DNA from: Kaustia mangrovi
GTDB taxonomy: Bacteria; Pseudomonadota; Alphaproteobacteria; Rhizobiales; Im1
Assembly: GCF_015482775.1 (NCBI RefSeq)
Contig: NZ_CP058214.1
Location: forward strand, 4,268,501 to 4,332,500
Direction of reading: 5' to 3'
Length of the DNA: 64,000 nucleotides
In this document: piece after piece, positions 1 to 64,000 of the stretch
How positions within the stretch are numbered: position 1 is the first letter of the stretch
Layout of the letters: the number at the start of each line of letters is the position of its first letter
Notes under the pieces: generated by a model
What the model was told of the DNA's origin: nothing
The model's database searches: none
What the model saw: only the letters and a program-made list of their open reading frames with translations
Translations under genes and position numbers: made by a program

Positions 1-473
1 TCGAGCCCGATCTCTACAATGGCAACTACGCCAGGCTGTGGGCGAAGTCGAAGGGCAAGGCGGGCGACGAGGGCGAAGCCAAGGATGCTCCCGCGCCCAA
101 GGCCGAACCGGCGACGAAGACCGCCCAGGCGACGAAGACCGCGCCGGCCAAGGCGGCGGAAACGGCGTCCGGCGGCGATGACGCGGCCAAGCAGCGCAAG
201 CCGCGCGGCCTCAAGGCGCCGCGCAAGGCCGGTGCCGACGATCTGAAGCTCATTTCGGGCGTCGGGCCGAAGATCGAGGGATTGCTCAACGATCTCGGCA
301 TCTACCACTACGACCAGATCGCCAAATGGGGCGAGGAGGAAGTCGCCTGGGTCGACGACTATCTGCGCTTCAAGGGCCGGATCGCCCGCGAGGGCTGGAT
401 CGGCCAGGCTGAGACGCTGGCGAAGGGCGGGGAGACCGAATTCTCCCGCCGCAAGGCCAAGAAAGGCTCGTGA
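1..473 (+). CDS. nuoE: NADH-quinone oxidoreductase subunit E, C-terminal part (partial)
   Basis: The gene enters from the left edge in the frame whose first complete codon is at base 3 and ends with TGA at 471-473. NuoE is the [2Fe-2S] subunit of the complex I NADH-dehydrogenase arm; that domain lies outside the window. What remains is the long C-terminal extension known from rhizobial NuoE: an Ala/Lys/Pro-rich linker, then a compact domain of about 80 residues. This domain contains LKLISGVGPKIEGLL, a helix-hairpin-helix-like motif, and ends in a basic tail. Being directly upstream of nuoF (11-base gap) supports the assignment. A separate small gene for this domain cannot be fully excluded because the start is not visible. 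Confidence 0.8.
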   Translation, partial: EPDLYNGNYARLWAKSKGKAGDEGEAKDAPAPKAEPATKTAQATKTAPAKAAETASGGDDAAKQRKPRGLKAPRKAGADDLKLISGVGPKIEGLLNDLGIYHYDQIAKWGEEEVAWVDDYLRFKGRIAREGWIGQAETLAKGGETEFSRRKAKKGS

Positions 474-484
474 GGGAGTAGACG

Positions 485-1783
485 ATGCTCGCCGACAAGG
501 ACCGCATCTTCACCAATCTGTACGGGCTGCACGATCCGGGTCTCAAGGGCGCGACCGCGCGCGGCGCCTGGGACGGCACGAAGAAGTTCATCGATCAGGG
601 CCAGGACTGGGTGATCGAGCAGGTCAAGGGCTCGGGCCTGCGCGGGCGCGGCGGCGCGGGCTTCCCGACCGGCCTCAAATGGTCCTTCATGCCCAAGGAG
701 GTCGGCGAGCGGCCGCATTATCTGGTGGTCAATGCCGACGAGTCGGAGCCCGGCACCTGCAAGGACCGGGAGATCATGCGGCACGATCCCCATCTCCTGA
801 TCGAGGGCTGCCTGATCGCCGGTTTCTCCATGCGCGCCCATACGGGCTACATCTATATCCGCGGCGAGTTCATCCGCGAGCGCGAGGCGCTGCAGCGCGC
901 CATCGACGAGGCCTACGAGGCCAAGCTGATCGGCCCCGGCAACAAGCATGGCTGGGACTTCGACCTCTATGTCCATCACGGCGCGGGCGCCTATATCTGC
1001 GGTGAGGAGACGGCGCTCCTGGAAAGCCTGGAGGGCAAGAAGGGCATGCCGCGGCTGAAGCCGCCGTTCCCGGCCAATGTCGGCCTCTACGGCGCGCCGA
1101 CCACGGTGAACAACGTGGAGTCGATCGCCGTGGTGCCGACCATCCTCAGGCGCGGCGCCTCGTGGTTTTCGGGGCTCGGCCGGCCGAACAACGCCGGCAC
1201 CAAGCTGTTCTGCATTTCCGGCCATGTGAACCGGCCGTGCAATGTGGAAGAGGAGATGGGCATCCCCTTCCGCGAGCTGATCGAGAAGCATGCCGGCGGC
1301 GTGCGCGGCGGCTGGGACAACCTGCTCGCCGTCATCCCGGGCGGCTCCTCGGTGCCGTGCATCCCGGCGGAGACCTGCCGCGACCTGCCGATGGACTTCG
1401 ACTCGCTGAAGGCGGTCAAGTCGGGGCTCGGCACCGCGGCGGTGATCGTCATGGACAAGTCGACCGACATCGTGCGGGCGATCTCGCGCATCTCCTATTT
1501 CTACAAGCACGAATCCTGCGGCCAGTGCACGCCCTGCCGCGAGGGCACGGGCTGGATGTGGCGCGTTCTGGAGCGCATGGCCAGGGGTCAGGCGGAGAAG
1601 AGCGAGATCGACAACCTGCTCGACGTCACCTATCAGGTGGAAGGCCACACGATCTGCGCGCTGGGCGATGCGGCCGCATGGCCCGTCCAGGGGTTGATCC
1701 GCCATTTCCGCGGCGAGATCGAGCGGCGCATCGACGACTATGCGGCCTCCCACGCCGAGGCGGCGCCGGTCGCGGCCGAGTAA
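485..1783 (+). CDS. nuoF: NADH-quinone oxidoreductase subunit F
   Basis: NuoF (432 aa) is the 51-kDa-type flavoprotein subunit of complex I. It binds NADH and FMN and carries the first [4Fe-4S] cluster. The nucleotide-binding glycine loop GRGGAGF is at residues 54-60. The cluster motif [11 protein letters not shown] lies near residue 345, with the fourth cysteine in HTICALGD near 392. Length is normal for the family. The ATG is preceded by a good ribosome binding site (GAGGGAG at 474-480). It sits in the nuo operon between nuoE and nuoG. Confidence 0.97.
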
Positions 1784-1857
1784 GTCAAACGGGTGCCGCC
1801 TGACCCTTGCGCCGGCGCAAGGGACGGGAGCGCCGAGAGGAAAACGAAGAGACGGAC

Positions 1858-3954
1858 ATGCCGAAGCTCAAGGTCGACGGCAAGGAGATCGAGGTCGAGG
1901 ACGGGCTCACGCTCTTGCAGGCATGCGAGCTTGCCGGCGCGGAGATCCCGCGCTTCTGCTATCACGAGCGGCTCTCCATCGCCGGCAATTGCCGGATGTG
2001 CCTCGTGGAGGTGAAGGGCGCGCCGAAGCCGCAGGCCTCCTGTGCGCTGTCCGTCAACGATCTCAGGCCCGGCCCGGAAGGCCAGCCGCCGGAAGTGCTC
2101 ACCAAGTCGCCGACGGTGAAGAAGGCGCGCGAGGGGGTGATGGAGTTCCTGCTCATCAACCACCCGCTCGACTGCCCGATCTGCGACCAGGGCGGGGAAT
2201 GCGACCTGCAGGACCAGTCCATGGCCTATGGCGTGGACAGCTCGCGCTTCCACGAGAACAAGCGCGCGGTCGAGGACAAGTATATCGGCCCGCTGGTCAA
2301 GACCATCATGACGCGCTGCATCCACTGCACGCGCTGCATCCGCTTCGTCACCGAGGTGGGCGGGGTCGAGGAGCTCGGCGCCATCGGCCGCGGCGAGGAC
2401 ATGGAGATCACGACCTATCTCGAGCGCGCCATGACCTCGGAGCTGCAGGGCAACGTCATCGACCTGTGCCCGGTCGGCGCGCTGACCTCCAGGCCCTATG
2501 CCTTCAAGGCGCGGCCCTGGGAGCTCAGGAAGACGGAGTCCATCGACGCGATGGACGCCGTCGGCTCCAATATCCGCGTCGATGTCCGCGGCCGCGAGGT
2601 GATGCGCATCATGCCGCGCGTCAACGAGGACGTGAACGAGGAGTGGATCTCCGACAAGAGCCGCTTCGTCTGGGACGGGCTTCGCACCCAGCGCCTCGAC
2701 CGCCCCTATGTGCGCGAGAACGGGCGCCTGCGCGCGGCGAGCTGGCAGGAGGCGTTTTCCGCCATCGCCGGCAAGGTCAAGGAGACCGCGCCGGAGCGCA
2801 TGGCCGCGCTGGCCGGCGACCTCGCCACGACGGAGGAGATGTTCGCGCTGAAGGACCTGATGGTCCGGCTCGGCGTGGAGAGCGTCGATTGCCGCCAGGA
2901 GGGCTCCGCCCTCGGCGAGGCCGGCGGGCGCGCGGGCTTCCTGTTCAATGCGACCATCGCCGGGATCGAGGAGGCGGACGCCGTCCTGCTGATCGGCTCC
3001 AATCCGCGCGCGGAGGCGGCGGTCCTCAATTCGCGCATCCGCAAGCGCTGGCGCGCCACGGCCATGCCGGTCGGCGTGATCGGCGAGGCGGCGGACCTCA
3101 CCTACGCCTACGAGCATCTGGGCGCGGGGCCGGAGACGCTCGATGCGCTCGCCAGGGGCGAGATCGGGTTCCTGGAGACGCTGAAAACGGCGGAGCGTCC
3201 GCTCATCGTGGTCGGCGAGGGCGCCTTTGCGCGCCGCGACGGCATGGCGATCCTGTCGGCCGCCGCGCGCCTTGCAAAGGATGTCGGCGCGGTCGGCGGC
3301 GACTGGAACGGCTTCAGCGTGCTGCATACCGCGGCGGGCCGCGTCGGCGGGCTGGAGATCGGCTGTCTGCCGGGCGAGGGCGGCCGCGACACGCGCGCCA
3401 TCGTCGAGGGTGCCGGCAAGGGCGAGATCGACGTCGTGTTCCTGCTCGGTGCCGACGAGATCGACATGGCCGCGCTCGGCCAGGCCTTCGTCGTCTATCA
3501 GGGCACCCACGGCGATGCCGGCGCGCACCGCGCCGACGTCATCCTGCCGGGAGCGGCCTATACGGAGAAGTCGGGCACCTATGTGAACACCGAAGGCCGG
3601 CCGCAGCTTGCCCGCCGCGCCTCCTTCCCGCCGGGCGACGCCCGCGAGGACTGGGCGATCCTGAGGGCGCTGTCGGGCGCCGTCGGCCAGACGCTGCCCT
3701 ATGACAGCCTGGACGAGCTGCGCGCGGCGATGTACGAGGCCGCGCCCTATCTGGCCGCGCTCGACGAGGTGGCCGTGGCCGACCCGGCCGGGCTCGACGA
3801 GCTCGCAGGTCTCGGCGGCACGCCGGACAAGGCGCCGTTCGAGAACGCGGTGACGAATTTCTACCTGAACAACCCGATCGCGCGGGCCTCCGCCGTCATG
3901 GCGGAGTGCAGCGCGCTGAGGCGCGGCGACGTGGCGATGGACGCGGCGGAGTAG
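1858..3954 (+). CDS. nuoG: NADH-quinone oxidoreductase subunit G
   Basis: NuoG (698 aa) is the 75-kDa-type iron-sulfur subunit of the peripheral arm of complex I and passes electrons from NuoF toward the quinone module. The N-terminus is a ferredoxin-like [2Fe-2S] domain ([16 protein letters not shown]). Next come the His/Cys cluster motif [14 protein letters not shown], the ferredoxin pair CIHCTRC and LCPVGAL, and a molybdopterin-oxidoreductase-like C-terminal half. The frame is open further upstream, but homology begins at MPKLKVDG, so ATG 1858 is chosen. nuoH follows 11 bases after the stop. Confidence 0.96.
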
Positions 3955-3965
3955 GGGGCAACGGA

Positions 3966-5015
3966 ATGGCGGACTTCTTCTACACCTACGGACTGCCGGT
4001 CGTGATCATCGTGGCGCAGAGCCTTGCGCTGCTGGTCACGCTGCTCGTCTTCATCGCCTATCTGCTCTATGCCGACCGCAAGGTCTGGGCGGCCGTCCAG
4101 GCCCGGCGCGGACCCAATGTCGTGGGGCCCTGGGGGCTGCTCCAGTCCTTCGCCGATCTGATGAAGTTCGTGGTGAAGGAGGTCGTGATCCCGGCCGGCG
4201 CCAACAAGGGCGTCTATCTCCTCGCCCCGCTCATCACCTGCGTGCTGGCGCTGTCGGCCTGGGCGGTGGTGCCGGTGGCCGACGGCTGGGTGATCGCCGA
4301 CATCAATGTGGGCATCCTCTACATCTTCGCGATCTCCTCGCTCGGCGTCTATGGCGTGATCATGGGCGGCTGGGCGTCGAACTCGAAATATCCCTTCCTC
4401 GGCGCGCTGCGCTCCGCGGCGCAGATGGTCTCCTACGAGGTCTCCATCGGCTTCGTCATCATCACCGCGCTGCTGTGCGCCGGCTCGCTGAACCTGAGCG
4501 AGATCGTCCGGTCGCAGGAGACGGGGCTCGCCACCCTGCTCGGCGTGCCGTGGCTGTCGTTCCTGAACTGGTACTGGCTGCCGCTGCTGCCGATGTTCGT
4601 CGTGTTCTTCATCTCCGCGCTCGCGGAGACGAACCGGCCGCCCTTCGACCTGCCGGAAGCGGAATCGGAGCTCGTCGCGGGCTTCATGGTGGAATATTCC
4701 TCCACGCCCTTCCTGCTGTTCATGCTGGGCGAGTACGTCTCCATGACGCTGATGTGCGCGCTCATGACGATCCTGTTCCTCGGGGGCTGGATGCCGCCCT
4801 TCGATTTCGCGCCCTTCACCTGGGTGCCGGGGGTCATCTGGTTCACGCTGAAGGTCACGGCGTTCTTCTTCCTGTTCGCCATGGTCAAGGCGTTCGTTCC
4901 GCGCTACCGCTACGATCAGCTCATGCGGCTGGGCTGGAAGGTGTTCCTGCCGATCTCGCTGTTCTATGTGGCGCTCGTCGCGGGCGTGCTGACCGCTTTC
5001 GACTGGGCGCCGTGA
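3966..5015 (+). CDS. nuoH: NADH-quinone oxidoreductase subunit H
   Basis: NuoH (349 aa) is the ND1-type membrane subunit at the junction of the two arms and helps form the quinone cavity. The protein is strongly hydrophobic with about eight membrane segments. It carries the family motifs [16 protein letters not shown] and [22 protein letters not shown] 3966 is used because homology starts at MADFFYTYG and the length then fits the family. It lies between nuoG and a small membrane protein gene. Confidence 0.96.
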
Positions 5016-5033
5016 TGATGTGGAGTGCGCGCG

Positions 5034-5276
5034 ATGACCGTTTCGGCTGCCAGCATCGTCTCCGCGGTGGCCTTTCTGGCGATCGGCGTATTCGGTTACG
5101 CGCTCGTCAACCGCTTCGTCTATCCGCCGGTGCGCCGGCATCACGAGGAGGCGAAGCTCACCGGCCGGCAGGGCGCGGATCCGCGCCTCGTCTTCTCGGT
5201 GCTGAGATTTGCCGCACTGGTCGGCATGCCGGTCCTCGGCTTCCTTCTGGGCGACCGGCTGGCGTCGCTGTTTTGA
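5034..5276 (+). CDS. Small two-TM membrane protein inserted between nuoH and nuoI
   Basis: This 80-aa ORF fills the gap between nuoH and nuoI in the same direction, with codon use like its neighbours. ATG 5034 is preceded by GGAG at 5022-5025; a GTG at 5025 is a less likely start. Two hydrophobic segments are visible, at roughly residues 5-25 and 58-75. They are joined by a charged loop with [17 protein letters not shown] do not recognise the family. Its place within the complex I operon suggests an accessory or assembly role for complex I, but that is inference only. Confidence 0.7.
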
Positions 5277-5310
5277 GATCTGGGTTTCAAGGAACGCGGG
5301 AACTGACCCC

Positions 5311-5799
5311 ATGAGACTGACACAGGCTGCGCGATCGGTTTTCCTGAGCGAGTTCGTCTCGGCGTTCTTCCTGTCGATGCGCTATTTCGTTTCGCCGAAA
5401 CCGACCATCAACTACCCCTTCGAGAAGGGCCACATCTCGCCGCGCTTCCGGGGCGAGCACGCGCTGCGCCGCTATCCCAACGGCCAGGAGCGCTGCATCG
5501 CCTGCAAGCTGTGCGAGGCGATCTGCCCGGCCCAGGCGATCACCATCGAGGCGGGGCCGCGCCGCAATGACGGCACGCGGCGCACGACCCGCTACGACAT
5601 CGACATGGTGAAGTGCATCTATTGCGGCTTCTGCCAGGAGGCCTGCCCGGTCGATGCGATCGTGGAGGGCCCCAATTACGAATTCGCCACCGAGACGCGC
5701 GAGGAGCTCTACTACAACAAGGAGAAGCTTCTGGCGAACGGCGACCGGTGGGAGCGCGAGATCGCGCGCAACCTTGCGCTCGAGGCGCCTTATCGCTAA
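5311..5799 (+). CDS. nuoI: NADH-quinone oxidoreductase subunit I
   Basis: NuoI (162 aa) is the TYKY-type ferredoxin subunit that carries two [4Fe-4S] clusters between NuoG and NuoB. Both motifs are present: [12 protein letters not shown] near residue 61 and [12 protein letters not shown] near residue 100. The frame is open upstream, but ATG 5311 ([11 protein letters not shown]) gives the normal family length and N-terminus. The gene lies 34 bases after the small membrane protein gene. Confidence 0.96.
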
Positions 5800-5878
5800 G
5801 CCCTCGCAAGGGTTCGGCGCCGGGGGCCGTACGGTTCGCGGGGGAGCCTTCGGGAAGACTTTGAGGACGTAGGACGAC

Positions 5879-6493
5879 ATGGCCGTAGCGGCACTCTTCT
5901 TCTATCTCTTCTCCGCGCTCGCGGTCGCGGCCGGCGTGATGGTGATCGCCGCGCGCAACCCCGTGCACTCCGTGCTCTTCCTGATCCTCGCCTTCTTCAA
6001 CGGCGCGGGGCTGTTCCTGCTGCTGGGCGCGGAATTCCTCGCCATGATCCTGGTCGTGGTCTATGTCGGCGCGGTCGCGGTCCTGTTCCTGTTCGTGGTC
6101 ATGATGCTCGATATCGACTTCACCGAGCTGCGCCAGGGCATGCTGCAATATCTGCCGATCGGGGCGACCATCGGGCTGATTCTGCTCGTGGAGCTCGTGA
6201 TGGTGCTCGGCACCTGGTCGATCTCGGCGGACGCCGTCAACGTGGCGAGCGCGCCCGCCCCGGCGCTTGCCGACATGACCAATGCGGAGGCGCTCGGCCG
6301 GCTCCTCTACACGCGCTACGTCTACTTCTTCCAGGCCGCGGGTCTCGTGCTGCTGGTCGCCATGATCGGCGCCATCGTGCTCACCCTGCGCCACAAGGAG
6401 GGCGTCAAGCGCCAGGTGATCGCCGACCAGGTGGCACGCACGCCGGAAACCGGCGTGGAAATCAGGAAAGTCAGACCGGGGCAGGGGCTCTAG
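5879..6493 (+). CDS. nuoJ: NADH-quinone oxidoreductase subunit J
   Basis: NuoJ (204 aa) is the ND6-type membrane subunit of complex I. About five hydrophobic helices are visible, with the conserved [17 protein letters not shown] segment (helix 3, near residues 51-68). The C-terminus is a charged cytoplasmic tail. A 79-base gap separates it from nuoI. nuoK follows 55 bases later. Confidence 0.95.
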
Positions 6494-6548
6494 GGGCTCC
6501 AGGGCCTCCCGGATCACACCAAGACAGGTATCGAAAGACGACAGACCC

Positions 6549-6857
6549 ATGGAGATCGGGCTTCCACATTACCTGACCGTTGCCGCGATCCTGTTCACGA
6601 TCGGCGTCTTCGGCATCTTCCTCAACCGGAAGAATGTCATCATCATCCTGATGTCGATCGAGCTCATGCTGCTCGCGGTCAATCTGAACCTGGTCGCCTT
6701 CTCGTCCTTCCTCGGCGATCTCGTCGGGCAGGTCTTCGCGCTCCTGGTTCTCACGGTGGCGGCCGCTGAGGCGGCCATCGGGCTCGCCATCCTGGTCGTC
6801 TATTTCCGCAATCGCGGCACGATCGACGTCGAAGACATCCACATCATGAAGGGCTGA
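6549..6857 (+). CDS. nuoK: NADH-quinone oxidoreductase subunit K
   Basis: NuoK (102 aa) is the ND4L-type subunit of the proton-pumping membrane arm. Three transmembrane helices are visible. The conserved membrane glutamates are seen in IELMLLAVN and in [13 protein letters not shown]. Length is exactly typical. nuoL starts 9 bases after the stop. Confidence 0.96.
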
Positions 6858-6866
6858 GGCTAGGGC

Positions 6867-8795
6867 ATGTACTCGCTGATCGTCTTTCTGCCGCTTATCG
6901 GCGCCCTGGTCGCCGGCCTTGCCGGGCGCTGGATCGGTGCACAGGCCTCGCGGGTCCTGACCTCGGGGCTCGTGGTCGTCTCCGCGGTGCTGTCCTGGGT
7001 GGCCTTCTACGATGTCGGGCTGGGCCACGAGACCTACAAGGTCCAGGTGCTCTCCTGGATCCATTCCGGCGCCTTCGAGGCGGACTGGGCGTTCCGCGTC
7101 GACACGCTGACGGCGGTCATGCTGGTGGTCGTCAACACGGTGTCGGCGCTCGTGCACATCTACTCCATCGGCTACATGTCGCACGATCCGCACCAGCCGC
7201 GCTTCTTCGCCTATCTGTCGCTGTTCACCTTCGCCATGCTGATGCTGGTGACGGCGGACAATCTGGTGCAGATGTTCTTCGGCTGGGAGGGCGTCGGCCT
7301 CGCCTCCTATCTGCTGATCGGCTTCTGGTACCAGCGTCCGTCGGCCAATGCCGCGGCCATCAAGGCCTTCGTGGTGAACCGTGTCGGCGATTTCGGCTTC
7401 TCGCTCGGCATCTTCGCCTGCTTCACCGTGTTCGGCGCCGTCGATCTCGACACGATCTTCGCCTCCGCGCCGGATGTGGCCGGCCAGACCATGGTGTTCC
7501 TCGGCTACGAGGTCGACATCCTGACCACGATCTGCCTGCTGCTCTTCATGGGCGCCATGGGCAAGTCGGCGCAGTTCCTGCTCCACACCTGGCTGCCGGA
7601 CGCCATGGAGGGCCCGACCCCGGTCTCCGCCCTGATCCATGCCGCGACCATGGTGACGGCGGGCGTGTTCCTGGTCGCGCGCATGTCGCCGATCTACGAG
7701 TTCGCGCCCGACGCGCTCGCCTTCGTCGCCTTCATCGGCGCGACCACGGCCTTCTTCGCCGCGACCATCGGGCTCGTGCAGAACGACATCAAGCGCGTCA
7801 TCGCCTATTCGACCTGCTCGCAGCTCGGCTACATGTTCGCAGCGCTCGGCGTCGGCGCCTACGGGGTGGCGATCTTCCACCTGTTCACCCACGCCTTCTT
7901 CAAGGCGCTTCTGTTCCTCGGCTCGGGCTCCGTCATCCACGCCATGTCGGACGAGCAGGACATGCGCAAGATGGGCGGCCTGTTCCCGCATCTGAAGAAG
8001 ACCTGGGCGATGATGCTCGTCGGCACGCTGGCGCTGACCGGCTTCCCGCTCACCGCCGGCTACTTCTCCAAGGACGCGATCATCGAGGCGGCCTTCGCGG
8101 CCCATTCCGGCGTCGGCCAGTATGCCTTCTGGCTGACGGTCATCGCCGCCTTCCTGACCTCCTTCTATTCCTGGCGCCTCATGTTCATGACCTTCCACGG
8201 CCGCCAGCGCGCCTCGCGCGACGTCATGGCCCATGTGCATGAATCGCCGAACGTCATGCTCGTTCCGCTCTATCTGCTGGCCATCGGCGCGCTCGTGGCG
8301 GGCGGCCTCTTCAAGGGGCTGTTCATCGGCCACGAGGAGGCGGAGTTCTGGGGCGCGGCGCTGCTGCGCGGCGAGGGCAACGAGATCGTCGAGGCCATGC
8401 ACCACGTGCCGGGCTGGGTGCCGTTCGCGCCGACCGTCATGATGGTGGCGGGCTTCGCGCTGGCATGGCTGTTCTACATCGCACGCCCGGAGATGCCGAA
8501 GGCGCTCGCGGAGATGCACCGCCCGCTCTACCTGTTCCTCCTGAACAAGTGGTATTTCGACGAGCTCTACGACCTCGTCTTCGTGCGCGGCGCCAAGGCG
8601 CTCGGCCGCTTCCTGTGGAAGCGCGGCGACGGCTGGGCGATCGACGGCTTCGGCCCGGACGGCGTGTCCGCCCGCGTCATCGACATCACCAACCGGATCG
8701 TGCGGCTTCAGACGGGTTATCTCTATCACTACGCCTTTGCGATGCTGGTGGGGATCGCCGCTTTGATCACCTGGCTCATGTTCGGGAGCATGTGA
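6867..8795 (+). CDS. nuoL: NADH-quinone oxidoreductase subunit L
   Basis: NuoL (642 aa) is the distal antiporter-like subunit of the complex I membrane arm, with about 16 transmembrane helices and the long lateral helix near the C-terminus. Characteristic motifs include [19 protein letters not shown], the [26 protein letters not shown] block and [13 protein letters not shown]. Length is normal. It lies 7 bases upstream of nuoM. Confidence 0.97.
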
Positions 8796-8802
8796 GTAGG
8801 AC

Positions 8803-10314
8803 ATGGCTATTCCGCACCTTCTCTCCGTCGTCACCTTCCTGCCGCTCGTCGGCGCGCTGTTCATCCTGGCAGTGCGCGGCGAGGACAAGCCGGCGGAACG
8901 CTCCGCGCGCTATGTGGCGCTGTGGACGACGATCATCACCTTCGTCCTCTCGCTGCTCATCTGGGCGAATTTCGACCCCAACACGCCGGACTTCCAGTTC
9001 GTGGAGAAGACGGAGTGGCTCGGCGGCGCGATCTCCTACCATATGGGCGTCGACGGCATCTCGATGCTGTTCGTGATCCTCACGACCTTCCTCATGCCCG
9101 GCTGCATCCTGGCGAGCTGGCATGTGAAGACGCGCGTGAAGGAGTACATGATCGCCTTCCTGGTGCTGGAAACGCTGATGATCGGCGTCTTCTGCGCGCT
9201 GGACCTGGTGCTGTTCTACCTGTTCTTCGAGGGCGGGCTCATCCCGATGTTCCTGATCATCGGCGTGTGGGGCGGCCCGCGGCGCGTCTATGCGAGCTTC
9301 AAGTTCTTCCTCTACACGCTGCTCGGCTCGGTGCTGATGCTGCTGGCGATCCTCGCCATGTACTGGAATGCCGGGACGACCGACATTCCCACGCTGCTCA
9401 ACCACCAGTTCCCGGCGGAGATGCAGACATGGCTGTGGCTCGCCTTCTTCGCCTCCTTCGCGGTGAAGATGCCGATGTGGCCGGTGCACACCTGGCTGCC
9501 GGACGCCCATGTGGAGGCGCCGACGGCGGGTTCGGTGATCCTGGCGGCGATCCTTCTGAAGATGGGCGGCTACGGCTTCCTGCGCTTCTCCATCCCGATG
9601 TTCCCGATGGCGAGCGAGATGTTCGCGCCCTTCGTGTTCACCCTGTCGGTGGTGGCGATCGTCTACACCTCGCTGGTCGCGCTGATGCAGGAGGACATGA
9701 AGAAGCTCATCGCCTATTCCTCGGTGGCGCATATGGGCTTCGTGACCATGGGACTGTTCACGCTCACCACCCAGGGGGTGGAGGGCGGCCTGTTCCAGAT
9801 GGTCAGCCACGGCCTCGTCTCCGGCGCGCTCTTCCTGTGCGTCGGCGTCATCTACGACCGCATGCACACCCGCGAGATCGCGGCCTATGGCGGGCTGGTG
9901 AACCGCATGCCGCTCTACGCCTTCACCTTCATGGTGTTCACCATGGCCAATGTGGGCCTGCCGGGCACGTCGGGCTTCATCGGCGAGGTGCTGACGCTGA
10001 CGGGCGCCTTCCAGGTCAATAGCTGGGTCGCGCTGTTCGCCACCACGGGCATCATCCTGTCGGCGGGCTATGCGCTCTGGCTCTACCGGCGCATCATCTT
10101 CGGCGCGCTGGAGAAGGAGAGCCTGAAGTCGATCACGGACATGAACTGGCGCGAGGCCGCCGTGCTCATTCCGCTGATCGTGCTGACCGTCGGCTTCGGC
10201 GTCTATCCGGCCCCGATCCTCGACGTGTTCTCCGTGTCGGTGGACAACCTTATCTCGAACTACCAGGCCTCGCTTGCGGCCTTCGATGCCGCGCGCGTCG
10301 CCGTGGCGCAGTGA
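8803..10314 (+). CDS. nuoM: NADH-quinone oxidoreductase subunit M
   Basis: NuoM (503 aa) is the second antiporter-like proton-pumping subunit (ND4 type), with about 14 helices. Recognisable motifs are [30 protein letters not shown] and [13 protein letters not shown]. The ATG follows nuoL by 7 bases, and nuoN begins 18 bases after the stop, consistent with one transcript. Confidence 0.97.
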
Positions 10315-10332
10315 TCCAGAGGGCAAGACGGA

Positions 10333-11775
10333 ATGCCGGACACCTTTTCGACCGCCGATGCGATGACGCTCCTGCCCGAGCTGGTGCTCGGCGTCGGCGC
10401 GATGGCCATGCTCATGATCGGCGCCTTCCGACGGGGCAATTCCTACGATCTGTGCTCGTCGCTGGCGCTGGTGGTGCTCGCCGTGGCGGCGGCGCTGACC
10501 GTCTTCTCCGGAACGGGAACCGTCACGGCCTATAACGGCGTGTTCGTGGTCGACACCTTCGCGCGCTTCATGAAGGTGCTCACCATCTTCGGCTCGGCGG
10601 CCACGGTGCTGGTTTCCATCGGTTACTTCAAGGCGGAGCGGATGGACCGCTTCGAGTATCCCGTGCTCATCGTGCTGGCGACGCTCGGCATGATGATGAT
10701 GATCTCCGCCAACGGGCTCATCGCGCTCTATCTGGGCCTGGAGCTGCAGAGCCTGTCGCTCTATGTGGTCGCCGCCTTCAACCGGGATTCGCCGCGCTCG
10801 GCGGAGGCCGGTCTCAAGTATTTCGTGCTCGGCGCGCTCGCCTCCGGCATGCTGCTCTACGGCGCCTCGCTCGTCTACGGCTTCACCGGCACGACCACCT
10901 TCGAGGGCATCGCGACGGTGATCGCGGAGGGCGACACCGGCATGGGGCTGCTGTTCGGCCTGTGCTTCCTGCTGGTCGGGTTGGCCTTCAAGATCTCCGC
11001 GGTTCCCTTCCATATGTGGACGCCGGACGTCTATGAGGGCGCGCCGACCCCGGTGACGACCTTCTTCGCGTCGGCGCCGAAGGTCGCCGCCATCGCGCTT
11101 CTGGTGCGCACCATGGCGGTGCCGTTCGCGGGGATCGCGTCCGACTGGCAGCAGATCCTGGTGTTCCTGTCGATCGCCTCCATGGTGCTCGGCGCCTTCG
11201 CGGCCATCGGGCAGAACAACATCAAGCGGCTGATGGCCTATTCCTCCATCGGCCATATGGGCTATGCGCTGGTCGGTCTCGCCGCGGCGAGCCCGGAGGG
11301 CGTGAAGGGCGTCGTCATCTACATGACGATCTATGTGCTCATGACGCTCGGCACCTTCGGCTGCATCCTCGCCATGCGCCGGCGCGAGGGGCCGGTGGAG
11401 GAGATCTCCGATCTCGCGGGCCTTGCCCGCACTAACGGCACCATGGCCTTCATCCTGGCCATGCTCATGTTCTCGCTGGCCGGCATCCCGCCGCTCGCGG
11501 GCTTCTTCGCGAAGTTCTACGTCTTCTCCGCCGCCATCAAGGCGGACCTGCTCACCCTCGCCGTCATCGGCGTGGTGGCGAGCGTGGTGAGCGCCTTCTA
11601 CTATCTCAGGGTCGTGAAGGTGATGTATTTCGACGAGTCGGCGGAGGAGTTCGAGCCCATGGCCGGCGAGCTCAAGCTGGTCGTCGGGCTGGCCGGCGTC
11701 TTCATCGTCGGCTTCGCGGTGTTCGCGCGCCCGTTCGTCGATGCCGCGCAGGCCGCCGCCGCCTCGCTGTTCTGA
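10333..11775 (+). CDS. nuoN: NADH-quinone oxidoreductase subunit N
   Basis: NuoN (480 aa) is the third antiporter-like subunit (ND2 type) and normally the last nuo gene. Motifs include [31 protein letters not shown] and [14 protein letters not shown]; about 14 membrane helices are present. It is followed after 9 bases by birA, an arrangement common in Hyphomicrobiales. Confidence 0.97.
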
Positions 11776-11784
11776 CAGGGCTGC

Positions 11785-12567
11785 ATGACGGAGCAACGCC
11801 CCAGGCTTCCCGACGGCTATCGGCTTCTCGCCTTCGACGAGATCGATTCGACCAATGCGGAGGCCGCCCGGCGCGCGGATGCGGGCGAGGAGGGGCCGGT
11901 CTGGCTGTGGGCCGGACGGCAGACGAGGGGCAGGGGGCGCTATAGCCGCCCCTGGGCGTCGGAGCCCGGCAATCTCTATGCCACGCTCGTCACGGCCGCG
12001 CCCGGGCCGCGCCCGGCCGATCTGAGCTTCGCCATGGCGCTCGCGCTCCACGATGCCGCCGCGGCCTGCCTGCCGGAACGCGAAGCCGGGGGGCTGTCGC
12101 TCAAATGGCCGAACGATCTCATGCTCGACGGCGCCAAGGTTTCGGGCCTGCTGCTGGAGGCCGTCGGCCGGCGAGAGGGCGACGGTGCGCCCGTGCTCGC
12201 CATCGGCTTCGGCCTCAATATCGCGCACAAGCCCGACATTGCCGACTATGCGGTGACGTCGCTCGCCGAGCACGGCGCGACCGCCACGCCGGCGCGCGCG
12301 CTGGAACATCTGGCGGCGAAGGCGGCCTGGTGGATCGGACGCTGGGACGAGGGCCGCGGCTTCGCCGCGATCCGCGACGCGTGGCTCGCGCGGGCGCGCG
12401 GGCTCGGCGGACAGATCGCCGTCACCAGCGGCAGTGAGCGCATGACGGGCCTGTTTGAGGACCTTGCCGAGGACGGCGCGCTGATCCTGCGCCTGCCGGA
12501 CGGCACGGCGAGGCGGATCTTCGCCGGGGACGTCTTCCTGCCCGGCGGCAATCGCGGGGCGGCGTGA
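11785..12567 (+). CDS. birA: Biotin--[acetyl-CoA-carboxylase] ligase
   Basis: This 260-aa protein is a class I biotin protein ligase. It activates biotin with ATP and attaches it to biotin carboxyl carrier proteins. The catalytic GRGRYSRPW loop and KWPNDLML motif are present, with a small C-terminal domain. It lacks the N-terminal winged-helix DNA-binding domain of E. coli BirA, so it is probably not a repressor. It follows nuoN by 9 bases and its TGA overlaps the next gene's ATG by one base (TGATG), pointing to translational coupling. Confidence 0.93.
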   Translation: MTEQRPRLPDGYRLLAFDEIDSTNAEAARRADAGEEGPVWLWAGRQTRGRGRYSRPWASEPGNLYATLVTAAPGPRPADLSFAMALALHDAAAACLPEREAGGLSLKWPNDLMLDGAKVSGLLLEAVGRREGDGAPVLAIGFGLNIAHKPDIADYAVTSLAEHGATATPARALEHLAAKAAWWIGRWDEGRGFAAIRDAWLARARGLGGQIAVTSGSERMTGLFEDLAEDGALILRLPDGTARRIFAGDVFLPGGNRGAA

Positions 12568-14255
12568 TGGTAGCGGGGGGCAAGAAAGGAAAGGCGCGCG
12601 AGGAGCTCGTCTTCCTGCCGCTCGGCGGGACGGGCGAGATCGGCATGAACGCCTATCTCTACGGGCTGGGGCCGGTGCGGGACCGGCGCTGGCTCATGGT
12701 CGATCTCGGCGTGAAATTCGGCAGCGAGCGCGAGCCGGGCGTCGACGTCATCCTGCCCGACATGGCCTTCATGGAGGCGGAGCGCCACGCCCTGGAGGGC
12801 CTCGTCCTCACCCATGCGCATGAGGACCATCTGGGGGCGGTGCCCTATCTGTGGGAACGCCTCGGCATGCCCGTCTATGCGACGCGCTTCACCGCCGCGC
12901 TGCTCATGAACAAGCTGGAGGAGGCGGGGCTGGAAGAGGAGGTGCCGCTCCACATCGTGGAGCCCGGCGACCGCTTCGCCTTAGGGCCCTTCGACATCGA
13001 GCTCGTCAGGGTCAACCACTCGATCCCGGAGCCCAACGCGCTCGCCATCCGCACGGGCGCCGGCACGGTGGTCCATTCCGGCGACTGGAAGATCGACGAT
13101 GCGCCGGTGCTCGGCGAGCGCATCGACGAGGCGCGGCTGCGCGAGATCGGCGCGGAGGGCTGCCTCGCGCTGGTCTGCGATTCGACCAACGCCATGCGCG
13201 AGGGCCACTCGCCGACCGAGGAGGAGGTGGCCGCCAGCCTCACCTCGATCATCGCCCGGGCGAAGGCCCGTGTCGCGATCACCACCTTCGCCTCCCATGT
13301 GGGCCGGCTCGAGACCGTTGCGCGCGCCGCGCACGAGGCCGGCCGGCAGGTCGTGGTGGCGGGCCGCGCCATGAACACCGTCATCGAGGCCGCCCGCCAC
13401 AGCGGCTATCTGAGGGACGTGCCGGACTTCCAGCCGGCCGACGCCTTCGGCTATCTGCCGCCGGAGAAGGTCGTGTGCCTGTGCACCGGCAGCCAGGGCG
13501 AGCCCCGTGCGGCCATGGCGCGCATCGCCGACGACAGCCATCCCTCCATCGCGCTGGAGGCCGGCGATCTGGTGATCTTCTCCTCCAAGACGATCCCCGG
13601 CAACGAGAAGGCGGTCATCGAGATCGAGAACAAGCTCGCCGCGCGCGGGGTGGAGATCGTCACCTCCGACGATGCGCTCGTCCATGTCACGGGCCATCCG
13701 CGCCGCGACGAGCTCAGGCAGCTCTACGACTGGCTGAAGCCCGGCATGCTCATCCCCATGCATGGCGAGATGCGCCACATGATGGAGCATGCCAAATTCG
13801 CCCGCGAGCAGGGCATCGCCGCCACGCAGGTCGTGACGAACGGCGAGATTCTGCGCCTCGCGCCCGGCGCGCCGGAGATCGTCGACGAGGCGCCGAGCGG
13901 CCGCCTGTTCGTCGATGGCCGGCTCATCGTGTCGGAGCATGCCGCCGCGATCCGCGACCGGCGCAAGCTCTCCTTCGTGGGCATGGTGGCCGTGTCTGTG
14001 ATCGTGGACGGGCGCGGCGACCTCGTCGGCGAGCCGCAGATCGCCATGGAGGGCGTACCGGCGGAAGACGAGAACGCCACGCCCATGGCCGACATCGTTC
14101 TCGATGTCGTCGAGGAGGTGATGGAGGGTCTGCCGCGCGCCCGCCGGCGCGACCGCGACCTTCTGGCGGAGACCCTGCGCCGCGCCGTGCGCCGCGCCAT
14201 GGCGCTCCACTGGGGCAAGAAGCCGCTCTGCCGGGTCATGATCCACACGGTGTGA
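12567..14255 (+). CDS. rnj: Ribonuclease J
   Basis: This 562-aa protein is a metallo-beta-lactamase/beta-CASP RNase J, with endo- and 5'-exonuclease activity in RNA processing and decay. The metal-binding HAHEDHLG motif is near residue 81. Later motifs include VHSGDWKID, CDSTNA, FASHVGRLE, CTGSQGEP and VTGHPRRDEL, and a C-terminal domain completes the normal length. ATG 12567 overlaps the birA stop by one base; an in-frame GTG at 12564 is an alternative. It ends the nuo-birA-rnj run. Confidence 0.94.
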   Translation: MVAGGKKGKAREELVFLPLGGTGEIGMNAYLYGLGPVRDRRWLMVDLGVKFGSEREPGVDVILPDMAFMEAERHALEGLVLTHAHEDHLGAVPYLWERLGMPVYATRFTAALLMNKLEEAGLEEEVPLHIVEPGDRFALGPFDIELVRVNHSIPEPNALAIRTGAGTVVHSGDWKIDDAPVLGERIDEARLREIGAEGCLALVCDSTNAMREGHSPTEEEVAASLTSIIARAKARVAITTFASHVGRLETVARAAHEAGRQVVVAGRAMNTVIEAARHSGYLRDVPDFQPADAFGYLPPEKVVCLCTGSQGEPRAAMARIADDSHPSIALEAGDLVIFSSKTIPGNEKAVIEIENKLAARGVEIVTSDDALVHVTGHPRRDELRQLYDWLKPGMLIPMHGEMRHMMEHAKFAREQGIAATQVVTNGEILRLAPGAPEIVDEAPSGRLFVDGRLIVSEHAAAIRDRRKLSFVGMVAVSVIVDGRGDLVGEPQIAMEGVPAEDENATPMADIVLDVVEEVMEGLPRARRRDRDLLAETLRRAVRRAMALHWGKKPLCRVMIHTV

Positions 14256-14338
14256 GGCCCCGGCCGCCCCCTGCTGCCCGTCGCAAGATGCGCCGCGATC
14301 TGCTATTGCTCTGAAATCCGAAACGAGCGATCCGAATC

Positions 14339-16582
14339 ATGAGCGAACACGCACCGCCCCGCAGCCCGGACGGCATCGAGTCGATCAATCTGCGCGATGC
14401 GCTGGAAGAGCGCTATCTGGCCTATGCGCTCTCCACCATCATGCACCGCGCGCTGCCCGACGCGCGCGACGGGCTGAAGCCCGTCCATCGCCGGCTCCTC
14501 TATGCCATGCGCCAGCTCAAGCTCGACCCGGCGTCGGGCTTCAAGAAGTGCGCGCGCGTGGTCGGCGACGTGATCGGCCGCTACCATCCCCATGGCGACC
14601 AGGCGGTCTATGACGCGCTGGTCCGCCTGGCCCAGGATTTCGCGGTGCGCTATCCGCTGGTCGAGGGGCAGGGCAATTTCGGCAATATCGACGGCGACAA
14701 CGCCGCGGCCATGCGCTACACCGAGGCCCGGCTCACCGCCGTCGCCCAGGCGCTGCTCGACGGGCTCGACGAGGATACGGTCGATTTCCGCGACACCTAT
14801 GACGGCGAGGATTCCGAGCCGATCGTCCTGCCGGCCGCCTTCCCGAACCTTCTGGCCAACGGTGCGGCCGGCATCGCGGTCGGCATGGCGACCTCCATTC
14901 CGCCGCACAATGCCCACGAGCTGTGCGACGCGGCGCTCCACCTCATCAAGCACCCCAATGCGAGCATCGAGAAGCTCGTGGAGTTCGTGCCCGGCCCGGA
15001 CCTCCCGACCGGCGGTGAGATCGTGGAGAGCCGGCAGAACATCCTGGAGGCCTACAGGACCGGCCGGGGCGGGTTCCGCGTGCGCGCGCGCTGGGAGCGG
15101 GAGGATCTGGGCCGCGGCACCTGGCAGATCGTCGTCACCGAGATCCCCTATCAGGTCCAGAAGGGCCGGCTGGTGGAGAAGATCGCGGAGCTCTTGCAGG
15201 CGCGCAAGCTACCGCTGCTCGGCGATGTGCGCGACGAATCGGCGGAGGATGTGCGCCTCGTCCTGGAGCCGCGCAGCCGCACGGTCGATCCCGTTCTCCT
15301 GATGGAGCAGATGTTCAAGCTGACCGAGCTCGAATCGCGCATCTCGCTCAACATGAACGTGCTCGCCGATGGCCGCCTGCCGCGCGTCCTGTCGCTGGCG
15401 GAGGTGCTGAACCAGTGGCTCGCCCACCGCAAGGAGGTGCTGGTCCGCCGCTCGCGCTTCCGGCTCGACAAGATCGCCCATCGCCTGGAGGTGCTGGAAG
15501 GCTATCTGGTCGCCTATCTGAACCTCGACGAGGTGATCCGCATCATCCGCGAGGAGGACGACCCCAAGCGGGAGCTGATGCACACCTTCTCGCTCTCCGA
15601 CGTGCAGGCCGAGGCGATCCTCAATATGCGCCTGCGCAGCCTGCGCAAGCTTGAGGAGATGGAGATCCGCCACGAGCATGCCGCGCTGACCGAGGAGCAG
15701 GCGGAGCTCAACGCGCTGCTCGCCTCCGACGACAAGCAGTGGGCACGCATTTCCGAGGAGATCCGCGAGGCCCGCGCGCGCTTCGGCAAGGACACCGAGC
15801 TCGGCCGCCGGCGCACCGGGTTTGCGGAGATGCCCGATGTCGAGGTCGACCTCGAGCAGGCCATGATCGAGAAGGAGCCGGTCACCGTCGTGTGCTCGCA
15901 GAAGGGCTGGATCCGCGCGCTCAAGGGCCATCTCTCCGATACCGGCTCGCTCTCCTTCAAGGAGGGAGACAAGGCGCGCTTCGTGTTCCATGCGGAGACG
16001 ACCGACAAGCTGATCGTCTTCACCACCTCCGGCCGGGCCTTCACGCTGGGCGCCGACAGGCTGCCCGGCGGGCGCGGCCATGGCGAGCCGGTGCGGCTCA
16101 TGGCCGACCTCGACGCCGCCGACGAGATCGTCGCGCTGTTCGTGCACAGGCCGGGCGCGAAATGCCTTGTGGCCTCCTCCGACGGGCGCGGCTTCATCGC
16201 CGCGGAGAACGACATGGTCGCCAATACCCGAAAGGGCCGGCAGGTGCTGAACGTCAAGGCGCCGGTCGAGGCCCATCTCTGCGTGGCCGTGCCCGAGGGC
16301 GCCGACCATGTGGCCGTCGTCGGCGCGAACCGGAAGCTCCTCGTCTTCCCGCTTCCCGAGCTGCCGGAGATGAGCCGCGGCCGCGGCGTCAAGCTGCAGA
16401 ACTACCGCCAGGGCGGCCTGTCCGACGCCAAGGCCTTCAGGCTGGAGGACGGCCTCACCTGGACCGATTCCTCAGGGCGCACCTGGACGGTCGCGGAGCT
16501 GCGCGACTGGCTCGGCACCCGCGCCCAGGCCGGCCGCCTCCCGCCCAAGGGCTTCCCGCGCTCCAACAGGTTCGGCGGGTAA
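14339..16582 (+). CDS. parC: DNA topoisomerase IV subunit A
   Basis: ParC (747 aa) is the breakage-reunion subunit of topoisomerase IV, which decatenates sister chromosomes. The catalytic tyrosine lies in [10 protein letters not shown] (Y127), after the winged-helix segment with [18 protein letters not shown]. The C-terminal half is the beta-pinwheel domain. Its repeats are diverged and there is no intact GyrA box, which favours ParC over GyrA, as does the length. It is preceded by an 83-base gap and probably has its own promoter. Confidence 0.93.
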
Positions 16583-16637
16583 GGAACTGCCGGGGCGCAA
16601 GATGAGCCCGAGTGAAGTGCAGGTGCCCACATGTTTC

Positions 16638-16668
16638 TCCGCTCATCCCGGCGAAAGCCGGGATCTCG
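16638..16668 (+). repeat. REP-like palindromic element, left copy of a 31-bp inverted pair
   Basis: A 31-base element contains a perfect 8-bp stem (ATCCCGGC, 16645-16652; GCCGGGAT, 16657-16664) closed by a GAAA tetraloop. The same 31 bases occur, inverted and without mismatch, at 17486-17516. It lies 55 bases after the parC stop and could also act as a 3' hairpin for parC mRNA. The sequence resembles the short extragenic palindromes common in alphaproteobacteria. Confidence 0.8.
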
Positions 16669-16780
16669 GGTAACACGCAAGGTCAAGTCGGTTCACTCGC
16701 GGGCAGTGGTAGTTTGCAATTCCGACCCGATCTTTTGTAGCTTACCGCCTACCTTTAAAGTTATGGTGCTTAATAGGTCA

Positions 16781-16786
16781 TATATA
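16781..16786 (+). promoter_or_regulatory. Possible -10 element of the orphan gene
   Basis: TATATA sits in a conspicuously AT-rich stretch (about 16750-16800) 33 bases before the ATG of the orphan gene at 16819. No good -35 match is seen 17 bases upstream, so this is only a candidate. Confidence 0.25.
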
Positions 16787-16818
16787 AGATATCTGTTTCC
16801 ATAGCTCATAAGGCTCAT

Positions 16819-17406
16819 ATGCTAAAGAGTGCTGTCGACCATCTTTTAACTAATGTGATCCCTGCTGCGCAGGACTATGGTAGCGCGGAGAACGACTTGT
16901 CGGCGGCTTTCCAACAAAATGCTGATCCTGCCCACTGGGAGAGGGTGGGGCAGCATGCCAAGCGGCGCGCCGCAGAGGCTGCGATTGCCATCGACGGCCT
17001 TGCAGACCGAACCGCCAAAGCTCTCGGGTCAACGCCCAATAAGGTGCGCGATGACGTTGTTCCCTATTGCGCAATCGGAAGAGTTGCTCGTCTCGGAAGC
17101 ATTGAGCGTATCTGTGCCGTCGCCAACGCTTACAAGCATGCTGACCTGTCAGACAGAAAACACCCGATCCGCTCGGAGGCGGATATCCTCGCTACGGGTG
17201 CCGGCTACGGAATTGACTGTTATGGCATCGGCAAGTGTCGGGGCGTAGAGGTCCTGGTGACCGAGCGGGATGGCACGGTGCGGAAGTTTCTTGGTGACGT
17301 ACCATGGGCGATTGCGGGGTGGTTTCAATATCTTGAGGCACGGAGCGCGGCGTTGCCGCTCGGCGAGTTCTATGTCTGTGGGCTTTGCGTAAAAACCGGC
17401 TCTTGA
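16819..17406 (+). CDS. Hypothetical protein, AT-richer orphan gene between inverted repeats
   Basis: This 195-aa ORF is not recognised. It starts with ATG after a short AAGG at 16810-16813. The protein looks soluble and mainly helical in its N-terminal two thirds: an Ala-rich segment around residues 50-70, then RICAVANAYKHADLSD near residue 100. The C-terminal part, with a few cysteines and VLVTERDGTVRKFLGDV, may be beta-rich. No signal peptide or membrane segment is seen. Codon use is visibly more AT-tolerant than in the flanking genes. The gene is bracketed by two inverted copies of a 31-bp palindromic element, which suggests acquisition. The NAYKH stretch vaguely recalls helical families of unknown role, but I assign no function. 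Confidence 0.65.
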   Translation: MLKSAVDHLLTNVIPAAQDYGSAENDLSAAFQQNADPAHWERVGQHAKRRAAEAAIAIDGLADRTAKALGSTPNKVRDDVVPYCAIGRVARLGSIERICAVANAYKHADLSDRKHPIRSEADILATGAGYGIDCYGIGKCRGVEVLVTERDGTVRKFLGDVPWAIAGWFQYLEARSAALPLGEFYVCGLCVKTGS

Positions 17407-17485
17407 TGCTCTTCTCAACCCGTGAACCGCCAACGCACACCATCTAGGAGCAAACATCAAATCGGACTGGGGCACCGCCCGCGCG

Positions 17486-17516
17486 CGAGATCCCGGCTTT
17501 CGCCGGGATGAGCGGA
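17486..17516 (-). repeat. REP-like palindromic element, right copy of a 31-bp inverted pair
   Basis: This is the exact reverse complement of 16638-16668, with the same 8-bp stem and tetraloop. It lies 80 bases after the orphan gene stop, inside the 334-base gene-free stretch 17407-17740. That stretch otherwise holds only the palindrome at 17680-17699 and the zinT leader. Confidence 0.8.
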
Positions 17517-17679
17517 ATGGAGCAACGGTAGGATTACCCCCCACCCTCCGTGCGGAACGCCGTCCGGTGCCCAGCCTGTGCAAGAATTCGCAAGACCATT
17601 GCGCGCCAAGTTGCCCCCGGATCCGGCACTGGTTCCGAATGCCCATTGTCAGGGCGCGGATCTTCGGTTAGGTCGTGTC

Positions 17680-17699
17680 CGTTACGTTATAACGTAACG
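17680..17699. promoter_or_regulatory. Zur-type operator palindrome upstream of zinT
   Basis: CGTTACGTTATAACGTAACG is a perfect 20-bp palindrome centred between 17689 and 17690, ending 41 bases before the zinT start. Its TATAA-containing core and two-fold symmetry fit the binding sites of the zinc repressor Zur in alphaproteobacteria. ZinT is a classic member of the Zur regulon. The identification rests on symmetry and the downstream gene, not on a database match. Confidence 0.75.
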
Positions 17700-17740
17700 A
17701 TTCTCATCATTCGACGACCACCACACAGAGGTCCGGGACA

Positions 17741-18445
17741 ATGCACATTGCGATTACCAGGTATGCCGGCGCGCTGGCGATAGGGGCGATGCTGCTGTTC
17801 GCCGCGCAGGCACAGGCGCAGACGCAGGACAGCCAGAGCGCGGAGAAGGGGACGTCCGCGCACGGTCATTCGCACGACCATGACAAGGCACACAGCCATT
17901 CCCACGGGTCCGACGATATCTATAACGGGTATTTCGAGGACAGCCAGATCGAGGCGCGCACGCTGTCGGACTGGGCGGGCGACTGGCAGTCCGTCTATCC
18001 CTATCTGCGCGACGGCACCCTGGATCCGGTCATGGCGCACAAGGCGGAGCATGGCGACAAGACAGCCGAGGAATATCGCGAGTATTACGAGACGGGATAT
18101 CGCACCGATGTCGACCGCATCGTCATCGACGGCGACAGCGTCACCTTCCACAAGGACGGGGCTGCGGTCGAGGGCCGGTATGGCGGCGACGGATACGAGG
18201 TCCTGACCTACAAGGCCGGCAATCGCGGCGTGCGCTATATCTTCGAGAAGACCGGCGGCGACGACGGAGCTCCGCGGTTCATCCAGTTCAGCGACCACCG
18301 CATCGCCCCCGCCAAGGCGGATCACTACCATCTCTACTGGGGCGACGACCGCGCAGCCCTCCTGAAGGAGGTGACCAACTGGCCGACCTACTATCCCGCC
18401 TCGCTGAGCGGCGAGGAGATCGTCGCCGAGATGATGGCGCACTGA
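17741..18445 (+). CDS. zinT: ZinT family periplasmic zinc-binding protein
   Basis: ZinT/YodA (234 aa) is a periplasmic lipocalin-like metal-binding protein that supports zinc uptake under shortage. A signal peptide is clear (hydrophobic residues about 8-22, cleavage after AQAQA). It is followed by a His-rich stretch at residues 42-56 (HGHSHDHDKAHSHSHG) likely to collect zinc. The lipocalin core carries family features: YFEDSQIEARTLSDWAGDW near the start and SDHRIAPAKADHYHLYWGDD near the end. A Zur-like palindrome lies just upstream. No znuABC genes are adjacent, so it would work with a transporter encoded elsewhere. Confidence 0.93.
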   Translation: MHIAITRYAGALAIGAMLLFAAQAQAQTQDSQSAEKGTSAHGHSHDHDKAHSHSHGSDDIYNGYFEDSQIEARTLSDWAGDWQSVYPYLRDGTLDPVMAHKAEHGDKTAEEYREYYETGYRTDVDRIVIDGDSVTFHKDGAAVEGRYGGDGYEVLTYKAGNRGVRYIFEKTGGDDGAPRFIQFSDHRIAPAKADHYHLYWGDDRAALLKEVTNWPTYYPASLSGEEIVAEMMAH

Positions 18446-18474
18446 CCAAGGCCCCGGCGCCCCACCGCGCCGGA

Positions 18475-18516
18475 CCTCCCCCGCAATCGGCCGACACCGC
18501 CCGGTTGCGGGGGAGG
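18475..18516. terminator. Stem-loop between convergent zinT and protease genes
   Basis: A perfect 12-bp inverted repeat (CCTCCCCCGCAA at 18475-18486; TTGCGGGGGAGG at 18505-18516) with an 18-base loop lies between two convergent genes. There is no clear T-run on either side, so it is a possible bidirectional hairpin terminator rather than a textbook one. Confidence 0.5.
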
Positions 18517-18577
18517 CCGCGCGGTCCCGACGTGTTGGCGCGACCCGGCATCCGGCTGGAGGTGCCGAGTGTTCCAG

Positions 18578-20236
18578 TTATGGAACGCAGAGTATCTGTG
18601 CGGTGAACGCCGCTCCGCGCTCGGCAAGTGTCGGTCGTTCCTCTGTATCGCTGGCCGTCTGGCTCTTGAAGACGATATTGGCCGAACGCAGGAAGGCACC
18701 GATGGTCTCGTTACGAATCGCGAAATTGATGTTCTGCGGAATGGCATCGAACATCGTGACCACGGCCCTGTCATCCAGTCTTGCGGTCACGATACCCACC
18801 ACATGACCCGTCATGTCGAGCACGGGGCCACCTGAATTTCCGGGTTGTATGGGCGCAGACAGCTGGAAGTACCGGGTGTCGCCCCGTACGCCAGAGAGGC
18901 TGTTCACCTCGCCCGATGTGACACTCAGCGCCCCTCCCAGAAGAGGGGCCAGTGGATAGCCCAGTACAACGACCTCCGATCCGATTCTCAAAGGGGCGTC
19001 CTGGAAGATCGCACCCGCAACCTGACTGTCAGTCTCGACCTTCAGGGCCGCGAGATCGTTGGTCTTGTCGACCAGAAGCAGGCGAGCGGTGCCATGGGAG
19101 GGCACGGTGATCGTTCCGCAGTCATTCACGACGTGAGCGTTGGTCAGCATGACCGCATCGTCGGTCACGAAAAAGCCTGTTCCGCTCGTCGTGTTCCTGG
19201 GCGGGGCTTCGTCTTTTGGAGTATGCGGGGTTTCTACTTCGCGCTCCTCCGCCACCCAGACCCGTTGCTCGAACCCCTTTCCCTTTGAGAGGAAGGAGCT
19301 ATCGGGAATGGAGCCGATTGTCGCGAAAGTGGCCCGTATCGTCTCTGCAACCGAGGAGTCGAAAACACCGAGGACGATGGCGAACCAACCATTGGCGGTC
19401 CGATACACAGCCGTATGCTCGAACACCTTTGCATATTGGCGGGCCAGGGTTACCGCTTCGTCCTTGGTACTCCTGCTGGCCGCGACGATGAAAACGGGCC
19501 CATCGGAGGACGGCGCCCTTTGTGTGGGGCGCGGCCGTTCGAGATTGAACACGGCGTCTGCCAGAGCAAGGACAATGCTCTCGATATTCGGCAGGACCCT
19601 TGCCTGCCAGGAAATCGAAATGCCGCGTGTCGCCGATGGCGTGCGGCGCATCCGCAGATAGAACCTTTTCCCGCGATAGACGCCGGTTACAACGAAGAAG
19701 TCGTCTTTCATCACCTTGTAGGAGACGGAGCGACGCTTGCCGGAACGGCTCAATCGCTCGAAGAGGTCCGAATACGACGTGTCGGCGTAGGGCATGGCTA
19801 TCGTCTCGATGACGAAGTCCTCCGACAGTGATTGCCATCGCGATCCACGTCGGGTTGCCGCTTTTGTCTGTATGAGATTGCGGGGAATTCCTAGCCGCTG
19901 CCCGGAACGGGGATCATCGGTGAACTCAAAGCCCACAACGCTCATGATCTGAGATGACCGACGCTTGAGAACCGCGCGCTGGCCCGCATTGAGCACCCCG
20001 TTCGGGCGGTAACCGCTCCTGGTCTGGAAGGCCACGATGGCATTGTAGGTGCGCCGGCCAAATTCCCCGTCCGGCAAGGCGTTGTAGTGACCCGTCCATG
20101 TCAGGTGCCATTGAACGAGCGCGCGCTCTGCCGCTGGAAGCGATGTGAACGCCAGGCGGGCGCGGTCGTAATCCGCGCGGGCCATGGAAAAGGTCGCGCA
20201 GATCAAAGCCAGAGCGATCAAAAGCCGATTGAACAC
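18578..20236 (-). CDS. Secreted peptidoglycan-binding, trypsin-like serine protease
   Basis: This 552-aa protein has a signal peptide (about residues 1-21) and a PG_binding_1-type domain (about 40-95, with ALPDGEFGRRTYNAIVAFQ). A middle region has a SPOR-like segment around 249-330 (FIVAASRSTKDEA ... GWFAIVLGVFD). The C-terminal half is an S1/HtrA-type protease. The catalytic triad is visible: H368 (NAHVV), D394 (TNDLAAL) and S468 (GNSGGP). No PDZ domain follows. The architecture suggests a periplasmic protease tethered to peptidoglycan; that role is inferred. The start is GTG (20236). Codon use is less GC-biased than in core neighbours, hinting at transfer or relaxed constraint. Confidence 0.82.
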   Translation of the reverse strand: MFNRLLIALALICATFSMARADYDRARLAFTSLPAAERALVQWHLTWTGHYNALPDGEFGRRTYNAIVAFQTRSGYRPNGVLNAGQRAVLKRRSSQIMSVVGFEFTDDPRSGQRLGIPRNLIQTKAATRRGSRWQSLSEDFVIETIAMPYADTSYSDLFERLSRSGKRRSVSYKVMKDDFFVVTGVYRGKRFYLRMRRTPSATRGISISWQARVLPNIESIVLALADAVFNLERPRPTQRAPSSDGPVFIVAASRSTKDEAVTLARQYAKVFEHTAVYRTANGWFAIVLGVFDSSVAETIRATFATIGSIPDSSFLSKGKGFEQRVWVAEEREVETPHTPKDEAPPRNTTSGTGFFVTDDAVMLTNAHVVNDCGTITVPSHGTARLLLVDKTNDLAALKVETDSQVAGAIFQDAPLRIGSEVVVLGYPLAPLLGGALSVTSGEVNSLSGVRGDTRYFQLSAPIQPGNSGGPVLDMTGHVVGIVTARLDDRAVVTMFDAIPQNINFAIRNETIGAFLRSANIVFKSQTASDTEERPTLAERGAAFTAQILCVP

Positions 20237-20275
20237 GACGTCAACCCCACCCCCTGAAGACGACAGGACCTATTC

Positions 20276-20298
20276 AACAACAGTTGACGGGTGTTGTT
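20276..20298. promoter_or_regulatory. Inverted repeat upstream of the trypsin-like protease gene
   Basis: AACAACA (20276-20282) and TGTTGTT (20292-20298) form a 7-bp inverted repeat with a 9-base spacer, 40-62 bases upstream of the protease GTG. It stands out in the 124-base gene-free interval and could be an operator. No regulator is proposed. Confidence 0.35.
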
Positions 20299-20360
20299 AA
20301 GTTGCCCGATCGGCCCATTGCTCGCGAATAGAGGCGGAACTTGCGGCGACAGGAGGCCGG

Positions 20361-21263
20361 CTACCCCGTCTTCCGTGCCCTGCGGCGGCCGGTGCCGAGG
20401 CGGTGGAGGCTGTGGAGGGCGAGGGTTGTGAGGATGATGGCGCCGCCGATGAGGCTGTTGCCGCTCGGGACCTCGCCGACGACGAGCCAGACCCAGACCG
20501 GGGCCAGTACCGTCTCCAGGAGGAAGAACATGGCGACCTCCGCTGCGGTGATGTAGCGCGGGCCTGCGACCAGCATGGCGCTCGCCATGGGCATCACCAC
20601 GAATCCGTTGAGCGCCATGTAGATCCACTGATCGCCGTCCAGCCAGAGCTGCTGGGCGAAGGGCACGGCGATGCCGGCGGCGATCAGCGCGCCGAGCGCC
20701 GGGCTCAGCGACAGGTTCTTGCGGGACCGGCGCACATAGGTGAGCCCGAAGCCCAGCACCGTCGCGCAGCCGAGCGCCAGCCCGTCGCCGAAGGCGCTGC
20801 CGCGCCCGAGCCCGTCCCACACGATGATCGCCACGCCCGCAAGGGCGGCCAGAATGGCCATGAGCGTCGCCCGGTTCACGGTCTCCTTCAGCCACAGGAA
20901 GGAGAACAGCGCGGCGAAGAGCGGGTTGAGCGCGAGGATGAAGACGAGATTGGCAACCGTCGTGTAGTGCAGCGCGGTCATGAACAGGATGTTCGCCGCG
21001 CAGTGCAGCAGGGCCACCACGAAGCCGTCGCGCCCGTTGATGAACGGCTCGCGGCTGCCGGTGGCGAGCCGCCACCACAGCCAGAAGCCGCCCATGGCGA
21101 GGAAGACGAACAGGCCGCGCCAGACGATGGCCGTCCACGGATCGGTGTCGACGAGCCGCAGGAGCGGCGTGTCGAAGGTCATGAACATGCCGCCCGCAAA
21201 GGTGATCGCGAGCCCCTTGCGGTGCGCGGCTGCCGCCTGTTCGGTGCTGCTGCCTGCCCCCAT
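20361..21263 (-). CDS. EamA/DMT family transporter
   Basis: This 300-aa integral membrane protein has about ten hydrophobic helices arranged as two EamA repeats, typical of drug/metabolite transporter permeases; the second repeat ends near LETVLAPVWVWLVVGEVP. The substrate is unknown. The frame extends upstream to 21305, but ATG 21263 has a good ribosome binding site (GCGAGGCGC just before it), so that start is chosen. It is the last gene of a minus-strand group starting at the threonine ammonia-lyase gene. The 114-base gap to the transferase gene makes co-transcription uncertain. Confidence 0.85.
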   Translation of the reverse strand: MGAGSSTEQAAAAHRKGLAITFAGGMFMTFDTPLLRLVDTDPWTAIVWRGLFVFLAMGGFWLWWRLATGSREPFINGRDGFVVALLHCAANILFMTALHYTTVANLVFILALNPLFAALFSFLWLKETVNRATLMAILAALAGVAIIVWDGLGRGSAFGDGLALGCATVLGFGLTYVRRSRKNLSLSPALGALIAAGIAVPFAQQLWLDGDQWIYMALNGFVVMPMASAMLVAGPRYITAAEVAMFFLLETVLAPVWVWLVVGEVPSGNSLIGGAIILTTLALHSLHRLGTGRRRARKTG

Positions 21264-21419
21264 ATCGCGCCTCGCCCCCTTTGGCCACGGCGCCCGCTCG
21301 AGCACCGTGAGTGCTGTCTATAGGCGGGGAGGGTGGAGCGCAAGCGCGAGCGGCGGACGGCGCGGGCCTGCAAGCGGGGCCCGTCCGGCCCGAACGGGCC
21401 GCCCTACCCGCGCGCGGCC

Positions 21420-22175
21420 TTACCCGCCGACCGTGCTCCAGCCATCCGCCGTGAGCCGCTCCTGCGGCAGGAAGCGGGACTTGTAGCCCATCTTCGGCGA
21501 GCCGGAGACCCAGTAGCCGAGATAGACGTAAGGGAGCCCCATCTCGCGGGCGCGCATGATGTGCTCCAGGATGATGTAGGTGCCGAGGCTGCGCCGCGTG
21601 TCGCCGGGCTCGTAGAAGCTGTAGATCATGGACAGCCCGTCGGAGAGGACGTCGGTCAGCGCGACGGCGACCAGCTCGCCCTCGTCCTCGCGCGGATCGG
21701 GCCCGGCGAGCGAGACGGCCGGCCCCTTGCGATATTCGACGAGCCGCGTCTTCACGAAGCTGTCCTCCACCATGGAGGCATAGTCGAGCACGGTCATGTC
21801 GGCCATGCCGCCTTCATTGTGGCGGGTGTCGATATAGCGCCGGAACAGGGAGTACTGCTCCGAGGTCGCCTGGGCGGGCTGCATCCGCGCGGCGAGGTCG
21901 CGATTGGCCCGCCATGTCCGCCGGAAGCCGCGGGAAAAGTCGAAGCGGTCGGCCTGCACGCGCACCGAGACGCAGGCGTTGCACTGCTCGCAGGCCGGCC
22001 GGTAGGCGATGTTCTGGCTGCGCCGGAAGCCGCCCTGGGTGAGCGCATCGTTCAGCCGGCCCGCATCCTCCCCGATCAGATGGGTGAAGACCTTGCGCTC
22101 CATGCGCCCCGGCAGATAGGGGCAGGTGGCCGGTGCGGTGATATAGAACTGCGGAAAGTTCCGCCCCTCATACAC
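21420..22175 (-). CDS. Aspartate/glutamate leucyltransferase (arginyl/leucyl-tRNA--protein transferase)
   Basis: This 251-aa enzyme of the ATE/Bpt family transfers an amino acid from aminoacyl-tRNA to acidic protein N-termini, marking them for ClpSAP degradation (N-degron pathway). The N-terminal Cys cluster CEQCNAC and the C-terminal acyltransferase segment ([25 protein letters not shown] ending in [11 protein letters not shown]) are characteristic. The start is GTG 22175 with GGAG upstream. It lies 26 bases downstream of the SLC13-type permease gene. Confidence 0.9.
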
Positions 22176-22201
22176 GGGTTTTTGCTCCAGTCGTTACAGC
22201 G

Positions 22202-24064
22202 TCATATCAGGCCATAATACCACGGAGCAAACAGGGAGAAAGCCAGCCAGATCAGCAGACACAGCGGCGCGCCGGCCCGCGCGAAGTCGGAGAACTGGTA
22301 GTGGCCGGGGCCCATGACGAGAAGGTTCGTCTGGTAGCCCATGGGCGTGGCGAAGGAGCAGTTCGCCGCGAAGATCACCGCATAGACGAAGATGTTGGGG
22401 TCGACGCCGAGCGTGTTGGCGGTGTTGATGGCAATCGGCGTGAACAGCAGCGCGGTGGCGTTGTTGGACAGGAAATTGGTCAGCACCGCGATCAGCAGGA
22501 ACAACGCCGACAGGATGACGGGCGGTCCCGCATCGCGGAGGGCGCCCACCACATGCTGGGCGAGGTACTGTGCCCCGCCCGTCGCCTCGAGCGCCATGGC
22601 CATGGCGATGGACGCGCCGATCAGCATGTAGATCTGCCGGTCGAAGGACCGGCTCGCCTGCCGGATGTTCAGGCATCCCGTCGCCACCATGGCGATCGCT
22701 CCGCCAAGCGCGGCGATGACGATGGGAACGAGGCCCGTGGCCGCCGCCGCGATGGTCATGGCGAATACCCCCAGCGCGCGGTTGGCGAGGCCGAGATCGG
22801 GCAGCTCGGTGAGCGACCATTCGAGCAGCAGGATGTCGCGGTTGAGGCGCAGCGGGCGCAGGCGCTCGCGCGGTCCCATGATGAGGAGCACGTCGCCCGC
22901 CTCGATGCGGATATCGTCCATGCGCGAGCGGATCATCCGGCTGCGCCGCTGGATGCCGAGCACGATGCAGCCGGTCTGCGAGCGGAAGCCGGCCTGCTCG
23001 ATGACCCGGCCGACAAGGCGCGAGCCCGGCGCCACGACGGCCTCCACCAGCACGATCTCGCCGGCGCCGTCCTCCTGCGCGGCGGTCTCGGTGTCGTTGG
23101 CGCGCTCGGCCTGGGCGGCGACGCGGTCGGAGGCGAGAATGCTGTTCCTCGCCTTCAGCGCCTCGGTGAGCGCGTTGCGGGTGGCGGCCACGATCACCAC
23201 GTCGCCGGCCCTCAGCGTCACGTCCTCGAAGGGCGGCAGATAGGCGTGCTCGCCGCGCTGGACGAGGCGGACCGTCATGTCCTTGAGCGAGGGGAAGAGG
23301 CCCGCGACCGCCGCCTCGCCATTGAGCGGATGGTCGGGGGCGACCTCGATCTGGGCGATGAACTGCTTGCCGCTGCCGCCCGCGATCGCCGCGGCCATGG
23401 TCTCGCGCGGGGCGAGCAGGCGCGGCGCGACGAAGATCACATAGAGCGCGCCCACGCAGGCGAAGACCAGCCCGGGGATCGCGAAATCGAAGAAGCCGAT
23501 GGGCTCGAGCCCCGCCCGCACCGCGCTGCCGGCGACCAGCAGGTTGGTGGACGAGCCGATCAGGGTGGTCATGCCCCCCAGAATGGTCAGGAAGCTCAGG
23601 GGGATGAGCACCTTGGAGGGATTGAAGCTCAACCGCGAGGCGAGCGCGGTGATGACGGGAATGAAGATCACGACCACCGGCGTGTTGTTCATGAAGGCGC
23701 TGACCACGGCCGCCGTCAGCAGGATCAGCACGAAGGTGATGCGCGGCCGGCTGGCGCCCAGCGAGGCGAATTGCCGTGTCGGGCCTTCGAGCGCGCCGGT
23801 CTGGTAGAGCCCCTGGCCGATGACCAGCAGCGCCATGATGGTGATCAGCGCCGGGCTCGCGAAGCCGGAGAGCAGGGTCTGGGGCCCGAGCAGCGCCTCG
23901 CCGCCGGGCCCTTGGAGGGGAAAGGCGTAGAAGAAGATCAGGAGGACCGTGACGATGGCCGCGGAGATCACCTCCAGCGGCGTCCGCTCCATCACATAGG
24001 CCACGATCGCGGTCGCGATGACCGCGAATGTGAACCACATATGTATCGTGGCGCCGAGAATCAT
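22202..24064 (-). CDS. SLC13-type (DASS/CitMHS) permease with two TrkA-C domains
   Basis: This 620-aa membrane protein has N- and C-terminal permease halves separated by a soluble insertion. The insertion holds two TrkA-C (RCK_C) domains, at about 235-300 and 345-405, each with the GDVVIVA/GDVLLIMG-type ending. This layout is typical of SLC13-family permeases often annotated for sulfate or dicarboxylate; the substrate cannot be told here. SNNATALLF in the C-terminal half is an SLC13-type motif. ATG 24064 is preferred over an in-frame GTG at 24076, but neither has a strong ribosome binding site. Confidence 0.87.
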   Translation of the reverse strand: MILGATIHMWFTFAVIATAIVAYVMERTPLEVISAAIVTVLLIFFYAFPLQGPGGEALLGPQTLLSGFASPALITIMALLVIGQGLYQTGALEGPTRQFASLGASRPRITFVLILLTAAVVSAFMNNTPVVVIFIPVITALASRLSFNPSKVLIPLSFLTILGGMTTLIGSSTNLLVAGSAVRAGLEPIGFFDFAIPGLVFACVGALYVIFVAPRLLAPRETMAAAIAGGSGKQFIAQIEVAPDHPLNGEAAVAGLFPSLKDMTVRLVQRGEHAYLPPFEDVTLRAGDVVIVAATRNALTEALKARNSILASDRVAAQAERANDTETAAQEDGAGEIVLVEAVVAPGSRLVGRVIEQAGFRSQTGCIVLGIQRRSRMIRSRMDDIRIEAGDVLLIMGPRERLRPLRLNRDILLLEWSLTELPDLGLANRALGVFAMTIAAAATGLVPIVIAALGGAIAMVATGCLNIRQASRSFDRQIYMLIGASIAMAMALEATGGAQYLAQHVVGALRDAGPPVILSALFLLIAVLTNFLSNNATALLFTPIAINTANTLGVDPNIFVYAVIFAANCSFATPMGYQTNLLVMGPGHYQFSDFARAGAPLCLLIWLAFSLFAPWYYGLI

Positions 24065-24161
24065 GCGTTCACCCACCGGGCGGCATCATGGCCGAGCGGG
24101 CGCAAATCCGGCAACCGCATTCTGGGGCGCGATCCCGTTTCCGACCCCGGTGCCGCCCGCC

Positions 24162-25409
24162 TCAGGCGGCCGCATTCCGGCGCTGCGCGGCGCGGCCGGC
24201 AGGGGCGTCCAGGACCTCGGTCACGAAACCCTGCTGCTCGATCAGCGCGATGATCTCGTCGGCATGGGCGGCGTCGCGCGTCTCGATCATGATCTCCAGA
24301 TCGGCCCGCTTGGCGGGCACCTCCAGGAACATGCGCCGGTGCCAGACCTCCAGGATATTGGCGCCGGCCTGTCCCAGAAGGGTGGAGATCCGGCCGAGCG
24401 TGCCCGGCCGGTCGTCGATCTCGATGCGCAGGGAGACGATGCGATGTTCGCGCTCCAGTTCCCGATAGATGATGGAGGCCAGGATGCGTGGGTCGATATT
24501 GCCGCCGCACAGGATAAGTCCCACTTTGCGGCCGCGGAAGCTTTCCGGGTCGGCAAGCACCGCGGCGAGCCCTGCGGCACCGGCGCCCTCCGCCACGACC
24601 TTCTGTTGACACAAAAAGGCGTTGACCGCCCGTTCGATATCCGACTCCCCCACAAGCCGGATCTCGTCCACATTCTCCCTGCACAGCGCGATGGTGCGCG
24701 CCGTGACGTTCTTTACGGCAATCCCTTCCGCCAGCGTCGACCCGCCGCATTGGGCCGGCTCGCCGCGAAGGGCGTGATACATGGAAGGATAAAGAGCCGT
24801 TTCCACGCCGACAATGCGGATGTCGGGCTTGAGCGCCTTTGCCGCAACGGCATTGCCGGAAATCAGCCCGCCGCCGCCGATGGGAACGATCAGCGTGTCG
24901 AGATCGGGCGCGTCCGCGAGCATCTCCAGCGCGATCGTGCCCTGGCCGGCGATGATATGGTCGTCGTCATAGGGGTGGACGAGGGTGAGCCCCCGGTCCG
25001 CGATTATGGCCTCCACCGTGACCTGGGAATCGGCGAGCGTCTCGCCGGACAGCACGATCTCCGCCCCGTGCGCACGGGTGCGCTCGATCTTGTTGAAGGG
25101 CGTCGTCTCCGGCATCACGATGGTGGCGGGAATGCCGAGGCGGCTGGCGTGATAGGCGACCGCCTGGGCGTGGTTGCCCGCCGACATGGCGATGACGCCG
25201 CGCGCCTTGTCGTCCGCGCTCAGGCTGGCCAGCTTGATGAAGGCGCCGCGGTCCTTGAACGAGTTGGTGACCTGCAGGTTCTCGAACTTCACCGTGAGGT
25301 CGACGCCGGTGAGCTTCGACAGCGCGGGGGCGGCGAGCATCGGCGTGCTCACGACCTGTCCCGCCAGCGCGTCCCGCGCGCGTTCGATATCGGAAATGGT
25401 GACCGTCAT
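24162..25409 (-). CDS. Threonine ammonia-lyase (PLP) with C-terminal ACT domain
   Basis: This 415-aa enzyme deaminates threonine to 2-oxobutyrate. The PLP-binding lysine is K52 in NSFKDRGA, the phosphate loop is IGGGGLISG, and a single ACT domain (about 330-400) closes the protein. One ACT domain and this length resemble the shorter threonine dehydratase class rather than the long two-domain biosynthetic IlvA. It is divergent from the 3-hydroxyisobutyrate dehydrogenase-like gene. An inverted repeat lies 23-43 bases upstream of its start. Confidence 0.92.
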   Translation of the reverse strand: MTVTISDIERARDALAGQVVSTPMLAAPALSKLTGVDLTVKFENLQVTNSFKDRGAFIKLASLSADDKARGVIAMSAGNHAQAVAYHASRLGIPATIVMPETTPFNKIERTRAHGAEIVLSGETLADSQVTVEAIIADRGLTLVHPYDDDHIIAGQGTIALEMLADAPDLDTLIVPIGGGGLISGNAVAAKALKPDIRIVGVETALYPSMYHALRGEPAQCGGSTLAEGIAVKNVTARTIALCRENVDEIRLVGESDIERAVNAFLCQQKVVAEGAGAAGLAAVLADPESFRGRKVGLILCGGNIDPRILASIIYRELEREHRIVSLRIEIDDRPGTLGRISTLLGQAGANILEVWHRRMFLEVPAKRADLEIMIETRDAAHADEIIALIEQQGFVTEVLDAPAGRAAQRRNAAA

Positions 25410-25431
25410 AATCCGCCTCGCGGGATTGCCT

Positions 25432-25452
25432 CATGATGCGTTTGTCATCATG
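25432..25452. promoter_or_regulatory. Inverted repeat in the divergent promoter region
   Basis: CATGATG (25432-25438) and CATCATG (25446-25452) are a perfect 7-bp inverted repeat with a 7-base spacer, placed just upstream of the threonine ammonia-lyase ATG in the 188-base divergent interval. An amino-acid-responsive regulator such as Lrp/AsnC would make sense here, but that is inference. Confidence 0.35.
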
Positions 25453-25597
25453 CCTTATTTCTAATAGCAATCGGGTCTTGGAGCGCACTCAAATCGGCAT
25501 TCGATCGATTGGGAGCGACATGTGCGAGCGACATGGCACCGTCCCGGAGGCGATCGCCTCGCCGGGAGGAGGGCATCTTATCAGGAAGGAGAGGGGT

Positions 25598-26470
25598 ATG
25601 GGTGAACGCGTTGCCTGGATCGGCCTCGGCGTGATGGGTTATCCGATGGCCGGCTATCTCCAGAAGGCCGGACACGAGGTCACCGTCTACAACCGCACCG
25701 GCGCCAAGGCGGAGAAATGGGCCGCCGAGCATGACGGCAAGCATGCGCCCACGCCGAAGGAGGCCGTCAAGGACGCCGATTTCGTCTTCGCATGCGTCGG
25801 CAATGACGACGATCTGCGCGAGGTCGTGATCGGGTCGGACGGCGCCTTTCACGGCATGAAGAAGGGCGCGGTCTTCGTCGATCACACCACCGCGTCGGCC
25901 AATGTCGCCCGCGAGCTCCACGCCAAGGGCGCCGAGCTCGGCATTGCCTTCATCGACGCGCCGGTCTCCGGCGGTCAGGCGGGCGCGGAGAACGGCGTGC
26001 TGACCGTCATGGTCGGCGGCGACGAGGACGCTTACGCCAGGGCCGAGCCGCTGATCGACTGCTATGCGCGCATGTGCCGGCTGCTCGGGCCGTCGGGCGC
26101 GGGCCAGCTCACCAAGATGGTCAACCAGATCTGCATCGCCGGCCTCGTCCAGGGCCTGTCGGAAGGCATCCATTTCGGCAAGAAGGCCGGTCTCGACATG
26201 GCGGCCGTCATCGACGTCATCTCCAAGGGGGCGGCCCAGTCCTGGCAGATGGAGAACCGCTACGAGACGATGATCGACGGCGAGTTCGACTTCGGCTTCG
26301 CGGTCGACTGGATGCGCAAGGACCTCGATATCTGTCTTGCCGAGGCCCGGCGCACGGGCGCCCATCTCCCCGTCGCCGCCCTCGTCGACCAGTTCTACAG
26401 CGAAGTGCAGAAGATGGGCGGCAATCGCTGGGACACCTCCAGCCTGATCGCCCTGCTCGACAGGGATTGA
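25598..26470 (+). CDS. 3-hydroxyisobutyrate dehydrogenase family NAD(P)-dependent oxidoreductase
   Basis: This 290-aa beta-hydroxyacid dehydrogenase has the N-terminal dinucleotide fold GLGVMGYPMAGYLQKAGH, the substrate motif DAPVSGGQAGAENG and the catalytic-lysine segment GQLTKMVNQ. The exact substrate (3-hydroxyisobutyrate, tartronate semialdehyde or another) is not determined. The frame extends upstream to 25433, but ATG 25598 follows a strong ribosome binding site (AAGGAGAGGGG) and starts the Rossmann fold. It is followed by a strong hairpin at 26498-26535. Confidence 0.9.
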   Translation: MGERVAWIGLGVMGYPMAGYLQKAGHEVTVYNRTGAKAEKWAAEHDGKHAPTPKEAVKDADFVFACVGNDDDLREVVIGSDGAFHGMKKGAVFVDHTTASANVARELHAKGAELGIAFIDAPVSGGQAGAENGVLTVMVGGDEDAYARAEPLIDCYARMCRLLGPSGAGQLTKMVNQICIAGLVQGLSEGIHFGKKAGLDMAAVIDVISKGAAQSWQMENRYETMIDGEFDFGFAVDWMRKDLDICLAEARRTGAHLPVAALVDQFYSEVQKMGGNRWDTSSLIALLDRD

Positions 26471-26497
26471 GCACTCCCGCCCCTCCAAGGCCTTAAA

Positions 26498-26535
26498 GCC
26501 GCTGTGTCCCGGAACCCGATCCGGGACACAGCGGC
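26498..26535. terminator. Perfect 15-bp stem-loop after the dehydrogenase gene
   Basis: GCCGCTGTGTCCCGG (26498-26512) pairs perfectly with CCGGGACACAGCGGC (26521-26535) around an 8-base loop, 28 bases after the stop. There is no T-run, so it may be a hairpin terminator for the convergent genes or another extragenic palindrome. Confidence 0.55.
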
Positions 26536-26565
26536 CTCGGCAATGATTCAGGCGACTGCTTTTTC

Positions 26566-26636
26566 GTCATTCCCGCGAAAGCGGGAATCCATGTCCGCGG
26601 CGCTGTGATGGAGTCCCGCTTTCGCGGGAATGACGG
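26566..26636. repeat. Pair of inverted REP-like palindromes
   Basis: Two copies of a short palindrome lie head to head. The first has stem ATTCCCGC/GCGGGAAT with a GAAA loop (26569-26588). The second, inverted, has stem TCCCGC/GCGGGA (26614-26629). The arrangement is like a bacterial interspersed mosaic element. It fills the 3' intergenic region between two convergent genes. The core resembles, but differs from, the element at 16638 and 17486. Confidence 0.75.
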
Positions 26637-26676
26637 CATGGGGGAGCCTTCCCCGCCAGGATGATCTGAAAGGCGG

Positions 26677-28014
26677 CTAGGCCGTCTGCCCGGACAGCCG
26701 CTTGAGGGCCTTGTCGCGCCCGATGAGCGGCAGCAGGGCGGCGAGCTCCGGCCCGTGGTCGAGGCCGGTCAGCGCCTGGCGCAGGGGCATGAAGAGGGCG
26801 CGGCCCTTGCGGCCCGTGCGCGCCTTGACGCGCCCCGTCCAGCTCTTCCAGACCGTGTCGTCCCACGGCTCCGGCGGCAGTTCGTCCGCCGCCTGCCGGC
26901 AATAGTCCGGATCGTCGATGGCCGGGCTGATCGGGCCGGCGACGATCTCCCACCAGAAGCGGGCGTCGGCGAGGGTTTCGCAATTGGCACGCACCGCCGT
27001 CCAGAACGCCTCGCCGCCGGTCACGCCGAGCCGTTCGAGCCGGCCGGAAACCGCCTCGTAGGGCGTGTCGTGGAGCAGCCTGGCATTGAGTGCCCTGAGC
27101 TCGTCCACGCTGAACCGGGCCGGCGCGCGGGCCAGATGCGCGATGTCGAACTGCCGGACGAGCTCGCCCATGTCGGCATGGGGCGCGACCGCCTCGGAGG
27201 TGCCGAGCGTCGCGGCGAGGCTCGCCACCGCCATGGGCTCCAGCCCCTCCTCGCGCAGCCCCGCAATGGAGAGCGTGCCGAGCCGCTTGGACAGCGCCTC
27301 GCCCTCAGCCCCGACGAGCAGGCTGTGATGGGCGAAGGCCGGCGGCGGCGCGCCGAGCGCCTCGAAGATCTGGATCTGCACGGCGGTGTTGGCGACGTGG
27401 TCCTCGCCGCGGATCACATGACTGATGGCGAAGTCGATGTCGTCGACCACGCTCGGCAGCGTGTAGAGATAGGTGCCGTCCGCGCGGATCAGCACCGGAT
27501 CGGAGAGCGCGGCCCCCTCGAAGCGCTGCGCGCCGCGGATTAGATCGTCCCAGGCGATCCGGTTATCCTCCAGCCGGAAGCGCCAATGGGGTGCGCGCCC
27601 CTCCGCCTCCAGCCGCGCGCGCTCGTCCGCCGTCAGCTCAAGGCCCGCCCGGTCGTAGATCGGCGGCAGGCCGCGCGCCAGGCGCCGCTTGCGCTTGCGC
27701 TCCAGCTCCTCCGGCGTCTCGTAGCAGGCATAGAGCCGGCCCGCCTCCTTGAGCCGCTCCACGGCCTCGTCGTAGCGCGCGAACCGGTCCGACTGGCGGG
27801 CGACCTCGTCCGGCACGATGCCGAGCCAGGCGAGATCCTCTTCGATACCGCGCGCAAAGGCCTGCGTGGAGCGCTCGCGGTCGGTATCGTCGAGGCGCAG
27901 CAGGAACGCGCCGCCATGGCCCCGGGCGAACAGCCAGTTGAGGAGCGCGGTGCGCGCATTGCCGATATGGATGCGGCCCGTCGGGCTCGGCGCGAAGCGG
28001 ACGCGAACGGTCAT
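26677..28014 (-). CDS. gltX: Glutamate--tRNA ligase
   Basis: GltX (445 aa) is a class I aminoacyl-tRNA synthetase. It has the N-terminal [19 protein letters not shown] segment with the HIGH signature and a KMSKS-type loop read as EALSKRLG. No zinc cysteine cluster is seen. Alphaproteobacteria often carry two GltX copies; this shorter form could be the second or the misacylating type. Its ATG (28014) directly abuts the nadE TGA, so the two are translationally coupled. Confidence 0.92.
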
Positions 28015-29676
28015 TCAGTCCCTGTCGCGAAAGTGGTTGGTGATCGGATAGCGCCGGTCGCGGCCGAACATGCGCGAGGTGATCTTGACGCCCGGCGCGG
28101 CCTGCCGGCGCTTGTATTCCGCGATATAGAGCAGGCGCTCGACCTTCTTGACGAGATCGCGGTCATGGCCGCGCGCAACGATATCGCTCACAGACATCTC
28201 GTGCTCGACGAGACATTCGAGAATGTCGTCGAGAATATCGTAGGGCGGCAGCGAATCCTGGTCCGTCTGGTCTTCCCGCAGCTCCGCCGACGGCGCCTTG
28301 GTGATGATGTTTTCCGGGATCACCCGGCCTTCCGGGCCGAGGCAGCCCGACGGCCTCGTCTGGTTGCGGTAGCGGGCGAGCGCGTAGACCTGCGTCTTGT
28401 AGAGATCCTTGATCGGGTTGAAGCCGCCGTTCATGTCGCCATAGAGCGTCGCATAGCCGACGGAGACCTCCGACTTGTTGCCGGTGGTGACCACCATGGG
28501 GCCGAACTTGTTGGAGATCGCCATCAGCGCGGTGCCGCGCACGCGCGACTGGATGTTCTCCTCCGTGATGTCTGCGGGCAGGTCGTCGAAGGTCGATTTC
28601 ATGACCGCCGAGAAGCCCTCCACCGCCTCGGCGATGGGCACGACGTCGTAATCGACGCCGAGGGCGGCGGCGCAGGCTTCCGCGTCGTCGAGGCTCGACG
28701 AGGCGGTGTATTTGTAGGGCAGCATCACGCAGCGCACCCGGTCCGCCCCGAGCGCGTCGACGGAGAGCGCCGCGCAGATCGCCGAATCGATACCGCCGGA
28801 CAGGCCGAGCACGACGCTCGCGAAGCCGTTCTTGTTCACATAGTCGCGCAGGCCCAGAACGCAGGCGCGGTAGACCGACTCCATGCCGTTCCCGATCAGC
28901 GCCTTCTCGCCGGGCTCGCACAGCCAGCCCTCCTCGCCGCGCCGCCAGCGGGTGAGCACGATCTGCTCCTCCCAGGCCGGCATCTGCAGCGCGAGCGACC
29001 GGTCCGCATTGAGCACGAAGGACGAGCCGTCGAAGACAAGCTCGTCCTGCCCGCCCACCTGGTTGAGATAGACCATGGGAAGGCCGGTCTCCGTCACGCG
29101 CGCGACGACGAGATTGAGCCGGACATCCGTCTTGTCCTTCTCGTAGGGCGAGCCGTTGGGCACCAGGAAGAACTCCGCCGCCGTCTCCTCCAGGCACTCG
29201 CAGACCTCGTCGGTCCACACATCCTCGCAGATCGGCACGCCGATGCGCACGCCGCGGAAGTTGACCGGCCCCGGGGCCGGGCCCGCCGCGAAGACCCGCT
29301 TCTCGTCGAAGACGCCGTAATTGGGCAGGTCGTACTTGTAGCGCACGGTCTCCACGCGCCCGCCATCGAGGAGGGCGATGGCGTTGTAGACCTCGCCGTT
29401 CTCCACCCAGGGCGTGCCCATGATGACGCCGGGCCCGCCATCGGCGGTGTCGGCGGCGAGCGCCTCCACGGCCTCGCGCGCCGAGCGCTGGAAGGCCGAT
29501 TTGAGCACCAGGTCCTCCGGCGGATAGCCGGTCATGAAGAGCTCGGTGAACAGCACCAGATCGGCGCCCATCTCCGCGGCCCTGGCGCGCGCCTCGCGGG
29601 CCTTGGCGAGATTGGCGTCGATCGCCCCCACGGTCGGGTTGAGCTGGGCGAGCGCGATATCCAGTCGGTCGGTCAT
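28015..29676 (-). CDS. nadE: Glutamine-dependent NAD+ synthase
   Basis: NadE (553 aa) amidates deamido-NAD using ammonia from its own glutaminase domain. The N-terminal nitrilase-fold domain has the Glu-Lys-Cys triad at E45, K114 and C150. The C-terminal synthetase has the ATP pyrophosphatase loop SGGIDS at 293-298. Length is typical of the two-domain form. It is divergent from ypfJ and directly upstream of gltX. Confidence 0.95.
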
Positions 29677-29836
29677 GGTCGTCTCTTAGCGTCGCTTGGG
29701 GTCCGGAGCAATGGTTTGCATCCGCGCATGCGGCTGTCGAGAGGCCAAAAGGCGGGACGGGGCTTATTCGCGCCCGGCTTTTGGGTTAATGGGTATGCTG
29801 GAGCTTCACTTCAGGCAGCCGGGAGGCAGTTGGCCC

Positions 29837-30759
29837 ATGCGGTGGCGACAGGGACGACGCAGTTCGAATATCGAGGATCGGCGAGGCTCGGGACCGGCGT
29901 CCGGAGGCCGGGCGGGGGCATGCGCATCCCCGTCGGCGGCCGGCGCGGCGGCATTGGCGGGATCGGGCTGATCATCATCGTCGTGGCCGCGCTCTATTTC
30001 GGCGTCGACCCCCGCGTCCTGTTCGAGGGGGCGGGCATTCAGGTGCCGGGCTCGCAGACGGGCCAGGCCGACCGCAGCGCGCAGACCGTGCCGGGCGAAG
30101 CCCGCTCGGGCGAGGACGACGAGCTGAAGCAGTTCGTCTCCGTGGTCCTCGGCAGCACGGAGGACACCTGGCACGGCCTGTTCGGCGCCATGGGCAAGGA
30201 CTACGAGGAGCCGACGCTCGTCCTGTTCTCCGGCGCGGTGAATTCCGCCTGCGGTTTCGCGCAGGCCGCGATGGGGCCGTTCTACTGCCCGCGCGACCGG
30301 AAGGTTTACATCGATCTGAGCTTCTATCGCGACCTGCGCGATCGGCTCGGCGCGCCGGGCGATTTCGCCCAGGCCTATGTGATCGCCCACGAGGTCGGCC
30401 ACCATGTGCAGACCCTGCTCGGCATCAGCCAGCAGGTGCAGGCGGCCCGCGGGCGCGTGTCGAAGGCGGACGCCAACGCGCTGTCGGTCCGGCTCGAATT
30501 GCAGGCGGACTGTTTCGCCGGCGTGTGGGCGAACCGGGCGGACGAGGCGACCGATCTTCTCGAGGACGGCGACGTGGAGGAGGGGCTGACCGCGGCGGCC
30601 GCCATCGGCGACGACCGCCTCCAGCGCCAGTCGCAGGGCTATGTGGTGCCGGAATCCTTCACCCACGGCTCGTCGGAGCAGCGCGTGCGCTGGTTCAGCC
30701 GCGGGCTCGACACGGGCCGGCTGGGCTCGTGCGACACCTTCAACGCGGAGCGCCTGTGA
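29837..30759 (+). CDS. YpfJ-type neutral zinc metallopeptidase, apparent frameshift near the N-terminus
   Basis: The protein matches the YpfJ family: a conserved N-terminal MRW...[12 protein letters not shown] motif, a glycine-rich stretch, one membrane helix ([17 protein letters not shown]), the zinc-binding HEVGHH motif, and the [10 protein letters not shown] and GDDRLQ segments. The N-terminal motif is read from ATG 29837, which has GGGAGG upstream. Everything from MRIPVGG (29920) onward is in the next frame. One missing G in the run of five at 29915-29919 would join them. Either the sequence has an indel or the gene now starts at 29920 without its conserved N-terminus. The catalytic region itself is intact. 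Confidence 0.82.
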
Positions 30760-30832
30760 CGGCGATCCGCGTCCATATCCCCCGGAAACCCTGAAAGAAA
30801 GCGCTGGCATGGCCCAGCCCAGCGGATATAAG

Positions 30833-30858
30833 AAACGGGGAGAGGGGAGCCGTTTTTT
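30833..30858 (+). terminator. Rho-independent terminator after the ypfJ-type gene
   Basis: AAACGG (30833-30838) and CCGTTT (30850-30855) form a short stem followed by a run of six T (30853-30858), between the peptidase stop and the ABC transporter genes. The stem is short but the T-run is the clearest in the window. Confidence 0.55.
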
Positions 30859-30902
30859 CAGGGGGGAAGCGGCCGGGATGAACCGTCCTTGAGGGAGGCG
30901 GC

Positions 30903-32446
30903 GTGCCCACGCCAAGACTTGAGCTCACCGGCATCGTCAAGCGTTATCCGGGCGTTCTGGCCAATGACCGTGTCGACCTCGCCGTCATGCCGGGCGAGAT
31001 CCATGCGCTGCTCGGCGAGAACGGCGCCGGCAAGTCGACGCTGGTCAAGATCATCTACGGCGTCGTCCAGGCCGACGAGGGCGATATCCGATGGGATGGC
31101 CGGCCCGTCCGCATCGCCGACCCCCATGCCGCGCGCAAGCTCGGCATCGGCATGGTGTTCCAGCACTTCAACCTGTTCGAGACGCTCACCGTGGCGGAGA
31201 ACATCCTGCTCGGCCTCGACGGGCGGAGCGATCTGAAGGCGCTCTCCGCCGAGATCGCGGAGGTCGCGGAACGCTACGGCCTCGCCGTCAATCCGCACCG
31301 GCATGTCCATGCGCTCTCCGTCGGCGAGCGCCAGCGCGTGGAGATCATGCGCTGCCTGCTCCAGGACCCGCGCCTCATCGTCATGGACGAGCCGACCTCG
31401 GTGCTCACGCCGCAGGAGGCCGACGGCCTGTTCGTGACGCTGAGGCGGCTGGCGGGGGAGGGGCGCAGCGTGCTCTACATCTCCCACAAGCTGGAGGAGA
31501 TCCAGGCGCTCTGCGACACGGCCACGGTGCTGCGCGGCGGCCGGGTGAGCGGCCATTGCGTGCCGCGCGAGGAAACGCCGGCGAGCCTTGCGCGCATGAT
31601 GATCGGCCACGAACTGCCCCATGTGGCGCGTCACAGGCGGCGCGAGCCGGGCCGGCCGGTTCTGGCGGTCGAGGGCCTTTCAGTGCCCGCGCCCGACCCC
31701 CACGGGACCGACCTGAAGGACATCTCGTTCACGGTGCGCGAGGGCGAGGTGCTCGGCATTGCGGGCGTGGCCGGCAACGGCCAGCGCACGCTGCTCGGCG
31801 CGCTCAATGGCGAGACCGCCGCGCCCGCGCCCGGCATGATCGCGATGGACGGTGTGGCCGTGGGCCGGCTCTCCGCCGGGCGGCGCCGGGCGCGCGGCCT
31901 GGCCCATGTGCCCGAGGAGCGCCTGTCGCGCGGGGCGGTGCCGGCCATGTCGCTCGCCCGCAACACGCTGCTGACCGCCCATCGCAAGGGGCTGGTGCGC
32001 CACGGGCTGATCGACTTCGCGCGCACCCGCGCCTTCGCGCAAGGCATCATCGAACGCTTCAGGGTCGCAGCCCCGGGCCCGAGACGGAGGCGCGCGGCCT
32101 GTCGGGCGGCAATCTGCAGAAATTCATCGTCGGCCGCGAGATCTCGCTGGAGCCGCGCCTTCTGGTGCTCGGCTATCCCACATGGGGCGTCGATGTCGGC
32201 GCGGCCGCCGCGATCCGCCAGGAGATCATCGACCTCGCGGAGAAGGGCACGGCGGTCATCGTCCTGTCGGAGGATCTCGACGAGCTGTTCGAGGTCTGCG
32301 ACCGGATCGCGGTGATCGCGGGCGGCAGGCTGTCGCCGCTGCGCGCCGTCGGCGAGGCGGGCGTGGAGGAACTCGGCCAGTGGATGAGCGGCGGCTTCGC
32401 GGGCGCGGCACGCAAGGCGGACGCGGAGGCCGGCCATGCTGGTTAG
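30903..32446 (+). pseudogene. BMP-type nucleoside ABC transporter, ATP-binding protein (frameshifted)
   Basis: This is a fused two-domain ATPase like YufO/RbsA. The first domain has Walker A GENGAGKST, signature LSVGERQRVEI and Walker B LIVMDEPTS. The second has a degenerate Walker A (GVAGNGQRT) and signature LSGGNLQKF. The reading frame from GTG 30903 is lost around 32064-32081; the second signature continues one frame over to TGA 32446. Adding one base near 32066 restores a continuous protein of about 514 aa. As written, the first frame ends at 32315 with foreign C-terminal sequence. It is either a recent loss or a base-call error. It overlaps the first permease gene by 11 bases. Confidence 0.85.
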
Positions 32447-33512
32447 GCTCGAACCGCGCCTTGAGACCTCGCGCGCCATGCGTCTCGCCTCGCCGCTGAT
32501 CGCGGCGGGCCTCACCGTGCTCGCCGCCGTCATCCTGTTCTCCGCCCTCGGCCGCGACCCGGCGTCGGCGCTTTATGTCTTCTTCGTGCGCCCGCTGTCG
32601 AGCGCCTACGGGCTCGGGGAATGGGCGATCAAGGCGACGCCGCTCGCGCTGTGCGCGCTCGGCCTGACCATCGGCTTCCGCGGCAATGTCTGGAATATCG
32701 GCGCGGAGGGCCAGCTCACCATGGGGGCGATCTGCGGCGGCGGCGTCGCGCTCGCCTTCCATGGCGAGGCGGGCTGGTGGACCCTGCCGCTCATGCTCGC
32801 CGCGGGCGCGCTCGGCGGCATGGCCTGGGGCGCGATCCCGGCCCTCCTGAGGACGCGCTTCAACGCCAACGAGATCCTGACGAGCCTGATGCTCGGCTAT
32901 GTGGCGCTCCATCTGCTGGGCTATCTCGTCCACGGGCCGTGGCGCAGCCCGGAAGGGTTCAACTTCCCCGAAACGCGGCTGTTCGACGAGGCCGCCCTCA
33001 TGCCCGTGCTCCTGTCGGGGACGCGGCTCCATGCCGGCGTGATCCTCGCCCTTGTGGCGTTCGCGGCGGTCTGGCTCTTCACCGCGCGCTCGTTTCGCGG
33101 CTTCAAGGTGGATGTGGCCGGCCAGGCGCCGGCGGCGGCCGCCTATGCGGGGTTCGCCCGCTCCGGGGTCGTCTGGCTGAGCTTCCTCGTCTCCGGCGGC
33201 CTTGCGGGGCTTGCCGGCATCGTGGAGGTGACGGGCACCATCGGCCAGCTCCAGCCGGTCATCTCGCCGGGCTACGGGTTTGCGGCGATCATCGTGGCCT
33301 TTCTCGGCCGCCTGCATCCGGTGGGCGTGGTGATCGCGAGCCTTTTGATGTCGCTCGTCTATCTCGGCGGCGAATCCCTCCAGATCAACCAGAACCTGCC
33401 GCTTGCGGTGACCGGCGTGTTCCAGGGGCTGCTGCTGTTCTTCGTCCTCGGGACGGACGTCCTGGTGCGCTACCGCATAAGGATCGCGAGACTGGCCGGG
33501 GAGGAGGCGTGA
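32436..33512 (+). CDS. BMP-type nucleoside ABC transporter permease 1 (YufP-like)
   Basis: This 358-aa permease of the branched-chain/BMP family has about ten membrane helices and the family segment FRGNVWNIGAEGQLTMGAI, followed by NANEILTSLMLGYVA. It forms the membrane channel with the following gene and is powered by the preceding ATPase. By family, the substrate is likely a nucleoside or purine compound. It overlaps the ATPase gene upstream and shares one base with the next start (TGATG), so the three genes are a coupled operon. Confidence 0.9.
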   Translation: MLVRLEPRLETSRAMRLASPLIAAGLTVLAAVILFSALGRDPASALYVFFVRPLSSAYGLGEWAIKATPLALCALGLTIGFRGNVWNIGAEGQLTMGAICGGGVALAFHGEAGWWTLPLMLAAGALGGMAWGAIPALLRTRFNANEILTSLMLGYVALHLLGYLVHGPWRSPEGFNFPETRLFDEAALMPVLLSGTRLHAGVILALVAFAAVWLFTARSFRGFKVDVAGQAPAAAAYAGFARSGVVWLSFLVSGGLAGLAGIVEVTGTIGQLQPVISPGYGFAAIIVAFLGRLHPVGVVIASLLMSLVYLGGESLQINQNLPLAVTGVFQGLLLFFVLGTDVLVRYRIRIARLAGEEA

Positions 33513-34441
33513 TGGACGGCATCGATCAGGCGGTCACCATTCTCGCAGGGGCCATCCGGGCTGGAACCCCGCTGGTCTTCGCAGCCCTCGGCGAGCTCGT
33601 CGCGGAACGTTCCGGCGTCCTCAATCTGGGGGTGGAGGGCATGATGCTGATGGGGGCTGTGACCGGCTTCATCGCCACCGCCGTCACCGGCGACCCGCTC
33701 GTGGGCATCGCCGCGGCGATGCTCGCGGGGCTGGCCATGGCGCTCGTCTTCGCCGCGCTGACGCTGGGGCTGCTCGCCAACCAGGTCGCCACGGGGCTCG
33801 CGCTCACCATCTTCGGCGTCGGCCTGTCGGCCTTTGTCGGGCAGGATTATGTCGGCACGCCCATCGAGGGGCTGAAGGCTCTCGACCTGTTCGGGCTGGC
33901 GGGGCTTCCCGTCGTCGGCCCGCTGCTCTTCGGCCACGACCTCATGGTCTATCTGTCGCTCGTCCTGCTCGCCGCGGTGGCGTGGGTCCTGACGCGCACC
34001 CGCGCCGGGCTGGTCCTGAGGGCGGTGGGCGAGAACCCGGACGGCGCGCACGCCATCGGCCACCCGGTCCTGCGCATCCGCCTCCTCGCGGTGCTCTTCG
34101 GCGGGGCCTGCGCGGGCGTGGCGGGCGCCTATCTCTCGCTCGTCTACACCCCGCAATGGGCGGAGAACATGACCGCGGGGCGCGGCTGGATCGCGCTCGC
34201 CCTCGTCGTCTTCGCCACATGGCGGCCCGTGCGGGTGGCGCTCGGGGCCTATCTGTTCGGCGGCATCACCATTCTCGGCCTCCATGTGCAGGCGCTGGGC
34301 TTCGACGTATCCTCGCAGCTCATGGCGACCCTGCCCTATATCGCGACCGTCGTCGTTCTGGCGCTCATCTCGCGCGACGCGACCCGCATCCGGCTCAATG
34401 CGCCGGCAGCGCTCGGCCGCCCGTTCCATCCCGCCGCCTGA
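33512..34441 (+). CDS. BMP-type nucleoside ABC transporter permease 2 (YufQ-like)
   Basis: This 309-aa permease partners the preceding one. The family signature LNLGVEGMMLMGAVTGF follows AALGELVAERSGV near the start, and about nine membrane helices are present. ATG 33512 overlaps the previous stop by one base and follows GAGGAGG. The frame is open far upstream, but homology begins here. No BMP-type substrate-binding lipoprotein gene lies next to the operon in this window. Confidence 0.9.
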   Translation: MDGIDQAVTILAGAIRAGTPLVFAALGELVAERSGVLNLGVEGMMLMGAVTGFIATAVTGDPLVGIAAAMLAGLAMALVFAALTLGLLANQVATGLALTIFGVGLSAFVGQDYVGTPIEGLKALDLFGLAGLPVVGPLLFGHDLMVYLSLVLLAAVAWVLTRTRAGLVLRAVGENPDGAHAIGHPVLRIRLLAVLFGGACAGVAGAYLSLVYTPQWAENMTAGRGWIALALVVFATWRPVRVALGAYLFGGITILGLHVQALGFDVSSQLMATLPYIATVVVLALISRDATRIRLNAPAALGRPFHPAA

Positions 34442-34477
34442 GCGTTCGGGGGATGTACCGCTCCAGCGTCTCGATCC

Positions 34478-35251
34478 TCAGGCCGCCCGGGCCTTTCGCC
34501 GGCAGCGTTGCGGAATCTCGTCCAGGAACGCCCCGATCAGCCTGTTGACCGCCTCGGGCTGCTCGAATGGCACGAAATGGCCGGCATCCTCCACGAGCGC
34601 GAAGCGGCCGGAGGGGAGGCGGGCCGCCATCCGCGCCATCATGGCCGGCGGCGCGAAGGGGTCCTGCGCGCCGGCGACGACCAGCGCCGGACAGGCAATG
34701 CGGGCCAGCTCGGCGCGCATGTCGAACCCGGCGATAAGCTCGATATGGCGCCTGAAGAGCGCCGGCGGCATCCGTGCGAGGGTGCGCCGCACGAGGCTCG
34801 CGCCCACGGGATCCGCCGCATCGCTCGCCAGCATCTCCACGGCCTGCCAGGCGATTTCGCTCATTGTCCGGCCGGCCTCGAGCGGCCCGAGCCACGTCTC
34901 CAGGAACGCCTTCTGGAACGGAGCCTCGCGATTGCCGAACGCCGCGCTGGTCGCGATCAGGACGAGGCCGGCGATCCGCTCGGGACAGTGCCGCGCCATG
35001 TGCAGGGCGAGCATTCCGCCCAGCGAATAGCCGATCAGTACGGCACGCCGGGCCTCGATGGCCTTCAGATACTCCTCCAGCCGGTCGGCCAGCTCTTCCA
35101 GCGTGATCGACGGCGAAGGCGGGCTTGGAGGATATCCCCAGGCCGACCACGGCGCGACGGGATAGCTCCCGGAGAAATATGCGGTCTGGAAGGACCAGAT
35201 ATCTGTATGGCCACCCAGCCCGTCGAGAAAGGCGAGCGTCGGTTGCGTCAT
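34478..35251 (-). CDS. Alpha/beta fold hydrolase
   Basis: This 257-aa alpha/beta hydrolase has the nucleophile elbow GYSLGG, the acid in AGAQDPFAPP and the histidine in DAGHFVPFE, a complete catalytic triad. Esterases and acyl-thioester or lactone hydrolases share this fold; the substrate is not predictable. The frame runs upstream to 35476, but ATG 35251 (MTQPTLAF) starts the fold, and the longer N-terminus lies in AT-rich intergenic DNA. It is convergent with the ABC permease gene and divergent from the folA leader ORF. Confidence 0.85.
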   Translation of the reverse strand: MTQPTLAFLDGLGGHTDIWSFQTAYFSGSYPVAPWSAWGYPPSPPSPSITLEELADRLEEYLKAIEARRAVLIGYSLGGMLALHMARHCPERIAGLVLIATSAAFGNREAPFQKAFLETWLGPLEAGRTMSEIAWQAVEMLASDAADPVGASLVRRTLARMPPALFRRHIELIAGFDMRAELARIACPALVVAGAQDPFAPPAMMARMAARLPSGRFALVEDAGHFVPFEQPEAVNRLIGAFLDEIPQRCRRKARAA

Positions 35252-35434
35252 GCGAGTGTCCCCCGAACCCAACGTTACGACCCCGTCATCGAAAAAACAA
35301 CTATAAGTAGCAATTTTAGAGATAATCAAATGTTTGTGGCCATTCAAAGTCCCGTTCGCGGACCTGTTGACAAGCCACCCGCTCTCTGTGCGTCTTGATA
35401 TCCGCAAAAAAGAGGCAGACAGGCCGGGTGACGC

Positions 35435-35671
35435 ATGACGTGGTGGCTCGTTCTCTTCGTTCTCATCGATGGCCAATGGGTGCCGGGGGCGGATCTGACG
35501 CCGGAGGGCTGGAGCCCGCGCGCCTATGACACACGGGAGGAGTGCATGGAGCGCCGGGATTTCGCCGAGGAGTCGCTGGCCGGCCTCCGCGATGTCGACG
35601 ACTCGAAATGGTTCTGCACGCGCGACAGGGATGCCGCGCTCTCCGAGCTCGAGGCGGAGGCCGGACAGTGA
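35435..35671 (+). CDS. Small conserved-looking protein coupled to folA
   Basis: This 78-aa ORF starts with ATG. It has a hydrophobic N-terminus (MTWWLVLFVLIDGQWVPG), two cysteines (in REECMERR and KWFCTRD) and an acidic C-terminus. It may be membrane-anchored or exported with a disulfide. Its TGA overlaps the GTG start of folA (GTGA), a coupled arrangement that argues it is translated. Small proteins of this kind occur beside folA in other alphaproteobacteria. I know no function for them. Confidence 0.65.
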   Translation: MTWWLVLFVLIDGQWVPGADLTPEGWSPRAYDTREECMERRDFAEESLAGLRDVDDSKWFCTRDRDAALSELEAEAGQ

Positions 35672-36186
35672 CGCGGCTCGTCTATGTCGTGGCCGCCGGC
35701 GAGAACGGCGTCATCGGGCGCGATGGCGGCCTGCCATGGCGCCTGTCCTCCGATCTGCGGCGCTTCAAGGAGATCACCATGGGCAAGCCGCTCGTCATGG
35801 GGCGCAAGACCTATGAGTCGATCGGCCGACCGCTGCCGGGCCGCGACAATATCGTGGTCACCCGCCGGGGCGGTTTCGCGCCGGAGGGCGTGATCGTCGC
35901 GGACAGCCTGGAGGCGGCGTTGAAGGTGGCGGAGGAGAAGGCGAGGGCGCGCGGCGCCGACGAGATCGCTGTCATCGGCGGTGGCGAGATCTTCGAGGCG
36001 CTGATGGACCGTGTCGAGCGCATCTACCTCTCCCGCGTGCATGCCAGCCCCGGCGGCGATGTCTTCCTGCCTGCGCTCGACCCCGCCGAATGGCGCGAAA
36101 CGGCGCGCGAGGACCATGAGGCGGGCGAGCGCGACGACGCCTCCTTCTCGCTCGTCGTGCTCGACCGGGTGGCCGGCCGGTCTTGA
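35668..36186 (+). CDS. folA: Dihydrofolate reductase
   Basis: FolA (172 aa) reduces dihydrofolate to tetrahydrofolate with NADPH. Motifs include VVAAGENGVIGRDGGLPWRL at the N-terminus, MGRKTYESIGRPLPGR and the VIGGGEIF segment. The start is GTG 35668, overlapping the previous stop by three bases (GTGA). The frame is open upstream, but homology starts at VTRLVYVVAA. The usual neighbour thyA is not seen in the window. Confidence 0.94.
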   Translation: MTRLVYVVAAGENGVIGRDGGLPWRLSSDLRRFKEITMGKPLVMGRKTYESIGRPLPGRDNIVVTRRGGFAPEGVIVADSLEAALKVAEEKARARGADEIAVIGGGEIFEALMDRVERIYLSRVHASPGGDVFLPALDPAEWRETAREDHEAGERDDASFSLVVLDRVAGRS

Positions 36187-36271
36187 TTTGGCGGACCCGC
36201 GCCCCGACACTTAAGGGGACAGTGGCCCCAGCCCCCGCGCCTTCGCGGGGCGTCCGGCGAGGTGAACGCCC

Positions 36272-37672
36272 ATGCCCAGCACCGCCCCCGTCTTCCACAA
36301 TGTCATCGAGGCGATCGGCAATACGCCGCTCCACGAGGTCACGGCGCTGGATACCGGCCCGTGCCGGCTGTTCCTGAAGCTGGAGAACCAGAACCCCGGC
36401 GGCTCCATCAAGGACCGGATCGGCCGGTCGATGATCGAGGCGGCCGAGCGCGACGGGCTCATCGCGCCCGGCGGCACCATCGTGGAGGCGACCGCCGGCA
36501 ATACCGGGCTCGCGCTGGCGCTCGTCGCCCGGCAGAAGGGCTATCGCATGGTGCTGATCGTGCCCGACAAGATGGCCCAGGAGAAGGTCTTCCACCTGCG
36601 CGCCATGGGGGCCGACGTCATCACCACGCGCTCCGATGTCGGCAAGGGGCACCCGGAATACTATCAGGACATGGCGGAGCGGCTGGCCGGCGAGAATGGC
36701 TGGTACTACATCAACCAGTTCGCCAATCCCGCCAATCCCCATGCCCACGAGACGACCACGGGCCCGGAGATCCTCGCCCAGTGCGAGGCCGCCGGGGTTG
36801 CGCCCGACGCCATCGTCTGCGGCGTCGGCTCGGGCGGCACGGCGACGGGACTGTCGCGTTTCTTCGCGACGGCGAGGCCCGAGACGCAGTTCGTGCTCGC
36901 CGACCCGGAGGGCTCGATCCTTGGCCATTACATCGAGACCGGCGAGGTCTCCACGGATGTCGGCTCATGGCTGGTGGAGGGTATAGGTGAGGATTTCGTG
37001 CCGCCGGTCGCCGATCTGTCGCGGGTGAAGACGGCCTATTCGATCCCGGACCGGGAAAGCTTCCAGGCGGCGCGCGAGCTCCTGAGGCGCGAGGGCGTGC
37101 TCGGCGGCTCCTCGACGGGAACGCTGCTCGCCGCGGCGCTGCGCCACGCCCGCCGGCAGACGGAGTCCCAGACCATCGTCACCTTCGTCTGCGACAGCGG
37201 CAACAAGTATCTCTCCAAGATGTTCAACGACTTCTGGATGATCGACAACGGCTTCATGGAGACGCCCCACAAGGGCGACCTCACGGACCTCGTGGCGCGC
37301 AAGTTCGCCGAGGCGCAGACCGTGACGGTCAAGCCCTCGACGGGCCTCGACCGGGCCTACCGCCAGATGAAGCTCTACGACATCTCCCAGCTTCCCGTGC
37401 TGGAGGAGGACAGGCTGGTCGGCATTCTCGACGAGGAGGACCTGCTCGCCTTCGTCTGCGGCCATGGGGGCCGGTTCGACGGCACGGCGGCGGACGCCAT
37501 GAGCCGCGACATCAAGGTGGTCGATGCCGGCGACAGGCTGACCGACGTCCTCTCCATCCTGCGGCGCGGCATGGTCGCGCCCGTCGTGTCCGATGGCCGC
37601 TTCCAGGGGCTCATCACAAAGACGGACGTGCTCAACCACTTGCGGCTGCACCCCGAGGAAGCCAAGTGTTGA
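36272..37672 (+). CDS. Cystathionine beta-synthase (PLP lyase with two CBS domains)
   Basis: This 466-aa PLP enzyme condenses homocysteine and serine to cystathionine. The PLP lysine is K47 in NPGGSIKDR, the asparagine loop is EATAGNTGLA, and the phosphate-binding loop is GVGSGGTATG. The fold-type II core (about 5-310) is followed by two CBS domains (about 345-400 and 405-460), as in CBS rather than plain cysteine synthase. The following gene encodes the next enzyme of trans-sulfuration. It starts at ATG 36272, 85 bases after folA. Confidence 0.9.
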   Translation: MPSTAPVFHNVIEAIGNTPLHEVTALDTGPCRLFLKLENQNPGGSIKDRIGRSMIEAAERDGLIAPGGTIVEATAGNTGLALALVARQKGYRMVLIVPDKMAQEKVFHLRAMGADVITTRSDVGKGHPEYYQDMAERLAGENGWYYINQFANPANPHAHETTTGPEILAQCEAAGVAPDAIVCGVGSGGTATGLSRFFATARPETQFVLADPEGSILGHYIETGEVSTDVGSWLVEGIGEDFVPPVADLSRVKTAYSIPDRESFQAARELLRREGVLGGSSTGTLLAAALRHARRQTESQTIVTFVCDSGNKYLSKMFNDFWMIDNGFMETPHKGDLTDLVARKFAEAQTVTVKPSTGLDRAYRQMKLYDISQLPVLEEDRLVGILDEEDLLAFVCGHGGRFDGTAADAMSRDIKVVDAGDRLTDVLSILRRGMVAPVVSDGRFQGLITKTDVLNHLRLHPEEAKC

Positions 37673-37723
37673 GATCAGCGTCATCCCGCTCTCCCCTTCT
37701 CCAGACCGAAGCGAGACAATCCC

Positions 37724-38899
37724 ATGAAGAAGAACAGGGCCGGGTTCTCCACCCGCGCAATCCATGCAGGCCAGGCGCCGGATCCGGTGACCGGCGCCAT
37801 CATGACGCCGATCTACGCCACCTCGACCTATGTCCAGTCGAGCCCCGGCGTCCACAAGGGCTACGAGTATTCGCGCTCCGGCAACCCGACGCGCAAGGCG
37901 CTGGAGGACTGCATGGCGGATCTGGAGAACGGCGCGAGAGGCTTCGCCTTCGCCTCCGGCCTCGCCGCCTCCGCCACGGTGCTGGAGCTGCTCGACGCCG
38001 GCGACCACGTGGTCGCGGCCGACGATCTCTATGGCGGCACCTATCGGCTGTTCGAGGGCGTGCGCAAGCGCTCCTCGGGGCTTGAGACGAGCTTCGTCGA
38101 CTTCTCCGATCTCGACGCGGTGGAGGCCGCCATCACGCCGCGCACGCGAATGCTCTGGGTGGAGACGCCGACCAATCCGCTGCTGAAGGTCATCGATCTG
38201 GCCGCCGTCTCCGCGCTCGCCCGCCGCCACGGCCTCGTCGCGGTCTGCGACAACACCTTCGCCTCGCCCTATCTCCAGCGCCCGCTCGACCATGGCTTCG
38301 ACCTCGTCGTCCATTCCGCGACCAAGTATCTCAACGGCCATTCCGATGTGGTCGGCGGCATCGTCGTCGCCGCAGAGGAGAGCGCCCATGAGGGGCTCGC
38401 CGACCGTCTCGGCTATCTCCAGAACGCCGTCGGCGGGGTGATGGGCCCGTTCGACGCCTTCATGGTGCTGCGCGCGCTCAAGACGCTGCCGGTCCGCATG
38501 GAGCGCCACTGCGCGAACGCCATGGCGGTGGCGCGCTATCTTGAGGCCCACAATGCCGTGTCGCGCGTCTATTTCCCGGGGCTTGAGAGCCATCCCGGCC
38601 ACGACATTGCCAGCCGGCAGATGACCGGCTTCGGCGGCATGGTGACGGCGGTGCTGACAGGCGGGCTCGCCGCGGCGAGGGGGTTTCTCGAGCGCACGGA
38701 GCTGTTCTCGCTGGCGGAAAGCCTCGGCGGCGTGGAAAGCCTCATCGAGCATCCCGCCATCATGACCCATGCCTCCATCCCGCCGGAGACGCGCGCCGCG
38801 CTCGGCATCGATGACGGTCTGGTGCGGCTGTCGGTCGGCATCGAGGATGTGGACGACCTGCTGGCCGACCTAGAACAGGCCCTGAAAACAATCGGTTAG
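37724..38899 (+). CDS. Cystathionine gamma-lyase/gamma-synthase family PLP enzyme
   Basis: This 391-aa Cys/Met-metabolism PLP enzyme has its PLP lysine at K201 in SATKYLNGHSD, the YSRSGNPTR motif near residue 50 and the ASGLAA segment near 80. Given the adjacent cystathionine beta-synthase, the likely reaction is cystathionine to cysteine and 2-oxobutyrate (reverse trans-sulfuration). Gamma-synthase activity cannot be excluded by sequence. It follows the CBS gene by 51 bases and probably shares its transcript. Confidence 0.9.
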   Translation: MKKNRAGFSTRAIHAGQAPDPVTGAIMTPIYATSTYVQSSPGVHKGYEYSRSGNPTRKALEDCMADLENGARGFAFASGLAASATVLELLDAGDHVVAADDLYGGTYRLFEGVRKRSSGLETSFVDFSDLDAVEAAITPRTRMLWVETPTNPLLKVIDLAAVSALARRHGLVAVCDNTFASPYLQRPLDHGFDLVVHSATKYLNGHSDVVGGIVVAAEESAHEGLADRLGYLQNAVGGVMGPFDAFMVLRALKTLPVRMERHCANAMAVARYLEAHNAVSRVYFPGLESHPGHDIASRQMTGFGGMVTAVLTGGLAAARGFLERTELFSLAESLGGVESLIEHPAIMTHASIPPETRAALGIDDGLVRLSVGIEDVDDLLADLEQALKTIG

Positions 38900-38961
38900 A
38901 CCCGTTTCCGGACTCTGATCGGGAGCTTGGCGTCCGGCTCTCGCGCCGCATGGGCCCGCCG

Positions 38962-38987
38962 GCATGGCCGCACGCGGGCGGCCATGC
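38962..38987. terminator. Stem-loop after the trans-sulfuration genes
   Basis: GCATGGCCGC (38962-38971) pairs perfectly with GCGGCCATGC (38978-38987) around a 6-base loop, 63 bases after the stop. There is no strong T-run. It separates the trans-sulfuration pair from the formaldehyde dehydrogenase gene. Confidence 0.45.
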
Positions 38988-39126
38988 GGCTGCGCGCCCG
39001 TTTCGCCGTTTCCCCCTGCGGCTTATCTGGCACTTGAGATTCCGCCGGCCCGCTGCCACAGTCGGGTGCGCCGTCCGCAGGGTTGGCCCAGGTTTCAGGT
39101 ATCGTCGATGAAGGAGACAAGGCGCG

Positions 39127-40236
<1,110 letters not shown>

Positions 40237-40244
40237 CACTGGCC

Positions 40245-40283
40245 GGCCGGCGCCCCGAATGACGGGGATGCCGGCCGTCCTTT
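40245..40283 (+). terminator. Terminator after the formaldehyde dehydrogenase gene
   Basis: GGCCGGC (40245-40251) pairs with GCCGGCC (40270-40276), with inner CCCC/GGGG pairing, followed by GTCCTTT. It lies 9 bases after the stop. The T-run is short. Confidence 0.55.
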
Positions 40284-40406
40284 GTGGACTTCGGCGGTGT
40301 GCGCCCCTATATGAGCGCCCATAACCAAAGAGTGTGTTGCGGTCGCACCGATCCGTCATCACGAACAGAAAAGCAAAGCAAAGAGCGGGAAGAGGACAGG
40401 TAACTC

Positions 40407-41561
40407 ATGCCCTGGAGTAATCAAGGCGGCGGCGGAGGCTGGCAGGGAGGCGGTGGAGGCCGCGGACCCTGGGGCCAAGGCCCCCAAGGCGGCGGTGGCG
40501 GCGGTCAGCGCCCCAATCCGCCCGATCTGGAAGAACTGCTCAGGAAGGGGCAGGACCGGCTGAAGGATTTCATCCCCGGCGGCGGGGGCGGAAGCGGCAG
40601 CGGGGGACCGGGCTTCTTCGTCTGGGGCCTGATCGTCATCGGCATTATCGGCATCTTCGTCTGGAACGGGCTCTATCGCGTCCAGCCGGATTCGGTCGGC
40701 ATCGAGCTCCTGTTCGGCCGCGCCGAGCCGGGCGAGACCCAGCCCGGCCTGCACTATGTCTTCTGGCCCATCGAGACGGTCGAGACCGTTCCGGCCCTGC
40801 GCCAGAACGAGACACGGATCGGCACCAACACGTCGGGCCGGCAGGACGACGAGGGGCTGATGCTCACCGGCGACCAGAACATCGTGGATATCGAGTTCAC
40901 GGTCCTCTGGCGGATCGCCGATCCGCGCGCCTATCTCTTCAACATCTCCAATCAGGAGCAGATGGTCCGCGTGGTCGCCGAAAGCGCCATGCGCGACGTG
41001 GTCGGCCGCAATACGGCGGAAGTGGTGCGCACGACGGGCCGCGCGGAGGTGCAGGATTCCGTTCAGAACCTCATCCAGCGCACGCTCGATTCCTATGGCG
41101 CCGGCATCCAGCTGGCGAGTGTCAATATCGAGCGCGCCGACCCGCCGACCGCGGTCGCCGACGCCTTCGAGGAGGTCCAGCGCGCCAAGCAGGACCAGGA
41201 CAAGTTCATCGAGGACGCGCAGAAATACTCCAACCGCCGCCTCGGCGAGGCGCGCGGCGAGGCCGCCCAGCTCCGCGAGGAGGCCGAGGGCTACAAGGGC
41301 CGCGTCGTGGCCGACGCGCAGGGCGCCTCGCAGCGCTTCCTGCAGGTCTATGAGGAGTACAAGAAGGCGGAGGACGTGACCCGCAAGCGGCTCTTCCTGG
41401 AGACGATGGAGAGCGTGCTCGGCCAGTCCAACAAGGTGATCATCGAGGAAGGCGCCGGCGGTTCCGGCGTGGTGCCCTACCTGCCGCTGCCGGAAGTGCA
41501 GAAGCAGCGCAGCCAGTCGTCCTCGGATTCCGCATCCGGCAACAGGGGAGCGTCGCAATGA
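40407..41561 (+). CDS. hflK: FtsH protease activity modulator HflK
   Basis: HflK (384 aa) is an SPFH/band-7 membrane protein that with HflC encloses and regulates the FtsH protease. It has the typical Gly/Pro-rich cytoplasmic N-terminus, one membrane helix (about 68-90), the band-7 domain (YRVQPDSVGIELLFGR onward) and a C-terminal helical region with repeated Ala/Glu/Arg. Its TGA overlaps the hflC ATG (ATGA at 41558). Confidence 0.93.
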   Translation: MPWSNQGGGGGWQGGGGGRGPWGQGPQGGGGGGQRPNPPDLEELLRKGQDRLKDFIPGGGGGSGSGGPGFFVWGLIVIGIIGIFVWNGLYRVQPDSVGIELLFGRAEPGETQPGLHYVFWPIETVETVPALRQNETRIGTNTSGRQDDEGLMLTGDQNIVDIEFTVLWRIADPRAYLFNISNQEQMVRVVAESAMRDVVGRNTAEVVRTTGRAEVQDSVQNLIQRTLDSYGAGIQLASVNIERADPPTAVADAFEEVQRAKQDQDKFIEDAQKYSNRRLGEARGEAAQLREEAEGYKGRVVADAQGASQRFLQVYEEYKKAEDVTRKRLFLETMESVLGQSNKVIIEEGAGGSGVVPYLPLPEVQKQRSQSSSDSASGNRGASQ

Positions 41562-42532
41562 AGGCAGGACTGAGAAACGCTCTCCTGATTCTCGTCGCCG
41601 CGGTGGTCATCGGCACCTATGCCTCGACCTTCATCGTCGACGAGCGCGAGAAGGCGCTGGTGGTCCGCTTCGGCCAGATCCAGCGCGACGTGAACGATCC
41701 GGGCCTCTACTTCAAGGTGCCCTTCATCGACCAGGTGGTCTATATCGACAAGCGGATCCTGTTCTTCGAGAGCAACGACAAGCGCGTCCAGGTCGTGGAC
41801 GGGCGGCGCTATCTCGTCGACACGATCACGATGTTCCGCATCGAGAACGCGCGCCGGTTCCGCGAGGCGGTGGAGGCCAATCTGCGGCTCGCCCGCCAGC
41901 GGCTCGAAACCCGACTGGAAGCCGCGCTCAGGGCGACCTACGGCAAGCGGTCCTTCGATGCGGCCCTGTCGGAGGAGCGCGAGCAGATGATGCGCGAGAT
42001 CCGCGACGATCTCAGGCCGAACGCCAACGAGATCGGCATAGAGATCGTCGATGTCCGCATCCGGCGCACCGACCTCCTGCCGGAGGTGCTGCAGAGCACC
42101 TATGACCGGATGAGCGCGGAGCGTCTGGCCGAGGCGGAGGAGATCCGCGCGGTCGGCACCGAGCGCAGCCTCACCATCCGGGCGCAGGCGGACCGCACCG
42201 CCGTGATCCTGGTCTCGGAAGCCCGCCGCGACGGCGAGATCATCCGGGGCCAGGGCGATGCGGAGCGCAACGGCATCTTCGCCGCGGCCTACAACCAGGC
42301 GCCGGAGTTCTTCTCCTTCTTCCGGTCCCTGGAGGCCTACCGCAAGAGCCTGCGGGGCAACGACACGACGCTCGTGCTGCGGCCCGATTCGGAGTTCTTC
42401 GAGTATTTCAGCTCCGATCGGCTGATGCGCGATGGCGGCACGGCTAGCAGTGCCGGCCGGTCCGGCGAGGCCCGGTCCGCTCCGGTGCCGCCGGCCTCCG
42501 GCACGGCAGAAGGGGCCGGCGCCGCGCAATGA
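41558..42532 (+). CDS. hflC: Protease modulator HflC
   Basis: HflC (324 aa) is the partner of HflK in the HflKC complex around FtsH. It has an N-terminal membrane anchor (about residues 6-25), the SPFH domain starting at VDEREKALVVRFGQI, and the helical region with RAQADRTAVILVSEARRDGE. It overlaps hflK upstream and the DUF2065 gene downstream by four bases each, so all three are translationally coupled. Confidence 0.93.
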   Translation: MKAGLRNALLILVAAVVIGTYASTFIVDEREKALVVRFGQIQRDVNDPGLYFKVPFIDQVVYIDKRILFFESNDKRVQVVDGRRYLVDTITMFRIENARRFREAVEANLRLARQRLETRLEAALRATYGKRSFDAALSEEREQMMREIRDDLRPNANEIGIEIVDVRIRRTDLLPEVLQSTYDRMSAERLAEAEEIRAVGTERSLTIRAQADRTAVILVSEARRDGEIIRGQGDAERNGIFAAAYNQAPEFFSFFRSLEAYRKSLRGNDTTLVLRPDSEFFEYFSSDRLMRDGGTASSAGRSGEARSAPVPPASGTAEGAGAAQ

Positions 42533-42711
42533 GCGAACTCGTCACCGCGCTCGGATTGGTGCTGGTGATCGAGGGAGTGCTCTATGCGGCGTTTCCGGGC
42601 GGCGTGAAGACGATGATGCACGCCGCCCAGGACCTGCCGGACAGCACCTTGCGGTCCGGCGGGCTCGCGGCGCTGACGCTGGGCGTGCTGATCGTGTGGC
42701 TCGTTCGCTAG
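42529..42711 (+). CDS. DUF2065 domain-containing small membrane protein
   Basis: This 60-aa protein with two hydrophobic segments (about 4-24 and 42-58) and the YAAFPGGVKTMM motif between them matches the YjeT/DUF2065 family, usually encoded with hflKC. Function is unknown; co-location suggests a link with HflKC. The start overlaps the hflC stop (ATGA). Confidence 0.85.
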   Translation: MSELVTALGLVLVIEGVLYAAFPGGVKTMMHAAQDLPDSTLRSGGLAALTLGVLIVWLVR

Positions 42712-42947
42712 GGCATCCGTGCCCGGCGTCCGCACGGGGGGCGACCTGCAAGCCGGCGGTCACGCCTGCATTGCAGAAAGTTGATCGCTCCCGGAGCGCC
42801 GGAGCGACTTAGCGGTGTGCGACCGGGCGCCGGTTGCTCTAGGATAATCGTGGCGGCTTGCGGCCGCGCCATAATGACGTCGGCTTGTCGTGCGATTGGC
42901 GTGGGGTGCAATGCAGAGGTCCGTACCAGCGGTAGAGAGGTGGCGAA

Positions 42948-44474
42948 ATGGGTTTCCGAGCACCAGCCTGTGATCGGCGCGCCGACCGGATGTCCGGGGG
43001 CGCGATGAGGTCGCTGGCGACGCTTGTCATGCTGTGGGCAGTGGCGGCGATGGCCCTTCAGGCGGGGCCGGCCCGGGCACAGGGACCGCAGTCGGTGGCG
43101 GATCTGGCCGATGAGCTGTCGGACGCCGTGGTCAATATCTCGACCTCCCAGCGCGCGTCCGCCCAGGAAACGATCCCGATGCCGAACCTGCCGCCGGGAT
43201 CGCCCTTCAAGGATTTCTTCGACGAGTTCTTCAACCAGCAGCGGCCCAATGGCGACACGCCGCGCCGGCGGGTCAACTCGCTGGGCTCCGGCTTCGTGAT
43301 CGATCCGGACGGCATCGTGGTCACCAACAACCACGTCATCTCCGATGCCGACGAGATCGAGGTCAACCTGTCCGACGGCTCCACGCTGAAGGCGGAGCTC
43401 ATCGGCCGCGACACCAAGACCGACCTCGCGCTCCTGAGGGTCGAGCCGGAAAAGCCGCTGACGGCGGTGACCTTCGGCTCGTCCGACGCGCTCAGGGTCG
43501 GCGACTGGGTGATGGCCATCGGCAACCCCTTCGGCCTCGGCGGATCGGTGACGCTCGGCATCGTGTCGGCGCGCAACCGCAATATCAATGCCGGGCCCTA
43601 TGACGATTTCATCCAGACCGACGCGGCCATCAACCGCGGCAATTCCGGCGGTCCGCTGTTCAACATGGATGGCGAGGTCGTGGGCATCAACACCGCGATC
43701 ATCTCGCCGTCCGGCGGGTCGATCGGCATCGGCTTCGCGATTCCCGCCACGACCGCGGCCCGCGTGATCGACCAGCTTCGCCGCTATGGCGAGGTGCGCC
43801 GGGGCTGGCTCGGCGTGCGGGTGCAGACCGTGACGGACGATCTGGCGGAGAGCTTCGGCCTGTCGGAGCCGCGCGGCGCGCTGGTGGCCGACGTCACCAA
43901 GGGCGGCCCCGCGGAGGAGGCCGGCATCAAGCCCGGCGACGTGATCGTGGAGTTCGACGGCAAGCCGGTTCCGGAAATGCGCGATCTGCCCCGCGTCGTG
44001 GCCAATACGGCCATCGGCAAGGCGGTCGATGTCGTGGTGCTGCGCAATGGCGAGGAGCAGACCATCTCGGTGACGCTCGGCGACCTCGACGAGGGCGAGA
44101 AGCTCATTGCCGGGAACTCCTCCGACGAGGGCGACGACAAGGACGGCGCCATGCCGGAGACGCTGCTTGGCCTGGAGCTCGCGCAGCTCACGCCCGAGGC
44201 CCGCCAGCGCTACGGCATCGACGAGTCGGTCGATGGCGTGCTGATCGCCGCCGTCAACGACGACGGGCCGGCCGCCGACAAGGGCATCGAGGCCGGCAAT
44301 GTGATCGTGCAGGTGGGCCAGGAGCCGGTGTCGGAGCCGGCCGACGTGCAGCGCCGGGTCTCCGCCCTCGTCAAGGAAGGCCGCCGGTCCATCCTGCTTC
44401 TGGTCGCCAACCGCGACGGCGACATGCGCTTCCTCGCCATCCAGGTCGAGAAGGGCGAGGACGAGAACGAGTAG
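42948..44474 (+). CDS. degP: Do family periplasmic serine endoprotease (DegP/HtrA)
   Basis: This 508-aa protease/chaperone acts on misfolded periplasmic proteins. It has a signal sequence (hydrophobic core LATLVMLWAVAAMAL, cleavage after ARA). The trypsin-like domain has H129, D159 and S233 (GNSGGP), and two PDZ domains follow (about 280-370 and 400-495). ATG 42948 is chosen because of the strong ribosome binding site GAGAGGTGG before it, although it gives a long basic n-region. Internal ATGs at 42990 and 43005 are alternatives. It follows hflKC-DUF2065 after 236 bases with no other gene. Confidence 0.93.
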   Translation: MGFRAPACDRRADRMSGGAMRSLATLVMLWAVAAMALQAGPARAQGPQSVADLADELSDAVVNISTSQRASAQETIPMPNLPPGSPFKDFFDEFFNQQRPNGDTPRRRVNSLGSGFVIDPDGIVVTNNHVISDADEIEVNLSDGSTLKAELIGRDTKTDLALLRVEPEKPLTAVTFGSSDALRVGDWVMAIGNPFGLGGSVTLGIVSARNRNINAGPYDDFIQTDAAINRGNSGGPLFNMDGEVVGINTAIISPSGGSIGIGFAIPATTAARVIDQLRRYGEVRRGWLGVRVQTVTDDLAESFGLSEPRGALVADVTKGGPAEEAGIKPGDVIVEFDGKPVPEMRDLPRVVANTAIGKAVDVVVLRNGEEQTISVTLGDLDEGEKLIAGNSSDEGDDKDGAMPETLLGLELAQLTPEARQRYGIDESVDGVLIAAVNDDGPAADKGIEAGNVIVQVGQEPVSEPADVQRRVSALVKEGRRSILLLVANRDGDMRFLAIQVEKGEDENE

Positions 44475-44570
44475 CGATCGCTCTCGCGCGGGGTTTTCGG
44501 GCGTCCGGCCTGTCGCCGGGCGCCCCGCCGTCTCGCGAGGGCCATCGTGCAGAGCCGGAGGGAGGGGGCG

Positions 44571-45206
44571 GTGAAGCTTTTCACCTATTTTCGCAGTTCC
44601 GCGGCCTATCGGGTTCGCATCGCGCTCAGGCTGAAGGGGCTTGAGCCCGAGGCGCACGCCGTGGCGCTCGACGGCGCCCAGCACGCGGAGGATTTCAGGG
44701 CGATCAATCCGCAGAGCCTCGTGCCGGCCCTCATGCTCGACGACGGCACGGTGCTCACCCAGTCCCTCGCCATCATGGAGTATCTGGACGAGACCTGGCC
44801 GGAGCCGCCCTTCCTGCCCGCCGGGCGGGAGGATCGCGCCAAAGTGCGCGCGCTCGCCCAGATGGTCGCCTGCGAGATCCACCCGCTCAACAATACGCGG
44901 GTGCGCAACTATCTCACCGACACGCTTCATCTCGACGGCGCGACGTCGCAGGCGTGGTACGCCCACTGGATCCGGACCGGCTTCGAGGCGATCGAGCAGC
45001 TCATCGGCGCGGATGGCTATTGCCATGGCGACCGCGTCACGCTCGCCGATATCTGCCTCGTCCCGCAGGTCTACAATGCGCGCCGCTTCGAGGTGGACCT
45101 CGCCGATTTCCCGAGGATCCGGGCGGTGGAGGCGACATGCGGCGCGCTCGAGGCCTTCGCCGCCGCCCATCCCGACCGCCAGCCCGACGCGCCGGCGACG
45201 GCCTGA
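44571..45206 (+). CDS. maiA: Maleylacetoacetate isomerase
   Basis: This 211-aa zeta-class glutathione transferase converts maleylacetoacetate to fumarylacetoacetate in tyrosine/phenylacetate-type catabolism, using glutathione. The N-terminal YFRSSAAYRVRIALRLKG contains the catalytic Ser-rich motif. The C-terminal GST domain has the NNTRVRNYL and ADICLVPQVYNA segments. The start is GTG 44571 with GGAGGGAGG just upstream; an earlier GTG at 44547 is less likely. No other tyrosine catabolism gene is adjacent. Confidence 0.87.
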   Translation: MKLFTYFRSSAAYRVRIALRLKGLEPEAHAVALDGAQHAEDFRAINPQSLVPALMLDDGTVLTQSLAIMEYLDETWPEPPFLPAGREDRAKVRALAQMVACEIHPLNNTRVRNYLTDTLHLDGATSQAWYAHWIRTGFEAIEQLIGADGYCHGDRVTLADICLVPQVYNARRFEVDLADFPRIRAVEATCGALEAFAAAHPDRQPDAPATA

Positions 45207-45242
45207 GCGCCGAAGACCGCCGCGACGGCCCGACAGCCCGGC

Positions 45243-45785
45243 CTAGGGGCGCTGCGTCCAGAACACGCAATATGTCTGGCCGTTTCCGGTCTCGCCCCAC
45301 AGGCCGCCATGGGCCCGGCACCCGAGCGGGCTGTCGAGCTGTCCGTCAAGTTGCGCTCCGGCCACGTCGAGAACGATGCCGAGGCTTGCGAGAACGAACA
45401 GGAAGGCCGCCATCGCGAGCAGGACATTGGTGCGGCGCTGCTGGGACCTGAGAGCCAGACGGATCTCCTGATAGGGCCTTGCCAGCCGGCGCATCGCCGC
45501 GTCGGCGGTCGCGGGGTCGTGGCGCGGGGCATGTCCAGGCCCGTTGGTGCGCCAGTCGTCGACATGGGCCGGCTGCGCCGTGGCGTGCTCCCAGTCCCGG
45601 CTCGCATGGGCGGGACCGCGGTCGGCCGCAGGACGGGGGCCGCCCGCGCCTGTAGTGTCGAAGAGCGCGTCGTCCTGCCAGTCCCCTGTGTCCTGGCGCC
45701 GGTTGGCGGGGGCCTCCGGCGACGTCTCCTGAAACAACCGGTCCATGTCGGTCCATGCGGCGGCCTGTGGCGTTGAATGCTGCAT
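45243..45785 (-). CDS. Hypothetical single-TM protein
   Basis: This 180-aa protein is not recognised. The N-terminal two thirds are polar, rich in Ala, Pro, Asp and Arg, and probably disordered. One membrane helix follows (NVLLAMAAFLFVLASLGIVL, about 121-140). The short C-terminus has two cysteines (GCRAHG, YCVFW) and looks periplasmic. ATG 45785 (MQHSTPQAA) is preferred over the longer frame to 45902, which would run through the AT-rich promoter region. It is convergent with maiA. A 7-bp inverted repeat lies upstream at 45869-45887. Confidence 0.65.
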   Translation of the reverse strand: MQHSTPQAAAWTDMDRLFQETSPEAPANRRQDTGDWQDDALFDTTGAGGPRPAADRGPAHASRDWEHATAQPAHVDDWRTNGPGHAPRHDPATADAAMRRLARPYQEIRLALRSQQRRTNVLLAMAAFLFVLASLGIVLDVAGAQLDGQLDSPLGCRAHGGLWGETGNGQTYCVFWTQRP

Positions 45786-45868
45786 ATCGACCACTTTCCA
45801 TAGTCGTCGGGCTGAAATGCGGATGTATTCCGAATCGCTCCGTCTCTCGGATCTCTCGGCGATTCTCG

Positions 45869-45887
45869 ATTGATAGTATATATCAAT
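45869..45887. promoter_or_regulatory. AT-rich inverted repeat upstream of the hypothetical gene
   Basis: ATTGATA (45869-45875) and TATCAAT (45881-45887) form a perfect 7-bp inverted repeat with a 5-base spacer, 84 bases upstream of the minus-strand ATG at 45785. It lies in the most AT-rich patch of the window and is a candidate operator or promoter element. The gene-free stretch 45888-46057 shows nothing else. Confidence 0.35.
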
Positions 45888-46057
45888 AAAAAATATCACC
45901 AAAGGTTGTGTTCATGGGGGCTAACCCCGAATGACTGTGGCGTACGAACCCGGAGCGGGGCGTGCCTCGTCGGGGCAACCATGACCGCTTGCCAGCCGAC
46001 CGCGATCCGGCCCGCCGGTCGGAACACGGGTATTCAGGCGATATTGGGGGGAATGAA

Positions 46058-46133
46058 TGGTGGGCGGTACTGGACTTGAACCAGTGACCCCTGCGATGTG
46101 AACACAGTGCTCTACCAGCTGAGCTAACCGCCC
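46058..46133 (-). tRNA. tRNA-Val (CAC)
   Basis: Read on the minus strand, the sequence folds as a complete tRNA. It has a 7-bp acceptor stem GGGCGGT/ACCGCCC, D-stem GCTC/GAGC, anticodon stem CTGTG/CGCAG around TTCACAT (anticodon CAC, codon GUG) and T-stem ACTGG/CCAGT with loop TTCAAGT. The 3' CCA is encoded in the DNA (46058-46060). Confidence 0.96.
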
Positions 46134-46238
46134 GGCGCCGGGGACCTCGGCTCGCGAGGTCCCGTCCGCATGACGGGGATATAAAGGGGAGCGTTCGGCC
46201 AAGTCAAGCTGGCTGTGGCCCGATTGCGGAGAGAATGC

Positions 46239-46922
46239 TCAGCGCCTGGCGAGAACGGCCTCGATTGCGGCGGGCAGTTCGTCGAACCGGTCGATCATGG
46301 CGTCCGGGCCGAAGGTCTCCACGGGGGCCTCCGTATAGCCGAAGGACACGCCGATCACGGGCAGCCCGGCGGCCCGCGCGGTCAGGATGTCGGTCTCGCT
46401 GTCGCCCACGAAGACCGCCGCGGCGGGATCGGCGTCGAGCCGCCTGAGCGTCTCCAGCGCGGTTGCCGGATCGGGCTTGCTGACCGGCAGCGTGTCGCCG
46501 CCGATGACCGCCCCGAAATGGCCGCCGAGATCCAGCGCCTGCAGGAGGGCGTGGGCGGCGCTTTCGGGCTTGTTGGTGCACACGCCGAGCGCCACCGCCT
46601 CGCCCTCCAGCCTTGAGAGCACGCCGGGAAGGCCCGAAAAGGGCCGGCTGGCGGCCGCGATATTCTTCAGATAATAGTCGAGAAACTCGCCATAAAGCTC
46701 CTCTATGACTCTGTCTTCGGCGGGCGAACCCGTCTCCGAGAAGCCCCGCGCCATGAGCACGCGGGCGCCGCGTCCGACCATGTGGCGCACCCTGTCGAGA
46801 GGCACCGCGCGCCGGCCGTGCAAGGCGAGGACATGGTTCATCGCCGCGGCGAGGTCGGGCGCGGTGTCGACCAGGGTGCCGTCGAGGTCGAACACGATTG
46901 CGGATGGTCTGGTGACGCCCAT
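46239..46922 (-). CDS. gph: Phosphoglycolate phosphatase (HAD family)
   Basis: This 227-aa HAD-like hydrolase dephosphorylates 2-phosphoglycolate. It has motif I VFDLDGTLVDT near residue 10, motif II in GVCTNKPESAA, the lysine of motif III in VSKPDPATALE and motif IV VGDSETDILTA. ATG 46922 (MGVTRPSAIVF) fits the family N-terminus; the frame is open to 46988. It is the only gene between the tRNA and the divergent aldehyde dehydrogenase gene. Confidence 0.87.
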   Translation of the reverse strand: MGVTRPSAIVFDLDGTLVDTAPDLAAAMNHVLALHGRRAVPLDRVRHMVGRGARVLMARGFSETGSPAEDRVIEELYGEFLDYYLKNIAAASRPFSGLPGVLSRLEGEAVALGVCTNKPESAAHALLQALDLGGHFGAVIGGDTLPVSKPDPATALETLRRLDADPAAAVFVGDSETDILTARAAGLPVIGVSFGYTEAPVETFGPDAMIDRFDELPAAIEAVLARR

Positions 46923-47153
46923 GCCGGGAAATGCTCCGTTCGGGGGGCGGCCGTCGCGGCCGCGTGCCTTCGCGATGTTGAAGCGCAAATGGCGCCGTTC
47001 CGCAAGCCACCCGGTCGCCGCAGGCCTGCTATGCGCCGAACCCGGATTTGCTCATGGGCGGCACGTCGCTTAAATAGCAGGTCGAGGCCGCCGTTGAAGC
47101 GCCGGGCACGAGACCCGGGGCGCGCGGAGTTTCACTTTTGGGAGAGGATCACG

Positions 47154-48617
47154 ATGGACTTTCTGAACGACAAGTCGCTGTTCAAGGACAAGAGCTATAT
47201 CGGCGGCGAATGGGTCGGCGGCGCGAAGACGTTCGAGGTGAAGAACCCCGCCACCGGCGAGGTTCTGGCCTCCGTCCCCGATTTCGGCGCGGAAGAGACG
47301 CGCGGCGCGATCGAGGCCGCCAATGCCGCCTTCAAGGGATGGGCCGCGCTGACCGCGCGCGAGCGCTATCTGATCCTGCGCCGCTGGTTCGAGCTCATCA
47401 TGGAGAACCAGGACGACATCGCCCGGCTGATGACGGCTGAGATGGGCAAGCCGCTCACCGAATCGCGCGGCGAGGTCGCCTATGCCGCCTCCTTCGTCGA
47501 GTTCTACGCCGAAGAGGCCAAGCGCGTTTACGGCGAGACCATTCCGAGCCCGAAGGCCGATGCCCGCGTGGTGGTCATCCGCCAGCCGATCGGCGTCGTC
47601 GGCGCGATCACGCCGTGGAACTTCCCGGCCGCCATGATCACCCGCAAGGTCGCGCCGGCCTTCGCGGCGGGCTGCACGGCGGTCTGCAAGCCGGCCGAGG
47701 ACACCCCGCTCACCGCGCTCGCCCTCGCCGAGCTCGCCGAGCGCGCGGGCTTCCCGAAGGGCGTGCTCAACATCGTCACGGGCTCGGCGGCCTCCGCGCC
47801 CGCCATCGGCGAGGAGCTGACCACCAGCCCGCTGGTGCGCGCCATCGGCTTCACCGGTTCCACCGAGGTCGGCAAGCTCCTGATGCGCCAGTCCGCCTCC
47901 ACCGTGAAGAAGGTCGCGCTCGAGCTCGGCGGCAATGCGCCCTTCATCGTGTTCGACGATGCCGATCTCGACGCCGCCGTCGCCGGGGCCATGGCCTCGA
48001 AATTCCGCAATGCGGGCCAGACCTGCGTGTGCGCCAACCGCATCCTCGTCCAGGACGGCATCTACGACGCCTTCGCGGAGCGGCTCGCCAGCGAGGTGCT
48101 CAAGTTCAAGGTGGGCGACGGCATGGAGGTCGGCGTCAATATCGGGCCGCTGATCAACGAGCAGGCCATCGAGAAGGTCGAGCGCCATGTGGCCGACGCC
48201 GTGGCCAATGGCGGCGAGGTGGTCGTCGGCGGCCATCGCCACGAACTCGGCGGCAATTTCTACGAGCCGACCGTGATCCGCAACGTCACCACCCGGATGC
48301 TGGTCACCAACGAGGAGACCTTCGGGCCCGTCGCCCCGCTCTTCCGCTTCAAGGAGGAGGACGAGGCGGTCGCCATGGCCAACGATACGCCCTTCGGGCT
48401 CGCCGCCTACTTCTTCAGCCGCGATATCGGCCGCTGCTGGCGTGTGGCGGAGGGCCTCGAATACGGCATGGTCGGCGTCAATGAGGGCATCCTCTCCGGC
48501 GAGACGGTGCCGTTCGGCGGCATCAAGGAATCCGGCCTTGGCCGCGAGGGCTCCCACCACGGCATCGAGGAGTTCACCGAGCTCAAATACATGCTGATGG
48601 GCGGCCTCGGGCGGTAA
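47154..48617 (+). CDS. NAD(P)-dependent succinate-semialdehyde dehydrogenase
   Basis: This 487-aa aldehyde dehydrogenase has the N-terminal SYIGGEWVGGAKTFEVKNPA motif. Its general base lies in LELGGNAPFIVF and the catalytic cysteine in NAGQTCVCANR. The Rossmann part has GFTGSTEVGK. Overall it fits the GabD type, oxidising succinate semialdehyde to succinate; glutarate semialdehyde is a possible alternative. ATG 47154 has GGGAGAGGA upstream. rpiA follows 9 bases after the stop. Confidence 0.9.
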   Translation: MDFLNDKSLFKDKSYIGGEWVGGAKTFEVKNPATGEVLASVPDFGAEETRGAIEAANAAFKGWAALTARERYLILRRWFELIMENQDDIARLMTAEMGKPLTESRGEVAYAASFVEFYAEEAKRVYGETIPSPKADARVVVIRQPIGVVGAITPWNFPAAMITRKVAPAFAAGCTAVCKPAEDTPLTALALAELAERAGFPKGVLNIVTGSAASAPAIGEELTTSPLVRAIGFTGSTEVGKLLMRQSASTVKKVALELGGNAPFIVFDDADLDAAVAGAMASKFRNAGQTCVCANRILVQDGIYDAFAERLASEVLKFKVGDGMEVGVNIGPLINEQAIEKVERHVADAVANGGEVVVGGHRHELGGNFYEPTVIRNVTTRMLVTNEETFGPVAPLFRFKEEDEAVAMANDTPFGLAAYFFSRDIGRCWRVAEGLEYGMVGVNEGILSGETVPFGGIKESGLGREGSHHGIEEFTELKYMLMGGLGR

Positions 48618-48626
48618 GCGAACCGG

Positions 48627-49334
48627 ATGAGGTCTTCCCAGACAATCGAGCTCAAGCGCGCGCCGGCCCTGGCCGCGCTTGAGCACGTCACGCCGGGCAT
48701 GAGGCTCGGATTGGGCACGGGCTCGACGGCGAAGCTGTTCGTCGACGCGCTCGGCGAGAAGGTGAAGGCGGGGCTCGACGTCGTGTGCGTGCCGACCTCG
48801 CTGGCCACCGAGCAACAGGCGCGCGCGCTCGGCATTCCGCTCACCACGCTCGACGACACGCCCGCACTCGACCTCACCGTCGACGGGGCCGACGAGATCG
48901 ATCCCGCGCTCCGGCTCGTCAAGGGCGGCGGTGGGGCGCTGCTGCGCGAGAAGATCGTCGCGGGCGCGTCGGCCCGCATGATCGTCATTGCCGACGAGTC
49001 CAAGCGCGTCGATGTCCTCGGGCGGTTCCCGCTGCCCATCGAGGTCGTTCGCTTCGGCGCGGCGGCCACCGCCTTGCGGATCGAGCGGGCGGCGGAGCAT
49101 TTCGGCATGGAGGGGCCGGTGCGCATGCGCATGCGCCAGACCGGCGACGGGCCGTTACTCACCGATGGCGGCAACCTCGTCTATGACGGCCAGTTCGGGG
49201 AGATCCCCGATCCGGACGCCTTCGGGGAGGCACTCAATGCCATACCGGGCGTGGTCGAACACGGCCTGTTCCTCGGCATGGCGAACCTCGCCCTGATCGG
49301 CACGCCCGGCGGCGTGGAGGAGATGACGCGATGA
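48627..49334 (+). CDS. rpiA: Ribose-5-phosphate isomerase A
   Basis: RpiA (235 aa) interconverts ribose 5-phosphate and ribulose 5-phosphate in the pentose phosphate pathway. The motifs [34 protein letters not shown] and ALLREKIVA are diagnostic. Its TGA overlaps the ATG of gor (ATGA at 49331), linking pentose phosphate metabolism with NADPH-dependent glutathione reduction. Confidence 0.95.
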
Positions 49335-50713
49335 GCGCCTATGATTACGACCTCTTCGTCATCGGCGCGGGCTCGGGCGGCGTGCGCGCGGCGCGCATGT
49401 CGGCGGGGCATGGCGCGCGCGTGGCCGTGGCAGAGGAATATCGCGTCGGCGGCACCTGCGTGATCCGCGGCTGCGTGCCGAAGAAGCTGTTCGTCTATGC
49501 GAGCCATTTCGCGGAGGAGTTCGAGGCGTCCCGGGGCTTCGGCTGGACGCCCGGCGAGGCGCGCTTCGACTGGGCGAGGCTGATCGCCAACAAGGACCGC
49601 GAGATCGACCGGCTGAACGGCCTCTACATCAAGGGGCTGAAGGCCGCCGGGGTCGAGATCCTCCAGACGAGGGCGCGGCTGAAGGACGCCCATACCGTCC
49701 ATCTGGAGGCGGAAGGCCGCGACGTGACGGCGGACAAGATCCTCATCGCGACCGGCGCCTGGCCCTTCGTGCCGGATGTCGAGGGTGCCGGGCACGGCAT
49801 CACCTCCAACGAGGCCTTCCACCTGGACCGTCTGCCCGACCACATCACCATTGTCGGCGGCGGCTATATCGCGGTCGAGTTCGCCGGCATCTTCAACGGG
49901 CTCGGCGTGAAGACGACGCTCGTCTATCGCGGCGACGAGATCCTGCGCGGCTTCGACGACGACCTGCGCGCCGGCCTTCACGAGGCGATGGACGCCAAGG
50001 GCATCGACGTGCGCGTCATGAGCGATATCGAGCGCATCGCGCCGGCAGGCGAGGGGGGCTACGAGGTCACGCTCAATTCCGGCGACGTGCTCGCGACCGG
50101 CCTCGTCATGTATGCGACGGGCCGCGTGCCGAACGCCGAGGGCCTGGGGCTGGAGGCGGCCGGCGTGAAGCGCGGCTGGAACGGGCATGTGGCGGTCGAC
50201 GAGTATTCGCAGACCTCCGTTCCCAATATCTACGCCGTCGGCGACGTGACCGACCGGGTGAACCTGACCCCCGTGGCGATCCGCGAGGGCGCGGCCTTCG
50301 CGGAGACCGTCTTCAACGACAACCCGACGGCGGTCGATCACGAGACCATCGCGAGTGCGGTCTTCTCCCAGCCGGAGATCGGCACGGTCGGCCTGACGGA
50401 GGCGGAGGCGCGCGAGCGTCTCAACAGCGTCGATATCTACAAGTCGGCCTTCCGCCCCATGAAGCACACGCTGTCCGGCCTCGACGAGCGCATGATCATG
50501 AAGCTCGTGGTCGATGGCGAGAGCGACGTGGTGGTCGGCTGTCACATTCTGGGCGACGGGGCGGGCGAGATGATCCAGGCGCTCGGCATCGCCGTCAGGA
50601 TGGGCGCCACCAAGGCCGATTTCGACGCGACGGTTGCCGTCCATCCCACCGCCGCGGAAGAGCTCGTCACCATGCGCGAGAAATGGCAGCCGGCCAGGGC
50701 GGCGGCGGAGTAA
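49331..50713 (+). CDS. gor: Glutathione-disulfide reductase
   Basis: Gor (460 aa) reduces GSSG with NADPH. The N-terminal FAD fold [17 protein letters not shown] precedes the redox disulfide C43/C48 in [14 protein letters not shown]. The NADPH-binding [12 protein letters not shown] and the C-terminal [11 protein letters not shown] with the catalytic histidine are present. It is translationally coupled to rpiA. Confidence 0.94.
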
Positions 50714-50732
50714 ACCCTAAACCCCCTCACCC

Positions 50733-50753
50733 TCCCATCGCTTCACGCGATGG
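50733..50753. terminator. Stem-loop between convergent gor and mutL
   Basis: CCCATCGC (50733-50740) and GCGATGGG (50746-50753) form a perfect 8-bp stem with a 5-base loop, 20 bases after the gor stop. It is the first of two adjacent hairpins between convergent genes and may serve both strands. Confidence 0.5.
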
Positions 50754-50758
50754 GCCCC

Positions 50759-50781
50759 TCCCTCTCCCGCGAGGGGAGAGG
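50759..50781. repeat. Second palindrome between gor and mutL
   Basis: CCCTCTCCC (50759-50767) pairs with GGGAGAGGG (50773-50781) around a 5-base loop. With the preceding hairpin it forms a block resembling the C/T-rich extragenic palindromes dispersed in many alphaproteobacterial genomes. Confidence 0.5.
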
Positions 50782-50848
50782 GGGACAGGAAAGCGTCGCG
50801 GCGGGAGCGCGCCGGGGTGAGCGCGTCGCAAGCGGCGATCGTGCGTCG

Positions 50849-52717
50849 TTACCGCCGCGAGAACAGCTTCTCGATATCGGCGAGCTTGAGCTCCACATAG
50901 GTCGGCCGGCCGTGATTGCACTGGCCGGAGCGGGGCGTGGCCTCCATCTCGCGCAGGAGGGCGTTCATCTCCTCAGGCTTCAGGCGCCGGCCGGAGCGCA
51001 CCGAGCCGTGGCAGGCCATGGTGGCGAGCACATGGTCGATATGCTCCTTGAGCGTGAAGATCTCGCCGAGCTCGCCGAGCTCGTCTGAGAGGTCCTGCAG
51101 CATCGCCTTCGCGTCCACCTTGCCGAGAAGGGCGGGTACCTCGCGCACCGCGACCGCGCCCGGCCCGAAGCCCTCCAGGACGAGGCCGAGATCGGCCAGC
51201 TCGTCCCCGGCGGCGATGAGCCGGTCGGCCGCCGTCTCGTCGAGATCCACCACCTCCGGCACCAGAAGCGGCTGGCGGGCGATGCCGTCGCGCGCCAGCG
51301 CCGCCTTCATGCGCTCATAGACGAGCCTCTCATGGGCGGCGTGCTGGTCGACGATCACCACGCCGTCCTCGGTCTGGGCGACGATGTAGTTCTCGTGGAG
51401 CTGGGCGCGGGCCGCGCCGAGCGGACGGGCGACCTGCCCGGCATCCTGCGCGGAGGCCTCCTCGATGCGCGCATCGGCGGACGGCTCGGCAAGGCCCGGC
51501 AGGCCATGGGCGGGCCGGGGCGCCGCCGACGGAGCGGCTGCCGGCAGGTCGAGCGGTGCATGATAGGCGGCGGCCTGCTCGGCAAGCCCGGCCATGGCAT
51601 AGGGCTGGCGCTGCGGGGCAGGGGGGTAGTGCGCGGCGTCAGCCGGCCCGGCGGCCTGCGGCGGCGCCGTCTCGTTCAGCGCGTCGAGCGCGGCGCCCCC
51701 CAGGCTGGTCGAGGCGCGGTGGCCCGCGGCCGCGAGCGCCCGGCGGATCGCGCCGACAATGAGCCCGCGCACGAGGCCCTGGTCGCGGAAGCGCACCTCC
51801 GCCTTCGCGGGATGGACATTGACGTCCACATCCTCCGGCGCGCAGTCGATGAACAGCGCGAGCATGGGGTGGCGGCCGCGCGGCAGCGTGTCCTGATAGG
51901 CGCCGCGCACCGCGCCGGTGAGCTGGCGGTCGCGCACGGGCCGTCCGTTGACGAACAGGAACTGCATGTTGGCATAGGCGCGGTTGAGGGTCGGGAGGCC
52001 GGCAAGGCCGGTCAGCCGCACGCCCTCGCGCTCCTCCGCGACGGTCAGCGCGTTCTCGGTGAACTCGCGGCCCATGATGGCGCCGAGCCGGCGCCGGAAC
52101 CCCGCCTCGTCGCGGGTGCCGGCGGGATAGGTCAGGAGGTTGCGCTCATTGCCCGTAAGCGAGAAGGCGATGTCGGGATGCGCCATGGCGAGCCGCTTGA
52201 CGACCTCGCTCGCCTCCGTGGTCTCCGCGCGCTGCGACTTGAGGAACTTCAGCCGCGCCGGCACGGCATAGAAGAGGTCGCGCACCTCGATGCGCGTGCC
52301 GCCGCCCAGCGCCGCGGGCTTCGGTCCTGCAAGGCGCCCGCCCTCCACGCGGATCTCGTGCGCGGTCTCCGCGCCCGGCGGGCGCGACACGATGGACAGC
52401 CGGCTCACCGCCCCGATGGAGGGCAGGGCCTCGCCGCGGAAGCCCATTGTCTCGATCCTCAGCAGCGCGTCGTCGGCGAGCTTGGAGGTCGCGTGGCGCT
52501 CGACCGCCAGCGTCAACTCCTGCGGATCCATGCCGCAGCCGTCGTCGGTGACGCGGATCAGCGTGCGCCCGCCTTCCGCGAAGATCACGTCGATGGCCGT
52601 CGCACCGGCGTCTATGGCGTTCTCGACGAGCTCCTTCACGACGCTCGCGGGGCGCTCGATGACCTCGCCGGCAGCGATTCGGTTGATGACCCCGTCCGGC
52701 AGGCGCCGAATGCGCAT
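50849..52717 (-). CDS. mutL: DNA mismatch repair protein MutL
   Basis: MutL (622 aa) is the GHKL ATPase that couples MutS recognition to repair. N-terminal motifs are present: [17 protein letters not shown] and [11 protein letters not shown] Pro/Ala-rich linker (about 330-430) leads to the C-terminal dimerisation domain. That domain carries [12 protein letters not shown], fitting the metal-binding endonuclease motif of MutL from organisms without MutH, and the final CNHGRP motif. So it is probably a nicking MutL. It is convergent with gor. Confidence 0.94.
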
Positions 52718-52837
52718 GGGTTTCTCTCTTCCCTTCGGCCGGTGCCTGCCCGCTTCCCCACCCGGCCGCCCATGACAACGATCCTTCCGTGGGTGACCGG
52801 GCGGCGGAGCGGGCAGGGCCCGAACGTCACATCGTCT

Positions 52838-54160
52838 CTACATCATGGCCAGATACTCGCGGGTGAGCACCTTGCTCTCCTCCACGGCGGGCTGGTCGAA
52901 CGGATCGACTCCCATCAGGCCCCCCATGATAATCGTCTCCAGCATGAAATGCATGAGGAGAGCGCCGAGGGAGCGCTCGTCGAGGCGTTCGAGCGCGATC
53001 ACGCGCACGGGCCGGCCGCGGCGGGCGAGCGTTTCGGCGGTCGCGCGCTGCTGGCAGTCGGTCAGATCGCCGACGGCGCGCCCGGCGAGATAGCCGACGA
53101 GCGAATCGTTGCGCAGCTCCGCCGGGACGCGCGGCCCCTCGCCGGCGCTCGGCCAGGAGACGATGTTGAAGAGCTTGTCGGCCGGTCCGTCGAGGAAGAG
53201 CTGGAGGATCGAATGCTGGTCGACCGGTCCGGCGGCGGCGACCGGCAGGCTGCCCCCTCCGTTCTTGCCGAGGCTTTCCGCCCAGAGCTGCACGAACCAG
53301 CTCGAGAACAGCCGCAGCCGGTCGGCATAGGGCATCATCACCACGGCGTTGACGTCGCGCTCCTCCGCAAGCGCCAGATTGACCGCCGCGCCGACGGCGG
53401 GCGCCACATTGCCGGGGGGGTGGCCCTCCAGGATCGGCGCGAGAACGTCGGCGGCGCCCATCCTGAGCGCCTCCACGTCGAGGCCGGCCACGAGGGCGGG
53501 CAGCACGCCGACCGCGGAGAGCACGGAATAGCGCCCGCCGATCTTCGGGTCGTGCTCGAGCACGGGCACGTCGTGATAGGTCATGAGCCGCCTCAGCGCG
53601 TTGCGCTCGCCGTCGCCGGGCTCGGTGACGGCAAGGAGATGCTGGGCGAGGTTCCACTCAAGTCCCGCCGCCTTCAGCGCCTCGAGCGCGGCGAGGGTCT
53701 GGACGAGCGTCTCCGGCGTGTTGCCGGATTTGGAGATGACGATGAAGCGCGTCGTCTTGAGGTCGAAGCGCTTGAGCGCGGCCTGAAGCGAGGGGCCGTC
53801 GAGATTGTCGAAGAAGTGGAGATAGCGCTCTTCCGCGCCCGGCAGCGCGGCCGGCCCCGGCGTGCGCCAGCCGGCGAGCTGGACGAGCGCCTGGCCGCCG
53901 AGGCTCGACCCGCCCGTGCCGAAGACGACGACGTCGCGCGCGCCGCGCAGCAGCGTCTCGACGGCCTGCCGGCAGGTCTCCAGATCGTCGCTCCGGCCGG
54001 GCAGGCGCAGGAGGGGAAGCGTGCCGTCCTCATGGCGCGCCCTGAGGCCGTCCAGGACCGGGCCGGTCTTCTCCAGCGCCGCGTCGAGCGCGTCCCTGCC
54101 GATGCCGCCGGAGCCGATTGTCTCCTCCAGGCAGCGCGAAATATCTTGAGCGTATGTCAC
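52838..54160 (-). CDS. pgi: Glucose-6-phosphate isomerase (short form)
   Basis: Pgi interconverts glucose 6-phosphate and fructose 6-phosphate. Motifs include VVFGTGGSSLGGQAL, VISKSGNTPETL, the IGGRYSVLSAVG segment, the glutamate in QLWAESLGKNG and the histidine in DQHSILQLF. At about 440 aa it is clearly shorter than the roughly 550-aa enterobacterial type and nearer the Bacillus length. GTG 54160 is preferred because GGGGGA lies about 12 bases upstream; a GTG at 54190 is an alternative. It lies 120 bases upstream of mutL on the same strand. Confidence 0.87.
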   Translation of the reverse strand: MTYAQDISRCLEETIGSGGIGRDALDAALEKTGPVLDGLRARHEDGTLPLLRLPGRSDDLETCRQAVETLLRGARDVVVFGTGGSSLGGQALVQLAGWRTPGPAALPGAEERYLHFFDNLDGPSLQAALKRFDLKTTRFIVISKSGNTPETLVQTLAALEALKAAGLEWNLAQHLLAVTEPGDGERNALRRLMTYHDVPVLEHDPKIGGRYSVLSAVGVLPALVAGLDVEALRMGAADVLAPILEGHPPGNVAPAVGAAVNLALAEERDVNAVVMMPYADRLRLFSSWFVQLWAESLGKNGGGSLPVAAAGPVDQHSILQLFLDGPADKLFNIVSWPSAGEGPRVPAELRNDSLVGYLAGRAVGDLTDCQQRATAETLARRGRPVRVIALERLDERSLGALLMHFMLETIIMGGLMGVDPFDQPAVEESKVLTREYLAMM

Positions 54161-54292
54161 GGAATGCCATCCCCCTTGGTCTGTTCGCACAGGCGAGTTT
54201 AGCCGGGAGTGTGGGGCGAAATCGTGATGATCCGCGCGGAAAGCTCAAAGGCAGGGCGAGGGCGGGGGAAGACGGGAGGGTAGCCCCGAGGA

Positions 54293-55690
54293 CTACCCTT
54301 TCGTCGCGTCCGCCGGCTCGGGCTCCGACGAGGTCACGCCCTGGGGCTGGCCGACCACGGAGAAGATGAGCGCGTCGGGCTTGAGAAGCTCGCGGGCGAC
54401 GCGCCTGACATCGTCGATGGTCACCGCCTCGATCATGGCGTTGCGGTTCTCCACATAGTCGATGCCGAGCTCTTCGAGCTGGATGCCGAGGAGCTCGCCG
54501 GCGATCTTGGTGTTGGTGTCGAAGCGCAGCGGATAGGAGCCGGTGAGATAGGTCTTGGCCTCCTCGAGCTCCGTCTCGCTCGGGCCGTCCTTCGCCATGC
54601 GCGCGATCTCCTTGCGCAGGATGTCGATGGTCTCGCGGGCGCGGTCGTTGCGCGTCGCCGCCCCGCCGACGAACAGGCCGGCATGGTCGAGCGGGTAGAT
54701 ATAGCTGAAGACCGAGTAGCTCAGGCCCCGCTTCTCGCGCACCTCCTCGATGAGCCTGGAGCCGAAGCCGCCGCCGCCGAGCACGAAGTTCATGACATAG
54801 GCGGGCACGAAGTCGGGATCGTCGCGCTTCAGGCCCCTGGCGCCGAACTGGATGACGCTCTGGGGAATGTCGCGGTTGACGACCTCCACCGCGCCTTCGT
54901 CGCTGACCGTGGCCTCCGCGATCTCGGGCATGCCGGAGGTCTCCGGCAGGGCGCCGAAGGTCTCGTCCAGAAGGCGTCCGAGCGTTGCCGCGTCGATATC
55001 GCCGACGACGGCGACGGTCAGCGCGTCGCGGGCGAAGAGCCGCCCGGCGAGCGCTCCGAGATCGTCCGCGGAGATCGCGGCGACGGTGTCCTGCGTCCCG
55101 TCCGGGTCGCGGGCATAGGGATGGTCGCCGAGCGCCTGCCTCATCCAGGCGGCATTGGCGATCTGGTGGGGATCCTCCGCCGCGCGCTTCAGTCCGACGA
55201 GGATCTGGTTGCGCACCCGCTCCAGCGGCTGGGCGTCGAACCGGGGCTCGGTCAGCGCGAGCCTGAGCAGGACGAAGGCCTCGTCGCGGTTGCGCGACAG
55301 GGTCTGCAGGCTGCCGGAGAAATTGTCGCGGTCGGCATTGAAGGAGAGCTTGACGGCGAGCTCCTCCAGCCGGTTCTGGAAGGCCTCCGACGTCATGTCG
55401 CCCGCGCCCTCGTCCAGCATGCCGGACAGGAAGTTGGCGAGCCCGGCCTTGTCCTCCGGATCGGCGGCGGCGCCGCCGTCGAAGGCGAAGTCCATGGCGA
55501 CGATCGGCACGGTGTCGTCCTGGACGAGCCAGGCGGTGATGCCGCCGGGGCTCCTGACCTCCTGGATCTCGAAGGCCTGCGCGGGGGCGGCGAGCGCGAC
55601 CAGCGCGACGAGGACGGCGCAGGCGGCGGCCCAGCGAGACGCGAGGCGCGGGCGTGTGGGTGCGTTGAAGCGCGCGGCTGTGTGGCTCAC
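54293..55690 (-). CDS. M16 family peptidase, non-catalytic partner
   Basis: This 465-aa M16-like protein has a signal peptide (ACAVLVALVALAAPAQA). At the place where active M16 enzymes have HxxEH it reads LANFLSGMLDEGAG, so the zinc ligands are missing. The C-terminal M16 domain is intact (GGGGFGSRLIEEVREKRGLSYSV). It is likely the inactive subunit of a heterodimer with the preceding gene's product, as in processing-peptidase-like pairs. The start is GTG 55690, overlapping the upstream stop (GTGA). Confidence 0.9.
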   Translation of the reverse strand: MSHTAARFNAPTRPRLASRWAAACAVLVALVALAAPAQAFEIQEVRSPGGITAWLVQDDTVPIVAMDFAFDGGAAADPEDKAGLANFLSGMLDEGAGDMTSEAFQNRLEELAVKLSFNADRDNFSGSLQTLSRNRDEAFVLLRLALTEPRFDAQPLERVRNQILVGLKRAAEDPHQIANAAWMRQALGDHPYARDPDGTQDTVAAISADDLGALAGRLFARDALTVAVVGDIDAATLGRLLDETFGALPETSGMPEIAEATVSDEGAVEVVNRDIPQSVIQFGARGLKRDDPDFVPAYVMNFVLGGGGFGSRLIEEVREKRGLSYSVFSYIYPLDHAGLFVGGAATRNDRARETIDILRKEIARMAKDGPSETELEEAKTYLTGSYPLRFDTNTKIAGELLGIQLEELGIDYVENRNAMIEAVTIDDVRRVARELLKPDALIFSVVGQPQGVTSSEPEPADATKG

Positions 55691-57177
55691 GACTCTGTCT
55701 CCCCGTTTGTCTTCGCCTCGGGGGCCGTCTCGGTGGCCCCGGTCGCCGCCGCCCGTGCGGGCTTCAGGAGGAGGCCGGTCACCGAGCGCTCGGGCGCGAG
55801 ATACTTGCGCGCCGCCGCCTTGACCTCGTCGAGCGTGACCGCCTCGATACGGGCCGGCCAGTCGCGCACCGCGTCGACGTCGAGGCCGGTGGTCAGCGCG
55901 ATGCCGAACACCCGAGCAAGCCGCACCTGGCTGTCGAGCGCATAGACGGTCTCCGCCAGGAGCGAGCGCTTGGCGTCGGCGAGCTCCTTCCCGGTGATGC
56001 CGTTCTCGACCACGTCGGCCAGCACGGTGTCGAGCTCGGCCTCCACATCCGCGATATCGTGGCCGGGAACGGGCGCGGCATAGACGCCGATCGTGCCGTA
56101 GTCGAGCCCGTCGCCGGAATACCAGGCGCCGGCATAGGTGGCGATCTTCTTGTCGACCACGAGGTCGCGGTAGAGCCGGCTGGTCGTGCCGTCGCCCAGC
56201 ACATAGGCGAGGATGTCGAGGGCTTCCGCCTCGCCGGGCTCGGCGCGCGAATAGGAGGTCGCGAGATAGCTGCGGCGCACGCTGGGGGAGGGGACCTTGG
56301 CGTCGCGCAGGGTGACGAGGCGTTCCGCCTGGGGCGCCGGCTCGGCGACGCGCTCGCGCGCGCCCGGCGCGCCGGTGTTCTGCAAAGGCCCGTAATAGGT
56401 TTCGGCGAGCGACTTCACCTCGTCCGCCGTCACGTCGCCGGCGACCACCAGGATCGCGTTCCGCGGCGTGTAGTAGGTGCGGTAGAAGGAGAGGGCGTCG
56501 TCGAGCGTGAGCCCGGCCATCTCGTCCGGCCAGCCGATCACCGGCGTGCCGTAGGGATGGGCCACATAGAGGGCGGCGTCGACCTGCTCGTTGAGACGGC
56601 TCGACGGCTCGTTGTCGACCCGCATGCGCCGCTCCTCCTTGATCACCTCCAGCTCGGTCCCGACATTCTTCTCGTCGAGCTGGAGATTGACCATGCGGTC
56701 GGCCTCCAGCTTCATGACGAGGGGCAGCCGGTCCTTGGCGATGCGCTGGTAATAGGCGGTGTAGTCCTGGCCGGTGAACGCGTTGTCCTCGCCGCCATTG
56801 CGCCGCACGATCTTGGAGAACTCGCCGGGCGGCACGGTCTCGGTGCCCTTGAACATCAGGTGCTCGAGGAAATGGGCGATGCCGGATTTGCCCTTCGGCT
56901 CGTCGGCGGCGCCCACGCGGTACCACACCATATGGGTCACGACCGGCGCGCGGTGGTCGGGGATGACCACGACCTGCATGCCGTTGTCGAGAGTGAAGGT
57001 AGAGACGTTCTGCGCGAACTGCGCGCTCCCGGCCGGTGGCTTGGCCGCCTTTTCCGCACGGGCGGGGGCGAGGGGGGCGGCGGTGAGCGCTGTCGCGGCG
57101 GCGAGGCCGAGCGCGATGCAGGCCGCGCCTGCGGGAAGTCTGCGCACGGGGCGCAGCAGGGCATTCACTGAGACCAT
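55687..57177 (-). CDS. M16 family zinc metallopeptidase, catalytic
   Basis: This 496-aa secreted peptidase has a signal peptide (AACIALGLAAATALTAAPLA) and the inverted zinc motif in IAHFLEHLMFKGT (HFLEH) near residue 105, with a further glutamate downstream. Two M16 domains are present. Family members act as oligopeptidases or processing enzymes in the periplasm. It is coupled to the inactive partner gene. A hairpin in the leader (57189-57212) covers the ribosome binding site. Confidence 0.92.
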   Translation of the reverse strand: MVSVNALLRPVRRLPAGAACIALGLAAATALTAAPLAPARAEKAAKPPAGSAQFAQNVSTFTLDNGMQVVVIPDHRAPVVTHMVWYRVGAADEPKGKSGIAHFLEHLMFKGTETVPPGEFSKIVRRNGGEDNAFTGQDYTAYYQRIAKDRLPLVMKLEADRMVNLQLDEKNVGTELEVIKEERRMRVDNEPSSRLNEQVDAALYVAHPYGTPVIGWPDEMAGLTLDDALSFYRTYYTPRNAILVVAGDVTADEVKSLAETYYGPLQNTGAPGARERVAEPAPQAERLVTLRDAKVPSPSVRRSYLATSYSRAEPGEAEALDILAYVLGDGTTSRLYRDLVVDKKIATYAGAWYSGDGLDYGTIGVYAAPVPGHDIADVEAELDTVLADVVENGITGKELADAKRSLLAETVYALDSQVRLARVFGIALTTGLDVDAVRDWPARIEAVTLDEVKAAARKYLAPERSVTGLLLKPARAAATGATETAPEAKTNGETES

Positions 57178-57188
57178 CAGACCGTTCC

Positions 57189-57212
57189 CTTAATCTGTGT
57201 GGCTTAAGGGTG
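57189..57212 (-). promoter_or_regulatory. Leader hairpin covering the M16 ribosome binding site
   Basis: On the transcribed strand, CCCTTAA and TTAAGGG form a perfect 7-bp stem with a 10-base loop. The 3' arm contains AAGGG, the likely Shine-Dalgarno sequence, 9 bases before the ATG at 57177. Folding would hide the ribosome binding site. Control by temperature or a factor is possible but not shown. Confidence 0.35.
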
Positions 57213-57240
57213 TGGACAGGCCGTCGCCTTGTCCAATTAA

Positions 57241-57258
57241 ATATCGGTAAGGCGATAT
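57241..57258. promoter_or_regulatory. Inverted repeat upstream of the M16 operon
   Basis: ATATCG (57241-57246) and CGATAT (57253-57258) form a 6-bp inverted repeat with a 6-base spacer, 64-81 bases upstream of the M16 start. It is a possible operator in the 145-base gap between the DUF3035 gene and the M16 genes. Confidence 0.3.
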
Positions 57259-57322
57259 CGTGCCGCGCCCGACCGTCCGCCAGACCGCAATCGGCGGACG
57301 CGGAGAGGCGCGGGCAGGCCGG

Positions 57323-57940
57323 TCAGAACAGGTTGCCGATGTTCCAGATCGTGCCGTAATTCGGGTTCTTCGACTTCTCGAGCTCGGCCTTCTTCTTCTT
57401 CAGGTCCTCGATGAGCTCGCGGTCGCTCTTCGGCGTTCCGTCGGGATGCGTCTTGGAGATGCCGTAGCGGGCGTAGATGTCCTGATCCTCGCCGCTCGCG
57501 GCCGCATTGGCATCCGCGCTCGCACTGGCGATCTGTGTCGGTGCGCTGGCGGGGGCGGTCGGCTGGGCAGCCGGTGCCGCGGCCGTCTGGGCCGGCGCGC
57601 TGGCCTGGGCGTCCGGCGGCTGGGACAGGGGCGCGCGGGAGGCCACGGCCTGCTGCGCTTCCACGGCCGCCTGGTTCGGCTGGCCGTTCTGGCTCTCGCC
57701 CTGTCCGGGCGGCCTGAGCTGGAGATCGGGCGGCATGGCGAGCACCTGATGGGTGCGCACCTGGCGTTCGTCGGGCACATTCTTGCCCGTGCCGAACACG
57801 TCGTTGATGGAGGCGTCCGGCGACCCGCAGCCTGAAAGGCCGGCGCCTGCCGCCAGGAGGACGGCCGCGAAAATGTTACGCCCAGTGCTCAACTGATCCG
57901 GAACCTTCAGCCACTTAGCCGGAGGGGCTGCGCGAACCAT
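57323..57940 (-). CDS. DUF3035-type lipoprotein
   Basis: This 205-aa protein has a membrane-export signal ending in the lipobox LSGC (cysteine near residue 38), so it is probably an outer-membrane or periplasmic lipoprotein. DVFGTGKNVPDE and VRTHQVLAMPPDLQLRPP after the lipobox match the DUF3035 family. An Ala/Pro/Gln-rich linker follows, then a Lys-rich C-terminus. Function is unknown. It lies between lspA and the M16 pair, a layout seen in other alphaproteobacteria. ATG 57940 has GAGGAGAGGG upstream. Confidence 0.8.
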   Translation of the reverse strand: MVRAAPPAKWLKVPDQLSTGRNIFAAVLLAAGAGLSGCGSPDASINDVFGTGKNVPDERQVRTHQVLAMPPDLQLRPPGQGESQNGQPNQAAVEAQQAVASRAPLSQPPDAQASAPAQTAAAPAAQPTAPASAPTQIASASADANAAASGEDQDIYARYGISKTHPDGTPKSDRELIEDLKKKKAELEKSKNPNYGTIWNIGNLF

Positions 57941-58017
57941 GGCGATCCCTCTCCTCGGTATCGTCGTTTGCTAAACTGTCTTGCCCTGACTTCAGGGCGA
58001 AACCGTGTCTTGTCGCG

Positions 58018-58527
58018 TCACTCCGCCCCGACGACCCGACGATCACGCCACCAGTCATACAGAAGCAGACCGACGCCTGCAACAATCATGACATCCGCAA
58101 GATTAAAGACATACCAATAAAATCCATAGGCGTGGAAGCTGAAAAAGTCCGCCACCGCGCCATACAGGACGCGGTCCGCGATGTTGCCGGCGGCGCCCCC
58201 GATCACCAGCCCGAAGGCGGATGCGGCGAGAGGCCGCGCGGTGCCGGCGAGCCAGACGACGAGCACCGCCACGATCCCGGCCATCAGCGCGATGAGCGCC
58301 CAGCGCCCGAGGTCGGAGTCCCGCGCGAGGAGGCCGTAGCTGACCCCGTAGTTCCACACGAGCACGAGGTCGAGGAAGCCCGTCACGCGGACCGGCTGGC
58401 GCGCCGCGATGTCGAACGGGCCCAGAAACCACCATTTGAGCGCCTGGTCCGCCACGAAGGCGAAGACGGCGATGGTGAGCCCGAGCGGGCTCAGCGCGCC
58501 CCAGATACGCCAGTTGGCGCTCGCCAT
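58018..58527 (-). CDS. lspA: Lipoprotein signal peptidase
   Basis: LspA (169 aa) cleaves prolipoprotein signal peptides in the inner membrane. Four transmembrane helices are visible, with the catalytic aspartates in GGAAGNIADRVLYGAVADFF and FNLADVMIVAG. ATG 58527 has GGAG about six bases upstream. An ATG at 58557, overlapping the ileS stop, is an alternative giving ten more residues. It is directly downstream of ileS, the standard ileS-lspA order. Confidence 0.92.
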   Translation of the reverse strand: MASANWRIWGALSPLGLTIAVFAFVADQALKWWFLGPFDIAARQPVRVTGFLDLVLVWNYGVSYGLLARDSDLGRWALIALMAGIVAVLVVWLAGTARPLAASAFGLVIGGAAGNIADRVLYGAVADFFSFHAYGFYWYVFNLADVMIVAGVGLLLYDWWRDRRVVGAE

Positions 58528-58549
58528 GGTCGGCTCCGTCGTCGTGCGG

Positions 58550-61477
58550 TCAGGCATCGGCCGGATTGCGCTCAAGCCACTCGCGCACGGCGGCGGCGTC
58601 GCGCGGGGTGAGATCGGGGAACTCCGGATCTGAGCCGACCTCCGGCAGGATCTTCCAGGAGCGCGCGCATTTGCGCCCCTCCGCCAGCCGCGAGACCACC
58701 GCGACGCCCGGGACGTCGTCCCAGCGATAGGCGTCCGCCGGGCCCTCGCCCTCGACGAGCGTCGCCTGGCTGGTGATGGCGATCTCGGCGAGGTCCACAT
58801 CCTTCACCGCCTCGTAGAGGGCGGGGTCGGAGACATGGATCTCCGGCGCGGCCTCCAGGCTCGCCCCGATCCGCTTGTCGGCGCGTTCGATCTCGAGCGC
58901 GCCCGTCACCACGCGGCGCACCTTGCGCACCTTCTCCCACTTGGCGTTCAGCGCGTCGTCGCGCCAGCCCTCGACGGGCTCGGGGAAGAGGCGCAGATGG
59001 ACGGACGTATCGTCGGGGAAGCGCGACAGCCAGACCTCCTCCATGGTGAAGGGAAGGAGGGGGGCAAGCCAGATCGTCAGGCGTTCGAACAGCGCGTCCA
59101 TCACCGTGCGGCAGGCGCGGCGGGCGACGGACGAGGCCGGATCGCAGTAGAGCGTGTCCTTGCGGATGTCGAAATAGAAGGTGGAGAGATCCACCGTGCA
59201 GAAGTTGAACAGGCGCGTGAAGACGCGGCGGAAATCGAAGGCCGCATAGCCCTCGCGCACCTGCCCGTCGAGCACGGCGAGCTTGTGGAGCATGTAGCGC
59301 TCGAGCTCCGGCATGTCCTCCACGGCGATCCGCTCCTCGTCGGAGAAGTCCGCGAGATTGCCGAGCATGAAGCGCATGGTGTTGCGCAGGCGGCGGTAGG
59401 ATTCCGCCGTCGCCTTGAGGATTTCCGCGCCGATCCGCTGGTCCTCGGTGTAGTCGCAGGAGGCGACCCACAGGCGCAGTATGTCGGCGCCATACTGCTT
59501 GATGATGTCCTGCGGGAAGACCTGGTTGCCCAGCGACTTCGACATCTTGCGCCCGTCCTCCGCCATGGTGAAGCCATGGGTGACGACCGCGTCGTAGGGC
59601 GCGCGCCCGCGCGTGCCGCAGGATTCCAGCAGCGAGGAATGGAACCAGCCGCGATGCTGGTCGGAGCCCTCCAGATAGACGTCCGCCGGCCATTTGAGAT
59701 CGGGCCGCTTCTCCAGGACGAAGGCGTGGGTCGAGCCGGAATCGAACCAGACATCGAGAATGTCGGTGACCTGGTCCCAGTCCTCCGGATCGTAGTCGTT
59801 GCCGAGGAAGCGCGCCGTCGCGCCATCGGCGAACCAGGCGTCCGCGCCCTCCGCCTCGAAGGCTTGCGCGATGCGCGCGTTCACCGCCTCGTCCTGGAGC
59901 ACCTCGCCGGTGTCCCGGTTCACGAAGACGGCGATGGGCACGCCCCAGGCGCGCTGGCGCGAGATCACCCAGTCGGGGCGATGCTCGATCATGCCGCGCA
60001 GCCGCGCCTGACCGCTGCGCGGCACGAAGCGCGTGTCGTCGATGGCGTTCAGCGCACGCGTCCTCAGCGTGTCGCCGGGGCCGTCGAGGTCGCGGTCCAT
60101 GGAGATGAACCATTGCGGCGTGTTGCGGAAGATCACCGGCTTCTTGGAGCGCCAGGAATGGGGATACTGATGCTTCAGCCGTCCGCGCGCGACCAGCATG
60201 CCCGCCTCGGTCAAGGCGTCGATGACCGCCTGGTTCGCGTCGCCCTTCTCGCCCTCGGAGGTGAGGACGGACCGGCCGGCGAGCCCCGGCGCGTCGTCGG
60301 TGAAGACGCCGTCGGCATCAACCGTGTAAGGGATGGTCGTGTCGATGCCGCGCCTCTCCAGCGCCGCCTTGTTCTCCATCCAGATCTCGAAGTCCTCCGC
60401 GCCGTGGCCCGGAGCGGTGTGGACGAAGCCCGTGCCGTCCTCGTCGGTCACATGGTCGCCGTCGAGCAGCGGCACGTCGAAGCCGTAGCCGAGCGGGGCG
60501 AGGGGGTGGGTGCAGGTCGTGCCCCGGAGATCGTCCGCCGAGACGTCGCCGCGGCGCTCATAGGCCTCCACGCGGGCCTGGCCCATCACGGCGGCGGCGA
60601 GCTTGTCGGCGATCACGAGCTTGTCGCCGGGCTTTGCCCAGTTGCCCTCCGGTGCCGCCGTCACCTCGTAGAGGCCATAGGGGATGCGCGAGGAATAGCT
60701 GATCGCCCGGTTGCCGGGGATCGTCCATGGCGTCGTCGTCCAGATCACGATGCTCGCATCGGCAAGCAGGCCGGTCCCGCCGCTGACCGGGAACTTCACC
60801 CAGATCGTGTCGGAGGTGTGGTCGTAATACTCCACCTCGGCTTCGGCGAGCGCCGTCTTCTCCACGACCGACCACATGACGGGCTTGGAGCCGCGATAGA
60901 GCTGGCCGGTCATGGCGAACTTCATGAGTTCGCGTGCGATCTGAGCTTCTGCCCCGAAGCTCATGGTGAGATAGGGATCTTCCCAGTTGCCGATCACGCC
61001 GAGACGCTTGAACTCGGCGCGCTGGACGTCGATCCAGTGCTCGGCGAAGTCGCGGCATTCCTTGCGGAACTCGTTGACCGGCACGGCATCCTTGTCGAGG
61101 CCCTTGGCGCGGTATTGCTCCTCGATCTTCCATTCGATGGGCAGGCCGTGGCAGTCCCAGCCGGGCACATAGTTGGAGTCCCTGCCCAGATATTGCTGGG
61201 AGCGCACGATCATGTCCTTGAGGATCTTGTTGAGCGCCGTGCCGATATGGATGTTGCCGTTGGCATAGGGCGGGCCGTCATGCAGGACGAACAGCTCGCG
61301 GCCCTTCGCTTCCGTGCGCATCCGCTCGAAGATGCCGATCTCCTCCCAGCGCTCCAGAAGCCCCGGCTCCTTCTTCGGCAGCCCGGCGCGCATGGGGAAA
61401 TCGGTCTTGGGCAGGAACAGGGTCTTGCGATAGTCGAGCCCGTCTGCCTGTGTGCTGTCCGCGGTCATGTCGTTCAT
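58550..61477 (-). CDS. ileS: Isoleucine--tRNA ligase
   Basis: IleS (975 aa) charges tRNA-Ile and edits misactivated valine. The HIGH motif is in [12 protein letters not shown] and the KMSKS loop in [10 protein letters not shown]; the editing domain lies between them. The C-terminal zinc finger of E. coli IleS is reduced to KCARSWKI with no second cysteine pair, so that zinc site seems lost. ATG 61477 is chosen. A TTG at 61507 and ATG 61468 are also in frame. Confidence 0.95.
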
Positions 61478-61561
61478 TGCTTCCGGCTTGTCCCAGGAAT
61501 TCTTCAAGCGTCGTCTGGAGCGTCTTCTATCAACGATGGGCCAAACAATCCATATGGGCGC

Positions 61562-62122
61562 TCAGTCCTCCCGCTTCAGGAACAGGAGCTGGGTATCGCC
61601 GTAGACCCTCCGGTCGACCGCCGCAAGCCCTGGCGGCACGGCGATCTCGGCCTCCGCGCTCTCCTCCAGCAGGGCGATCCCGCCGGGCGCCAGCCATCCC
61701 CCGGCGAGCACCGAGGCGAGCGCCGCCGCACCGAGCCCCCGGCCATAGGGCGGGTCGGCGAAGACGAGATCGAAGGGCTGCATGGGCGCGACGTCGCCGA
61801 GCCGCGTGGCGTCGCGCCGCCAGATCTTGGCAGCGCCCGTCGCCTTCAGCGTCTCGACATTGTGCCGCACGAGCGCGCGGCCCTCCGACGAATTGTCGAT
61901 GAACAGGCAGAAGCGCGCGCCGCGCGAGAGAGCCTCCAGCCCCAGCGCGCCGGTGCCCGCGAACAGGTCGAGCACGCGCGCGCCTTCGAGCTCGATGGCC
62001 GCCGCGCCGTGGGCGAGGATGTTGAACACCGCCTCGCGGGTGCGGTCGCTGGTCGGGCGCACGGCGCGGGATTTCGGCGCGCTGAGCGCCGTGCCCCTAT
62101 GACGGCCGCCGACGATGCGCAT
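61562..62122 (-). CDS. rsmD: 16S rRNA (guanine(966)-N(2))-methyltransferase RsmD
   Basis: RsmD (186 aa) methylates G966 of 16S rRNA. It starts with the characteristic [10 protein letters not shown] and [13 protein letters not shown]. The SAM motif is [19 protein letters not shown], and the catalytic (D/N)PPY motif appears as FADPPYG. ATG 62122 lies inside the upstream pseudouridine synthase gene (26-base overlap), so the two are coupled. Confidence 0.93.
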
Positions 62123-62915
62123 GGCGCTTGTCCTTCGGCGGCTCAAGCCCTGTGAGCCCCTTGGCGAGCCGGGTGCCGAGCTGGTCGCGCAGGACGCGCC
62201 TCGGCACCTCCTCAACCTGCTCGCGGGCGAGGTCGCCGAGCTGGAAGGGGCCGTAGGAGATGCGGATCAGCCGGTTCACCTTGAGGCCCAGATGCTCCAG
62301 AACGCGCCGGATCTCGCGGTTCTTGCCCTCCTTCAGGCCCATTGTGAGCCACAGATTGGTGCCCTGCACCCGGTCGAGCGCCGCCTCGATGGCGCCATAG
62401 TCCACGCCGTCGATGGTGATCCCGGCCTTCAGGCGGTCGAGCCCGGCCTGGTCGATGCTGCCATGGGCGCGCACCCGGTAGCGCCGCGTCCAGGCGGTCG
62501 AGGGCAGCTCCAGCCGGCGGGCGAGCTCGCCATCGTTGGTCAGGAGCAGCAGGCCCTCCGACGCGATGTCGAGCCGGCCGACGGAGATCACCCGCGGCAG
62601 GGTCTGGGGCAGGTGGTCGAACACCGTGGCGCGGCCCTGCGGGTCGCGGTGCGTCGTCACCAGCCCCACGGGCTTGTGATAGCGCCACAGCCGCGCGGGC
62701 TCGGGCTCCGCGATCGGCTCGCCGTCGACCAGCACCGTGTCGGCGGGCGTCACATTGACGGCAGGCGAGGAGAGCACCCGGCCGTTGAGGCTGACGCGGC
62801 CGGCCTCGATCAGGCGCTCCGCCTCGCGCCGCGAGCAGACGCCGGCGCGTGCGATCACCTTGGCGATCCGGTCGCCGGGCGGCGGTGCGGTGTTATCGGA
62901 TTTGGGGTCTGACAT
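62097..62915 (-). CDS. RluB-type 23S rRNA pseudouridine synthase
   Basis: This 272-aa RsuA/RluB/E/F-family enzyme has an N-terminal S4 RNA-binding domain ([21 protein letters not shown]) and the catalytic aspartate in [17 protein letters not shown]. The family ending [24 protein letters not shown] is present. The C-terminus has a basic extension. ATG 62915 is chosen because the longer frame to 62978 overlaps the intergenic region with the divergent tadA gene. The exact target uridine cannot be fixed from sequence. Confidence 0.88.
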
Positions 62916-63022
62916 GCGGGCGATGTCATACCGGAACGGCGGCGCGATGCAACAGCGCTCTCGCACGTCGCCTCGCATGCCGCTTGACGCCCGGGACCGG
63001 CGGGGTAAAGCTCGCGCCCGTC

Positions 63023-63478
63023 ATGCAGGGCCCCGCACGCAAATCGATGGATCTGGCGCTTGAGGAGGCGCGCGCCGCCGCCGAACGCGGCGAGGTGCCG
63101 GTCGGCGCGGTCGTGTCGGGCCCCGGCGGCGAGGTGCTGGCCAGCGCCGGCAACCGCACGCTGGAGCTGAAGGACCCGACGGCGCATGCCGAGCTCCTGG
63201 CGATCCGCGAGGCCTGCGCGCGGCTCGGCTCGGAGCGGCTGACGGGCTGCGACCTCCATGTGACGCTTGAGCCCTGCGCCATGTGCGCCACGGCGATCTC
63301 GTTTGCCCGCATCCGCCGGCTCTATTACGGCGCGGCGGACGAGAAGATGGGCGGCGTCGACCACGGGCCCCGGATCTTCGCGCAGGCGACCTGCCATCAC
63401 CGCCCGGAGGTCTATGGCGGCATCGGCGAGCGGCAGGCCGCCGATCTCCTCAAGGCCTTCTTCGCGGGGCGCCGGTAG
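63023..63478 (+). CDS. tadA: tRNA-specific adenosine deaminase
   Basis: TadA (about 151 aa) converts the wobble adenosine of tRNA-Arg(ACG) to inosine. The zinc and catalytic residues are H55 and E57 (AHAELLA) and C85/C88 (PCAMC), all intact. The final part (YYGAADEKMGGVDHG) is typical. ATG 63023 or the in-frame ATG 63047 could be the start. It is divergent from the pseudouridine synthase gene and convergent with the patatin-like gene. Confidence 0.91.
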   Translation: MQGPARKSMDLALEEARAAAERGEVPVGAVVSGPGGEVLASAGNRTLELKDPTAHAELLAIREACARLGSERLTGCDLHVTLEPCAMCATAISFARIRRLYYGAADEKMGGVDHGPRIFAQATCHHRPEVYGGIGERQAADLLKAFFAGRR

Positions 63479-63503
63479 GACCCGCCCGGCAGGGGCCGGA
63501 GGC

Positions 63504-64000
63504 TCAGGCCGTCTGCGACTGCAGGAGCTTTTCGAGCGCCCGTTTCAGCTCCGCCTTGGCCGGGGCGGAGCCGGCGAGGATCTCCCGGATCTTGAGGAAC
63601 TCCAGCACGCGGAACTCGTCGATATCCGGCACGATCAGCATGTCCGGCGCGCGGCGCTCGATCTTCGCCTGGACGATCAGGTGCTCCATGATCATGGCCG
63701 ACCGGAACCACAGCTCCGTTCCGCTCGGCGGTTCGTCGGACTCGCGCACCGGGCGGCCGGTGACGTCGACGGCGATGGTGACGTCGACATTCTCCAGATG
63801 GTCGAAGGGCAGGGGGTTGGTCACCCCGCCGTCGATCAACAGGCAGCCGTCTATGGTCTGCGGCGAGACGAGGCCCGGCAGCGCCATGCTGGCGGCGACG
63901 GCGGGAATGAGCGGCCCGCTCTTCAGGGCGACTTCCTTGCGCCCGTAGAAATCCGTCGCCATGAGGGTGAGCGGGATGGCGAGCTCGTCGAAGGTCTCCG
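63504..64000 (-). CDS. Patatin-like phospholipase family protein, C-terminal part (partial)
   Basis: The gene continues past the right edge; its N-terminus with the GXSXG nucleophile is outside the window. The visible part has FDELAIPLTLMATDFYGRKE, then AASMALPG, then LIDGGVTNPLPFD. The aspartate of DGG is the second member of the Ser-Asp catalytic dyad. This matches the RssA/NTE-like bacterial patatins, which hydrolyse lipid acyl groups. The stop is at 63504 and the C-terminal tail is helical. Confidence 0.88.
   Translation of the reverse strand, partial: ETFDELAIPLTLMATDFYGRKEVALKSGPLIPAVAASMALPGLVSPQTIDGCLLIDGGVTNPLPFDHLENVDVTIAVDVTGRPVRESDEPPSGTELWFRSAMIMEHLIVQAKIERRAPDMLIVPDIDEFRVLEFLKIREILAGSAPAKAELKRALEKLLQSQTA

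Follow-up and report, generated by a model that had tools for sequence, protein, structure and literature searches.

Described systems closest to the window protein

DegS and the HtrA proteases (TIGR02037 and relatives) are periplasmic, with a trypsin fold, a catalytic triad and a GNSGGP motif. These features are shared by the protein analyzed here, which would also be periplasmic and is encoded in the window, the whole stretch of 64,000 nucleotides of Kaustia mangrovi DNA that was analyzed; its similarity to DegS minus the PDZ domain reaches a Z of about 21. In contrast to these proteases, the window protein has no PDZ match, carries PG_binding_1, a domain named MID here and a putative SPOR domain in addition, and remains under every NCBIfam HtrA cut-off. 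It also possesses a cysteine residue shortly after the catalytic histidine that 21 trypsin-domain proteins, HtrA-type by assumption, do not have. MarP of Mycobacterium tuberculosis is likewise a periplasmic serine protease, membrane-anchored, with no known PDZ domain and with a disulfide at another place; the window protein scores 81.6 bits with the MarP model (NF033740), far under the cut-off of 250. MarP processes the peptidoglycan endopeptidase RipA, an earlier case of a wall hydrolase whose activity depends on a protease (excerpts of PMC7554673).

A SPOR fold within a secreted protein is known from RlpA, DamX, DedD, FtsN, CwlC and RgsS. That of the window protein differs from these in being internal, in being joined to a protease and in having lost the ligand glutamine. 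According to excerpts of PMC6895207, the contact between SPOR domain and glycan is largely via the main chain, and a glutamine residue, Q270 in RlpA and Q251 in FtsN, contacts the glycan. Q270 of RlpA is described there as a highly conserved side chain and R302, R309 and R311 as a basic patch, while Q251, S254, W283, R285 and I313 of FtsN matter in septal placement. In Sinorhizobium, reliable selection of the new pole for growth requires both the SPOR part of RgsS and the amidase AmiC (excerpts of PMC7822825).

The single domains are already known. For their combination, searches of open-licence PubMed Central papers brought up no published description, as judged by titles and the starts of abstracts, and no paper of that collection matched a search for MarP, RipA and the disulfide, the related matches listed being on mycobacteria, related Corynebacteriales and general wall stress.

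Gene and domain architecture

The gene is on the minus strand of the window, with the following features.

18578..20236, minus: whole gene, open frame of 552 amino acids with a GTG start, relatives detected
20174..20236, minus: signal peptide, residues 1-21, assigned by eye, with probable cleavage between ARA and DYD
19967..20131, minus: PG_binding_1, residues 36-90, from Pfam and the genome search
19532..19948, minus: MID, residues about 97-235, a conserved beta-rich domain without a name that follows PG_binding_1 in the family
19247..19501, minus: putative divergent SPOR domain, residues about 246-330, beta-alpha-beta-beta-alpha-beta
18581..19192, minus: protease domain of HtrA type and trypsin fold plus the C-terminal tail, residues 349-552, Trypsin_2, no PDZ match
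19133..19135, minus: codon of the catalytic His368
19055..19057, minus: codon of the catalytic Asp394
18833..18835, minus: codon of the catalytic Ser468, within GNSGGP
19118..19120, minus: codon of Cys373, 5 residues past the catalytic His, probable disulfide partner
18587..18589, minus: codon of the C-terminal Cys550, probable disulfide partner

The alignment shows ALADY in the proteins of two loci (L069 and L070) at the site matching the predicted cleavage. PG_binding_1 (PF01471) scored 32.5 bits at residues 36-90, compared to a Pfam cut-off of 23, and the whole-protein model places its helices at residues 35-47, 61-73 and 84-101. The pLDDT of MID in the same model was 89 to 97 by ten-residue blocks. 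MID had no relative under an E value of 1 among the PDB sequences and, in 10 scanned proteins with PG_binding_1 (PGB in domain orders) followed by MID, there was no Pfam family common to its members, the matches being PG_binding families and four weak single-member matches. In the fold searches with the whole model, the rows shown were all occupied by the protease.

The protease domain matched Trypsin_2 at residues 352-482 with 89.4 bits, above the Pfam cut-off of 27.6, and the triad H368, D394 and S468 is intact within a trypsin fold. PDZ was not among the six Pfam matches of the protein at E values up to 1. The Do-family HtrA model of NCBIfam (TIGR02037) gave 87.4 bits versus a cut-off of 416, and the closest solved folds were those of DegS without PDZ, for instance 2qf3_B with a Z of 21.0, an rmsd of 2.3 and 162 aligned residues.

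An earlier note on this gene had proposed a signal peptide, PG_binding_1, a SPOR-like region and an intact PDZ-less HtrA-type protease, and this layout is confirmed by Pfam, by the fold and profile tests and by the triad. It had named the lack of a SPOR or peptidoglycan-binding fold in structure predictions as the result that would refute it; both folds are present there. All domains in its inventory were found, but MID at residues about 97-235 had been overlooked, as had the broad family and its pseudoproteases treated below.

The segment between MID and the protease

A domain search around residues 240-335 had also been suggested. With residues 241-340 as query, SPOR (PF05036) was the sole Pfam match, at an E value of 0.019 and 15.7 bits and therefore below the 21-bit cut-off. 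When seven isolated module sequences were compared with Pfam SPOR, one passed (L086, 22.1 bits), that of the window remained below the cut-off and 5 of the 7 were without a SPOR match. Among four full-length proteins from f74, another family of the same class, L090 passed with 24.7 bits, two reached 15.5 and 13.0 bits and one had no SPOR match; as isolated segments, the same four scored 28.3, 19.5, 15.1 and 16.7 bits.

A profile of 25 SPOR-module sequences (alignment A2) was compared with one built from 34 SPOR domains that Pfam recognised, of which five belong to the genome of the window and 29 to as many related genomes. The comparison gave 96.4% and an E value of 1.4e-9; the controls stayed far lower, with no more than 1% for three other domains of the family and no more than about 0.2% for five column shuffles. 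Counting against this result, the value dropped to 63.8% when eight rows that were more distant or had the Gln were removed, and the window with its nearest relative alone gave 1.5%. Searched with the A2 profile, the PDB sequences returned FtsN as top match (E value 7.7e-4), followed by CwlC (0.014).

An AlphaFold model based on A2 had a pLDDT of 90.3, a pTM of 0.79 and the order beta-alpha-beta-beta-alpha-beta. In the whole-protein model, the confidence for this stretch was low, 57 to 80 for residues 241-310 and 35 to 43 for residues 311-340, with only two alignment rows there. In a Foldseek search with the SPOR model, CwlC and DamX were leading, and a PDB match at an E value of 1e-3 or lower was absent, which counts against the assignment. 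VIA-align ranked RlpA at positions 1 (Z 8.4, rmsd 2.7, 72 aligned residues) and 2 (8.0), DedD at 4 (7.0), CwlC at 5 (6.9), DamX at 7 (5.9) and FtsN at 16 (4.3), so that SPOR domains were 5 of the top 7 solved folds. Against the assignment count the non-SPOR folds at rank 3, an exported Burkholderia protein (7.9), and at rank 6, HP0184 of H. pylori (6.0), and a Z of about 8 is middling by the tool's own note, so that the best value of 8.4 is not decisive alone. From the profiles and the models, we take residues about 246-330 of the window protein to be a divergent SPOR domain.

Evaluation of this domain as a glycan binder needs to consider the contact residues. The ligand glutamine of strand 1 is replaced by valine in the window protein; it is present in 6 of the 24 module sequences with a residue at that place, compared to 32, at the matching column, of the 34 SPOR domains from the same taxonomic order that Pfam recognised. 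A tryptophan aligned with FtsN W283 occurs in 16 of the 25 module sequences, that of the window included. In an alignment judged by eye, the window protein has an arginine 5 residues ahead of this tryptophan, as R302 is ahead of L307 in RlpA, and an alanine at the place of R309/R285; the arginine perhaps sits at the place of RlpA R302. Glycan binding may be altered, because of the exchange of Gln for Val and the alanine at the R309/R285 place.

Domain orders and distribution of the family

Profiles of PGB, MID, SPOR and trypsin were built from the fetched loci and the reading frames were annotated with them, using selected hits rather than every hit. This yielded 78 distinct frames in which both PGB and MID occur, and these were sorted into 60 PGB-MID-trypsin, 8 PGB-MID (four of them ending at the edge of a stretch), 7 SPOR-PGB-MID-trypsin, 1 PGB-MID-trypsin-SPOR and 2 PGB-MID-SPOR-trypsin frames. 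The last two are those of the window and of G223, the latter with a copy (L124) in a Tepidamorphus metagenome-assembled genome. A SPOR module is thus attached to the PGB-MID-trypsin protein in three different orders, and in two further loci (L085 and L013) SPOR is joined to a trypsin domain without PGB and MID. In addition, frames of 250 to 530 amino acids with a SPOR-like module but without the other three domains were observed (L086, L087 and L104-L111); three of these (L086, L087 and L104) had no Pfam match above cut-off at full length. Another locus (L084) combines a SPOR-like module with a weak PG_binding_1 match.

The survey of the architecture across Hyphomicrobiales that the earlier note had called for was run in the order, whose named members, Afifella marina and Tepidamorphus among them, identify it as Hyphomicrobiales. 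An initial search of named genomes with a single protein gave no match. The MID-SPOR query matched 89 of the 397 genomes of the order and the PGB-MID profile 370 of the 397, many of the weaker listed rows spanning PG_binding_1 only. The description of the architecture as uncommon is correct for the exact domain order, found in 2 of the 78 annotated frames, but does not hold for the set of domains, for which 101 of the 120 f74 genomes gave a match.

In a tree of 67 rows (3 of 70 were omitted as too incomplete), the window protein stands beside G223 with an SH-aLRT of 99%. The difference between active and pseudo forms required 2 changes and the presence of SPOR 4 changes. One single origin of the pseudoproteases may nevertheless hold, since the starred branches force only 1 change.

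Catalytic residues and the cysteine pair

A trypsin match was present in 70 family proteins, and 64 of these were counted, after omission of five open-ended frames and one gapped at two catalytic places. The triad His-Asp-Ser is kept in 20 of the 64, the window protein included, and 44 are without at least one of the three residues, 2 of these due to a gap at the His place. Among the six omitted proteins, L118 has triad and cysteine, L059, L160 and L162 have the cysteine without the triad, and L168 is gapped. The shared function of the family may not be proteolysis, because 44 of the 64 are without at least one catalytic residue. In all nine PGB-MID-trypsin proteins fetched from family f35 (L151-L159), Leu or Gln replaces the catalytic His while Ser is kept.

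The relatives in f74 were searched with L092 as query, with matches in 101 of 120 genomes and 100 of 119 genera at E values of 1e-20 or lower, a few of them partial. The 33 loci examined were the 29 best besides L092 plus four others (L090-L093 and L201-L229), so that they represent the nearest relatives of L092 and the rest may vary. All 33 encode SPOR-PGB-MID-trypsin proteins with both cysteines and none of the three catalytic residues; the SPOR glutamine was found in 32 by pattern and in the last one by eye, and 31 of the loci contain a GlyQ-like frame. An f74-type protein is also present in Fuscovulum blasticum DSM 2131 and in Rhodobacter sp. YIM 73028, and its three catalytic residues, as seen by eye, are replaced in both. 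Fuscovulum blasticum belongs to the Rhodobacterales, and f74 is apparently of this group.

Of the three cysteines of the window protein, C13 lies in the signal peptide, which leaves C373 and C550 as the only ones in the mature protein. All 64 complete family proteins have a cysteine 5 residues past the His place and a second one towards the end of the trypsin domain, the count of the latter accepting any cysteine across a stretch of about 37 residues. Against this rule, L044, which ends just after the His and is outside the 64, kept His but has Ala at the place of the first cysteine. The 21 HtrA-type proteins mentioned above possess Ala, Gly or Ser there, and the cysteine is present in six additional trypsin-domain proteins that carry neither PGB nor MID. 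This indicates that the first cysteine marks a subgroup of proteases and not the wall domains. A disulfide between C373 and C550 is probable.

Codon use and surroundings of the gene

The deviating codon use stated previously was recovered: GC3 of the gene is 0.71, compared to a mean of 0.87 (standard deviation 0.07), and the second lowest of 48 window frames, which were chosen mechanically and some of which are possibly wrong. The lowest value, 0.61, is that of a 195-amino-acid frame at 16819-17406 on the plus strand of the window, without a Pfam match at an E value of 0.01. The MID-SPOR query found no match in three sampled genomes of the window's own family. A recent transfer was considered from this result and the low GC3, yet weak expression could yield the same codon signal, and the idea was dropped.

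The flanking genes, ZinT and EamA, give no pointer to the wall, which counts against a wall-directed function. Both recur as neighbors in three Roseibium/Labrenzia loci inspected by eye, as explained by close kinship. A promoter scan found none, where a mean of 0.3 was expected. An inverted repeat, AACAAC-GTTGTT at 20276-20298 upstream of the gene, was noticed by eye and is a candidate operator.

Possible function of the protein

The computed domains, SPOR fold, intact triad, conserved cysteine pair, family and pseudoprotease branches are best explained by an HtrA-type protease without PDZ that is tethered to peptidoglycan and acts on proteins of the wall or of division, an explanation that we consider rather probable. 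The wall-directed secreted protease of the earlier note gains support here from the domains and the intact triad, export and wall binding being predicted from the sequence. The protein would be exported and its signal peptide removed, and PG_binding_1 together with the divergent SPOR domain would keep the protease in the sacculus, instead of steering by PDZ. Its location may be the zones processed by amidases, septum and new pole, where it might cleave a limited number of proteins involved in the wall or in division, for example hydrolases or their activators, and a Cys373-Cys550 disulfide would pin the C-terminal tail beside the loop of the catalytic His. Action at the growing pole or septum is possible, because reliable choice of the new pole in Rhizobiales depends on a SPOR domain and an amidase (excerpts of PMC7822825). 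Septal targeting of the window protein, which the earlier note had linked to binding of denuded glycan by the SPOR-like segment, is plausible, and is stated at this strength because the glycan-contacting glutamine of its SPOR domain is a valine.

This substitution, along with the presence of the glutamine in just 6 of 24 module sequences, leads to a reading compatible with the tethered protease, in which the segment is a SPOR-derived spacer or a protein-binding module instead of a glycan binder. It is a minority possibility, since much of the glycan contact is main-chain (excerpts of PMC6895207), the tryptophan at the FtsN W283 place is kept and, from the alignment only, the arginine 5 residues ahead is perhaps that of the RlpA R302 place. 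With respect to the protease domain, the absence of at least one catalytic residue from 44 of 64 proteins that all have both cysteines, and of all three from the 33 examined f74 proteins, again with both cysteines and from a group with matches in 101 of 120 genomes, would agree with a trypsin-fold domain that is mainly a wall binding scaffold throughout the family. It would dock a partner at the peptidoglycan via the disulfide-tied tail, and the triad of the window protein would be merely retained or regained. The full triad in 20 of the 64, the window protein among them, and the nine f35 proteins that lost His but kept Ser speak against this scaffold, which we regard as unlikely. Still less likely is an HtrA-like protease for general quality control in the periplasm, with the wall domains as a passive tether and no particular site in the cell: the fold of DegS/DegP and some score with the NCBIfam HtrA models, though far under the cut-off, agree with it, but there is no PDZ match, and the genome has five further trypsin-domain matches that could do such work, the three listed being 512 to 522 amino acids long.

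For the family as a whole, we tentatively propose, as a reading that could well turn out either way, that trypsin-fold proteins tethered to peptidoglycan form a so far undescribed family in Alphaproteobacteria, with the core PG_binding-MID-trypsin and a SPOR domain that changes position, and that this family comprises active proteases and conserved pseudoproteases. The pseudo form with the Gln-bearing SPOR, near-core in the apparently rhodobacteralean f74 and encoded beside glyQ, would serve as a landmark on the wall or as a scaffold in division, and its partners would be cleaved at these sites by the active form.

If the tethered protease is the correct explanation, periplasmic proteolysis would be connected with marked wall zones in Rhizobiales, an order that includes bacteria growing from the pole (excerpts of PMC7822825). 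The family also offers a natural comparison of live and dead proteases upon the same wall anchor, and the pseudoprotease relative in f74 is a conserved protein, matched in 101 of the 120 sampled genomes of one family.
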